Origin: Micromonospora rhizosphaerae | Lineage (GTDB): Bacteria; Actinomycetota; Actinomycetes; Mycobacteriales; Micromonosporaceae | Reading direction: 5' to 3' | NCBI RefSeq assembly: GCF_900091465.1 | Contig: NZ_FMHV01000002.1 | Span: 3,286,001 to 3,350,000, forward strand | DNA length: 64,000 bases | Shown here: one piece after another, positions 1 to 64,000 of the stretch | Layout: the number at the start of each line of letters is the position of its first letter | Numbering within the stretch: position 1 is the stretch's first letter | Program-made: the position numbers and the translations under genes | The notes under the pieces: generated by a model | Seen by the model: only the letters and a program-made list of their open reading frames with translations | Told to the model about the DNA's origin: nothing | The model's database searches: none

Positions 1-2
1 GC

Positions 3-518
3 CGTAGAAGCCTTCTGCAGCCTTGGAAGGACACCGCCGCCGGCGGACCCGTCCGCCTCCTCAACCTCGATGTCATGCGCGCCACCGCCCGGCGGACCTA
101 CTGGTACCGCTGGCACATCTGGAACCAGGTCGTCGACCGCACGAGGCCTGCCCAGCCCTACTGGACCTTTCTCGAACGGCACCGCGCCGACCCGGCCAAG
201 TACCCGCTCGCCAAGGCCCAGCAGCACTACCTCGCCCAACCCCGCATCGCGAACATGCTCACCTACAACGCCCTGCCGAACAGGCTCACGGATCTGCCCA
301 CCAGCCACCTGGAGGCATTCCAGACCGGCGCGCACGGCTACGCCCACGTCGGCTGGCTCTGCGCCGTCCCGGGCAACAGCCTGCTCTGCCTCGACGGCAC
401 CTACCTGGCGACCGCCAGCGACCAGTACGCCACCCGCATGGCCTACCTGGCCGAAGCCAACCGGCGCATCACCGCGCTCCACAACCGGGACATGCTCGTC
501 GCGCTCTGCACCCGCTAA
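3..518 (+). CDS. Hypothetical protein, 5' end outside window
   Basis: The reading frame is open to the left edge, so the true start lies upstream; about 171 codons are visible. An internal ATG at 75 is possible, but the codons before it (third positions almost all G or C, reading LLQPWKDTAAGG) look coding, so I extend to the edge. The product is rich in Trp, Tyr and His at the front (YWYRWHIWNQ) and has no signal peptide or membrane segment that I can see. I do not recognise the family. It is followed by a stem-loop and a GGDEF gene in the same direction. The larger overlapping frames in this stretch are Arg/Pro-rich shadows. Confidence 0.7.
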   Translation, partial: RRSLLQPWKDTAAGGPVRLLNLDVMRATARRTYWYRWHIWNQVVDRTRPAQPYWTFLERHRADPAKYPLAKAQQHYLAQPRIANMLTYNALPNRLTDLPTSHLEAFQTGAHGYAHVGWLCAVPGNSLLCLDGTYLATASDQYATRMAYLAEANRRITALHNRDMLVALCTR

Positions 519-540
519 ACCCCACAGCACCCACCCGCAC

Positions 541-567
541 AGGCGAACCGGTCGATCCGGTTCGCCT
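541..567 (+). promoter_or_regulatory. Intergenic stem-loop before GGDEF gene
   Basis: Perfect 11-bp stem, AGGCGAACCGG pairing with CCGGTTCGCCT, around a 5-base loop. No U-tract follows, so it is not a classical terminator. It is one of a series of GC-rich hairpins that precede genes in region A; the Shine-Dalgarno sequence of the next gene lies about 45 bases downstream. Confidence 0.7.
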
Positions 568-625
568 GCCGGCGCTTGCAGCCTCAACCCATCCCTTCGG
601 CCCATTCCCGGAAGGAGACCCCGTC

Positions 626-1393
626 GTGCACCTTGCCTCATTCGTGACGGCCATCCGCTGGATCGCGATCGCCGCCACAACGCTCGTCCAATCCGTCGTT
701 GTCTCCCTACTGGTCACCAGCCGCGGCGATCTGGCCGGCGTCATCGCTGCGCTCGGCATCGCCCTGCAGGCGTTCCTGCTGGCCGGCTACCACCACCTCG
801 CCGTACGCGCCACGTACCGCATCGCCGAGTTGGCGAAGGACCTCGCGGTCGCGGACACGGACCCCGTCACCGGGCTCTCGGTCCGCCGGGTCGCGGAACG
901 GCACCTCTTCGACGCCGCCGGAACCGACGTGACCGTCGCCCTGATCGACGTCGACGGCATGCACGACATCAACACCGCTCACACCCACGACGGCGGTGAC
1001 CTGTACCTCGCCGCGGTCGCCGAACGGCTTCTCCACGCCGCCGAACCCGGTGACCTGGTCGCCCGCCTCGGCGGCGACGAGTTCGTCGTCGTCACGCCGC
1101 GGGACCCGCAGGCCCTCGCCTGGTCCCTGGCCGCCGCGGTCGCGCCGCCGGTCACGATCGACGGCACCACGCGGCCGATGCGCGTCAGCATCGGCATCTG
1201 CCGCACCCCCGGCGGTGACCCGCATACCGCCCTCGGCCGGGCCGACCGGGCCATGTACACGGCGAAGCGCCGCGGCAGCGGAATCGAGCACTACGACCCC
1301 GTCCGCGACGGCGAGCCGCTCTCACACGGCGTGCGCCCGGCGGTCCGGCGACGCGCCCGGCGCGCCACTCGGCACACCGCCGACAACGCCTAA
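626..1393 (+). CDS. Membrane-anchored GGDEF-domain protein (putative diguanylate cyclase)
   Basis: 255 residues from GTG, chosen because GGAAGGAG sits 9 bases upstream. Two hydrophobic stretches lie near residues 10-30 and 37-55, then a linker (AELAKDLAVADTDPVTGL) leads into a GGDEF domain. The DPVTGL entry motif, the metal/substrate region ALIDVDGMHDIN and an intact RLGGDEF signature (about residue 149) are present, so cyclic-di-GMP synthesis is possible. Some positions are unusual (canonical H in the D-x-D-x-F region is altered). The stop codon TAA is also the target-site duplication of the IS element that follows, so the insertion leaves the protein unchanged. A second, degenerate GGDEF protein is encoded at 6274-6954. 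Confidence 0.85.
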   Translation: MHLASFVTAIRWIAIAATTLVQSVVVSLLVTSRGDLAGVIAALGIALQAFLLAGYHHLAVRATYRIAELAKDLAVADTDPVTGLSVRRVAERHLFDAAGTDVTVALIDVDGMHDINTAHTHDGGDLYLAAVAERLLHAAEPGDLVARLGGDEFVVVTPRDPQALAWSLAAAVAPPVTIDGTTRPMRVSIGICRTPGGDPHTALGRADRAMYTAKRRGSGIEHYDPVRDGEPLSHGVRPAVRRRARRATRHTADNA

Positions 1394-2286
1394 GAGGTCC
1401 TAACAAAATGATCTCCGGGTCTTTCGTCCCTTGTGGATGACGATCTAGAATCTCGGGCCGTGAGGCGTGGCGAGCAGCCGCCGTGGATCGTGCCGGACGG
1501 GCTATGGCAGCGCATCGAGCCGTTGCTGCCTAAACCTGAGCGCAACCCACGGCACCCGGGACGCAAGCGGATCCCGGACCGGCAGGTGCTGTGCGGGATC
1601 CTGTTCGTGCTGCACACCGGCATCCAGTGGGAGTTCCTGCCCCAACAGCTGGGGTTCGGGTCCGGGATGACCTGCTGGCGGCGCCTGGAGGAGTGGAACC
1701 GGGCCGGGGTGTGGCAGCGGCTGCACGAGCTGCTGCTGGCCGAACTCCAGGCAGCCGGCAAGCTCGACTGGTCCCGCGCCGTGATCGACTCCTCACACGT
1801 ACGGGCTGCCAGACGTGGCCCAAAAGCGGCCCGAGCCCGGTCGACCGCGCCCGCCCGGGCTCGAAGCACCACGTCCTGACCGAGGGCGCCGGCATCCCCC
1901 TGGCCGTGTCGCTGACCGGCGGGAACCGCCACGACGTCACCCAACTGCTCCCGCTGATCGACAAGATCCCACCCGTACGAAGCCGCCGTGGCCGGCCCCG
2001 CCGACGCCCCGACCAGCTGTTCGCCGACCGCGCCTACGACTACGACATCTACCGCCGGGCGGTACGGGCCAAGGGCATCCGCCCCCGCATCGCCCGCCGG
2101 GGCCAACCCCACGGCTCTGGCCTCGGCGTCATCCGCTGGGTCGTCGAACGCACGATTGCCTGGTACCACGGCATGAAACGGCTACGCATCCGCTGGGAAC
2201 GCCGCGACGACATCCACGAAGCCTTCCTCGCCCTGGCCACCTGCATCATCACGTACCGACACGTCACCCGGCTTTGTTAGGACCTC
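1394..2286. mobile_element. IS5-family insertion sequence with frameshifted transposase
   Basis: The ends are inverted repeats: the left begins GAGGTCCTAACAAA and the right ends TTTGTTAGGACCTC. TAA flanks both sides (1391-1393 and 2287-2289), a 3-bp TNA-type target duplication as in the IS1031-like groups of IS5. The element is about 893 bp and carries one transposase split over two frames. Removing the element and one TAA restores a continuous sequence in which the upstream GGDEF gene ends normally. Confidence 0.88.
1433..2280 (+). CDS. IS5-family DDE transposase, probable -1 programmed frameshift
   Basis: Starts at GTG 1433 in one frame and continues in the -1 frame to 2280. The N-terminal part (LWQRIEPLLP, then GIQWEFLPQQLGFGSGMTCW) is the usual IS5 N-terminal region; the catalytic part contains AVIDSSHVRA, the SGPSPVDRARPGSKHH block, LFADRAYDYD and VERTIAWYH, giving a DDE triad. 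At 1819-1825 the sequence CCCAAAA is a textbook X-XXY-YYZ slippery heptamer exactly where the frame must change, so I read this as programmed -1 slippage and not as decay. Terminal repeats and target duplication are intact, so the element may be active. Confidence 0.85.
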
Positions 2287-2289
2287 TAA

Positions 2290-2525
2290 GTCCACCACCG
2301 ACCCGGCCAGCCGGCACCGGCGACGAAGGCATCGACACCTACGAAACCGGCGGTCTCAGCTCCGCAGGCCTCGACGGGCCCACTGAGGCGTACGACGCCT
2401 GGGACATCTTCCACGACACCGACCGGCTGCCCGCCACCTGGCCCAATCAGATCGGGGCCGCCGCCGGCCTGCTGCACCCCTGGGGCGACGGCCCGGCCAT
2501 CACCACCGTCACCGTCCGCGCCTGA
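2290..2525 (+). pseudogene. 5'-truncated gene remnant next to IS
   Basis: The frame read agt-cca-cca... from 2289 shows strong G/C third-position bias and ends at TGA 2523-2525 (product tail WGDGPAITTVTVRA), yet contains no ATG, GTG or TTG anywhere after the IS. Rejoining the sequence across the IS does not supply a start either. The simplest reading is the 3' end of a gene whose 5' part was deleted. It includes the acidic/aromatic stretch AYDAWDIFHDTDRLP. Family unknown. Confidence 0.45.
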
Positions 2526-2562
2526 GCCTGACCCCGTTTCTCGACCAAGGGAGTAAGCGCTG

Positions 2563-2883
2563 ATGAGCAGAGTTATCCGCGACATCGACCGCGGTGTCCG
2601 CACGATCGACGACATCGACCTGCACCTGACCGAACTCGTCTGGGACGACGGTGGTCGCAGCTTCGAGGTTCGCCGCACCGACACCGACACCGACCTCACC
2701 GAGGACGGCTGCCTCGACACGTGGCCCACCGACGACCACCTGGCCAACCTGCTGCGCGACCACGGCGGCACCTGGTCGTGCCCCGACTGCGACACCGCCA
2801 TCGATACCCGTCAGACCGAACTCATCACCGACCACATCCGCGACTGCGACGCGGCCGACCGCTCCGGGGGCAGGCCCGCGTGA
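2563..2883 (+). CDS. Small hypothetical protein with Cys motif
   Basis: 106 residues from ATG with AAGGGAG 9 bases upstream. The product is acidic and Asp/Thr-rich (RRTDTDTDLTEDG) and ends with CPDCDTAID, then HIRDCD, a C-x2-C...H-x3-C arrangement that could bind zinc. Its stop overlaps the GTG of the next gene by four bases (GTGA), so the two are translationally coupled. No family recognised. Confidence 0.75.
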   Translation: MSRVIRDIDRGVRTIDDIDLHLTELVWDDGGRSFEVRRTDTDTDLTEDGCLDTWPTDDHLANLLRDHGGTWSCPDCDTAIDTRQTELITDHIRDCDAADRSGGRPA

Positions 2884-3422
2884 CCGGTGAACCTGGAACC
2901 ACCAGCGCACGACCGACGGCGGTGTGCCAGCGGTGCGGGACGCCCAACGACACGGTCCGCGGCGGCCACCCGTGGTGCGGCGCGTGTGGCATCTACCTGA
3001 TCCACGATCCCGAGCACGGCGACTGGGTCAGCTTCGCCGAACGCGACCACCGCCGGCGTGCCGCCGACAACCAGCGGCGCATCGCCGCCAGCGCCGACCA
3101 GGTCCACCGAGCGATGTCGGCGGTTCACGGCCGGATGCCCGACGGCTGGCACGCTGTCGCCCGTCAGCACATCAGCGGCGCCCTCCATACCCTCGACGTC
3201 GAACCGGCCCCGGCCGGCGTCGACGCGATCGCCTACCTGATCCCACCCACCAGCGGATGCCGCGGATGGCAGGTGCGAGTCCACAACCGCACCCACCGGA
3301 TCGACTTCCCGCTGTACCGCGACGGCGGCGCCCAAGCAGCCTCGTTCGACACCGCCTGCGACGCCCTCGACGCCGCCATCCCCGCGTTGCGCGTCGAGAT
3401 CGCCAGCACCGCACATCGCTGA
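2880..3422 (+). CDS. Zinc-ribbon hypothetical protein
   Basis: 180 residues; the GTG start overlaps the preceding stop (GTGA). The N-terminus carries CQRCG and CGAC 16 residues apart, a classic four-cysteine zinc ribbon, followed by a helical basic stretch (RDHRRRAADNQRRIAA) and a C-terminal domain with GCRGWQVRVHNRTHRIDFPL. It may bind nucleic acid, but nothing identifies a specific role. Downstream is a hairpin and the next unit. Confidence 0.75.
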   Translation: MTGEPGTTSARPTAVCQRCGTPNDTVRGGHPWCGACGIYLIHDPEHGDWVSFAERDHRRRAADNQRRIAASADQVHRAMSAVHGRMPDGWHAVARQHISGALHTLDVEPAPAGVDAIAYLIPPTSGCRGWQVRVHNRTHRIDFPLYRDGGAQAASFDTACDALDAAIPALRVEIASTAHR

Positions 3423-3498
3423 CCGGCCACTGACCGGCCGTCCACCAATCCGTTCCTAGGCCGCCGCCCGGCCTGCACACGCGCGTCCCCTGCGCACC

Positions 3499-3524
3499 CC
3501 GGGCACGGCCACCGCCGTGCCCGG
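3499..3524 (+). promoter_or_regulatory. Intergenic stem-loop
   Basis: CCGGGCACGGC pairs perfectly with GCCGTGCCCGG around a 4-base loop (11-bp stem), followed by the AAAGGAG ribosome-binding site of the next gene at 3542. No U-tract. The same stem sequence recurs almost exactly at 13351-13380, the only pair in the series sharing sequence. Confidence 0.7.
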
Positions 3525-3554
3525 ATTCCCAACCCATCCACAAAGGAGTCCGGC

Positions 3555-3983
3555 ATGACCAAGCTGTTCGCTCCCCGCGCCACCGTCGTCCCGCCCACAG
3601 ACCTGCACCTCGGGCAGGCCGTGCACGTCAACGCCCGCACGGCATGGGTACCGGCCACCGTCACATCGATCACGCACACCCGTATCGGCGTCGCCTACGG
3701 CGCCCAACTCCAGGCCAGCAGCCCCCTCGCAGACGCCGTCGCGCCCTGGGTGGTCCGGCCCGCCGAAGGGGTCCGTCTGCAAGCGGTGCACGAGCTGCGC
3801 ACCGGCGATGACGTGGTCGCCTTTGACGCCACCACGCTCACGATCGCCGCAGTGTGGCAGGGCCGCGACCGGTGGTGGGTCATCGACTACACCAACGGCG
3901 AGCGCGCCAGCATGCCGCCGAACGCGATCCTGCGACTGACCGATCCCACGCCGACGGTCAGCGTCAACGGCATCCCCCTGTGA
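3555..3983 (+). CDS. Hypothetical protein, beta-rich
   Basis: 142 residues from ATG, with AAAGGAG 6 bases upstream. Two similar halves can be seen: LGQAVHVNARTAWVPATVTS and later TGDDVVAFDATTLTIAAVWQ, each a short strand-rich unit like a KOW/Tudor-type barrel. This is a guess from pattern only. No membrane segments or cysteine clusters. It is an isolated translation unit, with hairpins before and after it. Confidence 0.7.
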   Translation: MTKLFAPRATVVPPTDLHLGQAVHVNARTAWVPATVTSITHTRIGVAYGAQLQASSPLADAVAPWVVRPAEGVRLQAVHELRTGDDVVAFDATTLTIAAVWQGRDRWWVIDYTNGERASMPPNAILRLTDPTPTVSVNGIPL

Positions 3984-4106
3984 CGCCACCCCACCGCGGG
4001 CCCGGCGTCATCGCCGAGCCGTACCCAGCGCCGAGCTCAACGACGCGGCCAGCCCGCGAACCCCCATCTGGCGCCGTTCGGCGCGAACCTCCCATCCCGC
4101 GTCCCC

Positions 4107-4125
4107 GGCGGCCCACCGGGCCGCC
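4107..4125 (+). promoter_or_regulatory. Intergenic stem-loop
   Basis: GGCGGCCC pairs with GGGCCGCC over a 3-base loop, 10 bases before the GAAAGG ribosome-binding site of the gene starting at 4148. Confidence 0.55.
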
Positions 4126-4147
4126 CTTCCCCCCGAAAGGCAACGCC

Positions 4148-4837
4148 ATGACCAACACCACGCAGCAGTGTGCCGTGGCTTCCGGCCGCCCCAGCGCGCA
4201 ACTCGCCCTCACCGCGCACCCGCACCGGCACCCGGAGCCGCTCGCCGCGCTCGCCGTGTCGCCCGGCCAGGCGGTCACCATCCTCCACACCGACCGCCGC
4301 GAGAATGCCGTCGTCCTGGCTCAGCCCGCCGAGACGGGCACGGTCCGTGTCCTGGTGGACGGACACGCCCGCAGCCTTCGCGCCGACATCGCCGCCGTAC
4401 CGGTGACCGACCCCGCCACCGCGCTCGGGTTGGCGCAGCAGGCCGTCGCCTGGGCCTCGGCGGCCCAGCGCACCGCCGCCGACCGCGCCCGCGCTCTGGC
4501 CGAGGAGCTCGACGAGCAGCGGCGGCGCCACGTTCGCCAGCTCGCGGAGATCCGGTCCTACGCCATCGACCGGCACCGCGACGGCGACATCTGCCGGGAC
4601 GGGCTCGACAAGTTCCTCGCCCACTTCGACCTCGACCAATACGATCCGCGCCACCGGGTCCGGTTCACCATCAGCGGCAGCTTCGACGTGACCCCGGAAG
4701 ACGGCCGCGACGCGGGAGACACCGAGTACGACGTTCGCGAGTACCTGCGGATCGACACCGATCAGGTCGACGGTGTCGACGAGGACACCCTCACGTTCGA
4801 CGTCACGGTCGACGACGTCGAGGCCCGCGGCGAATGA
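4148..4837 (+). CDS. Hypothetical coiled-coil protein
   Basis: 229 residues from ATG with GAAAGG upstream. The first third resembles a small strand-rich domain (SPGQAVTILHTDRRENAVVL), the middle is a helical, Ala/Arg/Glu-rich segment likely to form a coiled coil (about residues 100-140), and the C-terminus is very acidic (VDGVDEDTLTFDVTVDDVE). The stop overlaps a downstream ATG (ATGA at 4834). I do not recognise the family; similar tripartite proteins occur in actinobacterial accessory regions. Confidence 0.75.
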   Translation: MTNTTQQCAVASGRPSAQLALTAHPHRHPEPLAALAVSPGQAVTILHTDRRENAVVLAQPAETGTVRVLVDGHARSLRADIAAVPVTDPATALGLAQQAVAWASAAQRTAADRARALAEELDEQRRRHVRQLAEIRSYAIDRHRDGDICRDGLDKFLAHFDLDQYDPRHRVRFTISGSFDVTPEDGRDAGDTEYDVREYLRIDTDQVDGVDEDTLTFDVTVDDVEARGE

Positions 4838-5048
4838 ACGCCGGCGACCAGCAGCCCGGCGTATGTAGCAACCATGGGCCGGCCGCCGCCCCAGCCTCCT
4901 CGCCGGCCTGCTCGTCGCCCGCCTCGGCGGCGGCCGGCAGTTGCTGATCGGACCGATCGTCATCACCGGCCGTCGGGGCACCACCTGCATCAGCCTCATC
5001 ACCGCCCAGGTCGACGCGGTGGTGGCTGCACTCACTCACTGCCGCTGA
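4834..5048 (+). pseudogene. Small gene with broken 5' frame
   Basis: An ATG overlapping the previous stop (ATGA) opens a frame that reads MNAGDQQPGV. The clearly coding frame, however, is the one from 4869 to TGA 5046-5048 (LLAGLLVARLGGGRQLLIGP, then VITGRRGTTCISLITAQ), which has no start codon and is closed upstream by TAG at 4866. A single-base change near 4860 would join the two into a normal coupled gene of about 70 residues. It is either a frameshift mutation, a sequencing error or slippage. Confidence 0.45.
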
Positions 5049-5055
5049 TCCCCAA

Positions 5056-5076
5056 CCGGCGGCTGCAAGCCGCCGG
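5056..5076 (+). promoter_or_regulatory. Intergenic stem-loop
   Basis: CCGGCGGCT pairs with AGCCGCCGG over a 3-base loop, 18 bases before GAAGGAGG, the ribosome-binding site of the DUF4192 gene. Confidence 0.65.
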
Positions 5077-5109
5077 CCCAATCCCTTGCTCATTGAAGGA
5101 GGACCAACT

Positions 5110-6123
5110 GTGGTCGCACCCAGAAAGCTCCGGCTCACCAGCCGCGAAGACATCGTCGTCGCGGTGCCCTACCTTCTCGGCTTCCACCCACAGGACAGCC
5201 TGGTCTGCGTCGTCCTGGACAACCAGCGGATCCGGTTCGTCGCCCGGCTCGACCTCCCGCAGCCGTCCGAAGGCCACCAGCTGTCGGCGCCGGCCGCGCA
5301 GACCGCCGCGATGATCTCTCAGTACGGATCGGCGGCGATCCTCGTCGGCTACGGCCCGGCCGATCGCGTCGAACCCGCCGCCGAGGTGCTCACCACGGCA
5401 CTGCTCGCTGCCCACGTCGACGTGCTCGAAGTCCTTCGAGTGGACGAGGGCCGCTACTGGTGCCTGTGCGGTGACACGAACTGCGCCGACGGAGTCGCGT
5501 ACAACGCCGCGGCCAGCAACTTCCCGGCGGAAGCGGTCTATCTCGGCATCGCCCCGCTGCCCGACCGCGCCGCGCTGGAGCGCCTGATCTCGCCAGTGAC
5601 TGGACCGGAGCGCGACCGGATACGCGCCGCGACCTACACCGCGCTGCGCCGGCTCACCGACATGATCGACAGCGGCGGTGTCTCGACCGCTGGCAGCCAG
5701 CAGCAGCCATCCCCGCCTGAGCACGTCGTGCGCAGCGGCATCGCGGCGGTGCAGCAGGCATACGAGTCCGCTGCTCGCGGGGAGACCTTGTCCGACGACG
5801 TCGTGGCGTGGCTGGCCGCCGTGCTCATGGTGCCGCAGGTCCGCGACCATGCCTGGACCACCTGTGACGGCAGCGACGAGCAGCGGCGGCTGTGGATCGA
5901 CGTGACCCGACGGGCGACGCCGGGAACGAGCGCCGCCCCGGCCTGCCTGCTTGCCGTCACCGCCTACCTCGCCGGTGACGGCGCGCTGGCGAACATCGCC
6001 GTGGACCGGTCCCTGCGCGCCGACCCGAACTACCACCTCGCGCAGCTGCTCGGCCACGCCCTGCAGGCCGGCGTGCCGCCGGACCTGTGGCAGGCCGCCA
6101 CTACCGGCAAGACCGCCGACTAA
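5110..6123 (+). CDS. DUF4192 family protein
   Basis: 337 residues from GTG 5110, preferred over an upstream ATG (5086) because GAAGGAGG lies 7 bases before it. The opening LRLTSREDIVVAVPYLLGFH followed by PQDSLVCVVL is the hallmark of DUF4192, a family common in actinobacteria with no settled function. The length matches. A Cys pair (WCLCGDTNC) lies near residue 119, and the C-terminal half is helical with TPR-like character (VDRSLRADPNYHLAQLL). It stands as a single unit between hairpins. Confidence 0.85.
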   Translation: MVAPRKLRLTSREDIVVAVPYLLGFHPQDSLVCVVLDNQRIRFVARLDLPQPSEGHQLSAPAAQTAAMISQYGSAAILVGYGPADRVEPAAEVLTTALLAAHVDVLEVLRVDEGRYWCLCGDTNCADGVAYNAAASNFPAEAVYLGIAPLPDRAALERLISPVTGPERDRIRAATYTALRRLTDMIDSGGVSTAGSQQQPSPPEHVVRSGIAAVQQAYESAARGETLSDDVVAWLAAVLMVPQVRDHAWTTCDGSDEQRRLWIDVTRRATPGTSAAPACLLAVTAYLAGDGALANIAVDRSLRADPNYHLAQLLGHALQAGVPPDLWQAATTGKTAD

Positions 6124-6166
6124 CACACGCACGTCCGGTGCCCCGCGCGGGCGCCGCCGGCATCCC

Positions 6167-6192
6167 CGCGAACCCCACGAACGGGGTTCGCG
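6167..6192 (+). promoter_or_regulatory. Intergenic stem-loop 1 before degenerate GGDEF gene
   Basis: CGCGAACCCC pairs with GGGGTTCGCG over a 6-base loop (10-bp stem). It is the first of two consecutive hairpins in the 150-base gap 6124-6273. Confidence 0.65.
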
Positions 6193-6200
6193 CACCGCTT

Positions 6201-6243
6201 GAGGTGAGGGCAGCCGGTGGTACCCGGCTGCCCTCGACACCTC
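6201..6243 (+). promoter_or_regulatory. Intergenic stem-loop 2 before degenerate GGDEF gene
   Basis: GAGGTGAGGGCAGCCGG at 6201-6217 pairs with CCGGCTGCCCT (6224-6234) and, across a 3-base bulge, with CACCTC (6238-6243). About 17 base pairs in all, ending 15 bases before the GGAGG ribosome-binding site at 6258. Confidence 0.7.
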
Positions 6244-6273
6244 CCACCCCAGGGATTGGAGGTGTGGGCACCA

Positions 6274-6954
6274 GTGTCCACCCCCGCTCAGATCACCGCA
6301 GTCCTCCTGGCGATAGCGATCACCGCCGCCATCACCTACCACCTGACCCGGCGCCACACCGCCGCCTACCACCGCGCGGCGGTAACCGCCGCCGTGAACG
6401 AAGCCCGCCGCGACGACCTGACCGGCCTGGACAACCGCACCGGCTTCCACGCGGCCCTGGCCGACATCGTCGGACGGCGCCACCCAGTCTCCGTGATCCT
6501 GATCAACCTCGACGGAACCCGGGCGTTCGTGAGCCGCTTCGGCCACCGTGCGCTCGACCAACTGCTCGTCCTGACCGCCGGCCGTCTCCGACACGTCGCG
6601 TCCGCCGCCGGCGGGTCGGCGTTCCGGCTGCGGCGCGACGAGTTCGCCGTCATCCTCGACGACCGCGTCGATGCCGCTGACTACGCCGCACGCCTCGTCG
6701 CGGCCGTCGCCGAGCCGACCGAGATCCAACTCCTCGGCCCGTCGGTCACGGTCACCGTGACCGCCTGCGCCGGCGTCGCCTCCTTCTCGCCGTACGCCGA
6801 CGGCGATCGGCGACTAGCGCTCATCCGCGCCGACCGCGCGATGCGCGTGGCGAAACGGGCCGGCCGCGGCCAGACGGCCGTATTCGACCCCGCGACCATG
6901 CGCGGTCCCGACGCAACGGCAGCCTCCGAAGCCGTTGACTTCGGGGAGGCGTGA
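6274..6954 (+). CDS. Degenerate GGDEF-domain protein
   Basis: 226 residues from GTG 6274 (GGAGG at 6258-6262; an earlier GTG overlaps the ribosome-binding site). One N-terminal membrane helix (ITAVLLAIAITAAITYHL) precedes a GGDEF fold with RRDDLTGLDNRTGFHAAL and VILINLDGTRAFVSRFGH. The signature is RLRRDEF instead of GGDEF (about residue 120), which should abolish or alter cyclase activity, so the protein may be a receptor or scaffold for the intact GGDEF protein at 626. It is followed by a convergent minus-strand pair. Confidence 0.85.
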   Translation: MSTPAQITAVLLAIAITAAITYHLTRRHTAAYHRAAVTAAVNEARRDDLTGLDNRTGFHAALADIVGRRHPVSVILINLDGTRAFVSRFGHRALDQLLVLTAGRLRHVASAAGGSAFRLRRDEFAVILDDRVDAADYAARLVAAVAEPTEIQLLGPSVTVTVTACAGVASFSPYADGDRRLALIRADRAMRVAKRAGRGQTAVFDPATMRGPDATAASEAVDFGEA

Positions 6955-6972
6955 TGAAGAGCCGCAGGTTGA

Positions 6973-7251
6973 TCAGCTGCCGGGTGGTGCGGCGGCCCGC
7001 GACCACCCCAGCCGGCGGGGACGCGCGAACACCTCCCACAGCTGTTCGAACAACCAGCTCAGCGTCTCGACGTACGGCGTAACGATCGCACGCGGGCTGC
7101 TGTAGAAGTCACGGTGCCGGTCCGCCGGGAGCCCGGTCTCCGTGACTACCACCCCCGCTCCGCCCCATGGACGGGCCCGGGCGTACTGGCCGGCAGCGAC
7201 CCGTTGGTCGATGCCGCGCAGCCCAGCACGGATAGCGTCGAGATCGTTCAC
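6973..7251 (-). CDS. Small partner of HEPN-GGCT-like protein
   Basis: 92 residues from GTG 7251, which overlaps the TGA of the upstream gene (GTGA); an in-frame GTG at 7269 is less likely. The protein has a helical opening (NDLDAIRAGLRGIDQRVAAG), a middle strand region (GGAGVVVTETGLPADRH) and a C-terminal hydrophobic helix (YVETLSWLFEQLWEVF). The coupling suggests it acts with, or restrains, the larger protein. No family recognised. Confidence 0.6.
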   Translation of the reverse strand: MNDLDAIRAGLRGIDQRVAAGQYARARPWGGAGVVVTETGLPADRHRDFYSSPRAIVTPYVETLSWLFEQLWEVFARPRRLGWSRAAAPPGS

Positions 7252-8246
7252 CAATTCTCTCCCACCCACTCGTAGACGTTAGCCACGCCGACGATGCCCT
7301 CGCGCTCGTACAGGCCGAGGCGCCGCTCATAGTTTCGGCCCTGGACGTCATCCAGGCGAGGCCAGATCGTCGGCAGCTCGGCGGAGGTGAACAACGCCGC
7401 CGGAACCCTCTGCCCGGACACGTCGGCCTCGAAGGCGGGAAAGCTGGACTGGTCGCGCAGCCACCCGGTCAGCGTGATCTCGGTCCAGTCGCCGGCGACG
7501 GTGACTTCGTCCTGGTTGGGCTGACCCGGCCGCAGCGTCCCGTAGGCGGCGAGCCTGTGTGAAGGCCGAACAAGCACAGCGTCGACGATTGCCTCGAGGA
7601 CAGGAAGGACGACCTGCCCCACCGCCTGGTTCCGCTCGCGCCGCTGCACGTCAGGTCCAGACGGCGTCTTCTCTCCATGCTGGATGTTGTTCCGGACCAC
7701 CAGCACCGCGCGGATCAACTTGTCCAGCGTCTGCGCCGTGCCAGATTTCCGCTCCTCCCAACGCAGCCAGCAATCGCGAAACTCCCGGTGCTGCCTCGAC
7801 GCGCCCTGGACGATCGGCTCGGTCAGATCCGCGATCCGCTGACTCATGCCCGGCGATCCATGGTCGAGGACCAGGGGATCGAAGCGGGCAAACGCCGCCA
7901 CCGCTGGGTGGCCAAGCAGACCGCGTTGGTCCGCGGCAGTCATCTCAAAAAGCAGGTTCCGGTGCTTGATCGATTCGGTGCGTCGGCCAGGCGCGTTCGG
8001 GCGATCCGGATGCGGAGAAGGCGGGGGCATCGTGCCGTCGAGACAGTTCGCCAGCTGATTGAGCGCCCGGAAGTAATCGGCGCATGCAGCCAGCTCCCAG
8101 CCGGGCCGACGTCGAGGCGCGGCTCGAGCATCGTTGATCAAATCCAGTGCGACGAGCAAACCGTCACGCAGCGACCGGCTCTGCCACCAATGGTCTCCGC
8201 CCACGGCACCGAGTATCCCGACGCCGATACTTCCGTCAACCCGCAA
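7248..8246 (-). CDS. HEPN-like / gamma-glutamylcyclotransferase-like fusion protein
   Basis: 332 residues from TTG 8246; a GTG at 8204 is an alternative and neither has a good ribosome-binding site. The first 200 residues are helical and contain VVRNNIQHGEK, an R-x4-H motif of the HEPN ribonuclease superfamily in the usual late-helix position. From about residue 230 a second domain begins with AAYGTLRPGQ, the nucleotide/glutathione-pocket motif of GGCT/AIG2-like enzymes. HEPN proteins are often toxins or defence RNases, and GGCT-like (GNAT-independent) domains can be antitoxin-like or substrate-binding, so a self-regulated toxin is one possibility. It lies on the strand opposite to its neighbours, which suggests separate acquisition. 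Confidence 0.65.
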   Translation of the reverse strand: MRVDGSIGVGILGAVGGDHWWQSRSLRDGLLVALDLINDARAAPRRRPGWELAACADYFRALNQLANCLDGTMPPPSPHPDRPNAPGRRTESIKHRNLLFEMTAADQRGLLGHPAVAAFARFDPLVLDHGSPGMSQRIADLTEPIVQGASRQHREFRDCWLRWEERKSGTAQTLDKLIRAVLVVRNNIQHGEKTPSGPDVQRRERNQAVGQVVLPVLEAIVDAVLVRPSHRLAAYGTLRPGQPNQDEVTVAGDWTEITLTGWLRDQSSFPAFEADVSGQRVPAALFTSAELPTIWPRLDDVQGRNYERRLGLYEREGIVGVANVYEWVGENW

Positions 8247-8284
8247 ATCCCAGGTTCACCCAACCTCTGACCACGTGCGCCCGG

Positions 8285-8431
8285 ATGGCGCTCAAGATAT
8301 TCACGGCCAGTCGTGTTCCCCAAGCGGCCCGCCCACTGATCAACTTGATGGGCGAGCGTGGGATCTCCCGGTTCTCGCGCATGGAGGGTGCGATCGCCCG
8401 CCTGGTCCACAAGGACGAAGCCGGCGCATGA
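8285..8431 (+). CDS. Possible 48-residue ORF or remnant
   Basis: ATG-initiated ORF with good codon bias, reading MALKIFTASRVPQAARPLIN at the start and ending AIARLVHKDEAGA. No ribosome-binding site is visible, and the gap 8247-8508 otherwise shows nothing. It may be a decayed gene fragment. Confidence 0.3.
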   Translation: MALKIFTASRVPQAARPLINLMGERGISRFSRMEGAIARLVHKDEAGA

Positions 8432-8508
8432 ACCATCAGCCGCATGCCGACACCACACCGCACAACGCAGGGCCGGGTGCACACCGCACTGCGCAAGGAG
8501 GTGCAGCC

Positions 8509-8811
8509 ATGACCGCCGCTGCCTCCTGCGTCACCGACGGCCACGAGCAGGTACCGGCGGTCGCCGTCCTCGTCTACTACGGCCAATGCGCGATCGTCGG
8601 CGAGCCGCTATGCCAAGACTTCACCGCCTGCCGGGCATCCGACTGCGGCCAACTCGGCGACGTGTACGACGCCGACCAACGCGCGGCGTACTGCCAGCGG
8701 CCCGCCGAGCAGTTCCAGGCCGGCGAGGCACCCCACGGCCCCGACATCGTCGAGCCGGGCTCGGCCCGCCACCCCGAACTCCTCGCCGATCCCGACACGC
8801 GCACCGCGTAG
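8509..8811 (+). CDS. Small Cys-containing hypothetical protein
   Basis: 100 residues from ATG with AAGGAGG 7 bases upstream. Six cysteines are spread through the first two thirds (SCVTDG, YGQCAIV, LCQDFTACRASDC, YCQRP), which suggests metal binding or disulfides, but there is no signal peptide. Family unknown. The 130-base gap after it contains small palindromes (for example CCGCCC/GGGCGG at 8837-8853). Confidence 0.7.
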   Translation: MTAAASCVTDGHEQVPAVAVLVYYGQCAIVGEPLCQDFTACRASDCGQLGDVYDADQRAAYCQRPAEQFQAGEAPHGPDIVEPGSARHPELLADPDTRTA

Positions 8812-8942
8812 CCCCAACGCATTCCCACAAGCCTGACCGCCCTTGCCGGGCGGCGGCCTCACCTCGTGCCTACGGGCAGGCTGGGGCCGCAGGGGTCCCA
8901 ACCTGTCCGCCGCCACGAGGCGGGGATAGGAGAGCCACACTG

Positions 8943-10073
8943 ATGGCCAAGAACAACCCAAGGGCCAAGAAGCCGAAGGCCAAGAACAACCCGACGGCTG
9001 GGCGGCCTGGCCGCGGCGGCGACGATCGCGCCGAACTGCTGGCGAAGATCAAAGCCGACTTCGACGACCGGCTGGCCCGGATGGCTGCCGAACCGGCGCA
9101 GTGGGTCGAGTTCATCGACCATGTGGCCACGTTCGGCGCCCGGTACAGCCTCGGTAACCAGATCCTGCTGCTGGTCCAGGCCGAGGAGCGCGGCATCGAA
9201 CCCCGCTACTTCCTGCCGTACGGACGCAAGGACGGGTCGACCGGATGGAAGGCTCACAAGCGGTACGTGCGTGCCGGGGAGAAGGCGTTCAAGATCTGGG
9301 CGCCGATCAAGCGGCGGCCGACCGAGGAACAGGCGGCCGAGTGGGAGGCGGCCGGACGCACGGTCAAGCGGGAGCCGTCCGGTCGTCCCGCCGTGCAGGT
9401 GGTCGGCTTCGGGCTGGCCAACACCTTCGAGTTGTCGCAGACCGACGGTGAACCGTTCGAGCCGCCGACCGTGTTGGCCCGTCGACGGGTCCAGAGGCGC
9501 GGGAACGGCCCGCAGTTGCTCGTCGGCGGCGACCCGACCGGTGTCTTCGACGACCTGGTCAAGCTCATCAAGGACGAGGGGTACACCTTCGAACTCGCCG
9601 CACCGCGCACCGGCTACCTGGGCGGCGCGAACGGGGTCACGGTCCGCGGCCCGGGCGTCCAGGTCGTGCAGGTCCGCGACGATGTCGACCCGGCCCAGCG
9701 GACCAAGACCACCCTGCACGAGCTGGCGCACATCCGCTGCGGGCACCTCGACGCCGCCGCGGTCGGCGAGAACGTGCACCGCGGCCGCAACGAGACCGAG
9801 GCCGAGAGTGTCGCGCACATCGTGCTGCGGGCGCTGGGCATGGACAGTGCGGCCTACAGCGATGCCTACGTGTTCGGGTGGGCAGGCGGCGACATGGACC
9901 TGCTCAAGGAATGCGCCGAAACGGTGCTGCGGGTGGCCAAGCAGATCCTGACCGACCTCACCCCGGCCGACGGCACTGATGAGTCCGATCCGACGCAGGC
10001 CGGACCCGACGAATTTGATCCGGCCATGATCGACCTGGCTGGCGCTGCGGCTATCGAGCAGGTGGCCGCGTGA
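8943..10073 (+). CDS. ArdC-like antirestriction protein with zinc metallopeptidase domain
   Basis: 376 residues from ATG, with AGGAGAG 8 bases upstream. After a very basic Lys/Asn/Pro-rich tail comes an ArdC-type N-terminal domain (HVATFGARYSLGNQILLLVQ, then a ssDNA-binding-like region), and at about residue 258 the zinc motif TLHELAHIRCGH with a downstream NETEAESVAH that would supply the third ligand. ArdC-family proteins bind single-stranded DNA and protect incoming plasmid DNA from restriction; they are typical of conjugative elements. The stop overlaps the DprA-like gene (GTGATG), so the two are made together. Confidence 0.85.
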   Translation: MAKNNPRAKKPKAKNNPTAGRPGRGGDDRAELLAKIKADFDDRLARMAAEPAQWVEFIDHVATFGARYSLGNQILLLVQAEERGIEPRYFLPYGRKDGSTGWKAHKRYVRAGEKAFKIWAPIKRRPTEEQAAEWEAAGRTVKREPSGRPAVQVVGFGLANTFELSQTDGEPFEPPTVLARRRVQRRGNGPQLLVGGDPTGVFDDLVKLIKDEGYTFELAAPRTGYLGGANGVTVRGPGVQVVQVRDDVDPAQRTKTTLHELAHIRCGHLDAAAVGENVHRGRNETEAESVAHIVLRALGMDSAAYSDAYVFGWAGGDMDLLKECAETVLRVAKQILTDLTPADGTDESDPTQAGPDEFDPAMIDLAGAAAIEQVAA

Positions 10074-11008
10074 TGGATACCTACTCCGACGAGCGGAGCG
10101 CGCGGGCCAAGCTCGGATGGCTGTGTGAGCCGGGCGATTCCCGCCTGCGCAAGCTGCTGGCCGAGCACGGCCCGGTCGAGACGTTCGACATGCTCTCGGT
10201 GCGCGGTGTGCCGTTCGTTCCCCGGTCGGAGATCCGGCAACTGCCCGCGTCACGGCTGTGGGCTGAGGCTGCCGTCGCCGTCGAGGAGGCCCAGCGCGGC
10301 GCCGGCCGGGTGGTGATCCCGACCGACCCCGACTGGCCGACCGGACTGCGTGACCTGGACGGCGGGGAGCCGGTGTGCCTGTGGGCGCGCGGGCCGGCCC
10401 CGATCCCGCGGCAGGCGGCCTCGGTCACCATTGTCGGGTCGCGGGCCAGCAGCAACTACGGCAACCACGTGGCAGCCGACCTCGCCGCTCAGCTTGCGGG
10501 CAGAGGCTGGACGGTGGTGTCCTCCGGCGCGCTCGGGATCGACGGCGCAGTCCTGCGGGCCGCGCTGGCCGTCAGTGGTGACGCGGTCGCGGTCCTGCCC
10601 TGCGGCCTCAACCAGCTCCACCCCCACCAGCATCGCGGGCTGTTCGAACGCCTCGCCGGGGACGGCCTGCTGCTCAGCGCGTGGCCCCCAGGCGCCCGGC
10701 CGCACCTGCAGCGTGCGGCGGCCAACCAGATGCTGCTGGCGGCGCTCACGGCCGGCACGGTCGTGGTCGAAGCGTCGCTACGCAGCCGGGCGTTGCAGGT
10801 GGTCCGGCAGGCCGTCGACGTGGGCCGCGTCGGCATGGTCGTGCCTGGTCCGGTCACGTCCGCCGTGTCGGCCGGCTGCCACGAGCTGCTGCGCACCGAT
10901 CCGCGAGTCCGACCGGTCGCCCATGTTGACCATGTCCTGGCCGACCTCACACCGCACCCCGGAAGCGAGCCGGACGAAGGTGGTGGTGCCGGTGACGGCG
11001 ACGCCTAG
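10073..11008 (+). CDS. DprA-like DNA-processing protein
   Basis: 311 residues from ATG 10073 (GTG 10070 is also possible). The Rossmann-like core carries VTIVGSRASSNYG, the GSR-x-x-S-x-YG motif of DprA/Smf, then SSGALGIDGAVLRAAL and AVLPCGLNQLHPHQHRGL. DprA loads RecA on incoming ssDNA during transformation. A copy placed directly behind an ArdC-like ssDNA-binding protein suggests handling of single-stranded DNA entering by conjugation or transformation. The usual C-terminal winged helix is missing or very divergent. It overlaps the next gene by 17 bases. Confidence 0.85.
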   Translation: MDTYSDERSARAKLGWLCEPGDSRLRKLLAEHGPVETFDMLSVRGVPFVPRSEIRQLPASRLWAEAAVAVEEAQRGAGRVVIPTDPDWPTGLRDLDGGEPVCLWARGPAPIPRQAASVTIVGSRASSNYGNHVAADLAAQLAGRGWTVVSSGALGIDGAVLRAALAVSGDAVAVLPCGLNQLHPHQHRGLFERLAGDGLLLSAWPPGARPHLQRAAANQMLLAALTAGTVVVEASLRSRALQVVRQAVDVGRVGMVVPGPVTSAVSAGCHELLRTDPRVRPVAHVDHVLADLTPHPGSEPDEGGGAGDGDA

Positions 11009-11513
11009 CATCCCGGTGCACCTGGTCGACCGGCCCCGCTCCGGCGGACTCGTCGCCCCGTGGATCACCCCGGCCACCGCGACTGGGCTGCATCTGTTCG
11101 GCAAGCTCACCGACGTGTCGCAGTACCGGTGCCTGACCCGGACCCTGTGCCAGGTCTGCGGCCATCGGCTGGGCGAGCGGGCGGTGCTGTTCGCCCGGGA
11201 ATCGGACCTCTTTTACGAGTGCACGGCCGAGCCGGCGGTCTGCCCGCCGTGCGCGACGTACAGCCGCCGGGCCTGCCCGATGCTCGCCGGCCGGCGTTCT
11301 CGATACCGGGCCAGCGAACACCCGGTCCTGGCCGGGATCTCGCTCAGCGCCGATCAGCTGCTGCGGCATGCCGCACCGGCGGAGCCCTGGTACGCGGTCT
11401 GGGTCCGCGACTACGACGTGATCCGGCACCCGGCGCAGGCCACCACGCTCGCCGCGTCGTGGCGGCGGATCCCGCCACTGCGCATCCGACCCCTGCCCAC
11501 CCTGGACTGGTAA
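10992..11513 (+). CDS. Zinc-finger hypothetical protein
   Basis: 173 residues from GTG 10992; the start overlaps the DprA-like gene and a GAAGG lies upstream. It contains CQVCGH and CPPCATYSRRAC (residues roughly 55-105), four to six cysteines that probably bind zinc, and a C-terminal YAVWVRDYDVIRHP. Proteins of this look are common in actinobacterial phages and integrative elements, where their role is unknown. Confidence 0.7.
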   Translation: MTATPSIPVHLVDRPRSGGLVAPWITPATATGLHLFGKLTDVSQYRCLTRTLCQVCGHRLGERAVLFARESDLFYECTAEPAVCPPCATYSRRACPMLAGRRSRYRASEHPVLAGISLSADQLLRHAAPAEPWYAVWVRDYDVIRHPAQATTLAASWRRIPPLRIRPLPTLDW

Positions 11514-11546
11514 CGCCAGACCCAGCTACCCGCCCGTTTGACCGTT

Positions 11547-11623
11547 CCGGGGATCGTGCCGGCCGCGTGCCGCAACCCCGGGGACGCCCCGGGGTGGGTA
11601 CGCGGCCCGGCGCGGTTCCCCGG
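11547..11623 (+). promoter_or_regulatory. Compound intergenic stem-loop
   Basis: Nested dyads: an inner ACCCCGGGG/CCCCGGGGT (11575-11595, 3-base loop), a middle CCGCGT/ACGCGG, and an outer TTCCGGGGA/TTCCCCGG pairing. It precedes the GGAAAGG ribosome-binding site of the flavoprotein gene and fills most of the 134-base gap. Confidence 0.6.
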
Positions 11624-11647
11624 TGACCGAGGAAAGGATGCGGGGCC

Positions 11648-12997
11648 ATGTTCGAGCCATCCGCGCAGATCGAGTCCCTTCTCACCGCCGTCGCCTTGAG
11701 GCAATCTGCCGCTGAGGGAATGCGGGCGATGACGCAACGGGAGTCGGAGTTCCCGAGCCCGTGGCAGGCGAAGCTCACCGGTGTTGCCCTGGACCCCTAC
11801 GGTCGCGGCTTCGCTGACCAGGTCTTGGACGCTTACTGGTCAGACGAGCCGCGTCAGCAGGACACGCTGAGCTCCAGCAGCACCGACCGTGAGGTCATCA
11901 TCGGTAGTGGATTCCACGCAGCGACGTACGCTGCCGTACGCGTCCTCAGTGGATACCCGAAGCCACTGGTGCTGGAGCGCAACGAGCGGGTCGGTGGCAC
12001 GTTCGCCACGACCGAGCGGCCGACGTTCTACCTCAACTCCCGCAACCGCCCGGGAAGCGCCGGACTGGCAGGCGACCAGGGGGCAAGCTTGAACTACCTG
12101 CCGGGCGCACCGATCCAGGCAGCGAATGTGTCGATGATCGAGTACCAGACGAACACGGACATGGCGTTCGTGATTCGCCTCGCGTTGGCGCAGTTCGCCG
12201 ACGTGGTGACCAACGCCAAGGTCCTGTCGATCGCCCGTGACGGAACAGGAGTGCAGATCGAGATTGAGGATCGCGACCCGCTGCCCGCCGGGCGGGTCGT
12301 CGACGCCCGAGGCGTGGGTGACCCTGACGACCAGGACGTCGCCAACGGCACCACGATCCTCACCTTCCCGCAATTCATGCAGCGCATGGCCGGCATGTGG
12401 CCGCTGCGCGGTGTGCGTCGTGTCGCGGTTGTCGGTGGCGGTGACTCCGCCAAGTGCGCCGTCGAGTCGTGCCTGGGCATCGCGCCGCAGCCGTTCATGG
12501 CCGCTGCCGCGCTGGACCGAGTGGACCGGATCGACTGGTACGCCGACGACCTGCCGACGACGTGCGACCAGTGGCAGGAAGACATCCGCGGCAGGTACCA
12601 GGCCATCGGTCGCTACCTGCGCCCGGACGGGTTCGGCGTCCGGCGACTCAACGTGCTGGGTCGCCGGGCACGGCCCGTCGCGCTGCCCGGCGCAGGACTC
12701 ATCGATGGCCGCACGTACGACCTCGTCGTCGTCTGCACCGGCAACCGGGAGACGAACATCGACGGGCTCGACCTCGGGTCCTTCGACGAGTACGCCACTG
12801 CCGACGGGAACGTCGTTGCTCGTGAGCACTACAACCTGCCCGCGTTCCGCGTCGGTCCGCACGCAAGATTGCCCTTTAATCAGCGGGAGCGGGTAGACGG
12901 CGTCGCGAACATCGCCGCCAACGCCGTCTCGATCTTCCGAACGGCGACCAAGACAGCCGCATTGGCGGCAACGCTTCCTGCCGTGACGAGGGACTAA
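11648..12997 (+). CDS. FAD/NAD(P)-binding oxidoreductase
   Basis: 449 residues from ATG with GGAAAGG upstream. Two dinucleotide-binding folds are visible: VIIGSGFHAATYAAV (about residue 85), followed by LVLERNERVGGTF typical of FAD-binding monooxygenases, and VAVVGGGDSAKCAVE (about residue 265) for NAD(P)H. A late ATG-type motif, LVVVCTGNRETNIDGLDLGS, closes the second fold. This fits a flavin-dependent monooxygenase/thioredoxin-reductase-like enzyme; the substrate is unknown. Codon bias is weaker than in its neighbours, which suggests a different origin. It is a single-gene unit in what otherwise looks like DNA-handling cargo. Confidence 0.75.
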   Translation: MFEPSAQIESLLTAVALRQSAAEGMRAMTQRESEFPSPWQAKLTGVALDPYGRGFADQVLDAYWSDEPRQQDTLSSSSTDREVIIGSGFHAATYAAVRVLSGYPKPLVLERNERVGGTFATTERPTFYLNSRNRPGSAGLAGDQGASLNYLPGAPIQAANVSMIEYQTNTDMAFVIRLALAQFADVVTNAKVLSIARDGTGVQIEIEDRDPLPAGRVVDARGVGDPDDQDVANGTTILTFPQFMQRMAGMWPLRGVRRVAVVGGGDSAKCAVESCLGIAPQPFMAAAALDRVDRIDWYADDLPTTCDQWQEDIRGRYQAIGRYLRPDGFGVRRLNVLGRRARPVALPGAGLIDGRTYDLVVVCTGNRETNIDGLDLGSFDEYATADGNVVAREHYNLPAFRVGPHARLPFNQRERVDGVANIAANAVSIFRTATKTAALAATLPAVTRD

Positions 12998-13229
12998 CGC
13001 ACTGACATCGTCCGGCTCGCCAACGCCGAACTCGCCGCGGATAGGGAGACCAGCTCGCCCTCACGGCTACGCCGTCATCGCCACTGGCACAACGATCAGC
13101 CCGCAGCCGGTCGCGGTCGTGGTCGCCGACTACCCGGCGTCAGCACAGCCGTGACCCAGCAACGCGCCTGGTGGGCCGTCGCCGTCAACGCCGACGACCT
13201 CCGCCGAGGCCGAACGGGCACTCGCTTGA
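12998..13229 (+). pseudogene. Two overlapping decayed small genes
   Basis: Coding signal jumps frame here. DIVRLANAELAADRET runs in the frame of the preceding gene after its stop; GYAVIATGTTISPQPVAVVV then runs in another frame to TGA 13152-13154. That stop overlaps GTG 13151 (GTGA), which opens VTQQRAWWAVAVNAD; a further frame change leads to AEAERALA and TGA 13227. No proper start exists for the first piece. I read this as two once-coupled small genes broken by frameshifts. From 13230 to 13350 I see nothing. Confidence 0.35.
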
Positions 13230-13350
13230 TGCGGGCCACCGCACCCAGCGGACCTAACCGGGGCCCGACCAGTCGGCTCGCCGAGCCCCTGGCACCCACC
13301 GTCATCTCGACACCGCTTCACCTGGCCGTCGCCCGGCCACCGGCACCACC

Positions 13351-13380
13351 TCCGGGCACGGCCAACAGGCCGTGCCCGGA
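13351..13380 (+). promoter_or_regulatory. Intergenic stem-loop before sigma-factor gene
   Basis: TCCGGGCACGGCC pairs perfectly with GGCCGTGCCCGGA over a 4-base loop (13-bp stem). Almost the same stem occurs at 3499-3524. The TGGAGC ribosome-binding site of the next gene follows 24 bases later. Confidence 0.7.
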
Positions 13381-13415
13381 CTCCAATCTTGGATCGTGAG
13401 AAATGGAGCTCCGTC

Positions 13416-14012
13416 ATGGCACACAGCCGCCGCCCCACGCGGCGCCGCCGCGAGACCTCGTCGGCCACCCTCGACCTGCTACGCCGCGCCCAGAACGGCG
13501 ACCGCGACGCGTTCGCGCGGCTCTACGCCGAGCACCTCGATCTGATCACCCGCTACGTGGCCGTCCGGCTGCGTGACCGCGACGCGATCCCCGACGCCGT
13601 GCACGAGGCGTTCGCCGACGCGCTCACCGAACTGGCGTCCGCGCCGCACGACGTGACCGGCTGGATCCTCCGGCTGGCCGCTCGCGCCAGCACCCGGCAC
13701 GGCTGGGCCGCCCGCCGCTACCTGCGCGCCGCCCACGAGATCCACCACCGAGCCGCCATCGCCCCGGCGTCGGCGCCTCGCACGCTCACCGTCGGCAGGA
13801 GGATGGCGTTCGTAGCCGGCATTGCCCGCCTGACTAACAACCAGCGAACGGCGATCCGGCTGCGCTACCTCGACGGCTACCCCCGCGATCTCGCCGCCGC
13901 GGTCATGGGCTGCAGCTCGCAGACCATCCGGGACTTGGAACGGCGCGGGCTGCGCCGGCTCAACGCCGCACTGACCCGTTCGTCGGCCGGAGCCACGGCG
14001 GTGGCGCGATGA
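13416..14012 (+). CDS. ECF-type RNA polymerase sigma factor
   Basis: 198 residues from ATG 13416 (TGGAGC 6 bases upstream; an ATG-less upstream start is unlikely). Region 2 is recognisable in DAFARLYAEHLDLITRYV...IPDAVHEAFADALTEL, and region 4 in RLTNNQRTAIRLRYLDGY...TIRDLERRGLRRL. The protein is basic at the N-terminus and carries no anti-sigma gene beside it. It may direct transcription of this element's genes. Its stop overlaps the next start (ATGA). Confidence 0.8.
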   Translation: MAHSRRPTRRRRETSSATLDLLRRAQNGDRDAFARLYAEHLDLITRYVAVRLRDRDAIPDAVHEAFADALTELASAPHDVTGWILRLAARASTRHGWAARRYLRAAHEIHHRAAIAPASAPRTLTVGRRMAFVAGIARLTNNQRTAIRLRYLDGYPRDLAAAVMGCSSQTIRDLERRGLRRLNAALTRSSAGATAVAR

Positions 14013-14527
14013 GCACGAGCCGCCCCACGCACATTTTCAGCGGTGACTGGTTGGAGAACACCGACCTGTCCTGCCAGCACCGCTACCGCAAAGGGTTCGC
14101 CGGCATCCCGGCCGGGACGTGGAACGGCTGGAAGGTCTTCACGGTGACCCCGCAGGTGATGCGCGCGATCGTCGACAGCCACCACGCCGAGATGACGGCG
14201 GCGATCACCGCGTCGGGTGCCGCCGGCGCCCATCTCGACGAGGCGTGGCTCGACGCGCTACAGGACATGGCGTCGGTGTCGTGGCTGGGCAGCCTGGTCG
14301 TGGTCGACAGCCGCGTCCTGCACAGCGACCCCGCGCTCGTCGATGTCACCGCCCCGGACGAGGACGGCCGCTACCGCGTCGGCTTCGGCTGGAGGTGGGA
14401 CGTCGTCGACCCTGCCGATGTCCACACCATCCACCACGCCACCGGCACCACCCACGACGAACCGCCGAGGCGCCAACGGTGCCCGGCCGGCAGGTCACAG
14501 CCCGGCCCGACACGAGGGGAGGCGTGA
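14009..14527 (+). CDS. Hypothetical protein coupled to sigma factor
   Basis: 172 residues; ATG overlaps the sigma-factor stop. No membrane segments, and only a single Cys (LSCQHRYRKGF). The middle is a helix followed by strands (LGSLVVVDSRVLHSD, then YRVGFGWRWDVVDPADVHTI). Because it is translationally coupled to the sigma factor it could be an accessory or an anti-sigma-like partner, but it lacks the ZAS motif H-x3-C-x2-C. Family unknown. A 1-base overlap (TGATG) joins it to the next gene. Confidence 0.7.
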   Translation: MSTSRPTHIFSGDWLENTDLSCQHRYRKGFAGIPAGTWNGWKVFTVTPQVMRAIVDSHHAEMTAAITASGAAGAHLDEAWLDALQDMASVSWLGSLVVVDSRVLHSDPALVDVTAPDEDGRYRVGFGWRWDVVDPADVHTIHHATGTTHDEPPRRQRCPAGRSQPGPTRGEA

Positions 14528-14796
14528 TGCTGCGCCTGCTGTACGTCTCGGTTCGGGGCCACAAGTGCCTGCACGGCGGGCCGAGTCTCGACGCGGACGC
14601 GGACGTCCCTGCCGGGGTGGGCATCCCGTTCATCAGCGTTGACCAGATCGAGCGACTCGTGCTTCGGGAACTACGCGGTCTCGGCGTGTACTGGCAGGTC
14701 CAGATCGTCGACGAGGCCGGCACGGTGGTGCGCCGCGGGTTCCGCAGCGGCTACAACGGCACCGGCGAGCACTGGACGTGGCGGGACCCGTCGTGA
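14527..14796 (+). CDS. Small hypothetical protein
   Basis: 89 residues from ATG 14527, overlapping the previous stop by one base. Reads LLYVSVRGHKCLHGGP, then a region with VDQIERLVLRELRGLGVYWQ and VQIVDEAGTVVRRGFRSG, a compact alpha/beta look. Its stop overlaps GTG of the next short ORF (GTGA). Family unknown. Confidence 0.65.
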   Translation: MLRLLYVSVRGHKCLHGGPSLDADADVPAGVGIPFISVDQIERLVLRELRGLGVYWQVQIVDEAGTVVRRGFRSGYNGTGEHWTWRDPS

Positions 14797-14912
14797 CCGC
14801 CCACACCTTCATGTCCGACGACGCCGTCATCGCCAACATCGACGCGATGCGGGCCAGCGAAGGACACCTGATCCACCGTCCCCGCTCGTCGACGGACACC
14901 GGCTGCTGGTGA
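14793..14912 (+). CDS. 39-residue coupled ORF
   Basis: GTG overlaps the previous stop by four bases. The product begins VTAHTFMSDDAVIANIDAMR and ends SSTDTGCW. G/C third-position bias is good in the first half. It is the last member of the sigma-factor string (13416-14912), followed by a hairpin. Too short to classify. Confidence 0.45.
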   Translation: MTAHTFMSDDAVIANIDAMRASEGHLIHRPRSSTDTGCW

Positions 14913-14940
14913 CCGTCCCCGGCGGGACGCACACGCCCAC

Positions 14941-14975
14941 GTGGCCCAGCGTCCCGCACCGTGGCGCTGGGCCAC
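14941..14975 (+). promoter_or_regulatory. Intergenic stem-loop before leader ORF
   Basis: GTGGCCCAGCG pairs perfectly with CGCTGGGCCAC over a 13-base loop; AGGAGG of the leader ORF follows at 14987. Confidence 0.7.
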
Positions 14976-14997
14976 TTCGCATACGCAGGAGGAACCC

Positions 14998-15045
14998 ATG
15001 GCCCTCACGTCCACGACGACCCCGCCGGCGGCGGGCGAGCGATGA
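14998..15045 (+). CDS. 15-residue leader ORF
   Basis: ATG with an excellent AGGAGG 5 bases upstream encodes MALTSTTTPPAAGER and stops at TGA 15043, whose ATGA overlap supplies the ATG (15042) of the SpdB-like gene. The main gene has no ribosome-binding site of its own, so translation probably re-initiates after the leader. A second leader of the same design lies at 16276. Confidence 0.6.
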   Translation: MALTSTTTPPAAGER

Positions 15046-16145
15046 ACCTCACCGCCAAGCTCGGCGACGGCCCGCACGGCCGGGCCGCCGAGCACGCCGC
15101 GTGGATCTTCTACGTCATCGCCGCCCTCGGCTCCACCATCGGCCAGATCTGGGTCGGCGTGCAGGCCCCGCCCTGGCCGGACGGCCTCGATTGGTGGTGG
15201 CGAGCCGCCCTCGTTGCCCCGTTCGCCGCCGTGATCGACCTTGGCGGTGTCGTCACGGCCGCGTTCGCCGACTGGCGGCAGCGCCTCGGCGAGGCCGCCT
15301 ACGGGTGGCGAGTCCTGTCCGCCGTGTCGGTGACCGTCGGTGTCGCTATCAACGTCATCGGCCACCACGATGTGCCCTACCTGGCCGCCGTCTTCGGCGG
15401 CCTCGGCGTCTTCGCCTACTCGGTGTGGCTGATGCACAGCGCCGCCCGCCGCCGCGACGCGCTGAGGGCCGCCGGGAAACTCGCCGACACCGCGCCGGTC
15501 TACGGCCTCGCCCAATGGTGGCGCGAGCCGGCCGCCACCCGCCGCGCCCGCTCCCTCGCCCTCGCACACCGACTCCCGCTGCACGACTCCCTCGACGCCG
15601 CCCGTCAGCAACTACGCGACGAGAAGCGCCGCGCCGCCCTCGCCACCCACGTCGAGACGCTGATCCGGTCCCGGCACGACGACCCGGTCCGCGCCGACAT
15701 CGCCGCCACCACCCTCGACCTCGACGCGGTCGCCGCCGCCCTCGAAGCCCAGGCCGACGTGCCTGGCTGGGCCCGCGTCATCGGCGCCGACCTACTACCC
15801 CCGGCCCCACCGGACAGCGGAGCCGACTCGGACACCGCACGGGAACCCGCGGCGCCGCGTGCCTTGGCCGGGCCGATGCCGCCCGCCGACGTACTCCGCC
15901 GCGTGCCGCAAGACCAGGCGTCCTACGACCGGTGGCGGCAACTGTGGGCCGAACTCAAGGCCGACCCCGCCATCGAGCCGGCCGAGTTCGCGCAACGGCA
16001 CGGCATCTCCCTGCGGCAGGTCCAGTGGATCCGCCGCACCGGGATGAGCGGCCTGCTCGACTCGCCGCTGACCTTGATCGACCGGATCGCCCAGCTGGCG
16101 ACCACCAACGGCCACGTACCGCACCACCCGGCATCCGCCTCGTAG
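15042..16145 (+). CDS. SpdB/DUF2637-like 4-TM protein with C-terminal HTH
   Basis: 367 residues from ATG 15042. Four membrane helices occupy about residues 22-130 (WIFYVIAALGSTIGQIWVGV; LVAPFAAVIDLGGVVTAAF; VLSAVSVTVGVAINVIG; YLAAVFGGLGVFAYSVWLM). A long charged cytoplasmic part follows and ends with FAQRHGISLRQVQWIRRTG, a helix-turn-helix-like segment. The arrangement resembles DUF2637/SpdB proteins that act in plasmid spread between hyphae in actinobacteria. It is clearly homologous to residues 40-220 of the protein at 27854-29641 (ELGG/DLGG core, RRLGE/QRLGE, then W-W/Y-S-V-W helix). Confidence 0.65.
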   Translation: MNLTAKLGDGPHGRAAEHAAWIFYVIAALGSTIGQIWVGVQAPPWPDGLDWWWRAALVAPFAAVIDLGGVVTAAFADWRQRLGEAAYGWRVLSAVSVTVGVAINVIGHHDVPYLAAVFGGLGVFAYSVWLMHSAARRRDALRAAGKLADTAPVYGLAQWWREPAATRRARSLALAHRLPLHDSLDAARQQLRDEKRRAALATHVETLIRSRHDDPVRADIAATTLDLDAVAAALEAQADVPGWARVIGADLLPPAPPDSGADSDTAREPAAPRALAGPMPPADVLRRVPQDQASYDRWRQLWAELKADPAIEPAEFAQRHGISLRQVQWIRRTGMSGLLDSPLTLIDRIAQLATTNGHVPHHPASAS

Positions 16146-16156
16146 ACCCATCCACC

Positions 16157-16192
16157 GCCGGTGGCGGGACACATCCATGTCCCGCCACCGGC
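16157..16192 (+). promoter_or_regulatory. Intergenic 15-bp stem-loop
   Basis: GCCGGTGGCGGGACA pairs perfectly with TGTCCCGCCACCGGC over a 6-base loop, the longest perfect stem of the series. It lies 11 bases after the stop of the SpdB-like gene, so it could protect that transcript's 3' end. No U-tract follows. Confidence 0.7.
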
Positions 16193-16198
16193 GCACCC

Positions 16199-16266
16199 CC
16201 TTCGAGGCCCGTGCCGGAACCATCCGGCACCCGCGGCAGATCGCCGCCGGCGCACCACCTCGAAGG
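16199..16266 (+). promoter_or_regulatory. Leader fold that can hide a ribosome-binding site
   Basis: CCTTCGAGG (16199-16207) pairs with CCTCGAAGG (16258-16266), enclosing a second hairpin GTGCCGG/CCGGCAC (16211-16230). The right arm contains the GAAGGG Shine-Dalgarno of the leader ORF at 16276, so the fold would block its translation. This is a riboswitch-like or attenuator-like geometry, inferred from pairing only. Confidence 0.5.
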
Positions 16267-16275
16267 GAAACCGCT

Positions 16276-16308
16276 ATGTCCGCACTCACCCTCCGGCGCC
16301 AGCCATGA
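16276..16308 (+). CDS. 10-residue leader ORF
   Basis: ATG with GAAGGGA upstream encodes MSALTLRRQP and ends in TGA inside ATGA, whose ATG (16305) starts the peptidoglycan hydrolase gene. It is the same architecture as the leader at 14998. The hydrolase start has no separate ribosome-binding site. Confidence 0.55.
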   Translation: MSALTLRRQP

Positions 16309-17345
16309 CCACGCGCGCCATCGCCACCATCGGCGCCGTCGTCCTCGCCGTCGCCTTCCTGTGCATCGCCGGCGTAGCCACCCTCACCGGCGCCGCGTCG
16401 GCCTGCTCGGTCATCACCACCCCGAGCGGCACCACCGGCCGATACGACGCCGAGCAACTCCACCACGCCAAGGTCATCGTCACCGTCGGCGTCCAGAACG
16501 ACATCCCCGTCCGCGGACAGATCATCGCCGTCGCCACCGCACTGCAGGAATCCGGACTGCGCAACCTCGGCCACCTCGGCGAGAACAACGACCACGACTC
16601 ACTCGGCCTGTTCCAGCAACGGCCCAGCCAGGGCTGGGGCACCCCCGCGCAAATCATGGACCCCGAGTACGCGGCGGGAGCGTTCTACCGCAAGCTCGTC
16701 ACCATCCCGGGCTGGCAAACCATGCCGCTGACCGTTGCCGCGCAAGCCGTGCAGCGCTCCGCCTACCCCGACGCCTACGCCAACTGGGAGGGCGACGCGA
16801 ACGTCCTCGTCGGGCTCGTCTCCGGCCAACCGGTCGGTTCTAACGGTACTGGTGAGCAGTGCATCAGTATCGGCGGCTGGATGAAACCGGTCCAGGGGCC
16901 CCTCGTATCCAGGTTCCGGACCGACAGCCGGCCCGGCCACGACGGCGTCGACATCGCCGCACCCAAAAGAACCCCGATCCACGCCGCCGCGTCCGGCCTG
17001 GTCATCCGCGTCGTCTGCAACGCCCACCTGGTCAACGGAGACCCCTACTCCTGCGACGTGGACGGCGACCCGGTCACCGTCCGCGGCTGCGGCTGGTACA
17101 TCGAACTCCTGCACCCCGACTCGAGCGTCACCCGCTACTGCCACATGGTCCGCCGCCCGTCCGTCGAGGTAGGCCAACAGGTGGCCGTCGGCCAGATCAT
17201 CGGCCAGGTCGGCAGCAGCGGCCACTCATCCGGACCACACCTGCACCTGGAAACCCACACCAGCCATCCCGCGACCGAGTCCAACGCCGTCGACCCCGTT
17301 GGGTTCTTCGCGCTGCGCGGCACCGATCTACCCCAACCCGAATGA
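16305..17345 (+). CDS. Secreted peptidoglycan hydrolase: lytic transglycosylase-like plus M23 peptidase
   Basis: 346 residues from ATG 16305. An N-terminal membrane/signal helix (IGAVVLAVAFLCIAGVATLT) is followed by a transglycosylase-like domain (IIAVATALQESGLRNLGHLG with the likely catalytic Glu, then DSLGLFQQRPSQGWG), and from about residue 195 an M23/LytM endopeptidase domain with GHDGVDIAAP (H and D ligands) and GPHLHLETH (H-x-H). Such two-domain enzymes are the VirB1/TcpG-like wall-remodelling parts of Gram-positive conjugation systems. This gene, the SpdB-like protein and ArdC suggest the region derives from a conjugative element whose transfer genes lie outside the window. Confidence 0.85.
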   Translation: MTTRAIATIGAVVLAVAFLCIAGVATLTGAASACSVITTPSGTTGRYDAEQLHHAKVIVTVGVQNDIPVRGQIIAVATALQESGLRNLGHLGENNDHDSLGLFQQRPSQGWGTPAQIMDPEYAAGAFYRKLVTIPGWQTMPLTVAAQAVQRSAYPDAYANWEGDANVLVGLVSGQPVGSNGTGEQCISIGGWMKPVQGPLVSRFRTDSRPGHDGVDIAAPKRTPIHAAASGLVIRVVCNAHLVNGDPYSCDVDGDPVTVRGCGWYIELLHPDSSVTRYCHMVRRPSVEVGQQVAVGQIIGQVGSSGHSSGPHLHLETHTSHPATESNAVDPVGFFALRGTDLPQPE

Positions 17346-17396
17346 AGCGCGTCGTCTTTTGGGCAGTGCCCTCACCAGCGCCATGAAAGATTGAGG

Positions 17397-20300
17397 TCAG
17401 TCGAGGGACCGGCCGGAGTTGGCTTTCCAGAGCTGGTCCTCGAATCCGGCGATCTTGGGGACGAGATCTGGGTCGACACGGCGCAGAATCCTCGGATCGA
17501 GGCAGTCGCTAAGCCCACGGGAGGCGTACTGGAAAGCCGCCACGGTGTCGCCCTTGTCAAGATAGCCATCGGCGAGGCAGAGATTTGCCTGGGCCGCGAC
17601 CGAGGCGTCCGAGATGTAGCCCAGTAGTGGGGCGGCTAGGTCTGGCTCGCCCAAGAACGCCAGGGTCTCCACACAGAGCGCAAGAGCGCCCTCGTGCGCC
17701 TTGGAAAGAGCATCTGTCGACTTGGCTGTCGCGACTGCGCTGCTGGCCTCGGTGACGAGCGCGCGGGCGTCGTCTCGCTGGCCGATCGCCGCCCGCGACA
17801 TTGATTCCGCGGCAGCCCACAGGGCGGAAAACTCACGAGGTGGCGCGAAAGGGGCGAAGGCCAGCCGCAGGCGTTGGGGGGAGTCCTCGAGGGCTTTCTG
17901 AGTCTGGCGTATCCCGTCCGGTTCTAGTTCCCCTACCAAGCGCACGAGATCGATGAGCAGGTAACCAAGCACAACCGGGGGACTTGGCCTTCCCGGGTCG
18001 TCGTGCTGTCTTTGCACGAGCGCCGCGCGAAGAGCAAGGGTGGCAAGTCCTGCCGCGGCCCCCTCATCGCCAGCTCTGTTCGTGGCGTCGGCCAGCGCCG
18101 CGAAGACCTGCGGCCAGCCCCCCCAACTGACTGGCGCACGGCCGCCTATGGCCGCCTCTAGCGGGTCAAGACCGGATTCCGGCAGTTCGCCCGGTGGGCC
18201 ATTCTGGCCGTCCTCATCGCGGTCACCAATTCCCTGCGAGCTTTTCCAGAGCTTCATCGCGGCAACGATTGCAGCCGCTAGCGCGTCGAGGTGTTCCTCC
18301 GGGTTCTCTAGCCAGTACGCGGCGGCCCGCACGGTTTCCAGTCCCGTCTTGATGCCTTGGCGGAGCATGTGCTCCCAGTCGAACTCACGACCCACCCCTG
18401 CATCCACGATTCCCTGACGGCGTACCCTCGTCGCCACTGCCGGGCTTGCGGCGAGGGTGAGGGCTTGGCCCAGTGCCTTTCGGGCCTGTTGCGGGTCGTT
18501 GGCCTCGAGGTGACAGATCGCCGCGAGGGCAAGCGCCGGTATCCGGTTCTTCACAGAGGTGCGTGGGTTCATCCATTGCTGGTGGTGGACGTAACGCAGC
18601 ACGGCCTGGAGGTCGCCACGCCGGGCCGCGGTTTCCACTCCGTGAAGAAGCACATCGCCCGGGTCTTCCAGTTGCTCCGCGATCGAATCGAATTCATCAT
18701 CGCGGCGTAGTGCAATCATGGCCAGTGCAAGCTGGCTCAGCAGCACGGGCTGGGCCTCCGGGTGGGAGTCGGCAACCAGCTTCTTGATTTGGTCCACTGC
18801 TCGGGAAGCCGCTCCCGATTCGGGATGCTCGCAGGCGAGGAGGGCCAACAGCACGACTTTGTGCTGCGTGACCATGAAGGGCCGCGACACTTCAAGTCCG
18901 CGGGTGTTGTCTGGAAGTGTGTCGAGGGTGTCGATGGCAGTGAATGCTTCGTCTGGCATGCCGGCTTTCACCATGAGCGCGGCATGAATCTGCACGTACT
19001 CCTTCCCCTGGACGTGCTCCGCCAGGAACTGGCGCGCGCTGGCGTGGTTTCCGGTGGCGAGGAAGGCTTCGATGAGGGGCAGCGTTGGGACCATCTTGAG
19101 CAAGTCAAGGATTCTCGGTCCCGGAAATAAGAAAGGGTGCTCGGCGATGCCCGGTCGGCCTAGAAGGGTGGTGGCCAGCTCGCCGACAACCTCCGGGATG
19201 GTACGGATCAGTTCCCAAGCCTCCTGGACATGACCGCCCCACACCAGCGCTTCAGCGACGTCCAGCGCCACAACCCCGCCGACGTGCTCGACCGTGCGGT
19301 ACTCCCCGAGAAGCCGCATCGCCAGTCCGGACGCGCCGACATGATCGCCTGCCTCCCGGAATAGCCTCACGCATCTGGATCGGTTCCGGAAGCCATCGCG
19401 CACACCCACTAGGGAGGGTGCCAGTGCCCGGGTCTCGTCCCCGCCTTCCGCCAGGAGTGCTAGCACGCTTTCCATGAGTGCGCCTAGCGTGGACGGGTCG
19501 TCTTTGGCTGCGTCCTCCATCTCGCCTTCCACCAGGCGTCCTAGCGCGCGCTCCATGAGTGCGGAGAGGTCGCCTAGCGCGGATTGGTGGTCTTTGGCTG
19601 CATCCTCCATCGAGCTTTGCCAGGCGCGGGCCGCCTCGGTCGCACCAGCTTGGTCGCCTTGGTGGAGGAGCGCTCGGACGTACGCCCGGCGGACGTCCGG
19701 GTCATCCCGTGTGACGGTGTACTCCTTCGCCATGTCCGTCAACCCGGCACCGACGAGGGCGCTGATGGTCTGGGCGGCGGAGCTGCTCAATGGCTCGAAC
19801 GGGCCGGATCGGCCGCTCACCTCGCCGGGGTCGTAGTCGATGTTGCGTCCGACGATGTGGGTGGCGAGTCCTTTCGCGGCGACCGGCCCTTCCACGCGTC
19901 CGACAGCTTCCAGAAGGACCAGCGGGAGGGTGTCGGCGGTCACCTGGTAGTTGTCGCGGACCGTTACCAGTTTCGCGATGCTCTCCAGGCTGGCCGTGGA
20001 CCCGCCGGTCTCCGCAGCGCGAAGCGCCAGCGGCATTGCCTGATCAACGAGGAAGGGGATGGGGTTGGCGGGGCCGAACCTGCCAGCGACAGCCCGGAGG
20101 TAGCCAGGGTCGAACAAGAGTCCGCAAAGTCTGGCCAGGTCGCCCCGCTCGGCCAAGGACTCCGGGTAGCTGGTGAGCAGGTAGCGGGGGGTTTCGGTTG
20201 GCCACCCGGCGTTTCGGAACGACCCTGCCCAGGCCTCAACGCGAATCTCGGTCTCAGTCTCCGCCGATACGGCAGCGGCCGACGTCAGTTCTCCAGCCGG

Positions 20301-21977
20301 CCAGCCACCCGCGGACTCGTCGAACAAGGCTCGGGCCACTTCGGCGTATTTGGGATGCGCGAAGGCCCAGCCGTCTGCTTCGCCGGGTTCGCGTACCGCG
20401 CTGAACACGCGCTCTTCGGAACCGGTCAGCGTCTTGCGGATGGCTCGGACACTGCCGCCGGTGAGTTGCGCCAGCTCGTCGGCCTGGAAGGCGCCGAATC
20501 CGAACGTCAGGTACTGCAGGATCCCCCGGGTGGGAGCCTGGTCGAACAGACTCTCGAGTTCGGCCTCCATCTGTTTGAGGCATTCGGCGACGTACTCGGT
20601 ACGCCGAACAGGCAGCTGCCGCCAGCCGGCGGCGGCCTCGGGAATCCGGTCTGACCAGGCCGAGACGATCACCTTGAGCCTGGGAACCGAGAGCTCGCCC
20701 AGGACGCTCATCATCGTCTGCTCCTGCAGGCGATTCGATACGTCCTCGTCGATGCCGTCGACGATCAGGACAACGTTGCGTCCATCCTGTCTCGCTTGGC
20801 CGACGCACGTGGCGAGCAGCTCCCTCAGCCTGCCCGGGTTGCTGGAGTCGGTGTGCAACTCCTCGCCTGTCGTCAGCAGGTAGGCCTGGCGGACCAGGTG
20901 GCGCACCATCGCTTCGGATCGTGCATCCTGCCGCTGATTTGGCGGCACGAAGTAGCCCAACCGAACGGCGTCGGAAGCTTCGGCATTCACGAAGAACTCC
21001 GCCATCAGCGCTGACTTGCCGGAGTAGCGCTCACCGACGACAAGCAAGCGTTGCTCGTCATCGGTAGTGCAGAACTCCACCAGCTCGTCCAACTCGGGTT
21101 CGCGGCCCTCGAACGCGCTAGCCAGCTTCAATCGAGCGAAGCTGTGCTCGACGACCGATCGATGATCCGGCGCACCCTGCTTCCCGGCGTCGAGCCCACG
21201 CCGATGACGGTCGGCACCGATCGTGGCGGGTGTCGCCAAGCCTGGTTCGTCTTCACGCCAGATGATCGACGAAATCCGATGTTCGCCGCGATCGGATGGG
21301 GTGAGCTGGAGGGCTGCGCCTACCAGGGTGGGCGGGCGCTGCGGGTTGCACTTGATGATGTGTTCTGCAGCCAGTACGGCCAGGCGGGCTCCCTGCTTTC
21401 GGAACCCTTGTCCTGACGACTTGTACGGCCCCTGCTCGTTGACGCGGGCCGCCCACTTCATTGTGGCGAAGTCCTTGTTCGCGTTCGGAGCCTTGATGTC
21501 AGCACGAACCTGCTTTCCCGCAACAGTGACGACCTGCCCCGGCCGGATCGGCAGCTTGGGCCGTGCCTGGGTAGCTTCGAGATTCCAGTAGATCTGACCC
21601 AAGTGGAGCAGGCCCAACTCGCTCAAGGGCTGGCTCTTGTTGAGAATGCTGCGGGCGCGCCGGTCCTGGGAGAGATCCGCGAAGACGGAGTAGAGCCGGT
21701 CTCGCAGGGAGTCCTCGTCGAGGGAAGCACCGCCGCTTGCCAGGTAGTGGTTGATCAGCGCGACAGCCGACGCTGGAAGGTCGACCCGCTCAAGTAGGCC
21801 CACATCAAGCTCCAGGCTCTCCGACAGCCCGTAACCCTTCGCCAGCGAGTCCAGGTACGCCGCCAGGACAACGACCGGCGCGGGTGTTGTGGGCGCGGCA
21901 CCCAGGACCGAGCTGAGCGCATCGGAGAGATCCTTCGTGAGCTCAAGTCCGGGTTCGTGCGCCATGGCGATCATCAT
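17397..21977 (-). CDS. STAND-type NTPase with helical-repeat C-terminus
   Basis: 1526 residues; three in-frame ATGs lie in the first five codons. Residues 1-285 form an unrecognised N-terminal domain (LLHLGQIYWNLEATQ; KVRADIKA-like strands), then comes EGREPELDELVEFC, the lead-in of STAND ATPases, the P-loop VGERYSGKSALM (about residue 316) and Walker B VVLIVDGIDED (about 402), followed by a winged-helix-like region. From about 600 to the end it is all helical, TPR-like. Proteins of this plan include the AVAST (Avs) phage sensors, where the repeat half recognises a viral protein and the N-terminal domain kills. Residues around 830-880 contain a tandem duplication (MEDAAKD twice). It is divergent from the NYN gene. 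Confidence 0.8.
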   Translation of the reverse strand: MMIAMAHEPGLELTKDLSDALSSVLGAAPTTPAPVVVLAAYLDSLAKGYGLSESLELDVGLLERVDLPASAVALINHYLASGGASLDEDSLRDRLYSVFADLSQDRRARSILNKSQPLSELGLLHLGQIYWNLEATQARPKLPIRPGQVVTVAGKQVRADIKAPNANKDFATMKWAARVNEQGPYKSSGQGFRKQGARLAVLAAEHIIKCNPQRPPTLVGAALQLTPSDRGEHRISSIIWREDEPGLATPATIGADRHRRGLDAGKQGAPDHRSVVEHSFARLKLASAFEGREPELDELVEFCTTDDEQRLLVVGERYSGKSALMAEFFVNAEASDAVRLGYFVPPNQRQDARSEAMVRHLVRQAYLLTTGEELHTDSSNPGRLRELLATCVGQARQDGRNVVLIVDGIDEDVSNRLQEQTMMSVLGELSVPRLKVIVSAWSDRIPEAAAGWRQLPVRRTEYVAECLKQMEAELESLFDQAPTRGILQYLTFGFGAFQADELAQLTGGSVRAIRKTLTGSEERVFSAVREPGEADGWAFAHPKYAEVARALFDESAGGWPAGELTSAAAVSAETETEIRVEAWAGSFRNAGWPTETPRYLLTSYPESLAERGDLARLCGLLFDPGYLRAVAGRFGPANPIPFLVDQAMPLALRAAETGGSTASLESIAKLVTVRDNYQVTADTLPLVLLEAVGRVEGPVAAKGLATHIVGRNIDYDPGEVSGRSGPFEPLSSSAAQTISALVGAGLTDMAKEYTVTRDDPDVRRAYVRALLHQGDQAGATEAARAWQSSMEDAAKDHQSALGDLSALMERALGRLVEGEMEDAAKDDPSTLGALMESVLALLAEGGDETRALAPSLVGVRDGFRNRSRCVRLFREAGDHVGASGLAMRLLGEYRTVEHVGGVVALDVAEALVWGGHVQEAWELIRTIPEVVGELATTLLGRPGIAEHPFLFPGPRILDLLKMVPTLPLIEAFLATGNHASARQFLAEHVQGKEYVQIHAALMVKAGMPDEAFTAIDTLDTLPDNTRGLEVSRPFMVTQHKVVLLALLACEHPESGAASRAVDQIKKLVADSHPEAQPVLLSQLALAMIALRRDDEFDSIAEQLEDPGDVLLHGVETAARRGDLQAVLRYVHHQQWMNPRTSVKNRIPALALAAICHLEANDPQQARKALGQALTLAASPAVATRVRRQGIVDAGVGREFDWEHMLRQGIKTGLETVRAAAYWLENPEEHLDALAAAIVAAMKLWKSSQGIGDRDEDGQNGPPGELPESGLDPLEAAIGGRAPVSWGGWPQVFAALADATNRAGDEGAAAGLATLALRAALVQRQHDDPGRPSPPVVLGYLLIDLVRLVGELEPDGIRQTQKALEDSPQRLRLAFAPFAPPREFSALWAAAESMSRAAIGQRDDARALVTEASSAVATAKSTDALSKAHEGALALCVETLAFLGEPDLAAPLLGYISDASVAAQANLCLADGYLDKGDTVAAFQYASRGLSDCLDPRILRRVDPDLVPKIAGFEDQLWKANSGRSLD

Positions 21978-22019
21978 GCCAGCGGGATCGGTCAGGCAGG
22001 GCGAGGCAAGGGGCCGCGT

Positions 22020-22055
22020 GATGCCTCGCGTGCCTAGCGGTTTGCTTGAGGCATC
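22020..22055. promoter_or_regulatory. Inverted repeat in divergent intergenic region
   Basis: GATGCCTC (22020-22027) and GAGGCATC (22048-22055) form an 8-bp perfect dyad spaced by 20 bases in the 110-base gap between the STAND and NYN genes. It could be an operator controlling both promoters or an RNA hairpin before AAAGGAGG of the NYN gene. GGCATC recurs just downstream. Confidence 0.4.
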
Positions 22056-22087
22056 GCCACACCGGCATCACCTCAAAGGAGGTAACA

Positions 22088-22933
22088 GTGAAAACCAACA
22101 CCCGGATCAACTCCGAACTCACCACCCGCTCGCACCGCCACGGCGGAGAATCTCGTCGGCACAAGCTGGCGCTCTGCCAGGCCACCGGGCTCGCGCGCTA
22201 CCGCGATCGCCACCAGGCCCGGCAGGGCGCCAAGGCGATGCTCGCCGGCTCCCACCAGTTCGAGGGCAGCACGTTCGCGTGCCCCGACTGCCGCGGGTAC
22301 CACCTGGAGAAGACCTACGCGCGGCAGCCGATCAATGTTGGTGGCGCAATCGAACCGGCCGAGGCCTTCACCGCGTCGCTGACCTCACGCAAGCGCCGCT
22401 ACGTGTTGCTCGACATCGAGAACCCGACCCGCGGCGCGAGGGCCACCCGCGAAGAGGCCGCCGGTCTCTGGAACATCCTGAAGCTGCAGGCCCCGGGCAT
22501 CGCTCCACACGACCACGTCGTGGTCGGCGCCAGCCGCCTCGTCGTCCGCAAGTACCGCGCCGCGATCCATGGTGCAAACGTCAAGTGGGTCGTTGGGGCC
22601 GACGCCCCTGACGGGGCCGATCGTGCACTCCTGGCCGCGATCGACCTCCGTCGCGTGGCAGCCGAGTACGACGAACTGGTCATCATTTCTGGCGACCACG
22701 CGTTCGCCGATCTCGCCCGCCAGGCGAAGTGGGCCGGCCTCAGCGTCCAGGTCGTGACGGCCGAGCACCCAAAGCAGCGCTCAGTGCTCTCGCGCGAACT
22801 GGCTGCCGCCGCAGACACCCACACCCTCGTCCGGCTCCAGCCCCGCACGCCCAAGCCGGAAAACGTCACGCCGAACAGGCGCACCGCGCGTCTCAGCAGT
22901 CAGCACGTCCACGATCTGCCCGCCGCGGCCTGA
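22088..22933 (+). CDS. NYN-domain (PIN-like) ribonuclease family protein
   Basis: 281 residues from GTG 22088, chosen for AAAGGAGG 5 bases upstream. A basic N-terminal region carries CPDCRGYHLE, a zinc-ribbon half. From about residue 105 the NYN fold is seen: YVLLDIENPTRG (first catalytic Asp), VKWVVGADAPDGADRALL (second acidic cluster) and ELVIISGDHAFADLARQA (SGD, third). NYN proteins cut RNA. The positions beside a STAND NTPase, and two small proteins downstream, make a defence or stress-linked RNase plausible, but neither is shown by the sequence. Confidence 0.8.
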   Translation: MKTNTRINSELTTRSHRHGGESRRHKLALCQATGLARYRDRHQARQGAKAMLAGSHQFEGSTFACPDCRGYHLEKTYARQPINVGGAIEPAEAFTASLTSRKRRYVLLDIENPTRGARATREEAAGLWNILKLQAPGIAPHDHVVVGASRLVVRKYRAAIHGANVKWVVGADAPDGADRALLAAIDLRRVAAEYDELVIISGDHAFADLARQAKWAGLSVQVVTAEHPKQRSVLSRELAAAADTHTLVRLQPRTPKPENVTPNRRTARLSSQHVHDLPAAA

Positions 22934-23031
22934 GCGCCAAGGCGGAGCCCACCCGGCACCCGTCCCCTGGAACCGCCGGGCGACTTCGCCCTGGCTCTCA
23001 TCCCGAGACGAGCACAGAACGAGGTGAAGAC

Positions 23032-23181
23032 ATGGCCAAGAACAACTGCTGCGGAAACTCCGGCAAGTCCGGATCGGACTCTGGCGGCGTGAGCTCTGCT
23101 CGACTGCGCCAGAACTCCGACTCCAGCAATGAGTTCGGCGGATACACCAAAGGTCGATTCTCGTTCGCTCAAGCCGACTAA
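23032..23181 (+). CDS. 49-residue Ser/Gly/Asn-rich peptide
   Basis: ATG with GAGGTGAAG upstream. Begins MAKNNCCGNSGKSGSDSGG and ends EFGGYTKGRFSFAQAD, low complexity with a Cys-Cys pair near the N-terminus. The ORF has sensible spacing to both neighbours. It could be a precursor or a disordered partner. No known family. Confidence 0.55.
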   Translation: MAKNNCCGNSGKSGSDSGGVSSARLRQNSDSSNEFGGYTKGRFSFAQAD

Positions 23182-23216
23182 CCGGGCTCGGCTACTCATC
23201 TGAAGAAAGGTCCACC

Positions 23217-23489
23217 ATGACTCACATCAACACTGCTCGGCGGGTGCTCAACGCAACCACGCTCGTCACCCTCGGGAACCTGGCAATCCGTATTCTGCAG
23301 GACCCTGCGGTACACAAATCCTGGCGCGAGGCGGCCGGCGACTGCTCAAGGGCCATCGACTCGGTCGCGACGACCGTGAACACGGTCGCGAGGGCTGTTA
23401 ACTCGATCGCGAGGGCCGGTAGCGAGACCGCCGCATCATGGCGTCGGCACGGCGGTACAGACCCCTTGTCCCACTGCCCCAAAAGTTAA
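23217..23489 (+). CDS. 90-residue helical protein
   Basis: ATG with GAAAGG 6 bases upstream. The middle consists of repeating seven-residue-like units (CSRAIDSVATTVNTVARAVN, then SIARAGSE) that should form an amphipathic helix. No signal peptide. It is the last gene of the NYN string. Nothing is seen in the gap 23490-23650 before the convergent pilus operon. Confidence 0.6.
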   Translation: MTHINTARRVLNATTLVTLGNLAIRILQDPAVHKSWREAAGDCSRAIDSVATTVNTVARAVNSIARAGSETAASWRRHGGTDPLSHCPKS

Positions 23490-23650
23490 GCCTGTTCCTG
23501 GATTCCGCAGCTAGCCAACCCGGGCATCTGGCCCGCCGACGCGCCCGCAAGGCGCGACAGTCCTTTTTCTGTAACCCGTACGGCTACTCTTCGTATCGAG
23601 TGCCTTGCTGATGGTGTGCGGCGGGTGGCTGGCATATTGAGAGACACCGG

Positions 23651-24389
23651 CTAAGTGATCATGGCGAGGGCGATCACCGCTCCGGCCAGCATCGAGGGTC
23701 CGTGCGCGATGTCGTCGCCTGGTTTCCGACGTCCGGCGGCTCGCAGCGTCGAGCCGATCACAGCGGTGATCAGCACGCTCACGAGTCCTCCGATCAGGAC
23801 TGCTGTCCAGCTGTGTGCGCCGAGCAGAAGGCCGGTGGTGAGTCCGAGTTTCACGTCGCCCAGGCCGCCGTTGGCGATGAGGGTCAGCAGGAAGTAGCAG
23901 CCGCCGGTGATTCCCGCAGCTGTTGCGGCGCGCAGCCCCTTGGCTCCAGCCTCCGCCGGTCAGCATCTGCAGCAGGATGACAACTACGGCGGTGGCGAAC
24001 GCCGCCGCGGTGAACGGGTCGGGGAGACGCCGAGCGGCCAGGTCGACGAACGCGAGCGTGACGCCCGCCGCGGCGAGGCAGACCAGGACGGGCGTCGCGG
24101 CCGGCGTGGTGGTGGTGTGTACGAGCGTGCCGGCTGCGGCGGCGAGGACGGCTTCGACGGTTCCGGGCGCCGGCCCGATCCGCGACGTGCAGGTGCGGCA
24201 TCGGCCGTTCGGCGGTAACCATCCGAGCAGCCCCATCCTTTCGGGTGGGATGACTGCGGTCTGGCAGTTGGGGCAGGCCGATTGTGGTGGGTGGCCGTAC
24301 GGGACGCTGAAGGCCAGGATCCATGTCCGGACGGTGCCGGCAAGTGCGACGGCGGCTGCCGCGGCGACGATGGCCCACCCGGTGCTCAT
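23651..24389 (-). pseudogene. Prepilin peptidase (A24, PilD/TadV-like), frameshifted
   Basis: The 5' part from ATG 24389 shows the PilD zinc region (CPNCQTAV...CRTCTSRIGP) and the first aspartate motif FVDLAARRLPDPF; the 3' part, in another frame, holds GGLGDVKLGLTTGLLLGAH with the second aspartate (G-x-GD) and ends at TAG 23651. The frame change lies at the C-run 23937-23940 (one base too many for a single frame). Either the gene is dead, or this is a homopolymer sequencing error. The operon's pilin would need this enzyme, or one from elsewhere, for processing. Confidence 0.75.
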
Positions 24390-24450
24390 GCCCGTCTCAG
24401 ATGGGCGCGGGCTCGCGAGCGGGGCAGCAGTTGCGTCGGGTATGGGTCGT

Positions 24451-27411
24451 TCATGGGTTCGCCAGATCGCGGAGCAGGCTGGTGGCGAGTTCCTCGGTGT
24501 CCGGGTCGATGTCGATGCCGGCGTCGTCGAGTTCGCGGTGCAGCGCGGTGAGGCGTTCCCGTACGCCGGCGGCGTCGCCGAGCCGCGCGGCGGTACGCAT
24601 CGCCCGGCGGGCTAGTTCGTCGGAGAGCGGGTCGAGCGCGCGGGCGGTGTCGTAGAGGGCGAGCGCGGCGGCCGGGTCGCTGTCGGCCTGCAGGCCCGCG
24701 GCCTGGGCATAGATCTTCACGAGGCGGCGTCGAGCATTCTCGCGGTCGGTGTCGATCCACTCGTAGCCGCTGCCGTCGGCCAGCCCGCCGCTGGCGGCGG
24801 CGATCGCGGTACGCAGGTGGGCGAGACGGGTGTCGTCGTCGGCCGCGGTGGCGACTCGGGCGTAGGCGTCTTGGATGGTCCACCAGTCGACCTGCAGCAG
24901 GTTCGAGTTGAGGTGGTAGTGGCCACCAGTATTGACCACTGGTTCGATCTTGGGTGCGTCGTCGCTGGGTTCGGTGCCGGTTTGGGCGACCGAGCGGATG
25001 GTGGTGCGGAGGTTGGCCACGCAGGTGGAGAGGCGGTCCGCGGCGCGGGAGACGGTCACGTCCGGCCAGATCGCCTCCATGATGTCGTCGAGGCCGGCGC
25101 CGCCGCGGTGGACGACCAGGTACACGAACAGTTCCAGGCTCTTGGCGCGCAGGCCGCGTACGGGCTTGCCGTCGGTGCCGAGGATCGCGGGTACGCCGAG
25201 CACGCGGGCGTGAACGCGCCTACCGGCGCCGCCCTGCGTCGGCTCTGCTGCGTCGTTCGGGGCCGTACCTGACTCGGTTCGCGGCTCGGCGGGCTGGGGG
25301 GCGGTGCCGAGGCGTTCGGTCTCGGCCGATGCGCCGTCGTCGGAGACTGGCGTGGCGGTCACCCGTTGCGTTCGGGCGGGTGCGGGCACGGGCCGGCCGG
25401 TAGGGGGTTCGGCATCGCCGTGCGCTTCGGCGAGCATGGTCATGATGTCGGTGGTCGCGGCGGTGTCGAGCACGGCGACGCGTTCGCCATCGCCGCCCTC
25501 GGTGGTGCCGTCGGAGGCGACGGTCAGCGTGGTGCCTTCGGGCCAGACGCCGATGAGGGCGGTGCCGATGTCGACGTTCTTGCCGAGTCGGATCGCAGTG
25601 GCCAGCCGGGTGTGCCAGCTCTCGTCGGGGACGTCGGCGATGAGCAGCAGTTGCGGCAGCGGTTCGCCGAACGTGCACTCCTCGCGTACTGCGAAGACGG
25701 TAGCGGCCTCTTGGTCGGCGATGATCCGGCTGCGGCGGATGATCTCCTCTTCGAGCAGGGTGAGCGCCGCCGCGAAGGTCGGGGCGACGGTGAGTCGGTG
25801 CATCGCGTTGAGGTCGACCGCGGCAACGCCGAGCAGGGTGGCCAGGGTCGAGGCCGGGGTGATGGCGCAGCCTTGCGCGTCCGGGTCGTCGGCGCTTCCG
25901 GAGGTGAGGGTGGCCACGAGCAGGGCGCGGGCGGCGTCCAGAGCGGCGGGGCCGTCCAGGCCGAGCCCGGTGGTGACCGGGAGTGCGCCGACGCCGGCCA
26001 GTTCGGTGCCGCTGGGGCCGCTAGGCGGCAATGGCGGCTTGACCTCCGCCGCGATGTACTCGCGGACGGTTGGACCGCGGTCGGGGCTGCGGTCTAGGAG
26101 GTGCGGTGCGGCGCGGCGCACGCCTTGCCGTAGCCGGGTCAGCGCCGCGAGGGGTGGCGTCAGGTCCGCATCGCGCAGGTCGGGACTGGTGATGGGTGTG
26201 GGTCGGTACCGGTGACGGCGTCGCTTCCACACCATCGCCACGGCGTAGATCAGCCCGGCGGCGAGCCCAGCACCCATCGCGCCGCCGGCGATGATGACCC
26301 ATTCCGGCGACGAGTTCGAGGATCTGTCGTCGCGGATACCCGGCCGGGGTGTCGCGTCGCTGGTGCGGACGGTGGACGGGCCCGGTGTGGTCGTCGGGAC
26401 CACCGGCCCAGGTGCGGCGGCTGACGGCGAGGCGGTCACCGTCGCCGAGGGCGGTACGAAGACCCCATCGTCGCCGCGTGCAGGTGAGCTCACCGAAGTC
26501 TCGGGCCCGGCGGCGGCCGACGCACCCGGCGCCGCCGCTGGTGGAGTGGGTGCGGTCGTTGTCGGTCCGGTCGTTGGATCTATCGTCGGTGGCGCGGTGG
26601 ATGTGCTGGGCGGGTTCTGGGTAACCGGGTTGTCCGGTAGTGCGGTCGCAGTCGGTGTGCTGGTGGACGGCATGGTCAGCACCCACCCGGGGAAGATCAG
26701 GTCGGGGTCGTTGAAGGTGGTGCGGCCGGAGATGTGGGGCCAGTACCGGCCCTTGTTCAGTTGCCAGATCTCGGTCCATCGGTTGCCGTCGCCGAGGTAC
26801 TTGTCGGCGATGCGCCACAGCGACTCGCCGCGGGTAACCGTGTGCTCGACCGGTTTGCCGGCGATCAGCAATGTGACCGTGCCGACCGGTCTGAACGCGG
26901 GCGTGGCCGACACGCCGACCGAACCCGCAACCGAGGTCGTCGGCGCAGTGGTGTGGTGCGGGGTGTCGGCGTGTACGACGAGCGCCGCGGCCGGTGAGGC
27001 GTGGGCGGGCGGGCTGGTGAGCGAGGCGGTCAGTGATGCTGCGGGTGCGGCGACGACGATGCTGGCGGTGATCCCGGCGATGAGCGCGGCGGCCAGGCCC
27101 TGGGTGGGTGCGAGGAGCCGGTAACGGGGTGCCCGTACGCCACGGGCAGCGGCCCAGATTTCGATGACGACGGACATCGCGAACAACAGCCACAGCAGCC
27201 ACAGCAGGACGGAGAGCCCGTTGAGGTAGGTGGCGTCGGTGAGCCACTCCCGGCTGGTCAAGGCCGTGCGGACGTCGGCCAGGGTGGGCATATGGTCGGG
27301 CAGGGGCGAGCCGATGTAGCGCAGCTGCGCGAGGGGGACGCCGAACAGCAGGGCGAGCAGGCCGACGGCGTTGATGAGCCGCTGACCGGCGCGGGCGGCT
27401 GCTGTCCACAT
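24451..27411 (-). CDS. Membrane protein with LysM and BTAD/SARP-type regulator domains
   Basis: 986 residues. Order: N-terminal membrane helices (about 12-32, 65-85, 105-130), a LysM domain at about 188-235 (HTVTRGESLWRIADKYLGDG), a Thr/Pro/Ala-rich extracellular linker, another membrane helix near residue 380, an alpha/beta domain, and from about 731 a winged helix (LRAKSLELFVYLVVHRGGAG, PDVTVSRAADRLSTCVANLR) plus a BTAD helical domain to the end. LysM binds peptidoglycan, and the SARP/BTAD part normally binds DNA, so the protein could signal from wall to transcription. It sits inside the pilus operon. Confidence 0.8.
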   Translation of the reverse strand: MWTAAARAGQRLINAVGLLALLFGVPLAQLRYIGSPLPDHMPTLADVRTALTSREWLTDATYLNGLSVLLWLLWLLFAMSVVIEIWAAARGVRAPRYRLLAPTQGLAAALIAGITASIVVAAPAASLTASLTSPPAHASPAAALVVHADTPHHTTAPTTSVAGSVGVSATPAFRPVGTVTLLIAGKPVEHTVTRGESLWRIADKYLGDGNRWTEIWQLNKGRYWPHISGRTTFNDPDLIFPGWVLTMPSTSTPTATALPDNPVTQNPPSTSTAPPTIDPTTGPTTTAPTPPAAAPGASAAAGPETSVSSPARGDDGVFVPPSATVTASPSAAAPGPVVPTTTPGPSTVRTSDATPRPGIRDDRSSNSSPEWVIIAGGAMGAGLAAGLIYAVAMVWKRRRHRYRPTPITSPDLRDADLTPPLAALTRLRQGVRRAAPHLLDRSPDRGPTVREYIAAEVKPPLPPSGPSGTELAGVGALPVTTGLGLDGPAALDAARALLVATLTSGSADDPDAQGCAITPASTLATLLGVAAVDLNAMHRLTVAPTFAAALTLLEEEIIRRSRIIADQEAATVFAVREECTFGEPLPQLLLIADVPDESWHTRLATAIRLGKNVDIGTALIGVWPEGTTLTVASDGTTEGGDGERVAVLDTAATTDIMTMLAEAHGDAEPPTGRPVPAPARTQRVTATPVSDDGASAETERLGTAPQPAEPRTESGTAPNDAAEPTQGGAGRRVHARVLGVPAILGTDGKPVRGLRAKSLELFVYLVVHRGGAGLDDIMEAIWPDVTVSRAADRLSTCVANLRTTIRSVAQTGTEPSDDAPKIEPVVNTGGHYHLNSNLLQVDWWTIQDAYARVATAADDDTRLAHLRTAIAAASGGLADGSGYEWIDTDRENARRRLVKIYAQAAGLQADSDPAAALALYDTARALDPLSDELARRAMRTAARLGDAAGVRERLTALHRELDDAGIDIDPDTEELATSLLRDLANP

Positions 27412-27425
27412 GGCGCGCTCCTGGG

Positions 27426-27857
27426 CTATCCGGTGATGGGTGCGGCGGTGGCGGTGGCGTGGACGGTGAGTGTGTCGAGGCCGAGGATCGGCACGAGGAT
27501 CCCGGGTCGGGTGACGGTGACAGTGACGCGGACCTCCTCTGCGGTTGCGGTGACGCTGCCCTGCTCGCCCATTTGGTTGAGGAAGGCGGTGGCTGCGGCC
27601 TGTGCGGCGGCGGGGTCGATCTGGACCACGCCGTTCTGGCGCAGCGCGCCGAGGTTGAGCTGGTTGGCGCCGGCGCGGGCGGCCTGCTGGGCGATGTCGG
27701 TGGCGTGGCCCCGTGCGCTCATGGCGTTGCCGCCTTCGAGGATGGCTCCGGCGAGGACGAGTACGACGAGGATGAGGAAAAGACCGAAGGCGGTGGCGGA
27801 GCCACGGTCTCTACCCGCTGCAGGTCGCAGCGCTGTCCGTAGTCGACGAGAGGTCAT
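27426..27857 (-). CDS. TadG/TadE-like pilus assembly protein
   Basis: 143 residues from ATG 27857, which overlaps the previous stop (ATGA). RDRGSATAFGLFLILVVLVL is a pseudopilin-type N-terminal helix (G-S-A-T before the hydrophobic stretch), and the rest is the usual strand-rich TadE/G tail with VTVTVTRPG. TadE/F/G are minor pseudopilins of the Flp pilus. Confidence 0.7.
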   Translation of the reverse strand: MTSRRLRTALRPAAGRDRGSATAFGLFLILVVLVLAGAILEGGNAMSARGHATDIAQQAARAGANQLNLGALRQNGVVQIDPAAAQAAATAFLNQMGEQGSVTATAEEVRVTVTVTRPGILVPILGLDTLTVHATATAAPITG

Positions 27858-29641
27858 CGGCCCTCCCAGGGCTGCGGGTCGTGCCGGTCGGCGGGTGGCC
27901 CGTCTGGGTCGATGTCCAGCCAGGGATAGTCGTAGCCGTCGGCGATCCGGGCACGTGCCGCGCTGACGACCGCGTCGGTGGCTGACGGTGTGCAGGCTCG
28001 CCGCTCGTCGAGCAGCTGCCACCAGTCGACGGTGACAATGGCGGGGTCGAGGTGGTAATGACCGCCGGTGTTGACGATGGGCTCTGGTCGTGGGCCGTCG
28101 GCAGTCTCGTCGCGGTCGGCCGGGTCGATGGCTTCCAGCGCGCCGCGGATGATGCCGCGTAGGTTGCTCAGGCAGGTTGACAGCCGCTGGTTCGCCTTCT
28201 GCATGGTGACGTCCGGCCACACCGTGTGGAGGATCTCGGTCAACGGGGCACCATTGCGGCGGACGACCAGGAACACCAGCAGTTCCATGCTCTTCGCGCG
28301 CAGGCCACGGATCGGCTGGCCGGTGGCGTCCAGCACCGCTGGCTCGCCGATCACGGTGATGCGGACCGGGCCACCCGACGGCGGACCGGAACCTCCGGAT
28401 GACCGGGTTGTGGTGCTGGCCGGCGGATCAGGCGGCGGGGCGTCCACCTGGTCGGGGTCGCGGCTGTCGTCGGGCTCCGCGAGCGTGACGGTGATGCCTC
28501 CGGCCGTCGTCGGCCGCGCCGGCAGCACGCCTGGCCGTGCGCCGGCGGGCGGGAGTACGGCTTGCCCGTTGACCGCTGTGCCCTCCGCCGGTAACCGGTC
28601 CTCGACGGTGAAGGGCGCCCGCCACGACGCTTCATCCGGAGCCATAGTGTGGCGGTCGGGCACGCTGTGCGGCGAGGGGTTGTCGGTTTCGGCGATCTCG
28701 GCGTGGTCGGCCGACGGTGCGGGCTCGTCGGGGCCCGCGCCGGTCCCGGTGAGCGGCAGCCGAGTCTGGGCCTGCCGGGCGAGGAAGGCGCGGGCCGCGA
28801 CTGCGGCCTCGTCGTCGCGGCCGTGGAGTACGTGCTCGGCGGTCAGTTCGCTACCGAGCAGCGCGGTCAGGCCTTCGTAGTCGGCGTTGGCCCGCAGCCT
28901 GCGGGCGACCTCGTCCATGTCGTAGGTGAGCACGGCGATGTCGGCCATCTTCTTGCCGGCCGCTGCGCGGATGCGGGCGCGCAGGACATCGGCGAGGGCG
29001 GCGTCGCGCCGTTCCCGGCGGCGGACGATGAGCGCGGCTTGCAGCGAGCCGTAAAGGCCCAGCTGCGGGTACGCCTTGGCGAAGCCGCGGGCTTGCGCGG
29101 TGATCATCGGGTGGCGGATCCAGTGGCCCCACAGCTCGTATCGCGGTGTTGGTGCGGGCAGCAGTCCTCGGGCGCGCAGCCGGTCGCGGCGCTTGTTCTC
29201 CACGTCGACCCACCAGCTGACGAACCCGAGCACGCTCATCAGGGCGTAGAAGCCGCCAAGCAGGCGGTTGGCGTGCGTCACGACGTTAAACGTGGCGGCA
29301 GCGGCGGCGATGATCCCGCCGAGCAGCCGCGACGCGGCGGCGTGCTCGCCGAGACGGCGACGCACGTCGGCGTTGGACAGGAACGTCACACCGCCGAGCT
29401 CCAACGCGAAGATGCCGCCGATCGCGATCCACCACGGCAGGTCGAACGCGGCCACCGCTCCGGTGGCCGTCCCATACAGCGCAACGATCAGGACCGCGGC
29501 ATAGAAGAGGCGACGCATGAACGCGGCGCGCCGCACCGCCGCAGCAAGGTTGTCATCCAGCTCCTCCGCGACAGCGGTGGCCTGCGGGTCGTCGAGCCGG
29601 GTAAGCAGTTCCAGCAGCTCCGGCTCCAGCGAGACGATCAT
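27854..29641 (-). CDS. SpdB/DUF2637-like membrane domain fused to winged-helix regulator
   Basis: 595 residues from ATG 29641 (ATGA overlap with the upstream gene). Residues 1-40 are helical; four membrane helices follow (LFYAAVLIVALYGTATGAVA; IAIGGIFALELGGVTFL; LLGGIIAAAAATFNVVT; GFYALMSVLGFVSWWVDV). From about residue 425 there is a SARP-like winged helix (LRAKSMELLVFLVVRRNGAP, PDVTMQKANQRLSTCLSNLR) that matches the LysM protein closely, but the BTAD helices after YDYPWLDIDPDG are missing. The N-terminal half is a paralogue of the SpdB-like protein at 15042. The function is inferred only: membrane-tethered regulation of pilus or transfer genes. Confidence 0.75.
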   Translation of the reverse strand: MIVSLEPELLELLTRLDDPQATAVAEELDDNLAAAVRRAAFMRRLFYAAVLIVALYGTATGAVAAFDLPWWIAIGGIFALELGGVTFLSNADVRRRLGEHAAASRLLGGIIAAAAATFNVVTHANRLLGGFYALMSVLGFVSWWVDVENKRRDRLRARGLLPAPTPRYELWGHWIRHPMITAQARGFAKAYPQLGLYGSLQAALIVRRRERRDAALADVLRARIRAAAGKKMADIAVLTYDMDEVARRLRANADYEGLTALLGSELTAEHVLHGRDDEAAVAARAFLARQAQTRLPLTGTGAGPDEPAPSADHAEIAETDNPSPHSVPDRHTMAPDEASWRAPFTVEDRLPAEGTAVNGQAVLPPAGARPGVLPARPTTAGGITVTLAEPDDSRDPDQVDAPPPDPPASTTTRSSGGSGPPSGGPVRITVIGEPAVLDATGQPIRGLRAKSMELLVFLVVRRNGAPLTEILHTVWPDVTMQKANQRLSTCLSNLRGIIRGALEAIDPADRDETADGPRPEPIVNTGGHYHLDPAIVTVDWWQLLDERRACTPSATDAVVSAARARIADGYDYPWLDIDPDGPPADRHDPQPWEGR

Positions 29642-30144
29642 GCCGGCGCTCCGGCCGCAGGACGGTCGCCGACGGCTCCCAGCGCAACTGACCGGTAGGT
29701 GTCGATGGGGGCGGTGGAGGTCGATGAGGCGGTCATCTGCCCGGGGATGGCGTTCATCATCGCCAGCGTCGAGAGGTTGACGGTGCAGGTGACGGTGACG
29801 GTGACCGAGCCGCCGCGCTGCCACCGGCTGGTGTCGACCGCCACGACAAGCCTGGCGCAGGTGATCGACCGTCCGGCCAGGTCGTTCTCGGCGGCCTGCC
29901 GGGCGGCTGCGGTCGCCGCGGTGGAGCTGCGTTGCAGGGACGCGGCGCGGGCAGCCGCGGCTGAGGCGGATTCCAGGTCCAGGCGCGAGATTGCCAGCTG
30001 GAAGGCTGCCGCGACAACGACGATCGCCAGCAGCATGCACGGGAGGAAGAAGCCGGCCACCTCCACCGACCACGCGCCGCGGTCGCCGCGCACTGCGGAC
30101 GCGAGGCTGCGGCGGCGTCGGACGGTGGTTGGCCGGTTGGACAT
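29638..30144 (-). CDS. TadE-like pseudopilin
   Basis: 168 residues from ATG 30144. The prepilin-like helix is WSVEVAGFFLPCMLLAIVVV (E in position 5-like spacing), followed by a helical Ala-rich stretch and a strand part (SVTVTVTCTVNLSTL). Belongs with the two other TadE/G proteins in this operon. Start and stop overlap those of its neighbours. Confidence 0.7.
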   Translation of the reverse strand: MSNRPTTVRRRRSLASAVRGDRGAWSVEVAGFFLPCMLLAIVVVAAAFQLAISRLDLESASAAAARAASLQRSSTAATAAARQAAENDLAGRSITCARLVVAVDTSRWQRGGSVTVTVTCTVNLSTLAMMNAIPGQMTASSTSTAPIDTYRSVALGAVGDRPAAGAPA

Positions 30145-30534
30145 CTAGTTGAGCCTCTCGACGGGCGCGTGGACGGTGACGGTGACCGGGGGACGGAATC
30201 CGGGAATGATCGAGGTGGCTCTGCCGTGCACGGTGACGGTGACCTCGGTCGCGCTGCGATCGATATCGACGCTGGGGTCGTTGAGAGCATTGCCGACCGC
30301 TGAGGCCAGGATGGCGTTAGCGTCGGCCTCGCCGGCGGCGACGGTGCCACCGTGCACGCGGGTCTGCTGCGCGGCGTGGTTGGCGGTGTAGCGGGCGCCG
30401 AGGGCCGCCAGGCCCCATGTGACCGCCTGGACGCCGATCATCAGCGCCAGCAGCATCAGCACGGTGTAACCGGCGACCTCGGGGGTGACCGCACCACGGT
30501 CACCGCCGAGCCGTCGTAGGCGTGGCCGTTTCAT
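30145..30534 (-). CDS. TadE-like pseudopilin
   Basis: 129 residues from ATG 30534. RGAVTPEVAGYTVLMLLALM is a typical pseudopilin start (GAVTPE, then hydrophobic), with a strand tail (EVTVTVHGRATSIIPG). Its ATG shares a base with the stop of the pilin gene (TGATG). Confidence 0.7.
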   Translation of the reverse strand: MKRPRLRRLGGDRGAVTPEVAGYTVLMLLALMIGVQAVTWGLAALGARYTANHAAQQTRVHGGTVAAGEADANAILASAVGNALNDPSVDIDRSATEVTVTVHGRATSIIPGFRPPVTVTVHAPVERLN

Positions 30535-30737
30535 CAGCTGCCGGTGAAGCCGATGGTGTACGAGAGGTTGTTGAAGAACGCCTTGAGGTCATCGCGCAGG
30601 ATCAGACCGACCGCGCCGACGATGACGATGACCGCCGCGATACAGAGCATTACCTCGACGGTCTGGGCACCGCGTTCGGGCCTGGTACGCATGGCTGCGC
30701 TGCCTTTGGCCAGCAGACGGATGATGGCGTGGTTCAT
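30534..30737 (-). CDS. Flp/Fap-type pilin subunit
   Basis: 67 residues from ATG 30737, with AAAGGAGG 8 bases upstream. RPERGAQTVEVMLCIAAVIV is the Flp prepilin cleavage and helix region (G before A-Q-T-V-E). A short polar tail (LKAFFNNLSYTIGFTGS) follows. The strong ribosome-binding site fits an abundant subunit. It would need the prepilin peptidase, which is frameshifted here. Confidence 0.75.
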   Translation of the reverse strand: MNHAIIRLLAKGSAAMRTRPERGAQTVEVMLCIAAVIVIVGAVGLILRDDLKAFFNNLSYTIGFTGS

Positions 30738-30751
30738 CGGAAGTGCCTCCT

Positions 30752-31636
30752 TTACCGGGTCAGGCTGGCGCTGATCGCGCCCATCGCCGCGTACAACAAA
30801 AAGATCAGGTAGCCGAGGCCGAACAGCATGATCGGGATGGCCATTTGGGCGCTGTTAGCGTGTGCCCGGCGTTCCATGTCGGCGGTCGTCCGCGCCCGCA
30901 TCGTCTGGGCGACGACGGACATGGTCTCGGCGACCGGTGCCCCGGCCGCGGCCTGTTCCATCGCGGTGGCGAGCTCGGCGAGCTCGTCGACGCCGATCTG
31001 CGCGCCCAGGTCCCGCAACGCGGTCCAGGCATGGATGCGCTGCCGGCCGCGCGTCTGCGCCGCGGCGGCCAGTTCGCGGCGGATCCGGGTGGCGGCCCAG
31101 CCGGACAGCTCGTCCATGGTTTCGTCGAGGGCCTGCTCGACGCCGGCCCCGCCCGAGAGGCCACCGCCGACGAGGTCCAGCAGCGTCGACAGGGTCTCGC
31201 GCATCTCGGCGCGGCGGACCTCGGCCGCCGCGTGCAGCCGGCTGTGGGCCAGCCGCACCGCGATCGCGGCACCCAGCAACGCCAGCCACAGCGGCAGTTG
31301 CCCGCCGAGTCCCCACAACACCGGCAGCGCGCCGAGGACCAGCATGCCGGCGACGGCGATGACTATCTGCTGGGCCAGGTATTCGGCGGAATCGCGGTCG
31401 AGGATCGCGAGATCGCGCAGTGTGCGGTCGCGGGGCAGTCCGAGGTGGCGCAGCGGCGCGGCGAGCGCGACGTCGAGCCGGCGGCGTCGACCGAGCGGGG
31501 CAACCGGCGGCCGGGACAGCCGGTCCAGGGCATCCACGAGCGCCGGGCGGGGCGGGTTGAGCCCAGATGCGAACACGGCCACGCCCGCGCCGACCAAACC
31601 ACCGGCGGTGACCATGACGGTCAGCGCGTCGCTCAT
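30752..31636 (-). CDS. tadC: TadC-like pilus platform protein (T2SSF)
   Basis: 294 residues from ATG 31636, overlapping TadB's stop (ATGA). Contains membrane helices at about 8-25, 80-125 and 270-290, and a cytoplasmic T2SSF domain (LSTLLDLVGGGLSGGAGVEQ; AMEQAAAGAPVAETM). With TadB it makes the inner-membrane platform of the pilus. Confidence 0.8.
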   Translation of the reverse strand: MSDALTVMVTAGGLVGAGVAVFASGLNPPRPALVDALDRLSRPPVAPLGRRRRLDVALAAPLRHLGLPRDRTLRDLAILDRDSAEYLAQQIVIAVAGMLVLGALPVLWGLGGQLPLWLALLGAAIAVRLAHSRLHAAAEVRRAEMRETLSTLLDLVGGGLSGGAGVEQALDETMDELSGWAATRIRRELAAAAQTRGRQRIHAWTALRDLGAQIGVDELAELATAMEQAAAGAPVAETMSVVAQTMRARTTADMERRAHANSAQMAIPIMLFGLGYLIFLLYAAMGAISASLTR

Positions 31637-32490
31637 GGCGTCCTCGCCTCCGGATCGTCCCACAGGACCCGGACGGCCTCCGGCATGCGGGTCAGCCGTT
31701 GCAGCCACACGGCCGCGAGCGTCCAGATCGCGCCGACGATGAGCAGGACGACCTGGCCGGTGGGGCTCTCGAACGGTTCCAGCAGCGGCCGGTTGAACAG
31801 GTACAGGCCGACACCGACGATGACCACGATTATGATCACCAGGCGGGCACTGGCCTTGGCCTCAGTCCGGGCGGTCTCGACCCGCTGCACCGCGGCGGCC
31901 CGTTCGCGGACGGCGTGGGCTAGCCAACCGAGTTGGGCCGCGAGGTTTCCGGTGTGGCTGCCGGACGCCTTCCGCAGCGCCGTCGCGACCAGGTCGGCGG
32001 CGTGATTGTCGACGTCGCGTTTGAACCCGGTCATCGCCATCGGCAGCCGCATGCCCGCGTCGAGCGCGGCAGCCAGACCGGTCGCCTGGGCGTAGATCGA
32101 GGGCTTGGCCAGGTCGGCGGTGTCCCGGATCGCCTGCTCGATTCCGGCGTATGAGCGCAGGCTGCCGCGCAGTGCCTCCGTCCACGACGCGATCGCGTCG
32201 AGCTTCGCCAGTGAGGCCGCCTCGGCCCGGCCGCCGCCGAGCATCGACGGAGCTGCGTAGGTGAACATGGCCGCCAGCAGCGCGGCCACCGGCCAGCGGG
32301 TGAACCCCGCGACCAGCGCGCCGACCGCGACCGCCGCGGCCAGCCGGTAGCCGTTGCGGCCGGTGACGAGATTCCGCAGCCGCGCCGAGGTGCCGGACCG
32401 GTCCGGGCGTTCGGTACGGCGGATCCCGGTGGCCACCAGCCACACGCCGAAGCCCACCGCGAGCCCACACAGGACGTTGACGCCGGTCAT
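31633..32490 (-). CDS. tadB: TadB-like pilus platform protein (T2SSF)
   Basis: 285 residues. N-terminal membrane helix, then AVGALVAGFTRWPVAALLAA, a T2SSF domain (WTEALRGSLRSYAGIEQAIR; LVATALRKASGSHTGNLAAQ) and a C-terminal double helix (LVIIIVVIVGVGLYLF, VVLLIVGAIWTLAAVW). Three bases separate it from the ATPase gene. Confidence 0.8.
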   Translation of the reverse strand: MTGVNVLCGLAVGFGVWLVATGIRRTERPDRSGTSARLRNLVTGRNGYRLAAAVAVGALVAGFTRWPVAALLAAMFTYAAPSMLGGGRAEAASLAKLDAIASWTEALRGSLRSYAGIEQAIRDTADLAKPSIYAQATGLAAALDAGMRLPMAMTGFKRDVDNHAADLVATALRKASGSHTGNLAAQLGWLAHAVRERAAAVQRVETARTEAKASARLVIIIVVIVGVGLYLFNRPLLEPFESPTGQVVLLIVGAIWTLAAVWLQRLTRMPEAVRVLWDDPEARTP

Positions 32491-32493
32491 GCC

Positions 32494-33786
32494 CTAACGC
32501 CCTCCGCCCAGCAGCGTGGCGTCGAATCCGACGTCGAGCAGCTTGTCGATGGTGATGTCACTGAACCGGCTGGCCGGTACCGCGCGGCGGTCCGGGCCGG
32601 GCCTGTAGATCTCGTTCGAGCGGACCTGGGTCGCATCGGCGTCGACGACCTCCCGGACACCGGTGACCACTCGGGCGCCGTCGGCGGTCTTGCCCAGCTG
32701 CACCACGACGTGCACGCCGCCGCCGATGAGCTGGTAGGTGACGTCGAACGGCAGCTGTTCCTTGGACTGGCGGGCGTATCCGGCGATCTTTTTGAACGCC
32801 TCCTGAGTGCTGGACGCGTGAATGGTGGTCATCGACCCGTCGGTGCCCTGGTTCAGCGCGTTGAGCAGCGGGATGACCTCCGGCCCTCGGACCTCGCCGA
32901 CGATCACCCGGCTTGGGTTCATCCGGGTCGCCCAGCGGACCAGCTCGACCATGTCGATGCCGCCGGAGCCCTCGATGTTGGGGTCGCGGGGCTGCATTGG
33001 CACCACGTCCGGATGGGCGGGATCGGTGTCAAGGCTTAGCTCGTACGGGTCTTCGATCGTGATGATCCGTTCGTCCGGGCGGATCGCCGAGCACAACGCC
33101 CGCACCATCGTGGTCTTGCCGGTGTCCATACCGCCCGACACGACGATGTTGAGCCGAGCGGCGACCATCGCCTCGAACAGCTGCGCCATCGCCGGCGTCA
33201 TGGTGCCCAGACGGGCCAGCTCGGCCAGGGTCAGCTGCATGAACCGGTGCCGGCGGATCGACACGCACACCCGCTCGGTCACCGACATCACCGCGAACAG
33301 CCGCGCCCCGCCTGGTAGGCGCAGGTTCAGCCGGGGCAGGCCCGGATCGAACCGCCGCTCTTGGACCCCCAGTGACGCGGCGACCTTGCGCAGCATGTCG
33401 GCCAGCTCCTCATCCGACGACGCGACGGGGCCGACCCTGACTCGCTTGCCGCCGGCATGGGTGATGAACACGTTCTCTGCCCCGTTGACGTCGATGTTCT
33501 CGATGTCCGGGTCGTCGATCAACGGCTGCAGGTCGCCCAAACCGGTGAATGCGTCCATCAGCGACCGGCGCAGCTGCTCGCGAACCTCGTCCGGGACGGC
33601 CTGCTGGCCGCGCCGCAGCGCCCTCACGTTGTACTCGCGCACGACGTCGGTCACTAGGTCCTCGACGAATGCCGCCCGGTCGTCGACCTCGCTGCGGCGC
33701 ACCGCGGCGGCCAGCCGATCGGACACCTCGGCGTGCAGTTCGTCGCGCAGCACGGCAACCTGTGCGGACATGAGGCCCGTTGTCAT
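32494..33786 (-). CDS. tadA: TadA/CpaF-type pilus assembly ATPase
   Basis: 430 residues from ATG 33786 (overlaps TadZ stop, ATGA). The CpaF N-terminal domain is followed by the Walker A VVSGGMDTGKTTMVRALC, the Asp box IITIEDPYEL, Walker B SRVIVGEVRGPEVIPLL and the His box MTTIHASSTQEAFKKIA. This is the motor that polymerises Flp pilin with TadB/TadC. Confidence 0.92.
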   Translation of the reverse strand: MTTGLMSAQVAVLRDELHAEVSDRLAAAVRRSEVDDRAAFVEDLVTDVVREYNVRALRRGQQAVPDEVREQLRRSLMDAFTGLGDLQPLIDDPDIENIDVNGAENVFITHAGGKRVRVGPVASSDEELADMLRKVAASLGVQERRFDPGLPRLNLRLPGGARLFAVMSVTERVCVSIRRHRFMQLTLAELARLGTMTPAMAQLFEAMVAARLNIVVSGGMDTGKTTMVRALCSAIRPDERIITIEDPYELSLDTDPAHPDVVPMQPRDPNIEGSGGIDMVELVRWATRMNPSRVIVGEVRGPEVIPLLNALNQGTDGSMTTIHASSTQEAFKKIAGYARQSKEQLPFDVTYQLIGGGVHVVVQLGKTADGARVVTGVREVVDADATQVRSNEIYRPGPDRRAVPASRFSDITIDKLLDVGFDATLLGGGR

Positions 33787-34607
33787 GGCGTGGCCTCCAG
33801 CCTCTCCCGCGCGGGTTCCGCGGCGGTGTTCCGCCCGGCGTCGAAGGCCTCGGCAGGATCCGCCGCAGGGTCGGCGGGCGGACGGTAGGTGAGCGCGAAG
33901 CTGCGGGCCGCGGCGAGCAGCGGACGGCGGGTCCAGCCCGCATCCCGTCGTGCTCCGGGCTGTCGCCACCGGCGGGGCCGCTTGCGTCCGGCGAGGATGT
34001 CGGCCGCCACCGGGTCGTGCGGGACCGTGGCCGCGATCTCGATCTGCAGGTAGTCGGCGATCTCTTCGGGCTGGTGTGGTCCGTCGCCGACAAGCACCAG
34101 GCGCACGACGGGGCATCGCCGCCGCAGGCTCGGTACCCGCATCCGTAGATGCCGCAGCTCCGCCGACACGGGCCGCCCGACCAGCAGCAGTTCGTCGGCC
34201 TTGTCGAGGTAGGTCAGCACCCGCGACTGCGGGTCGAGGCGGCCAAGATCGGCGAACACCGGCCGGACCGCAGCGAGCTCGCGCAGAACGCTTGGTCCCT
34301 TGATCCGCAGCTCCTCGACCGTCGCCGCCGCGGCATCGCTCGGTGGTGCCACGATCACATCGGCGCCGACCCGCAGGTGCTGCACGAAGTCGGCGCCGTC
34401 ACCGATCGGGCCGCCACGAACGCTCGATGCCAGGCTCGCCAACCCGGGCTCGTCGTAGGTGTCCCAGCGGCTGCCCAGATCCCCGCCGGCCGCGTCGACC
34501 TCCACCACCACTGGCGGGGGCGCCGGGTGTGGCCAGCGGGCTGCCATCGCCACCGCCAACGTGGTCGCGCCGGGAGACCCTTTCGCAGACCCGAAACAAA
34601 GCAGCAT
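33783..34607 (-). CDS. tadZ: TadZ/CpaE-like ATPase-fold protein
   Basis: 274 residues. The start reads FGSAKGSPGATTLAVAMA, a MinD/ParA-type deviant P-loop in which the GKT lysine is replaced by Ala, as in many atypical TadZ proteins; VVVEVDAAGGDLG and VFADLGRLDP follow. TadZ positions the pilus machine at the cell pole. The C-terminus is Arg/Ala/Pro-rich. Confidence 0.8.
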   Translation of the reverse strand: MLLCFGSAKGSPGATTLAVAMAARWPHPAPPPVVVEVDAAGGDLGSRWDTYDEPGLASLASSVRGGPIGDGADFVQHLRVGADVIVAPPSDAAAATVEELRIKGPSVLRELAAVRPVFADLGRLDPQSRVLTYLDKADELLLVGRPVSAELRHLRMRVPSLRRRCPVVRLVLVGDGPHQPEEIADYLQIEIAATVPHDPVAADILAGRKRPRRWRQPGARRDAGWTRRPLLAAARSFALTYRPPADPAADPAEAFDAGRNTAAEPARERLEATP

Positions 34608-34614
34608 CCCGCGC

Positions 34615-35271
34615 TCACCGTCCTGGGCTCTGCAGGATCAGCGCGACGTCTCCGGTCGCGGAGGCGATCCGCACCGCCGACTCGGCCGACATCTGCAGCG
34701 ACACCACGGTGATTCCGGAGCTGTCGGTCAGGTCGACGGCCCTGACGACCGCGGGCGCTTGCGGAGGCGGGTCAACCGCGCCGCCCTGGGGCACGATGAC
34801 GACGAGAACCGACGCGCCAGGTGTCAGCCCTGACGGCGCCCGCCCCGTCTTGACCCCGACGGCGATGACCGACTGGCCCGGCGGTGGGTCGGTCACCGCG
34901 CCGAGCTGATCGGAGGTCAACAGCGCGCCGGCGGCGAGCGGGACAGCCGCGGTTCGCCCCACCACCGCACTCCGCTCGCTCACGCGCACCACGTGCAGCG
35001 CCTGATCGGGAACGATGTGCACCACCCGGATGTCCTCGTCGCTGAGTTGCGTCCCCGCCGCGACCGGGCGTGCCATGGCGAGGACGTCGATGCCCGGATC
35101 GACGCGCAGCCCGACCGCCCCGAACGCCACGGCGCCCAGCACCACCAGCAACGCGCCGCCCAGCAGGCGGGGAACCGAGCGCCGGCGGCGCGTACCGGGT
35201 GCGTCTACGACGGTGCGTGTCTCGAGTGGTGTCCTGCGGGCCGTGGGCCTGGCAGACGTCGCTGTGCTCAT
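34615..35271 (-). CDS. CpaB/SAF-domain pilus protein
   Basis: 218 residues. One membrane helix (LLGGALLVVLGAVAFGAVGL, about 37-56), then a SAF domain (VLAMARPVAAGTQLSDEDIR and AAVPLAAGALLTSDQLG) as in CpaB/RcpC, which line or gate the pilus channel. In the same place in the operon as in other Tad loci. Confidence 0.75.
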   Translation of the reverse strand: MSTATSARPTARRTPLETRTVVDAPGTRRRRSVPRLLGGALLVVLGAVAFGAVGLRVDPGIDVLAMARPVAAGTQLSDEDIRVVHIVPDQALHVVRVSERSAVVGRTAAVPLAAGALLTSDQLGAVTDPPPGQSVIAVGVKTGRAPSGLTPGASVLVVIVPQGGAVDPPPQAPAVVRAVDLTDSSGITVVSLQMSAESAVRIASATGDVALILQSPGR

Positions 35272-35284
35272 CGCCGCGCGCTCC

Positions 35285-36202
35285 TCATGACTTCGTATTG
35301 ACGGCCGAGGCCTCGAGCACCTGGACAGAGACGCTTGTGGTCGAGGTGAGATTCGGTTCGCTGCCCGACGTGCCGCCGCCGGACCAGGTGATCCGCCACG
35401 TGATCGTCGCGGTCACCGTGTACGTGCCGCCGCTACTGCGCCGCGACGGCGAGGTGTAGGTGTGGCCGCAATCCGGCGACGCCTTCCTCGGGTCCGTGCC
35501 CGCCTTCCATGCAGTTCCCTGGCCGCATTCCTTGGTGCCGCCGTCGCCGGTGGACCAGGTCACCGTCGTCGGCGTGCCAACCGCCGTCACCGACAGACCG
35601 GCCAGGCTCGCCGTGGCGGACCGCGGCGACCACACCGCATCGTCGATCCACAGCCACGTCGGCACGTACACGACCTGGGGGGCCGGCGGCGCCGGATTCA
35701 ACCGGATCCGCGGCGCCGGCAGGTTCAGGTGACGGATCGCCTCCTGGGCAAGCCGCTGTAAACCGGGGTTTGAGTCGTAGACCCGGTAAAGGATCAGCCC
35801 CGGCGGCCAGAAGTTGGTGATCGGATCACCGCAGGAACCGACGTACCAGTACCCGGGTGGATCGACCTTGCCGCCCAACGCCTCGGCGAACTTCAGGTCG
35901 TCGCCGGTAGCCTTCTGCCAATAGCAGTAGCTCTCGCCCAGCCAGCCCTTGCCCTCGACGTAGCAGGGGATTGTCTCACCGGCCCCATTACGGCAGCCCG
36001 AGGACCCGCTGCCACCGCCTCCTTCCGACCCTCCCGGCGTCCCGATCTGGATCACGCAAGCCGGGTTGGTGGGATTCGCTGTGCAGTTCACCGGATCGCC
36101 CAGACCGGCCTGAGCGGCCACAGCATTGGTGAGGAGGAGGGCGACAGCAGCACCTCCGACCGCGACAAGGCTTCGTGTCACTGGCAGCATGCTTGACCTC
36201 AA
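35285..36202 (-). CDS. Secreted Cys-containing protein of Tad locus
   Basis: 305 residues from ATG 36202; ATG 36190 is equally likely. A signal peptide (LVAVGGAAVALLLTNAVAAQ) is followed by a Gly/Ser linker and an exported domain with eight cysteines in the first two thirds and a C-terminal beta-sandwich-like part (TWSTGDGGTKECGQGTAW, TYTVTATITWRITWSGG). Proteins like this are found with actinobacterial Tad genes; the role is not known. Confidence 0.75.
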   Translation of the reverse strand: MRSSMLPVTRSLVAVGGAAVALLLTNAVAAQAGLGDPVNCTANPTNPACVIQIGTPGGSEGGGGSGSSGCRNGAGETIPCYVEGKGWLGESYCYWQKATGDDLKFAEALGGKVDPPGYWYVGSCGDPITNFWPPGLILYRVYDSNPGLQRLAQEAIRHLNLPAPRIRLNPAPPAPQVVYVPTWLWIDDAVWSPRSATASLAGLSVTAVGTPTTVTWSTGDGGTKECGQGTAWKAGTDPRKASPDCGHTYTSPSRRSSGGTYTVTATITWRITWSGGGTSGSEPNLTSTTSVSVQVLEASAVNTKS

Positions 36203-36203
36203 C

Positions 36204-36902
36204 TCAGCACGTTCCGGCCGATTGGAGGGCGAAGGAGGTCACTTTCCAGGTCCCGTCGTCGAGGCGGGACACGCTGGCCTTCGCCGACTGTCGGCCGCCG
36301 GGAGTGTCCTTGTAGGGAGAGCCGTCTTTCTTGACCAAGCGCGTCTTGGACGTGTCGACGCAGTCCTTGATGTCGACCGTCGGCGGTGACGCGTTCGGTC
36401 GCACCGTGGTCACCTTCGGGTGCAGCGTGACGTCGCCCTGGCCCACAAGGCCGTCGCGTTGCATCGAGGTCAACCCGTCGACGAACACCTTCAATGCGTC
36501 TCCTTGGGTGTATCGCGCAAGGTCGGCGTGCTGCGGGTCTGGGATGCGGCTGGCACCGACGTACGCCCTCCACATGCCGCGGTATGCGTCTAGAGCGGTC
36601 GCCGCCTGTGCACCCGAGCTCGGGGTTGGTGGTGTGGGCGCCGAGCTGGTGGCGGGCGCAGCCGGCGCCGAGCTCGGCACCGGCTGAGCGCTTCCTGGCC
36701 CACACGCGGCAAGGGCCACCGCCGTGGCGCCGACCAGCGGCGCCAGCCGCCTCGCCGCGCCCAGCCTTCCTCGGAAGCTCGTGCGAAGTCCGGTATGCGG
36801 GGACGACCTGGCGCAGGCCCTTGCGAGCGTTGCGATGACGGGCGCGATGAGACATGCCCGGTGCTTGCGTAGCGCCATAGAGTCCTCCTGTTCGCTGGTC
36901 AA
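36204..36902 (-). CDS. Lipoprotein of Tad locus
   Basis: Up to 232 residues; ATG 36878 (MALRKHRACLIAP) is an alternative start. The lipobox-like LVGATAVALAACGPGS predicts lipid attachment at the Cys. A Ser/Pro/Ala linker follows, then a compact domain (YRGMWRAYVGASRIPDPQ, and VSRLDDGTWKVTSFALQS) that looks NTF2-like. It is the first gene of the pilus operon; the promoter should be within 36903-37197. Confidence 0.7.
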   Translation of the reverse strand: MTSEQEDSMALRKHRACLIAPVIATLARACARSSPHTGLRTSFRGRLGAARRLAPLVGATAVALAACGPGSAQPVPSSAPAAPATSSAPTPPTPSSGAQAATALDAYRGMWRAYVGASRIPDPQHADLARYTQGDALKVFVDGLTSMQRDGLVGQGDVTLHPKVTTVRPNASPPTVDIKDCVDTSKTRLVKKDGSPYKDTPGGRQSAKASVSRLDDGTWKVTSFALQSAGTC

Positions 36903-37133
36903 TCGACCCCTGCCACTGCGTCAGCAGTTCAGACTGTCACCTCCCGATCTACAGCCGTCACCTTCTGCTCGCAGCCACGCGCTTCCCGCTGCCGACGCCG
37001 TCAGTCATCCCGGGTCAGATGACTGGCTGGCCGCGGAGCCGGGACTCCGGACACCAGCAACACCGACGACTGGTCTCGTGGAAACCTCAGTAAACATCGA
37101 CATGCATCGTACGCCGACCGACTGCGAATGTGT

Positions 37134-37190
37134 CAACTGTTGTGGACGGGTGGATCCGGTGTGTAGATTTGGGCGTGTCGGTTGAAGGAG
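37134..37190 (+). promoter_or_regulatory. Promoter and operator of XRE operon
   Basis: TTGTGG (37140-37145) and TAGATT (37164-37169) are spaced by 18 bases, a plausible -35/-10 pair, and GAAGGAG (37184-37190) precedes the GTG. A 9-base palindrome CAACTGTTG (37134-37142) overlaps the -35 element and could bind the XRE regulator. Confidence 0.5.
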
Positions 37191-37197
37191 TTTCCCC

Positions 37198-37647
37198 GTG
37201 ACGCCCCGCGCAGACGATTCCGCCGGTCGAACCCTGGCCCAGCGGCTGGACAACCTGTTCCTGTCGGTACGCCGGCCGGACGGGCGCGAGTACAGCCATC
37301 GCGAGGTCGCTGAGGCGGTAACGGCTGCCGGTGAGCCGATCTCGCATAGTTACATCGGGCAATTGCGCGCGGGTGACAAGGACAATCCGACGATCAAGCA
37401 CCTGCGCGCGTTGGCGCGCTTCTTCGGCGTACCGGTGGAGTACTTCACCAACGAGGACGTCGCCGCCGATGTCGATCGCGAACTCCGCACGCTCACCGCG
37501 CTGAAGGATTTGCAGATCAAGACGGTCGCACTGCGACGCACGCTCCTGCCCGAGGCCGAGCGGAGCCTCGCTGAGTTGGCGCGGATCGTCGAGGTGATCC
37601 GCGAGATCGAGGTTCCACAAGACGGCGAGCGGCAGAGCAAGGAATAG
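37198..37647 (+). CDS. XRE-family transcriptional regulator
   Basis: 149 residues from GTG 37198 with GAAGGAG. The helix-turn-helix is at about residues 10-70 (YSHREVAEAVTAAGEPISHS, YIGQLRAGDKDNPTIKHLRA), then a helical C-terminus (LTALKDLQIKTVALRRTLLP). It heads an operon with a membrane protein, an ImmA-like protease and a PAP2-like protein, an arrangement typical of peptidase-relieved repressors. Confidence 0.85.
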   Translation: MTPRADDSAGRTLAQRLDNLFLSVRRPDGREYSHREVAEAVTAAGEPISHSYIGQLRAGDKDNPTIKHLRALARFFGVPVEYFTNEDVAADVDRELRTLTALKDLQIKTVALRRTLLPEAERSLAELARIVEVIREIEVPQDGERQSKE

Positions 37648-37747
37648 CCGACATGATGGCCGACAGCGGGGGAGTGAGCACGGGAAGACTTCCCCGGCTG
37701 GGTCAGTTTGGTTCGCCATCATTCTCCGGCAATGCGACGGCTGAGCG

Positions 37748-38989
37748 ATGACGGGGCCAGTGGGCGTCGCTGCGCTGGTCTTGCTGTGGGCAGCGGTGAT
37801 CTACCGGTCGTGGCGCCTACCCAGAGGAGCGCAGAGTCCACAGCGGACAGCGCTGTGGTTGGCGATCATGGCTCTGGCGATGGCGGCGACCGTGTTCTAC
37901 CCGACGGTGTACCGGGCCCTCGACCGCGCCGTCGGAGTGCCCAACCTCGCCGAGCTAGTCGGGCACAGCCTGATCCTGCTGGCAGCATGGCAGGCGCACT
38001 CGATCCTGATCTTCCTTATCTACCCGAGATCGGCGGCCCGCCGACGAACCTGGGCACACGGTGCGCTGGTTGTCGTCAGCGTGGCGGCAATGGCGATCTT
38101 CTTCGGCTTGGCGCCGGTCGACCAGGAGGCCCCTCAGACGTTCACCACCGTGTACGCCGAGGCACCGTACATCGTCCCGTACTGGGTGACCCTTCTGGTG
38201 GCGGCCAACTACCTGCTCGGTGACATGGTGCGGCTGGTCGCGCGCTACGCTGCCCGCAGCCCTCACGAGCACCTGCGTCTTGGACTGCATCTCATCGCCG
38301 TTGGCGGATCGTTCGGAGTTGCCTACTGGTGCTACTGGGTCTCGTATCTTGTGGCGCGCAATTCGGGGCTGTCCGTTCCCGCTGACATCCGAACCGCAGG
38401 GCGTTCGTGCATGTTCGCCGCTATCGTCTTCTGCGTGCTCGGCTCGACCGTCCCCGCACTGGGACCCCGGGTTGGCCTACCGACTCCGTACGCCTGGCGG
38501 GCCGGTCTGCGCGACTATCGCCGGCTCTACCCGTTGTGGCGCGCGCTTGCCACAGCCGCGCCGGAGATCGTGCTCAACCGACCGCCGCTCTTCGTGGTGG
38601 ATGTTCGGTTCTGGTTGAACCGGCGGATCATCGAGATCGAGGACGGCTTGCGGCTCCACGGCCGGAACGCACCGCACGTTGGGCACCCCGGCCCGCAGTC
38701 ATCGCAACAGCCCGATGGAGACCGAGATCCAGCCGCCGAGGCGGAACTGATCCGGCAGGCCGTCATGGTCGGACGTCATCAGGTGGAAGCGCCGCGGGCG
38801 CCGGCCGACGAAGGCCCACGGGAAACAACGCCGAGTTATGCTGACCGCCTTCGATGGCATCTTGAAGTTGCACGCGCGTACGCGAATCTCGGCCGAGAAG
38901 GACGCCGGCCCATGTCGGCGCCGGCCGCGCGGCGGTTAGCTACCGGGATAGCCGCACGACGGCGGAAGGAGGTGGATGACGCGACATGA
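37748..38989 (+). CDS. MAB_1171c-family membrane protein
   Basis: 413 residues from ATG 37748. Seven or eight membrane helices occupy the first 255 residues (VGVAALVLLWAAVIYRSW; LWLAIMALAMAATVFYP; LVVVSVAAMAIFFGL and others), then a cytoplasmic Arg-rich tail with VVDVRFWLNRRIIEIEDGLR. This is the actinobacterial putative-transporter family called MAB_1171c; its substrate is unknown. Its stop overlaps the ImmA-like start (ATGA). Confidence 0.75.
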   Translation: MTGPVGVAALVLLWAAVIYRSWRLPRGAQSPQRTALWLAIMALAMAATVFYPTVYRALDRAVGVPNLAELVGHSLILLAAWQAHSILIFLIYPRSAARRRTWAHGALVVVSVAAMAIFFGLAPVDQEAPQTFTTVYAEAPYIVPYWVTLLVAANYLLGDMVRLVARYAARSPHEHLRLGLHLIAVGGSFGVAYWCYWVSYLVARNSGLSVPADIRTAGRSCMFAAIVFCVLGSTVPALGPRVGLPTPYAWRAGLRDYRRLYPLWRALATAAPEIVLNRPPLFVVDVRFWLNRRIIEIEDGLRLHGRNAPHVGHPGPQSSQQPDGDRDPAAEAELIRQAVMVGRHQVEAPRAPADEGPRETTPSYADRLRWHLEVARAYANLGREGRRPMSAPAARRLATGIAARRRKEVDDAT

Positions 38990-39507
38990 CCAGCACGCCG
39001 GTTACGACCAGGCGGACGGCGCGCGCCAAGCTGCGGGCGCTGGGCATCGTCGTACCTTCGCCCTTCACGATCGACCACTTCTGCTCGCAGCTCAGCACGA
39101 CGCGGGGCCGCCCGATCCGGATCATCTCGGTCGACCTACCGTCGCGAGCCGCATCGTGCGGAGCCTGGCTCGCGACCGCCAACGCAGACTACGTGTGTGT
39201 CGACAGCATCGCGCCGGCCCCGCTGCGCGAGCACATCGTCCTACACGAGCTGAGCCACATCATCTGCGATCACGGCGGCATCCCCATGGCCGAGAAGGTG
39301 ACGCAGTACGGCCTGTTGGATCCGTCCACGGTGCGGCGGATGCTGGAGCGCACCCTGTACGACAGTGCGGAAGAACGGGAGGCCGAGCTGCTCGCCTCAG
39401 AAATCGGCTCCCGCATCAACCGCGGTCAGCCCTGGCGCCTCGCCGCCGATGACGGCACCCGACAGATCATCGACGGGCTTGCCCTGGTCATGGGCGGAGG
39501 GTCGTAG
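38986..39507 (+). CDS. ImmA/IrrE-like metallopeptidase
   Basis: 173 residues. LHELSHIICDHGG (about residue 86) is the H-E-x2-H zinc motif, with SAEEREAELLASEIGSR giving a downstream Glu. Proteins of this family cut XRE-type repressors, here presumably the product of 37198-37647. Small size fits the family. Confidence 0.85.
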   Translation: MTSTPVTTRRTARAKLRALGIVVPSPFTIDHFCSQLSTTRGRPIRIISVDLPSRAASCGAWLATANADYVCVDSIAPAPLREHIVLHELSHIICDHGGIPMAEKVTQYGLLDPSTVRRMLERTLYDSAEEREAELLASEIGSRINRGQPWRLAADDGTRQIIDGLALVMGGGS

Positions 39508-40145
39508 TGGACCGCTCGGCAGCTGGTACATCGGCCACGACGGTGCCGGACGGTGGCGTCCACCCCGCCCGAACCTCCGTAGCCGGCCGGCTGGCCCGCG
39601 TCGTGACCGAGGCGCTCGCGCCGGCAGTGCTCGTCGCTGGCATCTCCCTCGCTGTGGCTTGGCATAGCCGATCAATGGGTTGGGGGATTGTTGCGGCCCT
39701 GTTCGCCAGCGGCATCCCGCTCAGCTACATCGTCCGCGGCGTCCGTAAAGGTCACTACCGTGATCACCACGTGTCGATCCGGGAACGCCGGCCGGCGGTG
39801 ATCCTGTTCGCGGCGGCATCCGTCGGCGTGGGCCTTGCGCTCATGATCCTGCTTCGGGCGCCACGCGAGCTTGTCGCGCTGGTCGTCGCGATGCTTGCTG
39901 GCCTGGCGCTCACCCTCGTTGTGACCAAGTTGTGGGGGAAAGTCAGCTTCCACACGGCAGTGGCGTCGGGTACGGCTACGACGCTCGTTCTCGTGTTCGG
40001 GCCGTGGCTCCACCTTGCCTGGCTGGTGGTCGGCCTGATCGCCTGGTCGCGGGTCCGGCTGCGAGAGCACACGGTGACCCAGACCGTTATCGGCGCGGTG
40101 CTCGGCGCTGCGGCGGCCGGAGTGGTCTTTCCGATCGTTCGTTGA
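39507..40145 (+). CDS. PAP2-like membrane protein
   Basis: 212 residues from GTG sharing its first base with the previous stop. Five or six membrane helices, with KVSFHTAVASGTATTLVLVF and SRVRLREHTVTQTVIGAVLG matching the second and third PAP2 motifs (S-x-H and R-x5-H); the first motif is weak. PAP2 enzymes remove phosphate from lipid phosphates. It closes the XRE/ImmA operon. Confidence 0.7.
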   Translation: MDRSAAGTSATTVPDGGVHPARTSVAGRLARVVTEALAPAVLVAGISLAVAWHSRSMGWGIVAALFASGIPLSYIVRGVRKGHYRDHHVSIRERRPAVILFAAASVGVGLALMILLRAPRELVALVVAMLAGLALTLVVTKLWGKVSFHTAVASGTATTLVLVFGPWLHLAWLVVGLIAWSRVRLREHTVTQTVIGAVLGAAAAGVVFPIVR

Positions 40146-40220
40146 CGTCACGGCATGAGACCGGGCCGGCCGTGGACCGCGTCGAGCGCCCGCGGCTCTC
40201 CCTGCTGCCCTGAATAGGGA

Positions 40221-40242
40221 TCAGGTGCGTTTCAGAGGCCAG
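40221..40242. repeat. Left arm of long-range inverted repeat
   Basis: TCAGGTGCGTTTCAGAGGCC plus AG is the inverted copy of 40855-40875 with one extra base. It lies at the 3' end of a minus-strand ORF whose product ends WPLKRT. Confidence 0.55.
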
Positions 40243-40421
40243 GTCAGCCACGTGGAGATGTCGTAGGAGTGGGCCGCCGCCGACCCGCTGCGGCCGCCTG
40301 CGGGGTGTCTCGCGAGATCCCGCACCGCCCCGTCGCCGGTACGCAGGTGACGACGGACCGGCAGTTGGTGCCGCGGCGAGTCGGTGGCGATCCGTGCGCA
40401 GGCGTACCAGGGTCGTTGCAC
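40221..40421 (-). CDS. Possible small protein ending in WPLK
   Basis: 66 residues from GTG 40421 with good G/C third-position bias but no clear ribosome-binding site. Reads PWYACARIATDSPRHQLPVR and ends HSYDISTWLTWPLKRT. The last 15 residues resemble those of the plus-strand ORF ending near 40909 (HLDYIDGLVWPLKPP), so I suspect a small-protein pair. Low certainty. Confidence 0.35.
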   Translation of the reverse strand: MQRPWYACARIATDSPRHQLPVRRHLRTGDGAVRDLARHPAGGRSGSAAAHSYDISTWLTWPLKRT

Positions 40422-40515
40422 CCCCGAGGGGTCCAGGAGCCCGCAGGGGCTCTGAGAGGGCTACGGAGGGCGGCAAAAATGTCGACGATCGTCGATGGAT
40501 AGGGGTCCGCAGGAC

Positions 40516-40695
40516 TCACCTGCACCGAACAACGACTCCGACCGTCCTGGACCTGACCACCCACGCTCGCAGTGTCCTTTTCGAGTCCCGGACTCGGGGA
40601 CAGGTGCCATCGGGCCGGCAGTGAGGGCACCTCTGGCGCTGATGAAGGTCGATCATCCAGCCAGCGACTAGCACCAGGTACGGGATGTCAGCCAC
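40516..40695 (-). CDS. Small Cys-motif protein
   Basis: 59 residues from GTG 40695 with GGAGGA 7 bases upstream, the best ribosome-binding site in this interval. Begins with a hydrophobic stretch (ADIPYLVLVAGWMIDLHQ) and contains CPHCRPDGTCPRV, a C-x2-C-x5-C motif. Typical of tiny genes in actinobacterial integrative elements. Family unknown. Confidence 0.5.
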   Translation of the reverse strand: MADIPYLVLVAGWMIDLHQRQRCPHCRPDGTCPRVRDSKRTLRAWVVRSRTVGVVVRCR

Positions 40696-40888
40696 GACGG
40701 TTCCTCCGGAGTGCGAACGACGACCGCCAGAGGCCACCAAGGGTCATCAGGGGTCGACTCCGTGGAAGCGCGACGGTAGGAGCGTTCCAGTGAGCGCCGT
40801 AAGCGCCTGCTCTGTGCGGATAGTTGGACACCTGGACTACATCGATGGGCTCGTCTGGCCTCTGAAACCACCTGAGTCGGCTAGTCAT
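40688..40888 (-). CDS. Possible 66-residue ORF
   Basis: ATG 40888; reads MTSRLRWFQRPDEPIDVVQV and ends SFALRRNRRG, its stop overlapping the start region of the next minus-strand ORF. No ribosome-binding site and moderate codon bias, and the opposite strand is also open (39 codons from GTG 40791, with TAGGAG upstream). One of the two strands is probably right. Confidence 0.3.
   Translation of the reverse strand: MTSRLRWFQRPDEPIDVVQVSNYPHRAGAYGAHWNAPTVALPRSRPLMTLGGLWRSSFALRRNRRG
40855..40875. repeat. Right arm of long-range inverted repeat
   Basis: CTGGCCTCTGAAACCACCTGA, the inverted partner of 40221-40242 some 610 bases away (21 of 22 positions, one gap). Confidence 0.55.
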
Positions 40889-40972
40889 CTGTCAAGGGTA
40901 ACTAACTAGGGCGTGTGATCAGTAGTCCTGCGCTAAGTTGGCACACGACTAGTTCACGGCTGCCTAGCTTCG
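40880..40972. promoter_or_regulatory. CTAG-rich regulatory stretch before Xis-like gene
   Basis: CTAG, a rare tetramer in high-GC actinobacterial DNA, occurs four times here (GCTAGT, ACTAGG, ACTAGTT, CCTAGC) with a further copy near 40668. The stretch lies directly upstream of the Xis/AlpA-like gene and is AT-richer than its surroundings, suggesting a promoter and binding sites. Confidence 0.4.
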
Positions 40973-40976
40973 GGAC

Positions 40977-41168
40977 ATGGCGAAGCGACTGCGGCTGATG
41001 GGCTCGGCGGAGATCCGAGTCATGCTCGGCGGTGTGTCTCGCCAGCGCGTCTACCAGATCACCAACCGCAGGGACTTTCCCGAGCCTGTAGCGACTCTCC
41101 AGATGGGGAACGTCTGGCTGGCCGAGGATGTCGAGCGTTGGATAGCCGAGAGGCGTCCAGAGGATTAG
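40977..41168 (+). CDS. AlpA/excisionase-like DNA-binding protein
   Basis: 63 residues from ATG 40977. GSAEIRVMLGGVSRQRVYQI then NVWLAEDVERWIAERRP is the compact winged-helix of AlpA/MerR-like Xis proteins. Such proteins bend DNA for excision or regulate integrases. No integrase is seen nearby. Confidence 0.75.
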   Translation: MAKRLRLMGSAEIRVMLGGVSRQRVYQITNRRDFPEPVATLQMGNVWLAEDVERWIAERRPED

Positions 41169-41440
41169 CGTCGCTCGTTTGGCCTGGTATGGATACGACG
41201 TGAAGCCAAGTCTCTGGACACGCGTACGGCGCGTCTACCACCGGTTGCGCCATCGAGGACGTCCCTGAGCCGCACAAGCCTCCGCAGGGTCTGCGCGGCG
41301 GCGATCTCCGACTTCCTCGGGTCCCCGTTCATGGCCACGAGGTACGCGGCACGGCAGCTCGTGATGACTGTGCCGAGCCTGTACAACGCGATTGCCGCTG
41401 CCAGGGTCCAGCTCGTGGCAGCCCACAGCTTCGGCAGCAC
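41165..41440 (-). CDS. Small hypothetical protein
   Basis: 91 residues from GTG 41440 with GAGGAG 5 bases upstream. It starts with a hydrophobic helix (LWAATSWTLAAAIALYRLG), then EIAAAQTLRRLVRLRDVLDG, and ends basic. It converges on the Xis-like gene. Family unknown. Confidence 0.55.
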   Translation of the reverse strand: MLPKLWAATSWTLAAAIALYRLGTVITSCRAAYLVAMNGDPRKSEIAAAQTLRRLVRLRDVLDGATGGRRAVRVSRDLASRRIHTRPNERR

Positions 41441-41648
41441 GAAGCTCCTCGGGTTTCCGGCGTCGAGCGGGAGGCTGCTCGGCGGCGGTGGGAGCGCCTA
41501 GGACGGGCCAGCGGTGTCCTGCACTTTGCCAGCTGGCCATAGGGGAAGGTAGCGCCCGGACCGGTTGTTCCCCTCGGTATCCGGACCCGGGCTCCCGTTC
41601 TTCGACGCAGTGAAACCCCGTCTGCCAGGCCGTGGACCGCAGGCGAAG

Positions 41649-41771
41649 CTAACGGTGGTTAGAGTGACTATCCCGGTGAGCCCCCACGGCGAGCGCGAGC
41701 AGTCCGAGCTTGGCGATTGCGATGATGGCCGCATGGGTGCGGCGCGGACCGCCAACGGCGAAGCCGGTCAC
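41649..41771 (-). CDS. Possible 40-residue membrane peptide
   Basis: GTG 41771 with GGGGAGG about 8 bases upstream. Reads VTGFAVGGPRRTHAAIIAIA and then a hydrophobic stretch KLGLLALAVGAH. Third-position bias is good. The rest of the gap 41441-41820 shows nothing else that I can support. Confidence 0.35.
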   Translation of the reverse strand: MTGFAVGGPRRTHAAIIAIAKLGLLALAVGAHRDSHSNHR

Positions 41772-41820
41772 GCCCCAGCCTCCCCGCGGGCAGTGCCCGC
41801 CGAACTGGCAACATCGCCCG

Positions 41821-42936
41821 TTAGCCAATCGTGGTCCCGAACGGGTCCTTGCCCTCGCCGAGGAGCAGCGGCACGTCATAGACCGATAGGTCCGGCCGGA
41901 AGCGTGCGTACCGCACGCGATGGCGCCAGCGTCCATGTTCAAAAGCTACGTCGGCGGCAATTTCCGCCACGACGGTCGGTTCCACCTGCAGGTAGGGCAG
42001 TGGCTCGGGCCGGTCCAACTGGCCGGACCAGGACGCGGGCAGCGGCTGCGGCCACGGGTGGGCCACGGTGCCGGGGTGCGGCATGCGTGGCGGCGTGAGC
42101 AGTTCGGCCAGCGCCGCACGCTGGTCGGTGGTCAGTGGATGGGAGCGGCCGGTGTATCGCAGCCGTCCCCGCCGGTCGAACCGGCCCAGCAGCACGGTCT
42201 CCGGGCGGCTGATGCTGCTGGTCACCCCACCGATGATGGCCTCGGTGACGATCCGGGTGCGGAACTTCGACCAGCCTCTCCGGCCTGGCTCGTACCGGCC
42301 GGTCAGGCGTTTGTCGATGCCCGCGGCGACGGTCCAGTGCAGCAGCCAGTCCGCCACCTGCCGCATGTCGGCCGTCTGCGGAGTCACGGTCAGCTGGGCC
42401 GGCGCGTTGACGAGCAACTGCTCCAGCCGTGCCCGCCGCTGCGCCAGCGGCAGGTCCAGGATCACCTGCCCGCCGGTGTCGGCGAGCAGATCGAACAGCA
42501 CGTAGTGGGCGGGCCATTCGCGCGCCAGGCGTAGCAGGTCGCGGCCTGCGGTGACGCGGCGTTGGAGCTGCGCGAAGTTGGTGCGGCCGCGCTCCCAGAC
42601 GATCAGCTCACCGTCGAGCACCACCCGGGGCGCGACGGTGGCCCGGATCGCGCGGGTGATATCCGGGAAGTAGGTGGTCAGGTTCCGGCCGGCCCGCGAC
42701 TGCAGGTAGACCCCGTCGGGCTCGCGGAAGGCGATACACCTCCACCCGTCCCACTTCGGCTCATGCACCAGGCCGGGGCCCTCGGGCACCAGGTCGACGG
42801 GTGCCGCGAGCATCGGCGCGACCGGCCGCCGCAGCACCGGTTCCGCCCCGGCGCTCGCCCGCAGGCGGGCTGGAGTCACCGCCAGCCCCCACCACACCGG
42901 CCGTGTACGGCGTTCATCTTTGGCCCCCCACGTCAT
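41821..42936 (-). CDS. ATP-dependent DNA ligase (LigC-like)
   Basis: 371 residues from ATG 42936; internal starts near 42879 are possible. The nucleotidyltransferase domain shows motif I EPKWDGWRCIA with the AMP-accepting Lys about residue 61, motif III VLDGELIVWE, and IV-like VLFDLLADTGG; the OB-fold part begins near SKFRTRIVTEAIIGGVTSS. It lacks the primase and nuclease domains of full LigD, so it resembles the stand-alone ligase LigC used in base excision or NHEJ back-up. The upstream region 42937-43244 (about 308 bases) has GC-rich palindromes but no gene I can support. Confidence 0.85.
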   Translation of the reverse strand: MTWGAKDERRTRPVWWGLAVTPARLRASAGAEPVLRRPVAPMLAAPVDLVPEGPGLVHEPKWDGWRCIAFREPDGVYLQSRAGRNLTTYFPDITRAIRATVAPRVVLDGELIVWERGRTNFAQLQRRVTAGRDLLRLAREWPAHYVLFDLLADTGGQVILDLPLAQRRARLEQLLVNAPAQLTVTPQTADMRQVADWLLHWTVAAGIDKRLTGRYEPGRRGWSKFRTRIVTEAIIGGVTSSISRPETVLLGRFDRRGRLRYTGRSHPLTTDQRAALAELLTPPRMPHPGTVAHPWPQPLPASWSGQLDRPEPLPYLQVEPTVVAEIAADVAFEHGRWRHRVRYARFRPDLSVYDVPLLLGEGKDPFGTTIG

Positions 42937-43244
42937 CGTGCGAGATACATGGGTGGACTCGGGAGGAGATCCGCGACATTGAATGCGCCAGCGAGGGGCT
43001 GCAGCATGGCGCGCTAGCGGGCGGCGGGGCCGGCGGCGACCCTGAACCGGTCGCCGAGGTGACCGCTCGGCCGCCGGCCGGCCGGCCGTATGCAGGCGGT
43101 ACCAGCTACGGCCGCAGGCCACCGACGAGCGGGCCCCGCAGCGGGTTCAGTCGCGGCGACCGGTCATCGCCCGCAGCGCCGCTCGGTCGGGCGGCAGAGT
43201 CTCGTACGCCGCGTCCCGTGCTCGTCGGCGCGTACGGTCGGAGG

Positions 43245-43442
43245 GTGGACGTGCTGCTGCGCGGCGGGCCCGGCGACGGCCAGGTGGTGCCCGGCGGCGG
43301 GGAAACCGTCGTGTGGCAGGCCTGCCTGTACGAGATCACCCGCGACTACGGCCACCGCCACGGCCGCGACCTACGGGTCTACCGGCACCGCCCCGACTGC
43401 TGCGAGCCGTACGGCCGAGGCACCGAAGACCGCTGCGAATGA
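43245..43442 (+). CDS. Small hypothetical protein
   Basis: 65 residues from GTG 43245; GTG 43251 fits the GGAGG at 43240 better. Reads LLRGGPGDGQVVPGGGETVV and then YRHRPDCCEPYGRGTEDRCE with three late cysteines. Family unknown. Confidence 0.5.
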   Translation: MDVLLRGGPGDGQVVPGGGETVVWQACLYEITRDYGHRHGRDLRVYRHRPDCCEPYGRGTEDRCE

Positions 43443-43492
43443 CCCGCCTGGCTCCGGCGAAGGTCTGTTCGGCACCCCGCCCCGCCCATTAA

Positions 43493-43508
43493 TCGAACAT
43501 GCGTACGA
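43493..43508. promoter_or_regulatory. Near-consensus LexA (SOS) box
   Basis: TCGAACATGCGTACGA matches the actinobacterial SOS consensus TCGAAC-N4-GTTCGA at 11 of 12 conserved positions (GTAC for GTTC). It lies 8 bases before the GTG of the next gene, a place where LexA would block transcription, and close to the DNA ligase gene. Confidence 0.55.
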
Positions 43509-43515
43509 TAATCGC

Positions 43516-43806
43516 GTGGAAGAGGTGGTCCGGAGGTGGTGGAACGGGTGCTGGGGGCGCCTGGCCCGCCGCGACGTGTGGCTCGTCCGCCAGACACGCT
43601 GGAAGCTGATCGCCCGCGCCGGCGACAGTGAGACCGGGAAGGTGCTGCGGTGGGAGTTCGACACGGAGCCGGAAGCCCTGCACATGGTTGATCGTCTTCT
43701 GCGTGCCGAGACCGCAGGCCAGTGGCGCGAACAGGACCCCGCGTCCCCGGGGGTGCAGCCGCGAGAGCAGCGCCCCGGGCGGCACCCGGGCTCGGCACCT
43801 TCGTGA
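43516..43806 (+). CDS. Hypothetical protein under SOS-like operator
   Basis: 96 residues from GTG 43516. An amphipathic, Trp/Arg-rich first half (EEVVRRWWNGCWGRLARRDV, WLVRQTRWKLIARAGDS) is followed by a helix (EALHMVDRLLRAE) and a low-complexity tail. No family. The operator suggests induction by DNA damage. Confidence 0.6.
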   Translation: MEEVVRRWWNGCWGRLARRDVWLVRQTRWKLIARAGDSETGKVLRWEFDTEPEALHMVDRLLRAETAGQWREQDPASPGVQPREQRPGRHPGSAPS

Positions 43807-44069
43807 TGTCAAGATCACATTGGGGTTCGCCGCGCGATATGTGGCGGTGAGCAGGCTGGCCGGGCCGCTCGCCCCGGCGGTCACCGGCCGGCCGGTCACC
43901 CGGGACAGGTCCCGGGCCGCCGTGTGGTGACCGCCGTCGGATTGAGCCGTGCGACTCAATGCGGCGGACTCGTGTCGTCTACCCGACAGGGCGCCGGCCC
44001 GGATGGGCGAGGCAACCACAGGCATACGCGCCTCACACTGGCGTCTTCGGTGACGCTGGAGGGGTAGCA
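43807..44069. other. Gap with GC-rich palindromes
   Basis: 263 bases with no gene I can support. Palindromic sequence around 43883-43920 (GGTCACCGGCCGGCCGGTCA, then CCCGGGACAGGTCCCGGG) could form hairpins. Confidence 0.4.
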
Positions 44070-44210
44070 GTGGTCAACTGGGTGACGCGACGGGACCTGT
44101 CGGAGGCGGCGAAGGGCGGTGTCGGGTTCTTCGCGCTGCTGATGCTGGTCATGGCGGCGTTGTTCGCAGGGCGCCTGGTGGTGGGTGTCTGGACGGCGGC
44201 TGACCGCTGA
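44070..44210 (+). CDS. 46-residue single-TM protein
   Basis: GTG 44070 with TGGAGGGG 6 bases upstream. A basic start (NWVTRRDLSEAAKGG) then one membrane helix (VGFFALLMLVMAALFAGRLV). It is followed by another tiny membrane protein. Role unknown. Confidence 0.6.
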   Translation: MVNWVTRRDLSEAAKGGVGFFALLMLVMAALFAGRLVVGVWTAADR

Positions 44211-44217
44211 GCCAGTG

Positions 44218-44376
44218 ATGCCACAGTGGGTGCGGGTGTTGTGGAGGGGCGGCCTGTTCGTGGCGGCGTTCGCGTTGGCGTACTCGGATGGCTGGGTGGG
44301 GTCGGCGGGCGCAGTGGCGGTGTTTGTGATGGCAGGATTGGGGTGGTGGCTGATGGCTACCCCGGACGAGGTGTAG
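44218..44376 (+). CDS. 52-residue two-helix membrane protein
   Basis: ATG 44218 (GTG 44215 also possible), 7 bases after the previous gene. Two hydrophobic segments (LFVAAFALAYSDGWVG and AVAVFVMAGLGWWLM). Together with the preceding gene it looks like a holin-like or regulatory pair; this is only by appearance. Confidence 0.55.
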   Translation: MPQWVRVLWRGGLFVAAFALAYSDGWVGSAGAVAVFVMAGLGWWLMATPDEV

Positions 44377-44380
44377 GCGG

Positions 44381-44521
44381 TCATCCTCGGGTCACCGCCG
44401 GGACGACTAGGTCGGCGTCGGCGTTCATCAGGGATGATCCGGCGAAGGTTGGTCCGAGAGCCCAAGCGCCACGTCGTGCCGCCTCCTCGACGGCCTCGGG
44501 CGATGCGAGGTCAAGCAGCTT
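44381..44521 (-). pseudogene. 3' fragment of unidentified gene
   Basis: Minus-strand frame with high G/C third-position bias, reading KLLDLASPEAVEEAARRGAW and ending ADADLVVPAVTRG. It is closed upstream by TAG and has no start, so it is a gene tail. The sequence 44522-44970 shows broken coding-like stretches on both strands and is probably decayed DNA. Confidence 0.4.
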
Positions 44522-44977
44522 CTAGGCCGTGATGGACCCTGGAGCCAGGGCCATCAAGGGGGATCCCGGTGCGGGACCGACCCACTCCAGCCCCCACTTC
44601 ACCGCCAAGTTCTACGGCAAGTCCTTCCCGAGCTGTTTCACGCCGTCAGTACCACCAAGGAGCCGAACTTCGTGGCGAACCGGTGGGTGTCGACGTCGCC
44701 GAAGCCACCGCCGCTGTGGTACCGCGACGGCGGGGCGGCGGAGCGCAGTCGGCATAGGCGTAACGCCTGCGCTGGCCTGGCTCGCGCAGATCCCGGCGGG
44801 TCGATACGCAGCACTCCTACGACGGCGGCGAGCACGGTCCAGCCCTCGCCAGCGTGCGTGGTCGGGGCTCTGCTGCCAATGTTGCCGGGGAATGCTGCGG
44901 GACCGGGGGCATATTCCATACCCCTCCTTCCCGGTAAAGAGCTGGGAGTCGCCTGAGCGGCACGGCTTGATCCGGCT

Positions 44978-44998
44978 ACACCCGGTCAGACCGGGTGT
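44978..44998. promoter_or_regulatory. Palindrome upstream of BREX regulator
   Basis: ACACCCGGT and ACCGGGTGT form a perfect 9-bp dyad over 3 bases, 77 bases before the xis-like gene that heads the BREX operon. It could be an operator for that protein or a terminator of the decayed region upstream; there is no U-tract. Confidence 0.5.
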
Positions 44999-45074
44999 GG
45001 ACCCTTCTCTTCCCCCTGGATAGGGTAGGCGTCCCCGATGCGCTCATCGCTGGCTGCCGACTGGAGGTTTCACC

Positions 45075-45275
45075 TTGGCTGAACCCTGGCTGTCCGCCGA
45101 CGACATCGCTGCCCACCTTGGCGTCACGAAAGACACGGTCTACGCATGGATTGCCGAGAAGGGCATGCCAGCCCACAAGCTCGGCCGGCTTTGGAAGTTC
45201 CAAGCTAGCGACGTCGATGAGTGGGTGCGCGGCGGTGGCGCCGCCTCGTCGGGTGCCGATACGCGACCGGACTGA
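45075..45275 (+). CDS. Excisionase-type HTH regulator of BREX operon
   Basis: 66 residues from TTG 45075 with GGAGG upstream. LSADDIAAHLGVTKDTVYAW and IAEKGMPAHKLGRLWKFQAS followed by VDEWV is the standard helix-turn-helix 17/excisionase family. It lies 87 bases before brxA in the same direction, so it is a candidate repressor or activator of the BREX genes. Confidence 0.75.
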   Translation: MAEPWLSADDIAAHLGVTKDTVYAWIAEKGMPAHKLGRLWKFQASDVDEWVRGGGAASSGADTRPD

Positions 45276-45361
45276 CCCCTTGGCGCGACCAGTCGACCAC
45301 CGGAAGTGCCGGTGGGTTGCCATATCCTGAACGACTTGCCTGGAACTGGAAGGAGGTGCCC

Positions 45362-45988
45362 GTGGGTGAGGCCGCCACTACTACCCGCTACAGGCTCTCC
45401 TTCACCAGCGGTGCTCTTCTCATGCGAGAGGCGATGATCGCCGCACCGCTGTATCTGCGTGAACGTCACTGGTCAAAGGTGCGTGCGCTGATCGAGGGCG
45501 ACAACCTCCTGCAAGCCCGCACGGTTGCGTCGGGGCAGCGCTTCGCACGCGAGGTTGTGCAGCGGCTTGCCGTACTCGCCGATGACGAGATCGAGCTGCT
45601 CATCGAGGCGTCGGCCACCGAACGTGGATACCTGCTGTGGGCGGCTGCCTGCCGTCGCTACGACCTGATCGGCGAGTTCGCCGAGGAGGTCGTGCGCGAG
45701 CGGTTCCTCCTGTTGACCTCGGCGCTCACGTACGAGGACTTCGACAGCTTTGTCCGGGCTAAGGCGCTGTGGCACGAGGAGCTGGCCCAGATCAAGGACT
45801 CGACGCTGCAGAAGCTGAGGTCAAACGTGTTCAAGATGCTGCAGGAGGCCGAGTTGCTGTCGGAGGCGCGCTTCATCATGCCTGCCGTGTTGTCCGAGCG
45901 AGTTGCCGCCGAGCTCAGCGCTCGCACACCGAGTGATTTGCGGTTCTTCCCGACCCAGCAGACCGAAGGTCTGGGGGGCGGGCTGTGA
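45362..45988 (+). CDS. brxA: BrxA (DUF1819), BREX type 1
   Basis: 208 residues from GTG 45362, with GGAAGGAGG upstream. YRLSFTSGALLMREAMIAAP and NLLQARTVASGQRFAREVVQ are hallmarks of DUF1819/BrxA, a small helical DNA-binding protein of BREX. The stop overlaps brxB (GTGA). Confidence 0.9.
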   Translation: MGEAATTTRYRLSFTSGALLMREAMIAAPLYLRERHWSKVRALIEGDNLLQARTVASGQRFAREVVQRLAVLADDEIELLIEASATERGYLLWAAACRRYDLIGEFAEEVVRERFLLLTSALTYEDFDSFVRAKALWHEELAQIKDSTLQKLRSNVFKMLQEAELLSEARFIMPAVLSERVAAELSARTPSDLRFFPTQQTEGLGGGL

Positions 45989-46584
45989 TCCCGAAGACTC
46001 TGCCTGAGCAGGAGGAGCACCTGTTCGCGGTGCTCCGCGGCCGACGCTTCCTGCAGATGGAGGGCCTGAGCAACGAGGTCCCGTTCTTCATCTACCCATA
46101 TGCGCCTGAGGATGCGCTCGCCGTAGCGGCAGCCAAGAAGCGGATCAAGAACCGGCTGTCTAACGCTGGCGTCGCCGTCTTCGAGATCAACCTCTACGAC
46201 CTGTCAGTCGAGCTGCTCAAGGAGCGGGGTGTCTGGGGCCGGGTCCTGGCCATCGAGCCGGATCAGGACAAGGCAGACTTTCGCGAGATGCTTCAGGGGA
46301 TGCTTGACCCGCAGCTGCATATCGCCTCGGCGATCCGCGACCGGCTCGCGCAGGTGGACTTCGACGTCTTCTTCCTCACCGGGATCGGTGAGGTCTTCCC
46401 GTACATCCGTTCGCACAACGTGCTGAACAACCTGCAGTCGGTGGTCAAGGGCAAACCGATGCTCATGTTCTTCCCGGGGCGTTACGAGCAGTCCGACACG
46501 TTGGGCTCGTCGCTTGTTTTGTTCGGTCGGCTCAAGGACGACCAGTACTACCGAGCCAAGAACATCCTGGAACAGGAGGCGTGA
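45985..46584 (+). CDS. brxB: BrxB (DUF1788), BREX type 1
   Basis: 199 residues from GTG. NEVPFFIYPYAPEDALAVAA, NAGVAVFEINLYDLSVELLK and VFFLTGIGEVFPYIRSHNVL, then PMLMFFPGRYEQ, fit DUF1788/BrxB throughout its length. It is an essential BREX component that bridges to BrxC and PglZ. Four-base overlap with brxC. Confidence 0.92.
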   Translation: MIPKTLPEQEEHLFAVLRGRRFLQMEGLSNEVPFFIYPYAPEDALAVAAAKKRIKNRLSNAGVAVFEINLYDLSVELLKERGVWGRVLAIEPDQDKADFREMLQGMLDPQLHIASAIRDRLAQVDFDVFFLTGIGEVFPYIRSHNVLNNLQSVVKGKPMLMFFPGRYEQSDTLGSSLVLFGRLKDDQYYRAKNILEQEA

Positions 46585-49500
46585 GCTCGATGCAGCTCAA
46601 TGAGATCTTCGCCAAGAATATCCAGCGCCCGATCGAAGGCGTCATCAAGGCCGATGACGTCGCACACCTGAGCACCGAGGTCGACGAGTACGTCTTGACC
46701 AACGAGGCGGCTACGGGCCTGGAGGATCTGCTCGAGGAGTACACCTCCTATACCAATGCCAACGGCGTGTGGATCTCCGGCTTCTTCGGCTCCGGTAAGT
46801 CGCACATGCTCAAGATGCTCGCCCACCTGCTAGGGGACGTCGAAGGCCAGAGCTATCGGCGCCAGAACGCTTCCGACAGCTTCCGGGCCAAGACGCCCGA
46901 TGCCTTCCTGCCCGGCTTGCTCGACAAGGCCGACCGCATCCCGGCCAAGAGCCTTCTGTTCAATATCGACCAGAAGGCCACCCTGATCAGCAAGGACCAG
47001 ACCGACGCCCTGCTCAAGGTCTTCGTCAAGGTCTTCGACGAGAGCCGCGGCTACTACGGCAACCAGGGACACGTCGCCCGCTTCGAGCGCGACCTGGACA
47101 ACCGCGGACAGTACGAGGCGTTTAAGGAGACGTTCGAGCGGATCGCCGGCATCCCCTGGACGCAGGGACGCGAGCAGAGCGCGTTGGAAGGCCCGAGCAT
47201 CGACCGGGCCTTCGCCGAGGTAAACGGTGCGACTGCCGACGGCATCATCAAGCAGTACAGCGCCTCATACTCGGTCTCGATCGAGGACTTCGCCGACGAG
47301 GTCAAGGCCTGGCTCGACAAGCAGGGCGCCCCGAACTTCCGCCTCAACTTCTTCGTCGACGAGGTCGGCCAGTTCATCGGCTCGGACACCAAGCTGATGC
47401 TCAACCTGCAGACCATTGCGGAGTCGCTCAACACCAAGTGCGCCGGCCGCTCGTGGGTGTTCGTGACCTCTCAGGAGGACATGGAGAAGGTCATCGGCGA
47501 CCGCACCAGGCAGCAGGGCAACGACTTCTCCAAGATCCAAGCCCGGTTCAAGACCCGTTTGAAGCTCACCAGCGCCGACGTTGAGGAAGTCATCCGCAAG
47601 CGCCTGCTGGAGAAGAACAACGCGGGTGTGGCTACGCTGAGCAAGATCTATGCAGACCAGCACGCCAACTTCAAGACGCTCTTTGACTTCGTCGATGGGG
47701 CCAAGACCTACCGCAACTACACCGACGAGGCGCACTTCGTCGGGACCTACCCATTCGTCAGCTACCAGTTCCCGCTGTTCCAGGCCGCGATCGAGGGCAT
47801 CTCAGAACACAACGTCTTCGAGGGACGCAACAGCTCGGTCGGTGAGCGGTCCATGCTCGGCGTCGTCCAGCAGGTCGCCAAGGACATCGGCAACGTCGAC
47901 GTCGGCCAGCTCGCGACCTTCGACAGCATGTTCGCCGGCATCCGCGCGTCGCTGAAGTCCGCCGCCCAGCGTTCGATCGACGTTGCCGAGCGCAACCTCG
48001 ACAATCAGCTGGCGGTCCGGCTCTTGAAGGCGCTCTTCCTCGTCAAGTACGTCGAGAGCTTTCAGGCGACGCCGCGCAACCTCACGGTGTTGGTGTACGA
48101 CCGCTTCGGCCTCGACCTCCCCGCCCTGTCCGACCAGGTGAAGGAAGCGCTGACCCTGCTGGAGTCGCAGACCTACATCCGGCGCAACGCCAACGCGTAC
48201 GAGTACCTGACCAACGACGAGCAGGTCATCGAGGAAGAGATCAAGAACGTCGACATCGACGCCTCCGAGGTCAGCGCCCGACTGTTCAAGATCCTGTCCG
48301 GCGATGTCATCAAGAGCAACAAGATCCGCTATGCCAAGAACGGGCAGGACTTCCCATTCGGGTTCAAGCTCGACGACCAGGCTCATGGTGCCCAGCGGGA
48401 GCTGGCGGTCCACTTCATCTCGCCGGAGTACCCGCACTCCCCGGAAGAGATCCGCATGCACAGCGCGGGGAAGGATGAGCTGCGCGTCATCCTCGACCCG
48501 GACGCCCGGGTGCTGTCGGACCTGCGGCTGCTGATCAAGACCGAGAAGTACATCAAGCGCAAGCAGGGCACCTCGATCTCCGCGATCGAGGACCAGATCC
48601 TGCGGTCCAAGGGCGCGCAGAACATCGAGCGGGAGAAGGAGCTTATCGAGCGCGTCCGCAGCTCGGTCGGCAAGGCCACCCTGGTCATCAACGCCGCGGA
48701 CATCACCTCAAGCTCCCAGGACGCACTGACCCGGGTGGCCGATGGCTTCCACAACCTCATCAGCCGCACCTACACCCAGCTGAAGCTGCTCGGCGGTGTT
48801 ACCTTCAGCGAGCAGCAGGTCGCCTCGGCCGCGAACCCTGACAACGGTCTGTTCGAAGCCGGCACCTTGACCAAGCTTCCTGCCGAGGAAGTGCTGTCCT
48901 TCGTCATTCGCAAGGGGGGACTCGGGGAGCAGGTCACGGTCAAGGCCATCGTCGACACCTTCCAAGCCAAACCCTACGGGTGGGACCTCGCCTCGATCGA
49001 GGTCCTGATCGCCTTCCTGATCGGCACGTCCAAGGTCACGCTCACGGTCGACGGCAACCTTCTCAAGCGCTCCGAGGTCGCGACCGCCCTGCGTAACACC
49101 CAGAAGCACGCGCACGCCGTGGTGGCCCCGCAGAAGACGTTCGACGAGCGCAAGGTCGCCGCCTTCCGCAAGTTCTGCACCGATTTCTTCGACGAGCCCA
49201 ACGCCCCCACGGACCCGCTGGAGCTCGCGCGGCACGGTGCCGACAAGCTGACGGGCAAGCGCGACGAGCTCAAGGCCACCGCCGCGGGCTCCAAATACCC
49301 GTTCGTGAGTCAGCTCTCCGCCCCGATCGAGCTGCTTGACCACGTGGTCGGCAAGCCCGACGATTGGTATTTGACCGACTTCAATCTTGGCGATGACCTG
49401 CTTGACGCCAAGGAGAGCGTCATCGACCCGATCCAGGCGTTCCTGAGCGGCGGACAGCGGGTCATCTACGACGAGGCCGCCGACCTGCTGGCCACCCACA

Positions 49501-50051
49501 GCAGCAACCTCGGCTACCTGCTACCTGACAGCGACGCCACCGTCCGGGGCGCACTGGTCGACTCCAACGCCTTCCGTGGCAACCGGATGGCGCAGCTCAA
49601 GCAGGCAACCGACCAGCTGCGCGCCCAGATCGACGAGGTGGTGGCATCGAACCGGGCCGACGTGGTCCAGGCGATCGAGGGGCGCAAGGTCGAGCTCGAA
49701 GCGAGCGCCTTCTACGCAAAGGCGACTACGGACGCCCAGAAGAGCGTGATCCGGAGAGTCGACCAGGCGATTTCTCGCGTCCGCGGCGAGAAGCAGATCG
49801 CCCTGATCCGTGAGCTGGGGGCGAGCTTCGAGGAGACCGTCTACCCGGGTCTGCTCGACCAGCTGGCCGTCTCGCAGCAGGGCGGGGGCGACGACGCGCC
49901 GCCGCCGAAGCAAACCGTGTCCGTCAAGACCATCTCGGCTACTGGTGTCGGCGCGGTTCTTGAGACGGAGGAGGACGTCGACCGGTACCTCGCCGCCCTC
50001 CGCAATGTGCTCATCCAAACCCTGAACGACGGAAAGCGAATCTCACTCTGA
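46581..50051 (+). CDS. brxC: BrxC (BREX P-loop ATPase)
   Basis: 1156 residues from GTG 46581 (ATG 46590 also in frame). WISGFFGSGKSHMLKMLAHL (P-loop about residues 67-74) and the later FRLNFFVDEVGQFIG (Walker B region) match BrxC/PglY. It is a large ATPase required for BREX methylation and exclusion. The last base of the stop is the A of the pglX ATG. Confidence 0.93.
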   Translation: MSSMQLNEIFAKNIQRPIEGVIKADDVAHLSTEVDEYVLTNEAATGLEDLLEEYTSYTNANGVWISGFFGSGKSHMLKMLAHLLGDVEGQSYRRQNASDSFRAKTPDAFLPGLLDKADRIPAKSLLFNIDQKATLISKDQTDALLKVFVKVFDESRGYYGNQGHVARFERDLDNRGQYEAFKETFERIAGIPWTQGREQSALEGPSIDRAFAEVNGATADGIIKQYSASYSVSIEDFADEVKAWLDKQGAPNFRLNFFVDEVGQFIGSDTKLMLNLQTIAESLNTKCAGRSWVFVTSQEDMEKVIGDRTRQQGNDFSKIQARFKTRLKLTSADVEEVIRKRLLEKNNAGVATLSKIYADQHANFKTLFDFVDGAKTYRNYTDEAHFVGTYPFVSYQFPLFQAAIEGISEHNVFEGRNSSVGERSMLGVVQQVAKDIGNVDVGQLATFDSMFAGIRASLKSAAQRSIDVAERNLDNQLAVRLLKALFLVKYVESFQATPRNLTVLVYDRFGLDLPALSDQVKEALTLLESQTYIRRNANAYEYLTNDEQVIEEEIKNVDIDASEVSARLFKILSGDVIKSNKIRYAKNGQDFPFGFKLDDQAHGAQRELAVHFISPEYPHSPEEIRMHSAGKDELRVILDPDARVLSDLRLLIKTEKYIKRKQGTSISAIEDQILRSKGAQNIEREKELIERVRSSVGKATLVINAADITSSSQDALTRVADGFHNLISRTYTQLKLLGGVTFSEQQVASAANPDNGLFEAGTLTKLPAEEVLSFVIRKGGLGEQVTVKAIVDTFQAKPYGWDLASIEVLIAFLIGTSKVTLTVDGNLLKRSEVATALRNTQKHAHAVVAPQKTFDERKVAAFRKFCTDFFDEPNAPTDPLELARHGADKLTGKRDELKATAAGSKYPFVSQLSAPIELLDHVVGKPDDWYLTDFNLGDDLLDAKESVIDPIQAFLSGGQRVIYDEAADLLATHSSNLGYLLPDSDATVRGALVDSNAFRGNRMAQLKQATDQLRAQIDEVVASNRADVVQAIEGRKVELEASAFYAKATTDAQKSVIRRVDQAISRVRGEKQIALIRELGASFEETVYPGLLDQLAVSQQGGGDDAPPPKQTVSVKTISATGVGAVLETEEDVDRYLAALRNVLIQTLNDGKRISL

Positions 50052-53000
50052 TGGAAACCGCACCGTTGAAGTCGTTCGCCACGTGGGCGCGCACGGGGCT
50101 CATCCGCGAGGTCGCCGCTCGCGTAGCCGTGGTGCTGGCTCCCGCCTCGCCTGAGCGGGTGGAGCAGCGGAGGGCTGTTGAAGCCTTGGAAAAGGCGGTC
50201 GACGCAGCGGGCGGCGGAGAAAGCGGCAAGACAGCAGTCGCAGACCGGGTCGCCTACACCTGGTTCAACCGCATTATTGCTCTGAGGTTCATGGACGCCA
50301 ACGGGTATACCGGCATCGGTGTCGTCTCCCCGCAGTCCGGCATCGAGAGCGGCCAGCCCGAGATCCTCGCCGAGGCTAAGCGCGGCAACATCGACGTCAC
50401 GGTCATCGGCACCAAGACCCGCGAGACGGTCACGGGTCTCCTCAACGGCACCCGTCGCAGTGAAGACCCGCAGGGCGAGGCCTACGCCCTGCTGCTCGCG
50501 GACTACTGCCGCTACTGGAACCGTGCCATGCCGTTCATGTTCGAACGGGAGGGCGATTTCACCGAGCTGCTGATACCCGCGAACTTGCTGGCAGACGACT
50601 CGGTGCTCAACCGCGGTGTCAAGGTCCTGACCACTGATGTCTGCCGAGATGTCGAGGTCATCGGCTGGCTCTACCAGTTCTACATCTCAGAGCGGAAGGA
50701 CGAGGTGTTCGCCGGCTTCAAGAAGAACAAGAAGGCCGGTGCTGCCGAGATTCCTGCAGCGACCCAGCTCTTCACGCCGCACTGGATTGTCCGCTACCTC
50801 GTCGAGAACTCGCTCGGCCGCCTCTGGATGCTCAATCGGCCGTCCTCTCGCCTCGCCGAACGGATGGAGTACTACATCGCCCCGGTCGACGAGGAGACCG
50901 ACTTCCTCAAGATCAGCAGCCCCGAAGAACTCAAGGTCATTGACCCCGCCTGCGGCTCGGGCCACATGCTCACCTACGCCTTCGACCTCCTGTATGCGAT
51001 CTACGAGGAAGAGGGCTATGCGCCGGCCGAGATCCCCGGACTCATCCTCACCAACAACCTGTACGGCGTCGAGATCGACCCGCGCGCCGGGGCACTCGCG
51101 GCCTTCGCCCTGAGCATGAAGGCTCGCGCCAGGCAACGGACGTTTTTCAACAAGCAAGTCGAGCCGAACGTGTGCGCGCTTGAGCCGATCCACTTCACGC
51201 CGCAGGAGCTCGACCTGCTCCTGTCACCCTCGGTCGACCGGCATGAAGAGATCGCATTCTGGAATCAGTTCGCGCGAGCAGACTTGTATGGCTCGTTGAT
51301 CAGGCCCGATGCGAGTTTGATCGGCACCCTCCGCGCTCACGTTGAGGTGGTCGGTGTTGAGGCCGACCTGCTCGCGTCGGATGTCGTCAGGCGAGCGAAG
51401 CAAGTCCTCCGTCAGGCTGAGGCACTGTCTCCAGAATATGCGGTCGTGGTGACGAACCCGCCATACATGGGATCCAAGAACATGACTGGAGACCTTGCGG
51501 ACTGGTCCAAGGTGCACTGGCCGACCAGTCGATTCGACTTTTTTGCGATGTTCATGGAACGCGGCATGCAGCTTTGTTCTCCGCAGGGGTGCGTCGCCAT
51601 GATAACCATGCAAAGTTGGATGTTCTTGTCGACTTTCGAGCCACTGCGCGAATCAATACTCTCGCGCAAGACGGTTCGCCTCCTGGCACATTTGGGGCCA
51701 AGTGCGTTCGAGGGATTGTCGGGGGAGGTCGTGTCGACGACCGCGTTCGTCATCTCAAACGTTCATGTTCCGAATGCTGTTGGAGATTACATCCGGCTGG
51801 TGGATTTCGTGGCGGCGTCCGCAAAACGCGCGGGGTATCTTTCTGCGCTCACGGACCCAGACTGTACGTACCGATTCCGAGTGGCAACGGACGACTTCGC
51901 ATCACTGCCAGGAAAGCCGGTTGCTTACTGGATCGACGTCCCACTGAGGGAGTCTTTCGCGACGCCGCTCCTCGGTCGACTCGTCATAACGGAAGGGCAG
52001 AACAAGACCGCGAACAATGATCGGTATCTTCGTCGATCGTGGGAAGTTTCGCGGTCGGCGCTGGGCGAGGACGCGAGGTGGATCCCATACGCCAAGGGCG
52101 GTCCCTTCAGACGTTGGTACGGAAACGTGGAGTACGTAGTCGACTGGTCCCGGTCGGCGCGGGAGGAATATCGAAGGAACGCTAGTTGTCGTATCGTGGA
52201 CGAGCGGTTCTGGTACCTGCCCGGCATCACATGGACGGATATTTCTACAAGCGGGTCGGGATTCCGGTGGCTTCCCGAGGGTGGAACCTTCGACATGTCC
52301 GGGCCTGTGGTGTTCCTCTCCGACGGGACGCGTTACCTCAATGTCCTCGGTGTCCTGAACTCCGGGTTCTCGTGGAAAGCCCTAGGTTTTCTGAATCCCA
52401 CCTCTCATATCCAGTTGAAGGACGTCAAGAATGTCCCGGTGTCTGATCGACTCCTGCATGACAAGGAATTGGCTGAGCTGGTAGGCGCGAATGTGGCGTG
52501 GTCGAAAGGCGACTGGGATAAGCTGGAGATATCAATGGGCTACGCGGGTAGTCCGTTGACGTCTACGGGGGTGTCGCTACTTCGGAACGCCGTTGATGAC
52601 GAGGTTGAGAGGATATTTCAGGGAAGCGAGGAGGTGATCGCGCGCGAGGCGCGAATCGACGAGCTGGTATCGGCGGAGTACGGCATACTGGAATATCGCC
52701 CCTCGTACGCCTCACCTAGGGCGTTGGTGAACAATATTGAGTACCGCGTCGGGAAGGTGCTCAACCGAGACGACGCGTTTTTCGTTCGTCGACTTTTGGT
52801 GGAAGATCTGGTTTCCTATGCCGTTGGCTGCCTGTTCGGCCGCTACAGCCTGGATGAGCCAGGCTTCATGCTCGCCGACCAGGGTGCGACCCTGCAGGAC
52901 TTCCTCAGCAGGGTTGCGAACCCCACGTTCATGCCGGACGCAGACAACGTCATCCCGATCGTGGACGGCGACTGGTTCGAGGACGACATCGTTGCGCGCT

Positions 53001-53524
53001 TCCGCGCGTTTCTCCGTGTGGCCTTCGGTGAGCAGCACTTCGAGGAGAACCTGCACTTTGTCACTGAGTCTCTCGGCGTCAAGGACATCCGTGACTACTT
53101 CGTGAAGTCCTTCTACAAGGACCACGTCCAGCGGTACAAGAAACGCCCGATCTACTGGCTCTTCTGCAGCCCCAAGGGCTCGTTCAGCGCGCTCATTTAC
53201 ATGCACCGCTATACGCCCTCCACGGTCTCGACGGTGCTCAACGAGTACCTGCGCGAGTTCACGGCCAAGTTGACCTCCAGCCTGCAGCGGCAGGAGCGTC
53301 TCGCCGCTGGTGGCGGGACGCCGCGTCAGCAGGCGGCTGCCCAGAAGGAGGCTGACCGGCTCCGCAAGGTGCTGCTGGAGCTCGGGGAGTACGAGCACGA
53401 TGTTCTGTACCCGCTGGCGTCTCGGCAGCTCTCGATCGACCTGGACGACGGCGTGAAGGTGAACTACCCGAAGTTCGGCGCCGCGTTGAAGAAGATCCCC
53501 GGCCTTGCGGCAAGCGATGAGTGA
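50051..53524 (+). CDS. pglX: PglX (BREX adenine-specific DNA methyltransferase)
   Basis: 1157 residues from ATG 50051, sharing a base with brxC's stop. VIDPACGSGHMLTYAF (about residue 297) is the SAM-binding motif I and VVVTNPPYMGSK (about 467) is the NPPY catalytic motif of N6-adenine methylases. The C-terminal half recognises the target. From about 51250 to 52790 GC content and third-position bias drop clearly and then recover, which suggests a replaced specificity segment. I saw no homopolymer or repeat that would support phase variation. Confidence 0.93.
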   Translation: METAPLKSFATWARTGLIREVAARVAVVLAPASPERVEQRRAVEALEKAVDAAGGGESGKTAVADRVAYTWFNRIIALRFMDANGYTGIGVVSPQSGIESGQPEILAEAKRGNIDVTVIGTKTRETVTGLLNGTRRSEDPQGEAYALLLADYCRYWNRAMPFMFEREGDFTELLIPANLLADDSVLNRGVKVLTTDVCRDVEVIGWLYQFYISERKDEVFAGFKKNKKAGAAEIPAATQLFTPHWIVRYLVENSLGRLWMLNRPSSRLAERMEYYIAPVDEETDFLKISSPEELKVIDPACGSGHMLTYAFDLLYAIYEEEGYAPAEIPGLILTNNLYGVEIDPRAGALAAFALSMKARARQRTFFNKQVEPNVCALEPIHFTPQELDLLLSPSVDRHEEIAFWNQFARADLYGSLIRPDASLIGTLRAHVEVVGVEADLLASDVVRRAKQVLRQAEALSPEYAVVVTNPPYMGSKNMTGDLADWSKVHWPTSRFDFFAMFMERGMQLCSPQGCVAMITMQSWMFLSTFEPLRESILSRKTVRLLAHLGPSAFEGLSGEVVSTTAFVISNVHVPNAVGDYIRLVDFVAASAKRAGYLSALTDPDCTYRFRVATDDFASLPGKPVAYWIDVPLRESFATPLLGRLVITEGQNKTANNDRYLRRSWEVSRSALGEDARWIPYAKGGPFRRWYGNVEYVVDWSRSAREEYRRNASCRIVDERFWYLPGITWTDISTSGSGFRWLPEGGTFDMSGPVVFLSDGTRYLNVLGVLNSGFSWKALGFLNPTSHIQLKDVKNVPVSDRLLHDKELAELVGANVAWSKGDWDKLEISMGYAGSPLTSTGVSLLRNAVDDEVERIFQGSEEVIAREARIDELVSAEYGILEYRPSYASPRALVNNIEYRVGKVLNRDDAFFVRRLLVEDLVSYAVGCLFGRYSLDEPGFMLADQGATLQDFLSRVANPTFMPDADNVIPIVDGDWFEDDIVARFRAFLRVAFGEQHFEENLHFVTESLGVKDIRDYFVKSFYKDHVQRYKKRPIYWLFCSPKGSFSALIYMHRYTPSTVSTVLNEYLREFTAKLTSSLQRQERLAAGGGTPRQQAAAQKEADRLRKVLLELGEYEHDVLYPLASRQLSIDLDDGVKVNYPKFGAALKKIPGLAASDE

Positions 53525-56015
53525 CGCTGCCACGGTCCGCCCGCACCTGGAGCGGTGGTTCGAGACCCGCCGGGTCGTCTTCTGGCGCGACCCGGACGGC
53601 CAGTACGCCGCCGACCTGGAGGATCTCGAGCTGCTGGGTGTCCATACGATCCGCGTTGCCAACGACGAGTTCGGTATCAAGAACCGACTCCTGCACGACG
53701 AGCCGACGAGCAAGTTCCTCGTGTACCGCTCCGGTCAGGTGCCGACGGGCATCGGGAACTGGCTGCTTGACCTCGAGCTTGCCTACGGAGTCTTCACAGC
53801 CGATCACACTACCCTCGTTGCGCAGGATCTCGGCCTCACTGGCACGGGCATCGACGAGGTCGTTCAGACTCACGAAAAGTTCTTCAACGCGACCAAACGC
53901 GTCCAGAGCCTCAAGGCTCGGCTGAGTCCCGAGGACGATTCCACCGACCTGCGCGCCAAGATGACCGCGGTGCTGCTTAATCTCAAGGACTCCCACAGCC
54001 TGCTGGAGATCACCCGCACGCTGCTCACGGAGAACGCTCGAGGGCTCCACACGAAGTACGACGCGCTCGTCGATTACGGCCTCGACGACTTTTACTGGCG
54101 CGGCGTCGCTGGTATCTACGGCTACGAGTCGGGCTCGCCGAGCATCGACGATCTGGTGCTGTGGATCTTCCGCAAGGCCATTGAGGGCTTCAAGTCTGAC
54201 CGACCGGGTGGCCTGCAAAACATCCAGCTCGACTTTGCAAGCCTGCGCAACGACCGGCGCAGCCAGGAGGCGCTCGCCACGCTCGCCAAGCGCGCGGCAC
54301 GTGACCTCGATTACACCTCGATGATCGAGGATGTTAGCTTCCGTGAGCTGGTGGCCGTGGATCTGTTCGAGGAGATCGACCAGAAGATAATCAGCGACCT
54401 GTCGCATGCAGTGGCCGCGCAGATGATCACCCCGCACGAGGTCGCCGAGGTCGTACGGGCGCGGCAGAGCAGCGTGTGGATCGACGGTTACCGGCGGCTC
54501 TACACGGCGGTCGCCAACGCCTCCGAACTGCTGGGCGAGATTGCCTCGCTGGATCTTGGGATGCAATCGTTCGACGACGGGCTGGAGAACTACCGTCGGA
54601 AGTGGTTCCGCATCGACCAGCTCTACCGGCAGTTCGTCTACGCGGCACGTACGGCCGAGTACCCGAAGCCGCTCGAAGCACTGCGGGAGCAGGTCGAGAA
54701 GCGCTACACCAACAAGTTCGTCTACGAGCTGGGCAATGCCTGGCAGCAGCAGGTGGATCAGGTCGACAGGTGGCGCTCGACCGCACTTCGCTCGCAGACG
54801 GGCTTCTACGCCGGCTACGTGGAGCCGCTTGTGCGCGACGGCGACAAGAAGGGCGTCGTCATCATCTCTGACGCGCTCCGTTATGAGGTGGCCGACGAAC
54901 TCCGCTCACGCATTCGGAAGGAAGACCGCTTCGACGCCACGCTTGACGCCGTCCTCGGGGTGCTGCCGAGCTACACACAGCTCGGGATGGCGGCGCTTCT
55001 GCCGCACTCGGCGCTCAAGCACTCCGCCGATGCCAAGACGGTGCTCGCGGACGGCCAGCCGACGAACGGCACCGCCTTCCGTGGAAAGGTCCTCGAAAGC
55101 GTCGGCGGCGCAGCTATCCAGGCCGAGGACTTCAAGGCCCTGAACGCCGACGAGCGGCGTGAGCTTTACAAGGCCAACCGAGTCCTGTACGTCTACCACA
55201 ACCGAATCGACGCCACCGGCGACAAGCCTGGCACCGAACGGCAGGTGTTCGAGGCCGTAGAGGACACGCTCCGTGACCTCGTCGACCTCGTGAAGAAGCT
55301 GGCCAGCGCCAACGCTACAAACATCTTCATCACGGCTGACCACGGCTTCCTGTTCCAGGACGAGGCCCTGGGCGAGACATTTTTTCTGTCGACCCGGCCG
55401 CAGGGCGACGACATCAAAGTCGTCAATCGACGGTACGTGCTGGGGCGCGGCCTCAAGGTCGACAACGGCCTCGCGACCTTCGATGCCGCTCATCTCGGGC
55501 TCCAGAGCGACCTTGAGGTGCAGATCCCCAAGTCGATCCATCGACTCCGCCTTGCCGGCGGGGGATCAAGGTTCGTCCACGGTGGGGCGACGCTCCAGGA
55601 GATCGTCGTTCCCGTGCTGGCCGTGAACAAGAAGCGCAAGAGCGACACCAGACTGGTCAACGTCGAGGTGTGGCCCGAGTCCGACAAGATCACGACAGGG
55701 CAGGTCGTCGTTCGACTGTTCCAGTCTGAGCCAGTCACCGATAAGGTCCAGCCACGCACGCTCCGGGCCGGGCTCTACGTCGGCGAGGCCCTGATCTCGA
55801 ATCTTGCCCACCTAACCTTCGACCAGATCTCAGCCGACAAGCGAGACCGGTACCAGAGCGCACAGATGCTCCTCAGCCAGGACGCCAACGACTACAACAA
55901 TCGTGCCGTCGAGTTCCGCCTGGAGGAGCGCATCCCCAACACCAACCAGTGGCGCGTTTACGCGAAGGCGATCTACATGCTGAAGCGTTCGTTCGCATCG
56001 GACTTCGACTTCTGA
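53517..56015 (+). CDS. pglZ: PglZ (alkaline-phosphatase-fold BREX protein)
   Basis: 832 residues from ATG 53517, overlapping pglX by 8 bases. VVIISDALRYEVADELRSRI (about residue 448) and NIFITADHGFLFQDEALGE (about 602) are the metal-binding motifs of the PglZ domain. N-terminal WFETRRVVFWRDPDGQY is the usual BREX-type opening. PglZ is essential for BREX; its enzymatic role, possibly a metal-dependent hydrolase, is not fully settled. Confidence 0.93.
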   Translation: MSDAATVRPHLERWFETRRVVFWRDPDGQYAADLEDLELLGVHTIRVANDEFGIKNRLLHDEPTSKFLVYRSGQVPTGIGNWLLDLELAYGVFTADHTTLVAQDLGLTGTGIDEVVQTHEKFFNATKRVQSLKARLSPEDDSTDLRAKMTAVLLNLKDSHSLLEITRTLLTENARGLHTKYDALVDYGLDDFYWRGVAGIYGYESGSPSIDDLVLWIFRKAIEGFKSDRPGGLQNIQLDFASLRNDRRSQEALATLAKRAARDLDYTSMIEDVSFRELVAVDLFEEIDQKIISDLSHAVAAQMITPHEVAEVVRARQSSVWIDGYRRLYTAVANASELLGEIASLDLGMQSFDDGLENYRRKWFRIDQLYRQFVYAARTAEYPKPLEALREQVEKRYTNKFVYELGNAWQQQVDQVDRWRSTALRSQTGFYAGYVEPLVRDGDKKGVVIISDALRYEVADELRSRIRKEDRFDATLDAVLGVLPSYTQLGMAALLPHSALKHSADAKTVLADGQPTNGTAFRGKVLESVGGAAIQAEDFKALNADERRELYKANRVLYVYHNRIDATGDKPGTERQVFEAVEDTLRDLVDLVKKLASANATNIFITADHGFLFQDEALGETFFLSTRPQGDDIKVVNRRYVLGRGLKVDNGLATFDAAHLGLQSDLEVQIPKSIHRLRLAGGGSRFVHGGATLQEIVVPVLAVNKKRKSDTRLVNVEVWPESDKITTGQVVVRLFQSEPVTDKVQPRTLRAGLYVGEALISNLAHLTFDQISADKRDRYQSAQMLLSQDANDYNNRAVEFRLEERIPNTNQWRVYAKAIYMLKRSFASDFDF

Positions 56016-56031
56016 GGGGAAGGAGGCTCGG

Positions 56032-58155
56032 ATGAGCGAGACCGAGAACGAGGCGCCCGACGCCGGCGCACCACAGCAGAGCGACCTCGACTTCAAGATT
56101 AATCTTCTGTTCCCCGGCGTGGTCGTCCGCAAGGACCTAGTCAAGGCCGTCAAGGGCAACGCCATCGTGCCGTCGTACGTCCTCGAGTACCTGCTCGGGC
56201 AGTACGCGGCCTCCGACAACGAGGCCACCATCCAGGCGGGTATCGACACGGTGCGCAAGATCTTGGCCGATCACTATGTGCACCGGAACCAGTCCGAGCT
56301 GGTGAAATCTACGATCCGCGAACGAGGGCGGCACCGCATCATCGACAAGGTGACCGCCACGCTCAACGAAAAGGCCGACGTGTACGAGGCGGAGTTCGCC
56401 AACCTCGGCATCAAGGGCGTGCTTGTCGAACCCGCGACGATCAAGGCCCATCCGAAGCTGCTCGTCGGCGGCGTCTGGTGCATCTGCGACATCGAGTACT
56501 TCCACAGCGACGATGCGCGAGCCGTGCCGTGGATTCTCGGCTCAATCAAACCCATCCAGTTGTCGAGATTCGACTTCCAGGGCTACCTGGTTGCCCGACG
56601 GGAGTTCACTACCGACGAGTGGATCGACCTGCTAGTGCAGTCCATCGGGTTCAACCCCGAGTTGTTCGGTCGGCGAGCCAAGCTCATCCAGCTTGTGCGG
56701 CTCATCCCATTCGTCGAGCGCAACTACAACCTCGTGGAACTCGGTCCCAAGGGCACCGGCAAGTCGCACCTCTTTTCGGAGTTCTCGCCCCACGGCATGC
56801 TCATCTCCGGCGGAGAGGTCACGGTCCCGAAGCTGTTCGTCAACAACGCCAACGGGCGCATCGGCCTGGTCGGCTATTGGGATGTCGTCGCCTTCGACGA
56901 GTTCGCAGGCAAGAAGAAGCGGGCGGACAGGGCGCTCGTCGACATCATGAAGAACTACATGGCGAACAAGTCGTTCTCGCGCGGCGTTGAGACCCTCGGC
57001 GCGGAGGCGTCGATGGTGTTCGTCGGCAACACCTCGCACACCGTGCCGTACATGCTCAAGCACTCCGACCTGTTCGACGAGCTGCCCGACAGCTACCACG
57101 ACTCGGCCTACCTCGACCGGCTGCACCACTACATTCCGGGCTGGGAGGTCGATACCATCCGCGGGGAGATGTTCTCCAGCGGCTACGGGTTCGTCGTGGA
57201 CTACATCGCCGAGGTGCTCAAGTCGATGCGCTCGGCGGACTACTCGGACCGTTACCAACAGCACTTCACGCTCTCGTCGGACATCTCAACCCGTGACCGT
57301 GACGGCATCCACAAGACCTTCTCCGGGCTGATGAAGATCCTCTACCCAAACGGGGAGGCCACGCCTGAGGAGATCGAGGAGATCCTCCGGTTCGCGATCG
57401 AGGGCCGCAAGCGCGTCAAGGACCAGATCCTGCGCATTGACTCGACGATGGTCGACGTCAAGTTCGGTTATCTGGACACCGGTGGAGTCTGGCACTCGGT
57501 CTCGACCCTCGAAGAGGACGAGTACCCGGCCTACTACTACCGCGAGCGCCGCGAGGGTGCCGAGACCGCTGACGATGGAGGCGAACCGAGGCCAGGTGGC
57601 CCGGCGCCGATCGCGGAGGCAGAAGCACAGCGCGAGCCCGCGCCGGTCGCCGAGCCGCCGCTGTTCGAGGGGCACCGGGATTTCCAGGAAAACCAGCGTG
57701 GCGTCTCATTCGACACGCTCGTCATCCCTTACCTGCGCGGTGCGGGGCAGATCACGATCATCGACCCCTACATTCGTCAGTTCCATCAGGCCCGCAACCT
57801 CATGGAACTCATCGAGGGGATCGCCAGGACGAAGGACGCAGCGGACGAAGTCCACGTCAAGCTGATCACGGCGGAGAACATCGAGGGGGGCGCGGACAAG
57901 CTGCGCAAGCAGCTTGAGTTCCTCCTCAGGATCAAGCAGGGTGCGGCGGTCGGGGGCGTAAACTTTGACGTCGCGTTCGACAACACAATCCACGATCGCT
58001 CGATCGTCACGGACACCGGCTGGAGAATCCTCCTCGGCCGCGGCCTCGACATCTTCCAATACGTCACTGGTGACGCATTTGACCTCGCGACCAAGCTCCA
58101 AGAGTTCCGCCAGGTCAAGGCATTCGGGATAACCTTCATCCGCGAGAGCGAGTGA
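56032..58155 (+). CDS. brxL: BrxL with MIT_C/PLD-like C-terminal domain
   Basis: 707 residues from ATG 56032 with GGAAGGAGG 5 bases upstream. Residues about 20-500 are the BrxL AAA+ core: YNLVELGPKGTGKSHLFSEF (Walker A), VVAFDEFAGKKKRADRALVD (Walker B), YLDRLHHYIPGWEVDTIRGE and EIEEILRFAIEGRKRVKDQI. The usual Lon-like C-terminal fold is absent. After an acidic linker, residues 550-707 read FDTLVIPYLRGAGQITIIDP, then TIHDRSIVTDTGWRILLGRG, LDIFQ and VKAFGITFIRES, which match the phospholipase-D-like MIT_C domain. The HKD-type catalytic pattern is not complete, so it may be a binding domain. Confidence 0.88.
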   Translation: MSETENEAPDAGAPQQSDLDFKINLLFPGVVVRKDLVKAVKGNAIVPSYVLEYLLGQYAASDNEATIQAGIDTVRKILADHYVHRNQSELVKSTIRERGRHRIIDKVTATLNEKADVYEAEFANLGIKGVLVEPATIKAHPKLLVGGVWCICDIEYFHSDDARAVPWILGSIKPIQLSRFDFQGYLVARREFTTDEWIDLLVQSIGFNPELFGRRAKLIQLVRLIPFVERNYNLVELGPKGTGKSHLFSEFSPHGMLISGGEVTVPKLFVNNANGRIGLVGYWDVVAFDEFAGKKKRADRALVDIMKNYMANKSFSRGVETLGAEASMVFVGNTSHTVPYMLKHSDLFDELPDSYHDSAYLDRLHHYIPGWEVDTIRGEMFSSGYGFVVDYIAEVLKSMRSADYSDRYQQHFTLSSDISTRDRDGIHKTFSGLMKILYPNGEATPEEIEEILRFAIEGRKRVKDQILRIDSTMVDVKFGYLDTGGVWHSVSTLEEDEYPAYYYRERREGAETADDGGEPRPGGPAPIAEAEAQREPAPVAEPPLFEGHRDFQENQRGVSFDTLVIPYLRGAGQITIIDPYIRQFHQARNLMELIEGIARTKDAADEVHVKLITAENIEGGADKLRKQLEFLLRIKQGAAVGGVNFDVAFDNTIHDRSIVTDTGWRILLGRGLDIFQYVTGDAFDLATKLQEFRQVKAFGITFIRESE

Positions 58156-58233
58156 CCGAGCTGAAGGTACCTGTGGTGCGGTGTGAAACGCCCTGGGTTT
58201 CGTGGAGGCTCCATTCCGTGAGGAGATGGAGTC

Positions 58234-58553
58234 ATGGCACGATCGAGCAAGTACTCAGCTGATTTCCGCGTCCGGGCGATGCGCCTGGTGACGGAGGCCG
58301 GGCCGGAGCACGACACCGAGTGGGCGGCGATCACGTCGGTGGCGCACAAGCTCGGGGTCAGCAGTGAGATGCTGCGCAAGTGGATCCGGCAGGCCGAGGT
58401 CGACGCCGGCCAACGGCCGGGACCACGCCGGATGAGTCCGCAGAACTCAAGCGGTTGCGGCGGGAAAACGCCGAGCTGCGTCGGGCGAACGAGATCCTGA
58501 AGGCGGCGAGCGCGTTTTTCGCCGCGGAGCTCGACCGCCCCGGGCCGAGATGA
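58234..58553 (+). pseudogene. IS3-family orfA, frameshifted
   Basis: SKYSADFRVRAMRLVTEAGP and [20 protein letters not shown] are the OrfA helix-turn-helix. Near 58420 one base is missing, after which the right frame reads [20 protein letters not shown] and [15 protein letters not shown]. Its TGA overlaps the orfB ATG (ATGA). Normal OrfA proteins are in one frame, so this is a lesion. Confidence 0.7.
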
Positions 58554-59082
58554 TCCGCTTCGTCGACGAGCACAAGGATCGTTTCGGGGTCGAGCCGATC
58601 ATCGGTGTCCTGCGGGGTACTGATGCCGGGTTTCTGTCCGTGTCTGGCTACTACGCGGCCAAGACCCGGCCGCCATCGCCCCGCAGCATGGCCGACGCCG
58701 TGTTGGGTGAGCGGATCCGGCAGACGCACGAGACGAACTACGGGGTCTACGGGGTGCGGAAGATGCACGCCGTGCTGCGCCGTGATGGTGTGCAGATCGG
58801 ACGCGACCAGGTGGGTCGGCTGATGCGTCAGCTCGGGTTGGCCGGTGTGCGCCGGGGCAAGCCCAAACGCACCACCGTCACCGATACCGCAGCTACTCGG
58901 CCCGCGGACCTGGTCAAGAGGCAGTTCACCGCCGCGAAGCCGAACCAGCTGTGGGTATGCGACATGACCTATATCCGAACTTGGGTCGGCTTCGCCTACC
59001 TGGCCCTGGTCATCGACGTGTACTCCCGGCGCCTGGTCGGCTGGGCCCTCACCACCCACCTGCGCGCGGACAGCGCCGGGTA
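58550..59082 (+). pseudogene. IS3-family orfB, truncated
   Basis: From ATG 58550: [40 protein letters not shown] and QLWVCDMTYIRTWVGFAYLA (first catalytic Asp of the integrase fold). It ends in frame at about HLRADSAG, where homology breaks, so the second Asp and the Glu are missing. Confidence 0.75.
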
Positions 59083-59840
59083 CTTCCCATCCCGGTCGCG
59101 GATGAGGTATCGAACGTTCGACGTGACGTCCTGCAGGTCCATGAACAGGTTCCGGGCGGCCTGGGTCACCCAGGCGGCGGTCGGGTGCGCGGTCGCGCCG
59201 AGGATCCGGATGCGGCGGTTGGCGTGCTCAATGGCCGCGAGGATGTACATCCTCGTGCCGGTGAGCGTCATCCTCTCGATGAAGTCTGCTGCCAGCAGCG
59301 CTTCGGCCTGCGGCGCGCAGGAACTGCGTCCAGGCGGTGGCGGCCCGGTCCGGGCCGGGATCGATGCCCGCCTCGCGCAGGATCTCCCAGACCGTGGACG
59401 CGGCGACTTTCACTCCCAGGGTGAGCAGTTCGCCGTGCACCCGCCGATACCCCCACGACGGGTTCTCCCGCACCACGCGCAGCACCAGCGCGCGGATCGA
59501 GCGTACGGTGCGCGGCCGGCCTCGCCGGCGGGGCCGCGACGCCGCCGCGTGGCGACGTGCGGCAGGTCGCGATGCCACCGCAGAATTGTGTCGGGACGTA
59601 CCAGCAGCCGCAGACGGTGCAACGTGGGCCTCGGGAGGCGGTGTAGCAGCGCGGCCAGCAACGCCCGATCGGCTGGTTCGAACCGGACGCGTCGCTCGTC
59701 GAGCTGGCGCTGCAGCACCGCGAGCTGGTGGCGTAACGCGAGGATCTCCGCGTCCTTGTCCCGGTCGCTGCCCGGCAACAGCCGCAGTAGTGCGGCGACG
59801 TTCGTGAGGCCCAGGTACGGAAGTCGCCGCAGCATGACAC
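59083..59840 (-). pseudogene. Degenerate integrase-core transposase remnant
   Basis: Minus strand, three frames. ILALRHQLAVLQRQLDERRV starts near 59760, SIRALVLRVVRENPSWGYRR continues in a second frame from about 59545, and RMYILAAIEHANRRIRILGA with LIRDRDGKYPALS in a third, up to the junction at 59083. The third catalytic residue is missing. It lies tail to tail with the IS3 fragment, as expected of nested insertions followed by deletion. Confidence 0.75.
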
Positions 59841-59973
59841 GGCATCATCGCGCAGCCATCAACGGAGATGGGCAAGGAGGACCCGCGTCGGAAAGGCAAG
59901 ACCGGTTCCCAGGCCCGAACAGCCTCTGAGCAGCCCGGACGAATTTCTCGGCAGGCACAGGGTCTCGCCTGCG

Positions 59974-62784
59974 TTAGCGCGCTGGCGCGCCGCGTGGGCT
60001 CGGGTTACGGCGCCTCCGGCAGGGGCGCTCCGGCTCCAGGGGGCGGCGATGGTCATGGACCCCCGGGGTGGCCAGGTCCATGGTGAGGGCCCTGGCGAGC
60101 GCTGGGGGGAGCGGGATACGGGCGGCTTGACGTTCGGTGGCCCACTCGGAGCTGTCGGGGGACTCGCCCATGACGATGCCGAACCAGCGTTCGCGGTCCT
60201 TGACGACCCGGAACATCTTCTCGTCGTGGGTGCCGCCGACGTACGGCTCGTAGACGACGACAGGCTGGCCGACCCGGGCGGCTCGGGAGCCGATGCGGTC
60301 GACGCGGCCGGTGCGCTGCTCCAGTGTGCTGGGGTTCCAGTCCAGGTCGTGGTGGATGACATGGCGGCAGGCGTGGTGGAGGTCGACGCCCTCGGCCATG
60401 ACACTGCTGGCGATGAGTACCTCGGGGAAGAATGGGGTGTTGAACGTCTGCATGAGCGTTTCGCGGGTGGCCGGCTTCGCCTCCCCGTTGACTAGGCGGA
60501 CGTTGGGTAGAAGCACCTCGCGGTCGTGGGAGTGCTCGGAGGTGTCGAAGTGTTCGCTGGTGACGCGGATGCCGCCGGTCTGGATGCTGGCGAGCGCGTG
60601 GAGCACGTCGTCGCGCTCCTTGTCGACCTGTTGGGCAAGGGCGGCGGCGAAGGCACTGATCTGGTCTGCGAAGGTGGCGCCAGCCGCGCCGCGGTCCAGG
60701 CCAGCGAGTAGCCCCTCGATGGTCAGGTTGGGGGAGAGGTCAACATAACGGGTCAGGAACGAGGGCGTACGCATGAAGCGGACCGCGATGTCCTGCGCCC
60801 GTTGTGCCGTCTCGTCATCGAGTCCATTGAGGTAGCTGGCGACTCGTTCCCGGAAGGCGTCGTACCCGCTGACATCGCTGCGTAGCAGACGCTCGGCGAT
60901 CGCGTCGACCTCAGCTAGCACGTCGTCGCCGGCGGGCCCCCCGAGGGCCTGCGCGGCCCGGTCGATGATCTCCCGACGGATGGCGCGCGAGATGTGATTG
61001 CGCAGGGCACGGCCGGTCTCGCGGTAGAAGCAGAAGACCAGGACCTTCTCGCCGCGCCGCCATAGGTCGACCACGCGGCTGACAGTCGCGGCGACCTTCG
61101 GATGCGCCGCCCAGCCGTCGACGGTGTCGTGCGGCAGGGCGGTCTTGATGCGCTCGACGTACCACCGGAGTTGGTCCTCCGCGGCGGTGGCGGACGTGTC
61201 CGGCGTGTAGCCGTCGGGTGTTTCGAGGTCGTCGAGCTCGGCGATCCGGTGGGCTCTCGTGTCGGCGTAGGCCTCGAAGGATGAGGCGAGCCCGTAGGCG
61301 TAGTATCCCCGCACCGGGCTGGCCTTGCCCGCGTTGTGGAGGTTTGCGATCGCCTCGGCGCGGGCGGCGAGCAGAAACGGCAGAACTGCGTCGCCTTCGA
61401 CGGTCAGGCCGGAACCCGTGTCACGTCCGTCCAGGATCGCCCGGCCGGGGTGGTAGTCGCGACGCCGAGTCCGGCTGGCCCTGGTGTGTCGGATGACCCA
61501 TGGGCGCAGCAGCTTCTCGGCCGATCGGAGCTCGTCGTGCGCTGCGGCTGCGGCGGTGATCGCCGTACGGACCCGCTCAGATTGCCCTTCCTCAATTTCG
61601 AATGTGCCGACGGAGGCAACCTGGGGGGCGTCGGACTCCTCGAGCCGCGACCAGGCCCGTTCCAGCCGCAGCGCAGCAGCACGACTTCGGTTGAGCCCGT
61701 TCTGGATTTCTTCAACCTGGTCGTCGAACCGCTCCCGCGCCGCCTGCGACGACCAGCGCACGCCATGGAATCTACGCAAGATCCGGATCAGCTCGTCATG
61801 GTTAAGCTGGAACGGCGTGGCGGTGAGGAACAGCATCCTGTCGAACATGTTTCCCAGCGCGCCGCGCTCGTCAACAGTGTTGGCAAAGAGGTCACCGAGC
61901 TGGGTCCTGTTCTTGACGTGGTGGGCCTCGTCGAGTATCAGCAGCGGCAGCCGGACATCCAGGCGCTGCAGGGCCCCCTTCCAGACCTCGCCAAGTGCCC
62001 ACTCGAGCTGTGCCCGAGCGACCTTGAGGCGCTCTTCCAGGTTGGCGGTGCGGTAGACAGGAACGGCGGCCAGCGCCTGCCGAAGGTCCTCGAGGTCGAG
62101 CCCGGATACGGCGTCGAGCAGTGCCGCAGGCACGGGGTCGTCGTCGAGCGGATCCTCGGGTTGACCCCGGTCCCACACCTGCTTCCACCGGCCCGGTTGT
62201 TTCTCGAGCAGCGTCGCCACCAAGGCCTGGCCCGCCGCACCCCGGAACCGGCGTTCCCGCAGCAGTGCGTGGGCATGCTTGGCCAGCACCCGGCGGTGCT
62301 TGTCCCGATCGCGGTCGTAGCGGGTCGCCTGGCGCAGCAGGGCGAGCCGGATCAGCGGGTCGGTGAGCCTGCTGGTGAGCGCAGTGTGCGTGGCGAAGAT
62401 GAGGTGCTGGCGCTCCTCAGGGGGGTCGTCGAGCAGCTTGAGCAGGTCACTGCCTCGCTTGACCGGCCGCGACCCGCGCAGCCCGTGGCCGGGCGGGAGG
62501 CAGTGCTCGGCGAAGACCTGCCACTCGCGGGGCCACTTCTCGGCGACCGCCGCTGGGACCAGGACGACGACGGGGTTGGCCCGCCCGGTTGCTTCCAGGA
62601 CGGAGACCGCCACTGCGAGGGCAACGTAGGTCTTGCCCATACCGACCTCGTCGGCGAGCACCACGCCGGGCTGATCGGCCAGGGAGCGCAGGATGGCGTC
62701 GGCTGTACGCAGCTGCCGCGCGGCGTCCTGGGTGGATACCCGACCAGCCGTAGCGAGATTGATCCCAGGTGTCAGTGGCCACAC
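59974..62784 (-). CDS. SNF2-type helicase of defence-like pair
   Basis: 936 residues from GTG 62784, which overlaps the PLD gene by 13 bases. SF2 motifs in order: I VVLADEVGMGKTYVALA (about residue 42), II LLILDEAHHVKNR (about 285), III MLFLTATPFQLNHDEL, IV KVLVFCFYRETG, V LIASSVMAEGVDLHHACRHV, VI NPSTLEQRTGRVDRIGSR. Large inserts lie between. Genes of this kind next to a phospholipase-D-fold protein occur in phage-defence loci such as DISARM class 1 (DrmD/DrmC) and others. The last about 30 residues (RRPLEPERPCRRRRNPSPRG) look frameshifted or disordered; the IS remnant lies 130 bases away. Confidence 0.8.
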   Translation of the reverse strand: MWPLTPGINLATAGRVSTQDAARQLRTADAILRSLADQPGVVLADEVGMGKTYVALAVAVSVLEATGRANPVVVLVPAAVAEKWPREWQVFAEHCLPPGHGLRGSRPVKRGSDLLKLLDDPPEERQHLIFATHTALTSRLTDPLIRLALLRQATRYDRDRDKHRRVLAKHAHALLRERRFRGAAGQALVATLLEKQPGRWKQVWDRGQPEDPLDDDPVPAALLDAVSGLDLEDLRQALAAVPVYRTANLEERLKVARAQLEWALGEVWKGALQRLDVRLPLLILDEAHHVKNRTQLGDLFANTVDERGALGNMFDRMLFLTATPFQLNHDELIRILRRFHGVRWSSQAARERFDDQVEEIQNGLNRSRAAALRLERAWSRLEESDAPQVASVGTFEIEEGQSERVRTAITAAAAAHDELRSAEKLLRPWVIRHTRASRTRRRDYHPGRAILDGRDTGSGLTVEGDAVLPFLLAARAEAIANLHNAGKASPVRGYYAYGLASSFEAYADTRAHRIAELDDLETPDGYTPDTSATAAEDQLRWYVERIKTALPHDTVDGWAAHPKVAATVSRVVDLWRRGEKVLVFCFYRETGRALRNHISRAIRREIIDRAAQALGGPAGDDVLAEVDAIAERLLRSDVSGYDAFRERVASYLNGLDDETAQRAQDIAVRFMRTPSFLTRYVDLSPNLTIEGLLAGLDRGAAGATFADQISAFAAALAQQVDKERDDVLHALASIQTGGIRVTSEHFDTSEHSHDREVLLPNVRLVNGEAKPATRETLMQTFNTPFFPEVLIASSVMAEGVDLHHACRHVIHHDLDWNPSTLEQRTGRVDRIGSRAARVGQPVVVYEPYVGGTHDEKMFRVVKDRERWFGIVMGESPDSSEWATERQAARIPLPPALARALTMDLATPGVHDHRRPLEPERPCRRRRNPSPRGAPAR

Positions 62785-64000
62785 TTCGCCAGGGCCTCCT
62801 CCATCGCATCGCGGACATACTGGTCAAGGGTGGGGTCCTGCGACGAGGGCAGGCGCTGCGTCTGCTCCCGGATTTGCTCCAGCACCGCCGTCACCTCCCG
62901 CCTGATTTCACCTCGCTCGTCGACATTGCGGACGGCCGACCAGTCCACGGCCGCGATGGTGAGAGCGAGCTCGGCGAGCATGAAATGCTTCTCACCGTTG
63001 ACCATCTGCTCCTCGGACGTACGGACCAGGCTCTCGGCAAGGGTGAGCGGGCCGAGCGCCCCGTGCAGTCGCCACCGCACCGCATCGAGATTGCTTGCCG
63101 GCCGCGCGAGCCGTTCCTGCAGCCGCGTCAGCGCGAGCGAGGATTGCCGGACGCGTTGCATCAGGTATGCCTTGTTGTAGCGCGTCAGCGGATCCAGCCC
63201 GGTGTCCGCGCCAGCCTCTGCGGCCCGCTCGAGTTTGCGTAGCTCCTGCTCGACGGCGACGGGCAACGGTCGCGTCGAGGCGAGCGCGGCGAGCAGGGCG
63301 TGGACGGGGATCTCCCGTAGCTCGCTGGGCGGTGGCAGAGCACCGCGGTCGTCGATATTCGCGGTCCAGGTCGACTCAACCTCCTGCCCGTCGATGTGCC
63401 AACGGACCAGCAGGTAGGCCGGCAGCGGCGTGCCCGGCGCGAGCGGAACCCGTACCTGAGGCTGGACGGATGCCGAGCAGGTCGCGCTGTCGTAGAGAGG
63501 GTGACCTGCCGGGTCGAGGATCCGCCAGCTGGCGGGCAGCGTCGTCGGATCGAGGGTGAGGGTTGCGGCTGGCTCGGGTTGCAGGTGCAGGAGGCAGTCG
63601 ATAAAACCGTGCGGCAACTGGTGCCCGGTCGCCTCGTCCTCGTCGGCCGGCGTCTCCCACTCCTGCGCGTCGGACACGATCGGGTCGCCCTTGGCGGCGA
63701 GGGCCCGCAGCGCCTTGCCTTCGGCCGAGTTCAGTTCGCAGCCGATCCACATGTTGAGCTCGCGGTGCGCGCCTGGGTGTAGGCCCAGGCCGTACCTTGT
63801 CATGTTCGACGAGCCGACCATCGCCGCGACCCACGTGTCACTTTCCAAGAGCACGAGCTTGGCGTGCAGTGTCCTCCGCTCCTTGTCAGGCCTGGCATAG
63901 CCGGACACGGGTGCGTTCTGATCAATCAGGGATGGCGGTCCCTGCACCTTGCCGGTGAACGGGCTGATGTCGGCGAGGATGGTCAGCTGGCGCTCCTGCG
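62772..64000 (-). CDS. Phospholipase-D-like protein, 5' end outside window
   Basis: The frame stays open to the right edge (QERQLTILADISPFTGKVQG is read before the apparent GTG at 63947), so the gene starts beyond 64000; 409 codons are visible. RRTLHAKLVLLESDTWVAAM followed by VGSSNMTRYGLGL is an HKD half-site (H-x-K-x4-D-like and G-S-x-N). A second HKD may be in the missing part. The C-terminal half is helical. It is coupled to the helicase, and probably cuts nucleic acid or binds it. Confidence 0.8.
   Translation of the reverse strand, partial: QERQLTILADISPFTGKVQGPPSLIDQNAPVSGYARPDKERRTLHAKLVLLESDTWVAAMVGSSNMTRYGLGLHPGAHRELNMWIGCELNSAEGKALRALAAKGDPIVSDAQEWETPADEDEATGHQLPHGFIDCLLHLQPEPAATLTLDPTTLPASWRILDPAGHPLYDSATCSASVQPQVRVPLAPGTPLPAYLLVRWHIDGQEVESTWTANIDDRGALPPPSELREIPVHALLAALASTRPLPVAVEQELRKLERAAEAGADTGLDPLTRYNKAYLMQRVRQSSLALTRLQERLARPASNLDAVRWRLHGALGPLTLAESLVRTSEEQMVNGEKHFMLAELALTIAAVDWSAVRNVDERGEIRREVTAVLEQIREQTQRLPSSQDPTLDQYVRDAMEEALAKCGH

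What the first reader, a model, noticed from the sequence alone, without database searches (positions are those of the whole stretch)
57640..58155. BrxL with a phospholipase-D-like MIT_C tail in place of the Lon-like domain
Sequence shows a complete BrxL AAA+ core followed, after an acidic linker, by a domain with TIHDRSIVTDTGWRILLGRG and LDIFQ, the motif of MIT_C (the PLD-like domain first described in MITD1). The Lon-like C-terminal fold expected in type 1 BrxL is absent. If real in other loci too, BREX of this subtype uses a different C-terminal partner-binding or nucleic-acid-binding module, which could alter how BrxL recognises the target. Family knowledge: BrxL is an MCM-like AAA+ protein needed for phage restriction in some BREX systems. 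The functional consequence is inference.
Basis: partly seen in the sequence, partly recalled or inferred. Interest (0 to 1): 0.75.

Follow-up and report, generated by a model that had tools for sequence, protein, structure and literature searches.

The report
BREX BrxL with a MITD1-like tail
A bacterial anti-phage protein (BrxL) here ends in a phospholipase-D-like domain closely related to the human cell-division protein MITD1 instead of the usual Lon-like domain; this tail swap is real and widespread but its existence is already published, while its link to MITD1 and its function remain open.

The parts
56032..58155 (+). brxL, 707 aa, last gene of the BREX operon
56107..56499 (+). BrxL_N domain (residues 26-156)
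   Evidence: PF20442 E 1.3e-46
56533..57447 (+). BrxL AAA+ ATPase core (residues 168-472)
   Evidence: PF13337 E 5.4e-127
57538..57666 (+). A/P/E-rich linker (residues 503-545), low confidence in the model at 507-539
57700..58140 (+). MIT_C / PLD-like tail (residues 557-703), MITD1 fold
57991..58014 (+). H654-x-R656-x4-D661, HKD-like motif with R for K
   Evidence: H 104/105, R 104/105, D 89/105 of distinct BrxL MIT_C tails
58036..58050 (+). GRGLD motif, residues 669-673; G671 and D673 invariant
   Evidence: 105/105 each
45221..45988 (+). brxA
   Evidence: PF08849 E 2e-50
45985..46584 (+). brxB
   Evidence: PF08747 E 2.8e-40
46581..50051 (+). brxC
   Evidence: NF033441 1124 bits
50051..53524 (+). 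pglX (BREX-1 adenine methyltransferase)
   Evidence: NF033452 1229 bits
53505..56015 (+). pglZ type A
   Evidence: TIGR02687 719 bits

Best explanation
This is the BrxL of an intact type 1 BREX operon, of the already described lineage in which a PLD-superfamily domain replaces the Lon-like C-terminal domain; that domain is specifically the MIT_C family, whose closest solved relative is human MITD1. Shown here: domain identity, predicted fold, distribution, and conservation of the HRD site. Inferred: BrxL assembles in rings on invading DNA through its N-terminal and ATPase domains, and the flexibly tethered tails pair up, as single-motif PLD enzymes do to build an active site (recalled). The pairs would hydrolyse phosphodiester bonds, most likely of the phage DNA the ring is loaded on, in place of the ring-joining role of the catalytically dead Lon-like domain.
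Confidence: 0.5

Rival explanations
1. The MIT_C tail is a non-catalytic binding module: it recognises a phosphate ligand (lipid head group, nucleic acid end or nucleotide) or a partner, and either places BrxL at the membrane where phage DNA enters or joins BrxL rings tail to tail as the Lon-like domain does.
For: MITD1, the closest solved relative, is named in its paper's title as a membrane-binding PLD fold. D of the motif is lost in 16 of 105 tails. The Lon-like domain it replaces is itself non-catalytic and structural. A dynamin-fused MIT_C exists.
Against: H654 and R656 are kept in 104 of 105 tails and D673 and R693 in all, more than a scaffold needs, though ligand binding alone could explain it.
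Confidence: 0.35
2. The tail acts on something other than phage DNA, for example as a lipid or RNA phosphodiesterase that harms the infected cell, with BrxL as the sensor; the Schlafen and kinase tails would be alternative effectors of the same kind.
For: The same slot carries a Schlafen AlbA_2 domain in 6 and a protein kinase in 1 of 24 Actinomycetota-phylum BrxL places. PLD-superfamily enzymes include lipid hydrolases.
Against: I read nothing that links BrxL itself to cell death; the Lon-type protein restricts phage with a C-terminal domain that lacks protease residues.
Confidence: 0.12
3. The tail is an assembly or annotation artefact (frameshift or chimeric read joining BrxL to another gene).
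For: None found for this locus.
Against: 105 distinct BrxL proteins in fetched loci carry it in frame, including named isolates of several phyla.
Confidence: 0.01

Closest known systems
BrxL with C-terminal 'HKD-endoDNase' (Rakesh & Krishnan, PMC12839542; 1030 of 2913 type-1 BrxL)
   Same: BrxL N-terminal and ATPase core, Lon-like domain replaced, single motif with R for K (HRD), type 1 operon with PglZ
   Different: That paper's main text never uses the word MIT (0 whole-word occurrences) and calls the tail specific to type 1; I find it also beside DUF4007 and an SspC-like ATPase. That its HKD tail and MIT_C are the same domain is my inference from the HRD motif; its supplements were not readable
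Human MITD1 C-terminal domain (4a5z, 2ymb)
   Different: In MITD1 the domain follows an ESCRT-III-binding MIT domain; the motif's D is N
PADLOC BrxL model PDLC02508
   Same: Covers residues 17-705 of this BrxL, 1138.8 bits
   Different: A profile name only; gives no function for the tail
Acinetobacter BrxL (8emc) and TIGR02653 BrxL
   Same: N-terminal and ATPase core, aligned to residue 492
   Different: Lon-like C-terminal domain instead of MIT_C
PLD-superfamily nucleases (Nuc, BfiI, NgoAVII, SauUSI)
   Different: Distant in sequence (8-15% identity); the window motif has R where HKD enzymes have K

Membership tests
BrxL | BrxL_N plus BrxL AAA+ ATPase | tested here: met
BrxL | In a BREX operon with brxA, brxB, brxC, pglX, pglZ | tested here: met
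Lon-type BrxL (TIGR02653) | Lon-like C-terminal domain and score above 628.25 bits | tested here: not met
   586.0 bits, match ends at model position 470 of 675; no Lon HMM hit to MIT_C tails
MIT_C (PF16565) | Score above the Pfam cut-off over the full model | tested here: met
   122.7 bits against a cut-off of 25, positions 1-141 of 142
MIT_C (PF16565) | PLD-like fold of MITD1 | tested here: met
BrxL-HKD class of PMC12839542 | Lon domain substituted by a PLD-superfamily domain with an HRD motif in type 1 BREX | tested here: met
   H654, R656, D661; type 1 operon; Lon absent
HKD endonucleases | HxKxxxxD motif | tested here: not met
   K is R here and in 104 of 105 tails
HKD endonucleases | DNA cleavage activity | not testable with these tools
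   needs a biochemical assay
HKD endonucleases | Dimer that builds the active site | not tested
   only single chains were modelled
Type 1 BREX | PglX, PglZ type A and BrxC above NCBIfam cut-offs | tested here: met

The most novel reading that the evidence does not exclude
The PLD-like domain of the eukaryotic ESCRT-III-binding protein MITD1 descends from, or shares an immediate ancestor with, the tail of a bacterial BREX BrxL. For L191 and L137 none of the 101 BrxL tails outside that lineage scores as high as MITD1, for L035 one does, for L034 eight do.
Probability: 0.35. Interest if true: 0.8.

Novelty: new member of a known kind. Interest (0 to 1): 0.45.

Why it matters
How BREX stops phage is still debated. 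A large BrxL lineage that carries a PLD-superfamily site with nearly invariant H and R gives a direct, mutable test of whether BrxL itself has an enzyme activity. The domain's identity as MIT_C warns against calling it a DNase by fold name alone, because its closest studied relative, MITD1, is known for membrane binding and cytokinesis. The Schlafen and kinase tails suggest that BrxL is an AAA+ ring with an exchangeable C-terminal socket. If MITD1's domain came from BREX, a cell-division factor would trace to a phage defence protein.

Tried and rejected
Rejected: artefact (tail in frame in 105 distinct BrxL). Rejected: a divergent Lon fold (no Lon HMM hit, MITD1 fold). Rejected: tail type equals BREX subtype. 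Weakened: 'BrxL gained MIT_C several times'. One clade of MIT_C-tailed BrxL is rejected with the DUF4007-type protein L023 and long branches included (75 rows, AU p 0.001) but not without L023, the tail-less rows and two long Lon rows (64 rows, p 0.319; one search had run out of time), so repeated gain within type 1 is not shown. Rooting of MITD1: the test that the bacterial tails form one clade apart from MITD1 and two very long outgroups gave p 0.069, bootstrap not settled, outgroups not together, so nesting is not shown. Several sub-cut-off PF16565 hits (L133-L136, L156) look like ABC-transporter ATPases (signature motif, my reading), i.e. chance. A first PglZ tally (177 rows) counted some genes twice because of overlapping loci and accepted weak hits; it is replaced (162 distinct genes).

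Print searches: BrxL+MIT_C (4 papers, none bearing on a bacterial BrxL tail by title and abstract), BrxL+phospholipase D (3 papers, of which PMC12839542 is the one used), BrxL+Schlafen (only PMC12839542, whose six uses of the word, all seen, concern separate proteins or references). I made no search for a BrxL-kinase fusion. MITD1+BREX gave one cancer review; MITD1+bacteria+PLD gave 9 papers, none on a bacterial homologue by title; the wider search showed 8 of 2,031, none holding MITD1. The Menshen paper cited for the first BrxL-HKD report is not held, and supplements could not be read. No family search for PAPS reductase was made in the DUF4007 loci.

Full report
What is there. The window holds a complete type 1 BREX operon on the + strand: brxA 45221-45988, brxB 45985-46584, brxC 46581-50051, pglX 50051-53524, pglZ type A 53505-56015 and brxL 56032-58155. 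BrxL is 707 aa: BrxL_N 26-156, AAA+ ATPase 168-472, then an A/P/E-rich linker and MIT_C (PF16565) 557-703, E 1.4e-35. The Lon-type BrxL model TIGR02653 stops at position 470 of 675 and falls below its cut-off (586.0 against 628.25 bits), while the shorter TIGR02688 is matched over 2-449 of 449. Against solved structures, Acinetobacter BrxL aligns to residue 492 and the tail hits only human MITD1 at E up to 0.01. It is the only PF16565 match at E up to 0.001 in the window's own genome.

How common. By record title they span many phyla. Samples drawn without regard to the tail: Actinomycetota-phylum genomes (396 searched, 24 places in 23 genomes): 10 Lon, 6 Schlafen AlbA_2, 5 MIT_C (one being the window itself), 1 kinase, 2 unassignable; all 6 Schlafen tails pass the PF04326 cut-off, one of them cut short by its contig end. 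Pseudomonadota-phylum genomes (299 searched, 12 places): 6 Lon, 5 MIT_C (one is the centre genome, picked because it has MIT_C), 1 below cut-off. Phylum of a Clostridiales MAG (249 searched; 40 places listed, 30 fetched and classified): 21 Lon, 8 without tail, 1 MIT_C; of the other 10, two are below cut-off and one, in the centre genome G398, is known to carry MIT_C. Phylum names here come from the window's kinship or from the record titles of the centre genomes.

MIT_C outside BrxL. Places over the Pfam cut-off: 5 of 5 in 246 Actinomycetota-phylum genomes, 5 of 5 in 349 Pseudomonadota-phylum genomes and 17 of 20 in 296 Bacteroidota-phylum genomes lie in a BrxL reading frame; the other three are a Sel1-repeat protein (L151), a fragment with a stop (L153) and a weak match (L154). 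On plasmids, tblastn with the tail found 25 records, most annotated as BrxL. A dynamin-like GTPase with MIT_C (Thiodictyon) and an IF2_N-MIT_C protein (Paenarthrobacter) were confirmed by Pfam.

Conservation of the site. Among 105 distinct BrxL MIT_C tails from the fetched loci (of 127 MIT_C-labelled frames; repeats of the same gene, tails cut at a contig end and tails under 180 aa dropped), H654 and R656 are each kept in 104. D661 is kept in 89, N in 14, S in 2. Q586, T613, W664, G671, D673 and R693 are kept in all 105. The full HRD triad is present in 87. Human MITD1 has H, R and N at these places. So a phosphate-binding or catalytic site is under strong constraint, but the pattern does not tell a nuclease from a ligand-binding site.

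Tails and BREX lineage. On a tree of 75 BrxL cores (39 Lon, 22 MIT_C thinned from 96, 8 without tail, 5 Schlafen, 1 kinase) at least 7 tail changes are needed, 3 of them for MIT_C against the rest. Holding all MIT_C rows together is rejected (p 0.001) but not after leaving out L023, the tail-less rows and two long Lon rows (p 0.319). Against the upstream PglZ in 162 distinct genes: MIT_C with type A 86, 6-like 3, divergent 1, unknown 19; Lon with A 21, B 12, 6-like 2, unclear or unknown 4; Schlafen with B 1, 6-like 1, unknown 3; kinase with B 1; the 8 tail-less rows gave no usable call. Reference types come from NCBIfam (L029 and L030 as annotated); the 6-like references score under that model's cut-off. 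Tails thus cross PglZ lineages, though most MIT_C tails seen sit with PglZ type A, in a sample enriched for relatives of this protein.

Beyond type 1. Two loci, G060 (L201, L208) and G888 (L202), have BrxL with MIT_C beside DUF4007, an SspC-like large ATPase, a PglZ-position protein (Pfam PglZ over cut-off in L201, below it in L202) and an Eco57I-type N6-methylase. A third, on an Abditibacteriota plasmid (L212), has the same gene order (large ATPase 29% identical to that of L202; its 795-aa PglZ-position protein has no Pfam hit) and a tail-less 485-aa BrxL. PMC12839542 describes DUF4007 as a component of type 4 (PAPS reductase found in 406 of 457 taxa), with BrxL lacking any C-terminal extension, and HKD tails as specific to type 1 (sections 19 and 34 read). 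These loci do not fit that. I did not search them for PAPS reductase by family; none of the proteins that I scanned is one.

MITD1. The best bacterial matches of the 123-residue MITD1 stretch are L191 and L035 (46% identity) and L137 (48%); L034 has 44% and the window tail 34%. L034 and L035 have a PglZ closest to the type 6 model, L191's resembles L035's, and L137's was not seen. In trees MITD1 groups with L034, L035, L191 and L137 at 98/99 (33 rows) and 99/99 (29 rows). Of the 101 BrxL tails outside that lineage, 0 score as high as MITD1 against L191 or L137, 1 against L035 and 8 against L034. Only one eukaryotic sequence was available. The root is not fixed: the alternative that the bacterial tails form one clade has p 0.069. 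So the affinity is supported and the direction of descent is not.

Mechanism. In the solved Lon-type BrxL the ring is made by the N-terminal and ATPase domains, and the C-terminal domain joins two rings tail to tail, far from the DNA, without protease residues; [quoted passage not shown] Replacing that domain by a PLD-like one with a constrained HRD site most simply adds a phosphodiesterase, as PMC12839542 also proposes. Single-motif PLD enzymes act as dimers (recalled), so paired tails could both join rings and form the site. No step after domain identity, predicted fold and conservation is shown.

Verdict. Observation confirmed; interpretation partly supported; the kind is already in print and in PADLOC. 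The added value is the MIT_C/MITD1 identity, the Schlafen and kinase tails, the hybrid loci and a clear test.

Noticed in passing
L002, L004, L006, L016, L019, L022 (Actinomycetota-phylum genomes): BrxL with a C-terminal Schlafen AlbA_2 tail in place of Lon or MIT_C; PF04326 over cut-off in all six (L203 carries L016's gene). L006's BrxL frame has a stop; L019's tail is cut by the contig end.
   Followed up: partly
L021 / L204 (G289): BrxL with a 341-aa tail that is a protein kinase (PF00069 E 1.3e-33), beside PglZ type B.
   Followed up: partly
L201 and L208 (G060:C25), L202 (G888:C10), L212 (Abditibacteriota plasmid AP024153.1): A BREX-like operon with N6-methylase, DUF4007, a small AAA-like protein, an SspC-like large ATPase, a PglZ-position protein and BrxL; MIT_C tail in two of three. 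Fits neither type 1 nor phosphorothioate type 4 as described.
   Followed up: partly
L026 6628-9471; L122 601-1959; L151 790-3414: MIT_C fused to a dynamin-like GTPase, to IF2_N, and to Sel1 repeats.
   Followed up: no
window 58234-59929: IS3-like transposase pieces just downstream of brxL; HTH_Tnp_1 and HTH_21 are matched but the rve domain only in part (2-48 of 102), so the element may be broken.
   Followed up: no
window 59974-62784 (-): 936-aa SNF2-type helicase next to the IS element, possibly another defence gene.
   Followed up: no
L036 5985-7414; L206 13310-14938: AbiEi/AbiEii pair annotated between pglZ and brxL in a Rhodococcus opacus plasmid; an AlbA_2-looking ORF between pglX and pglZ in G228 (my reading).
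   Followed up: no
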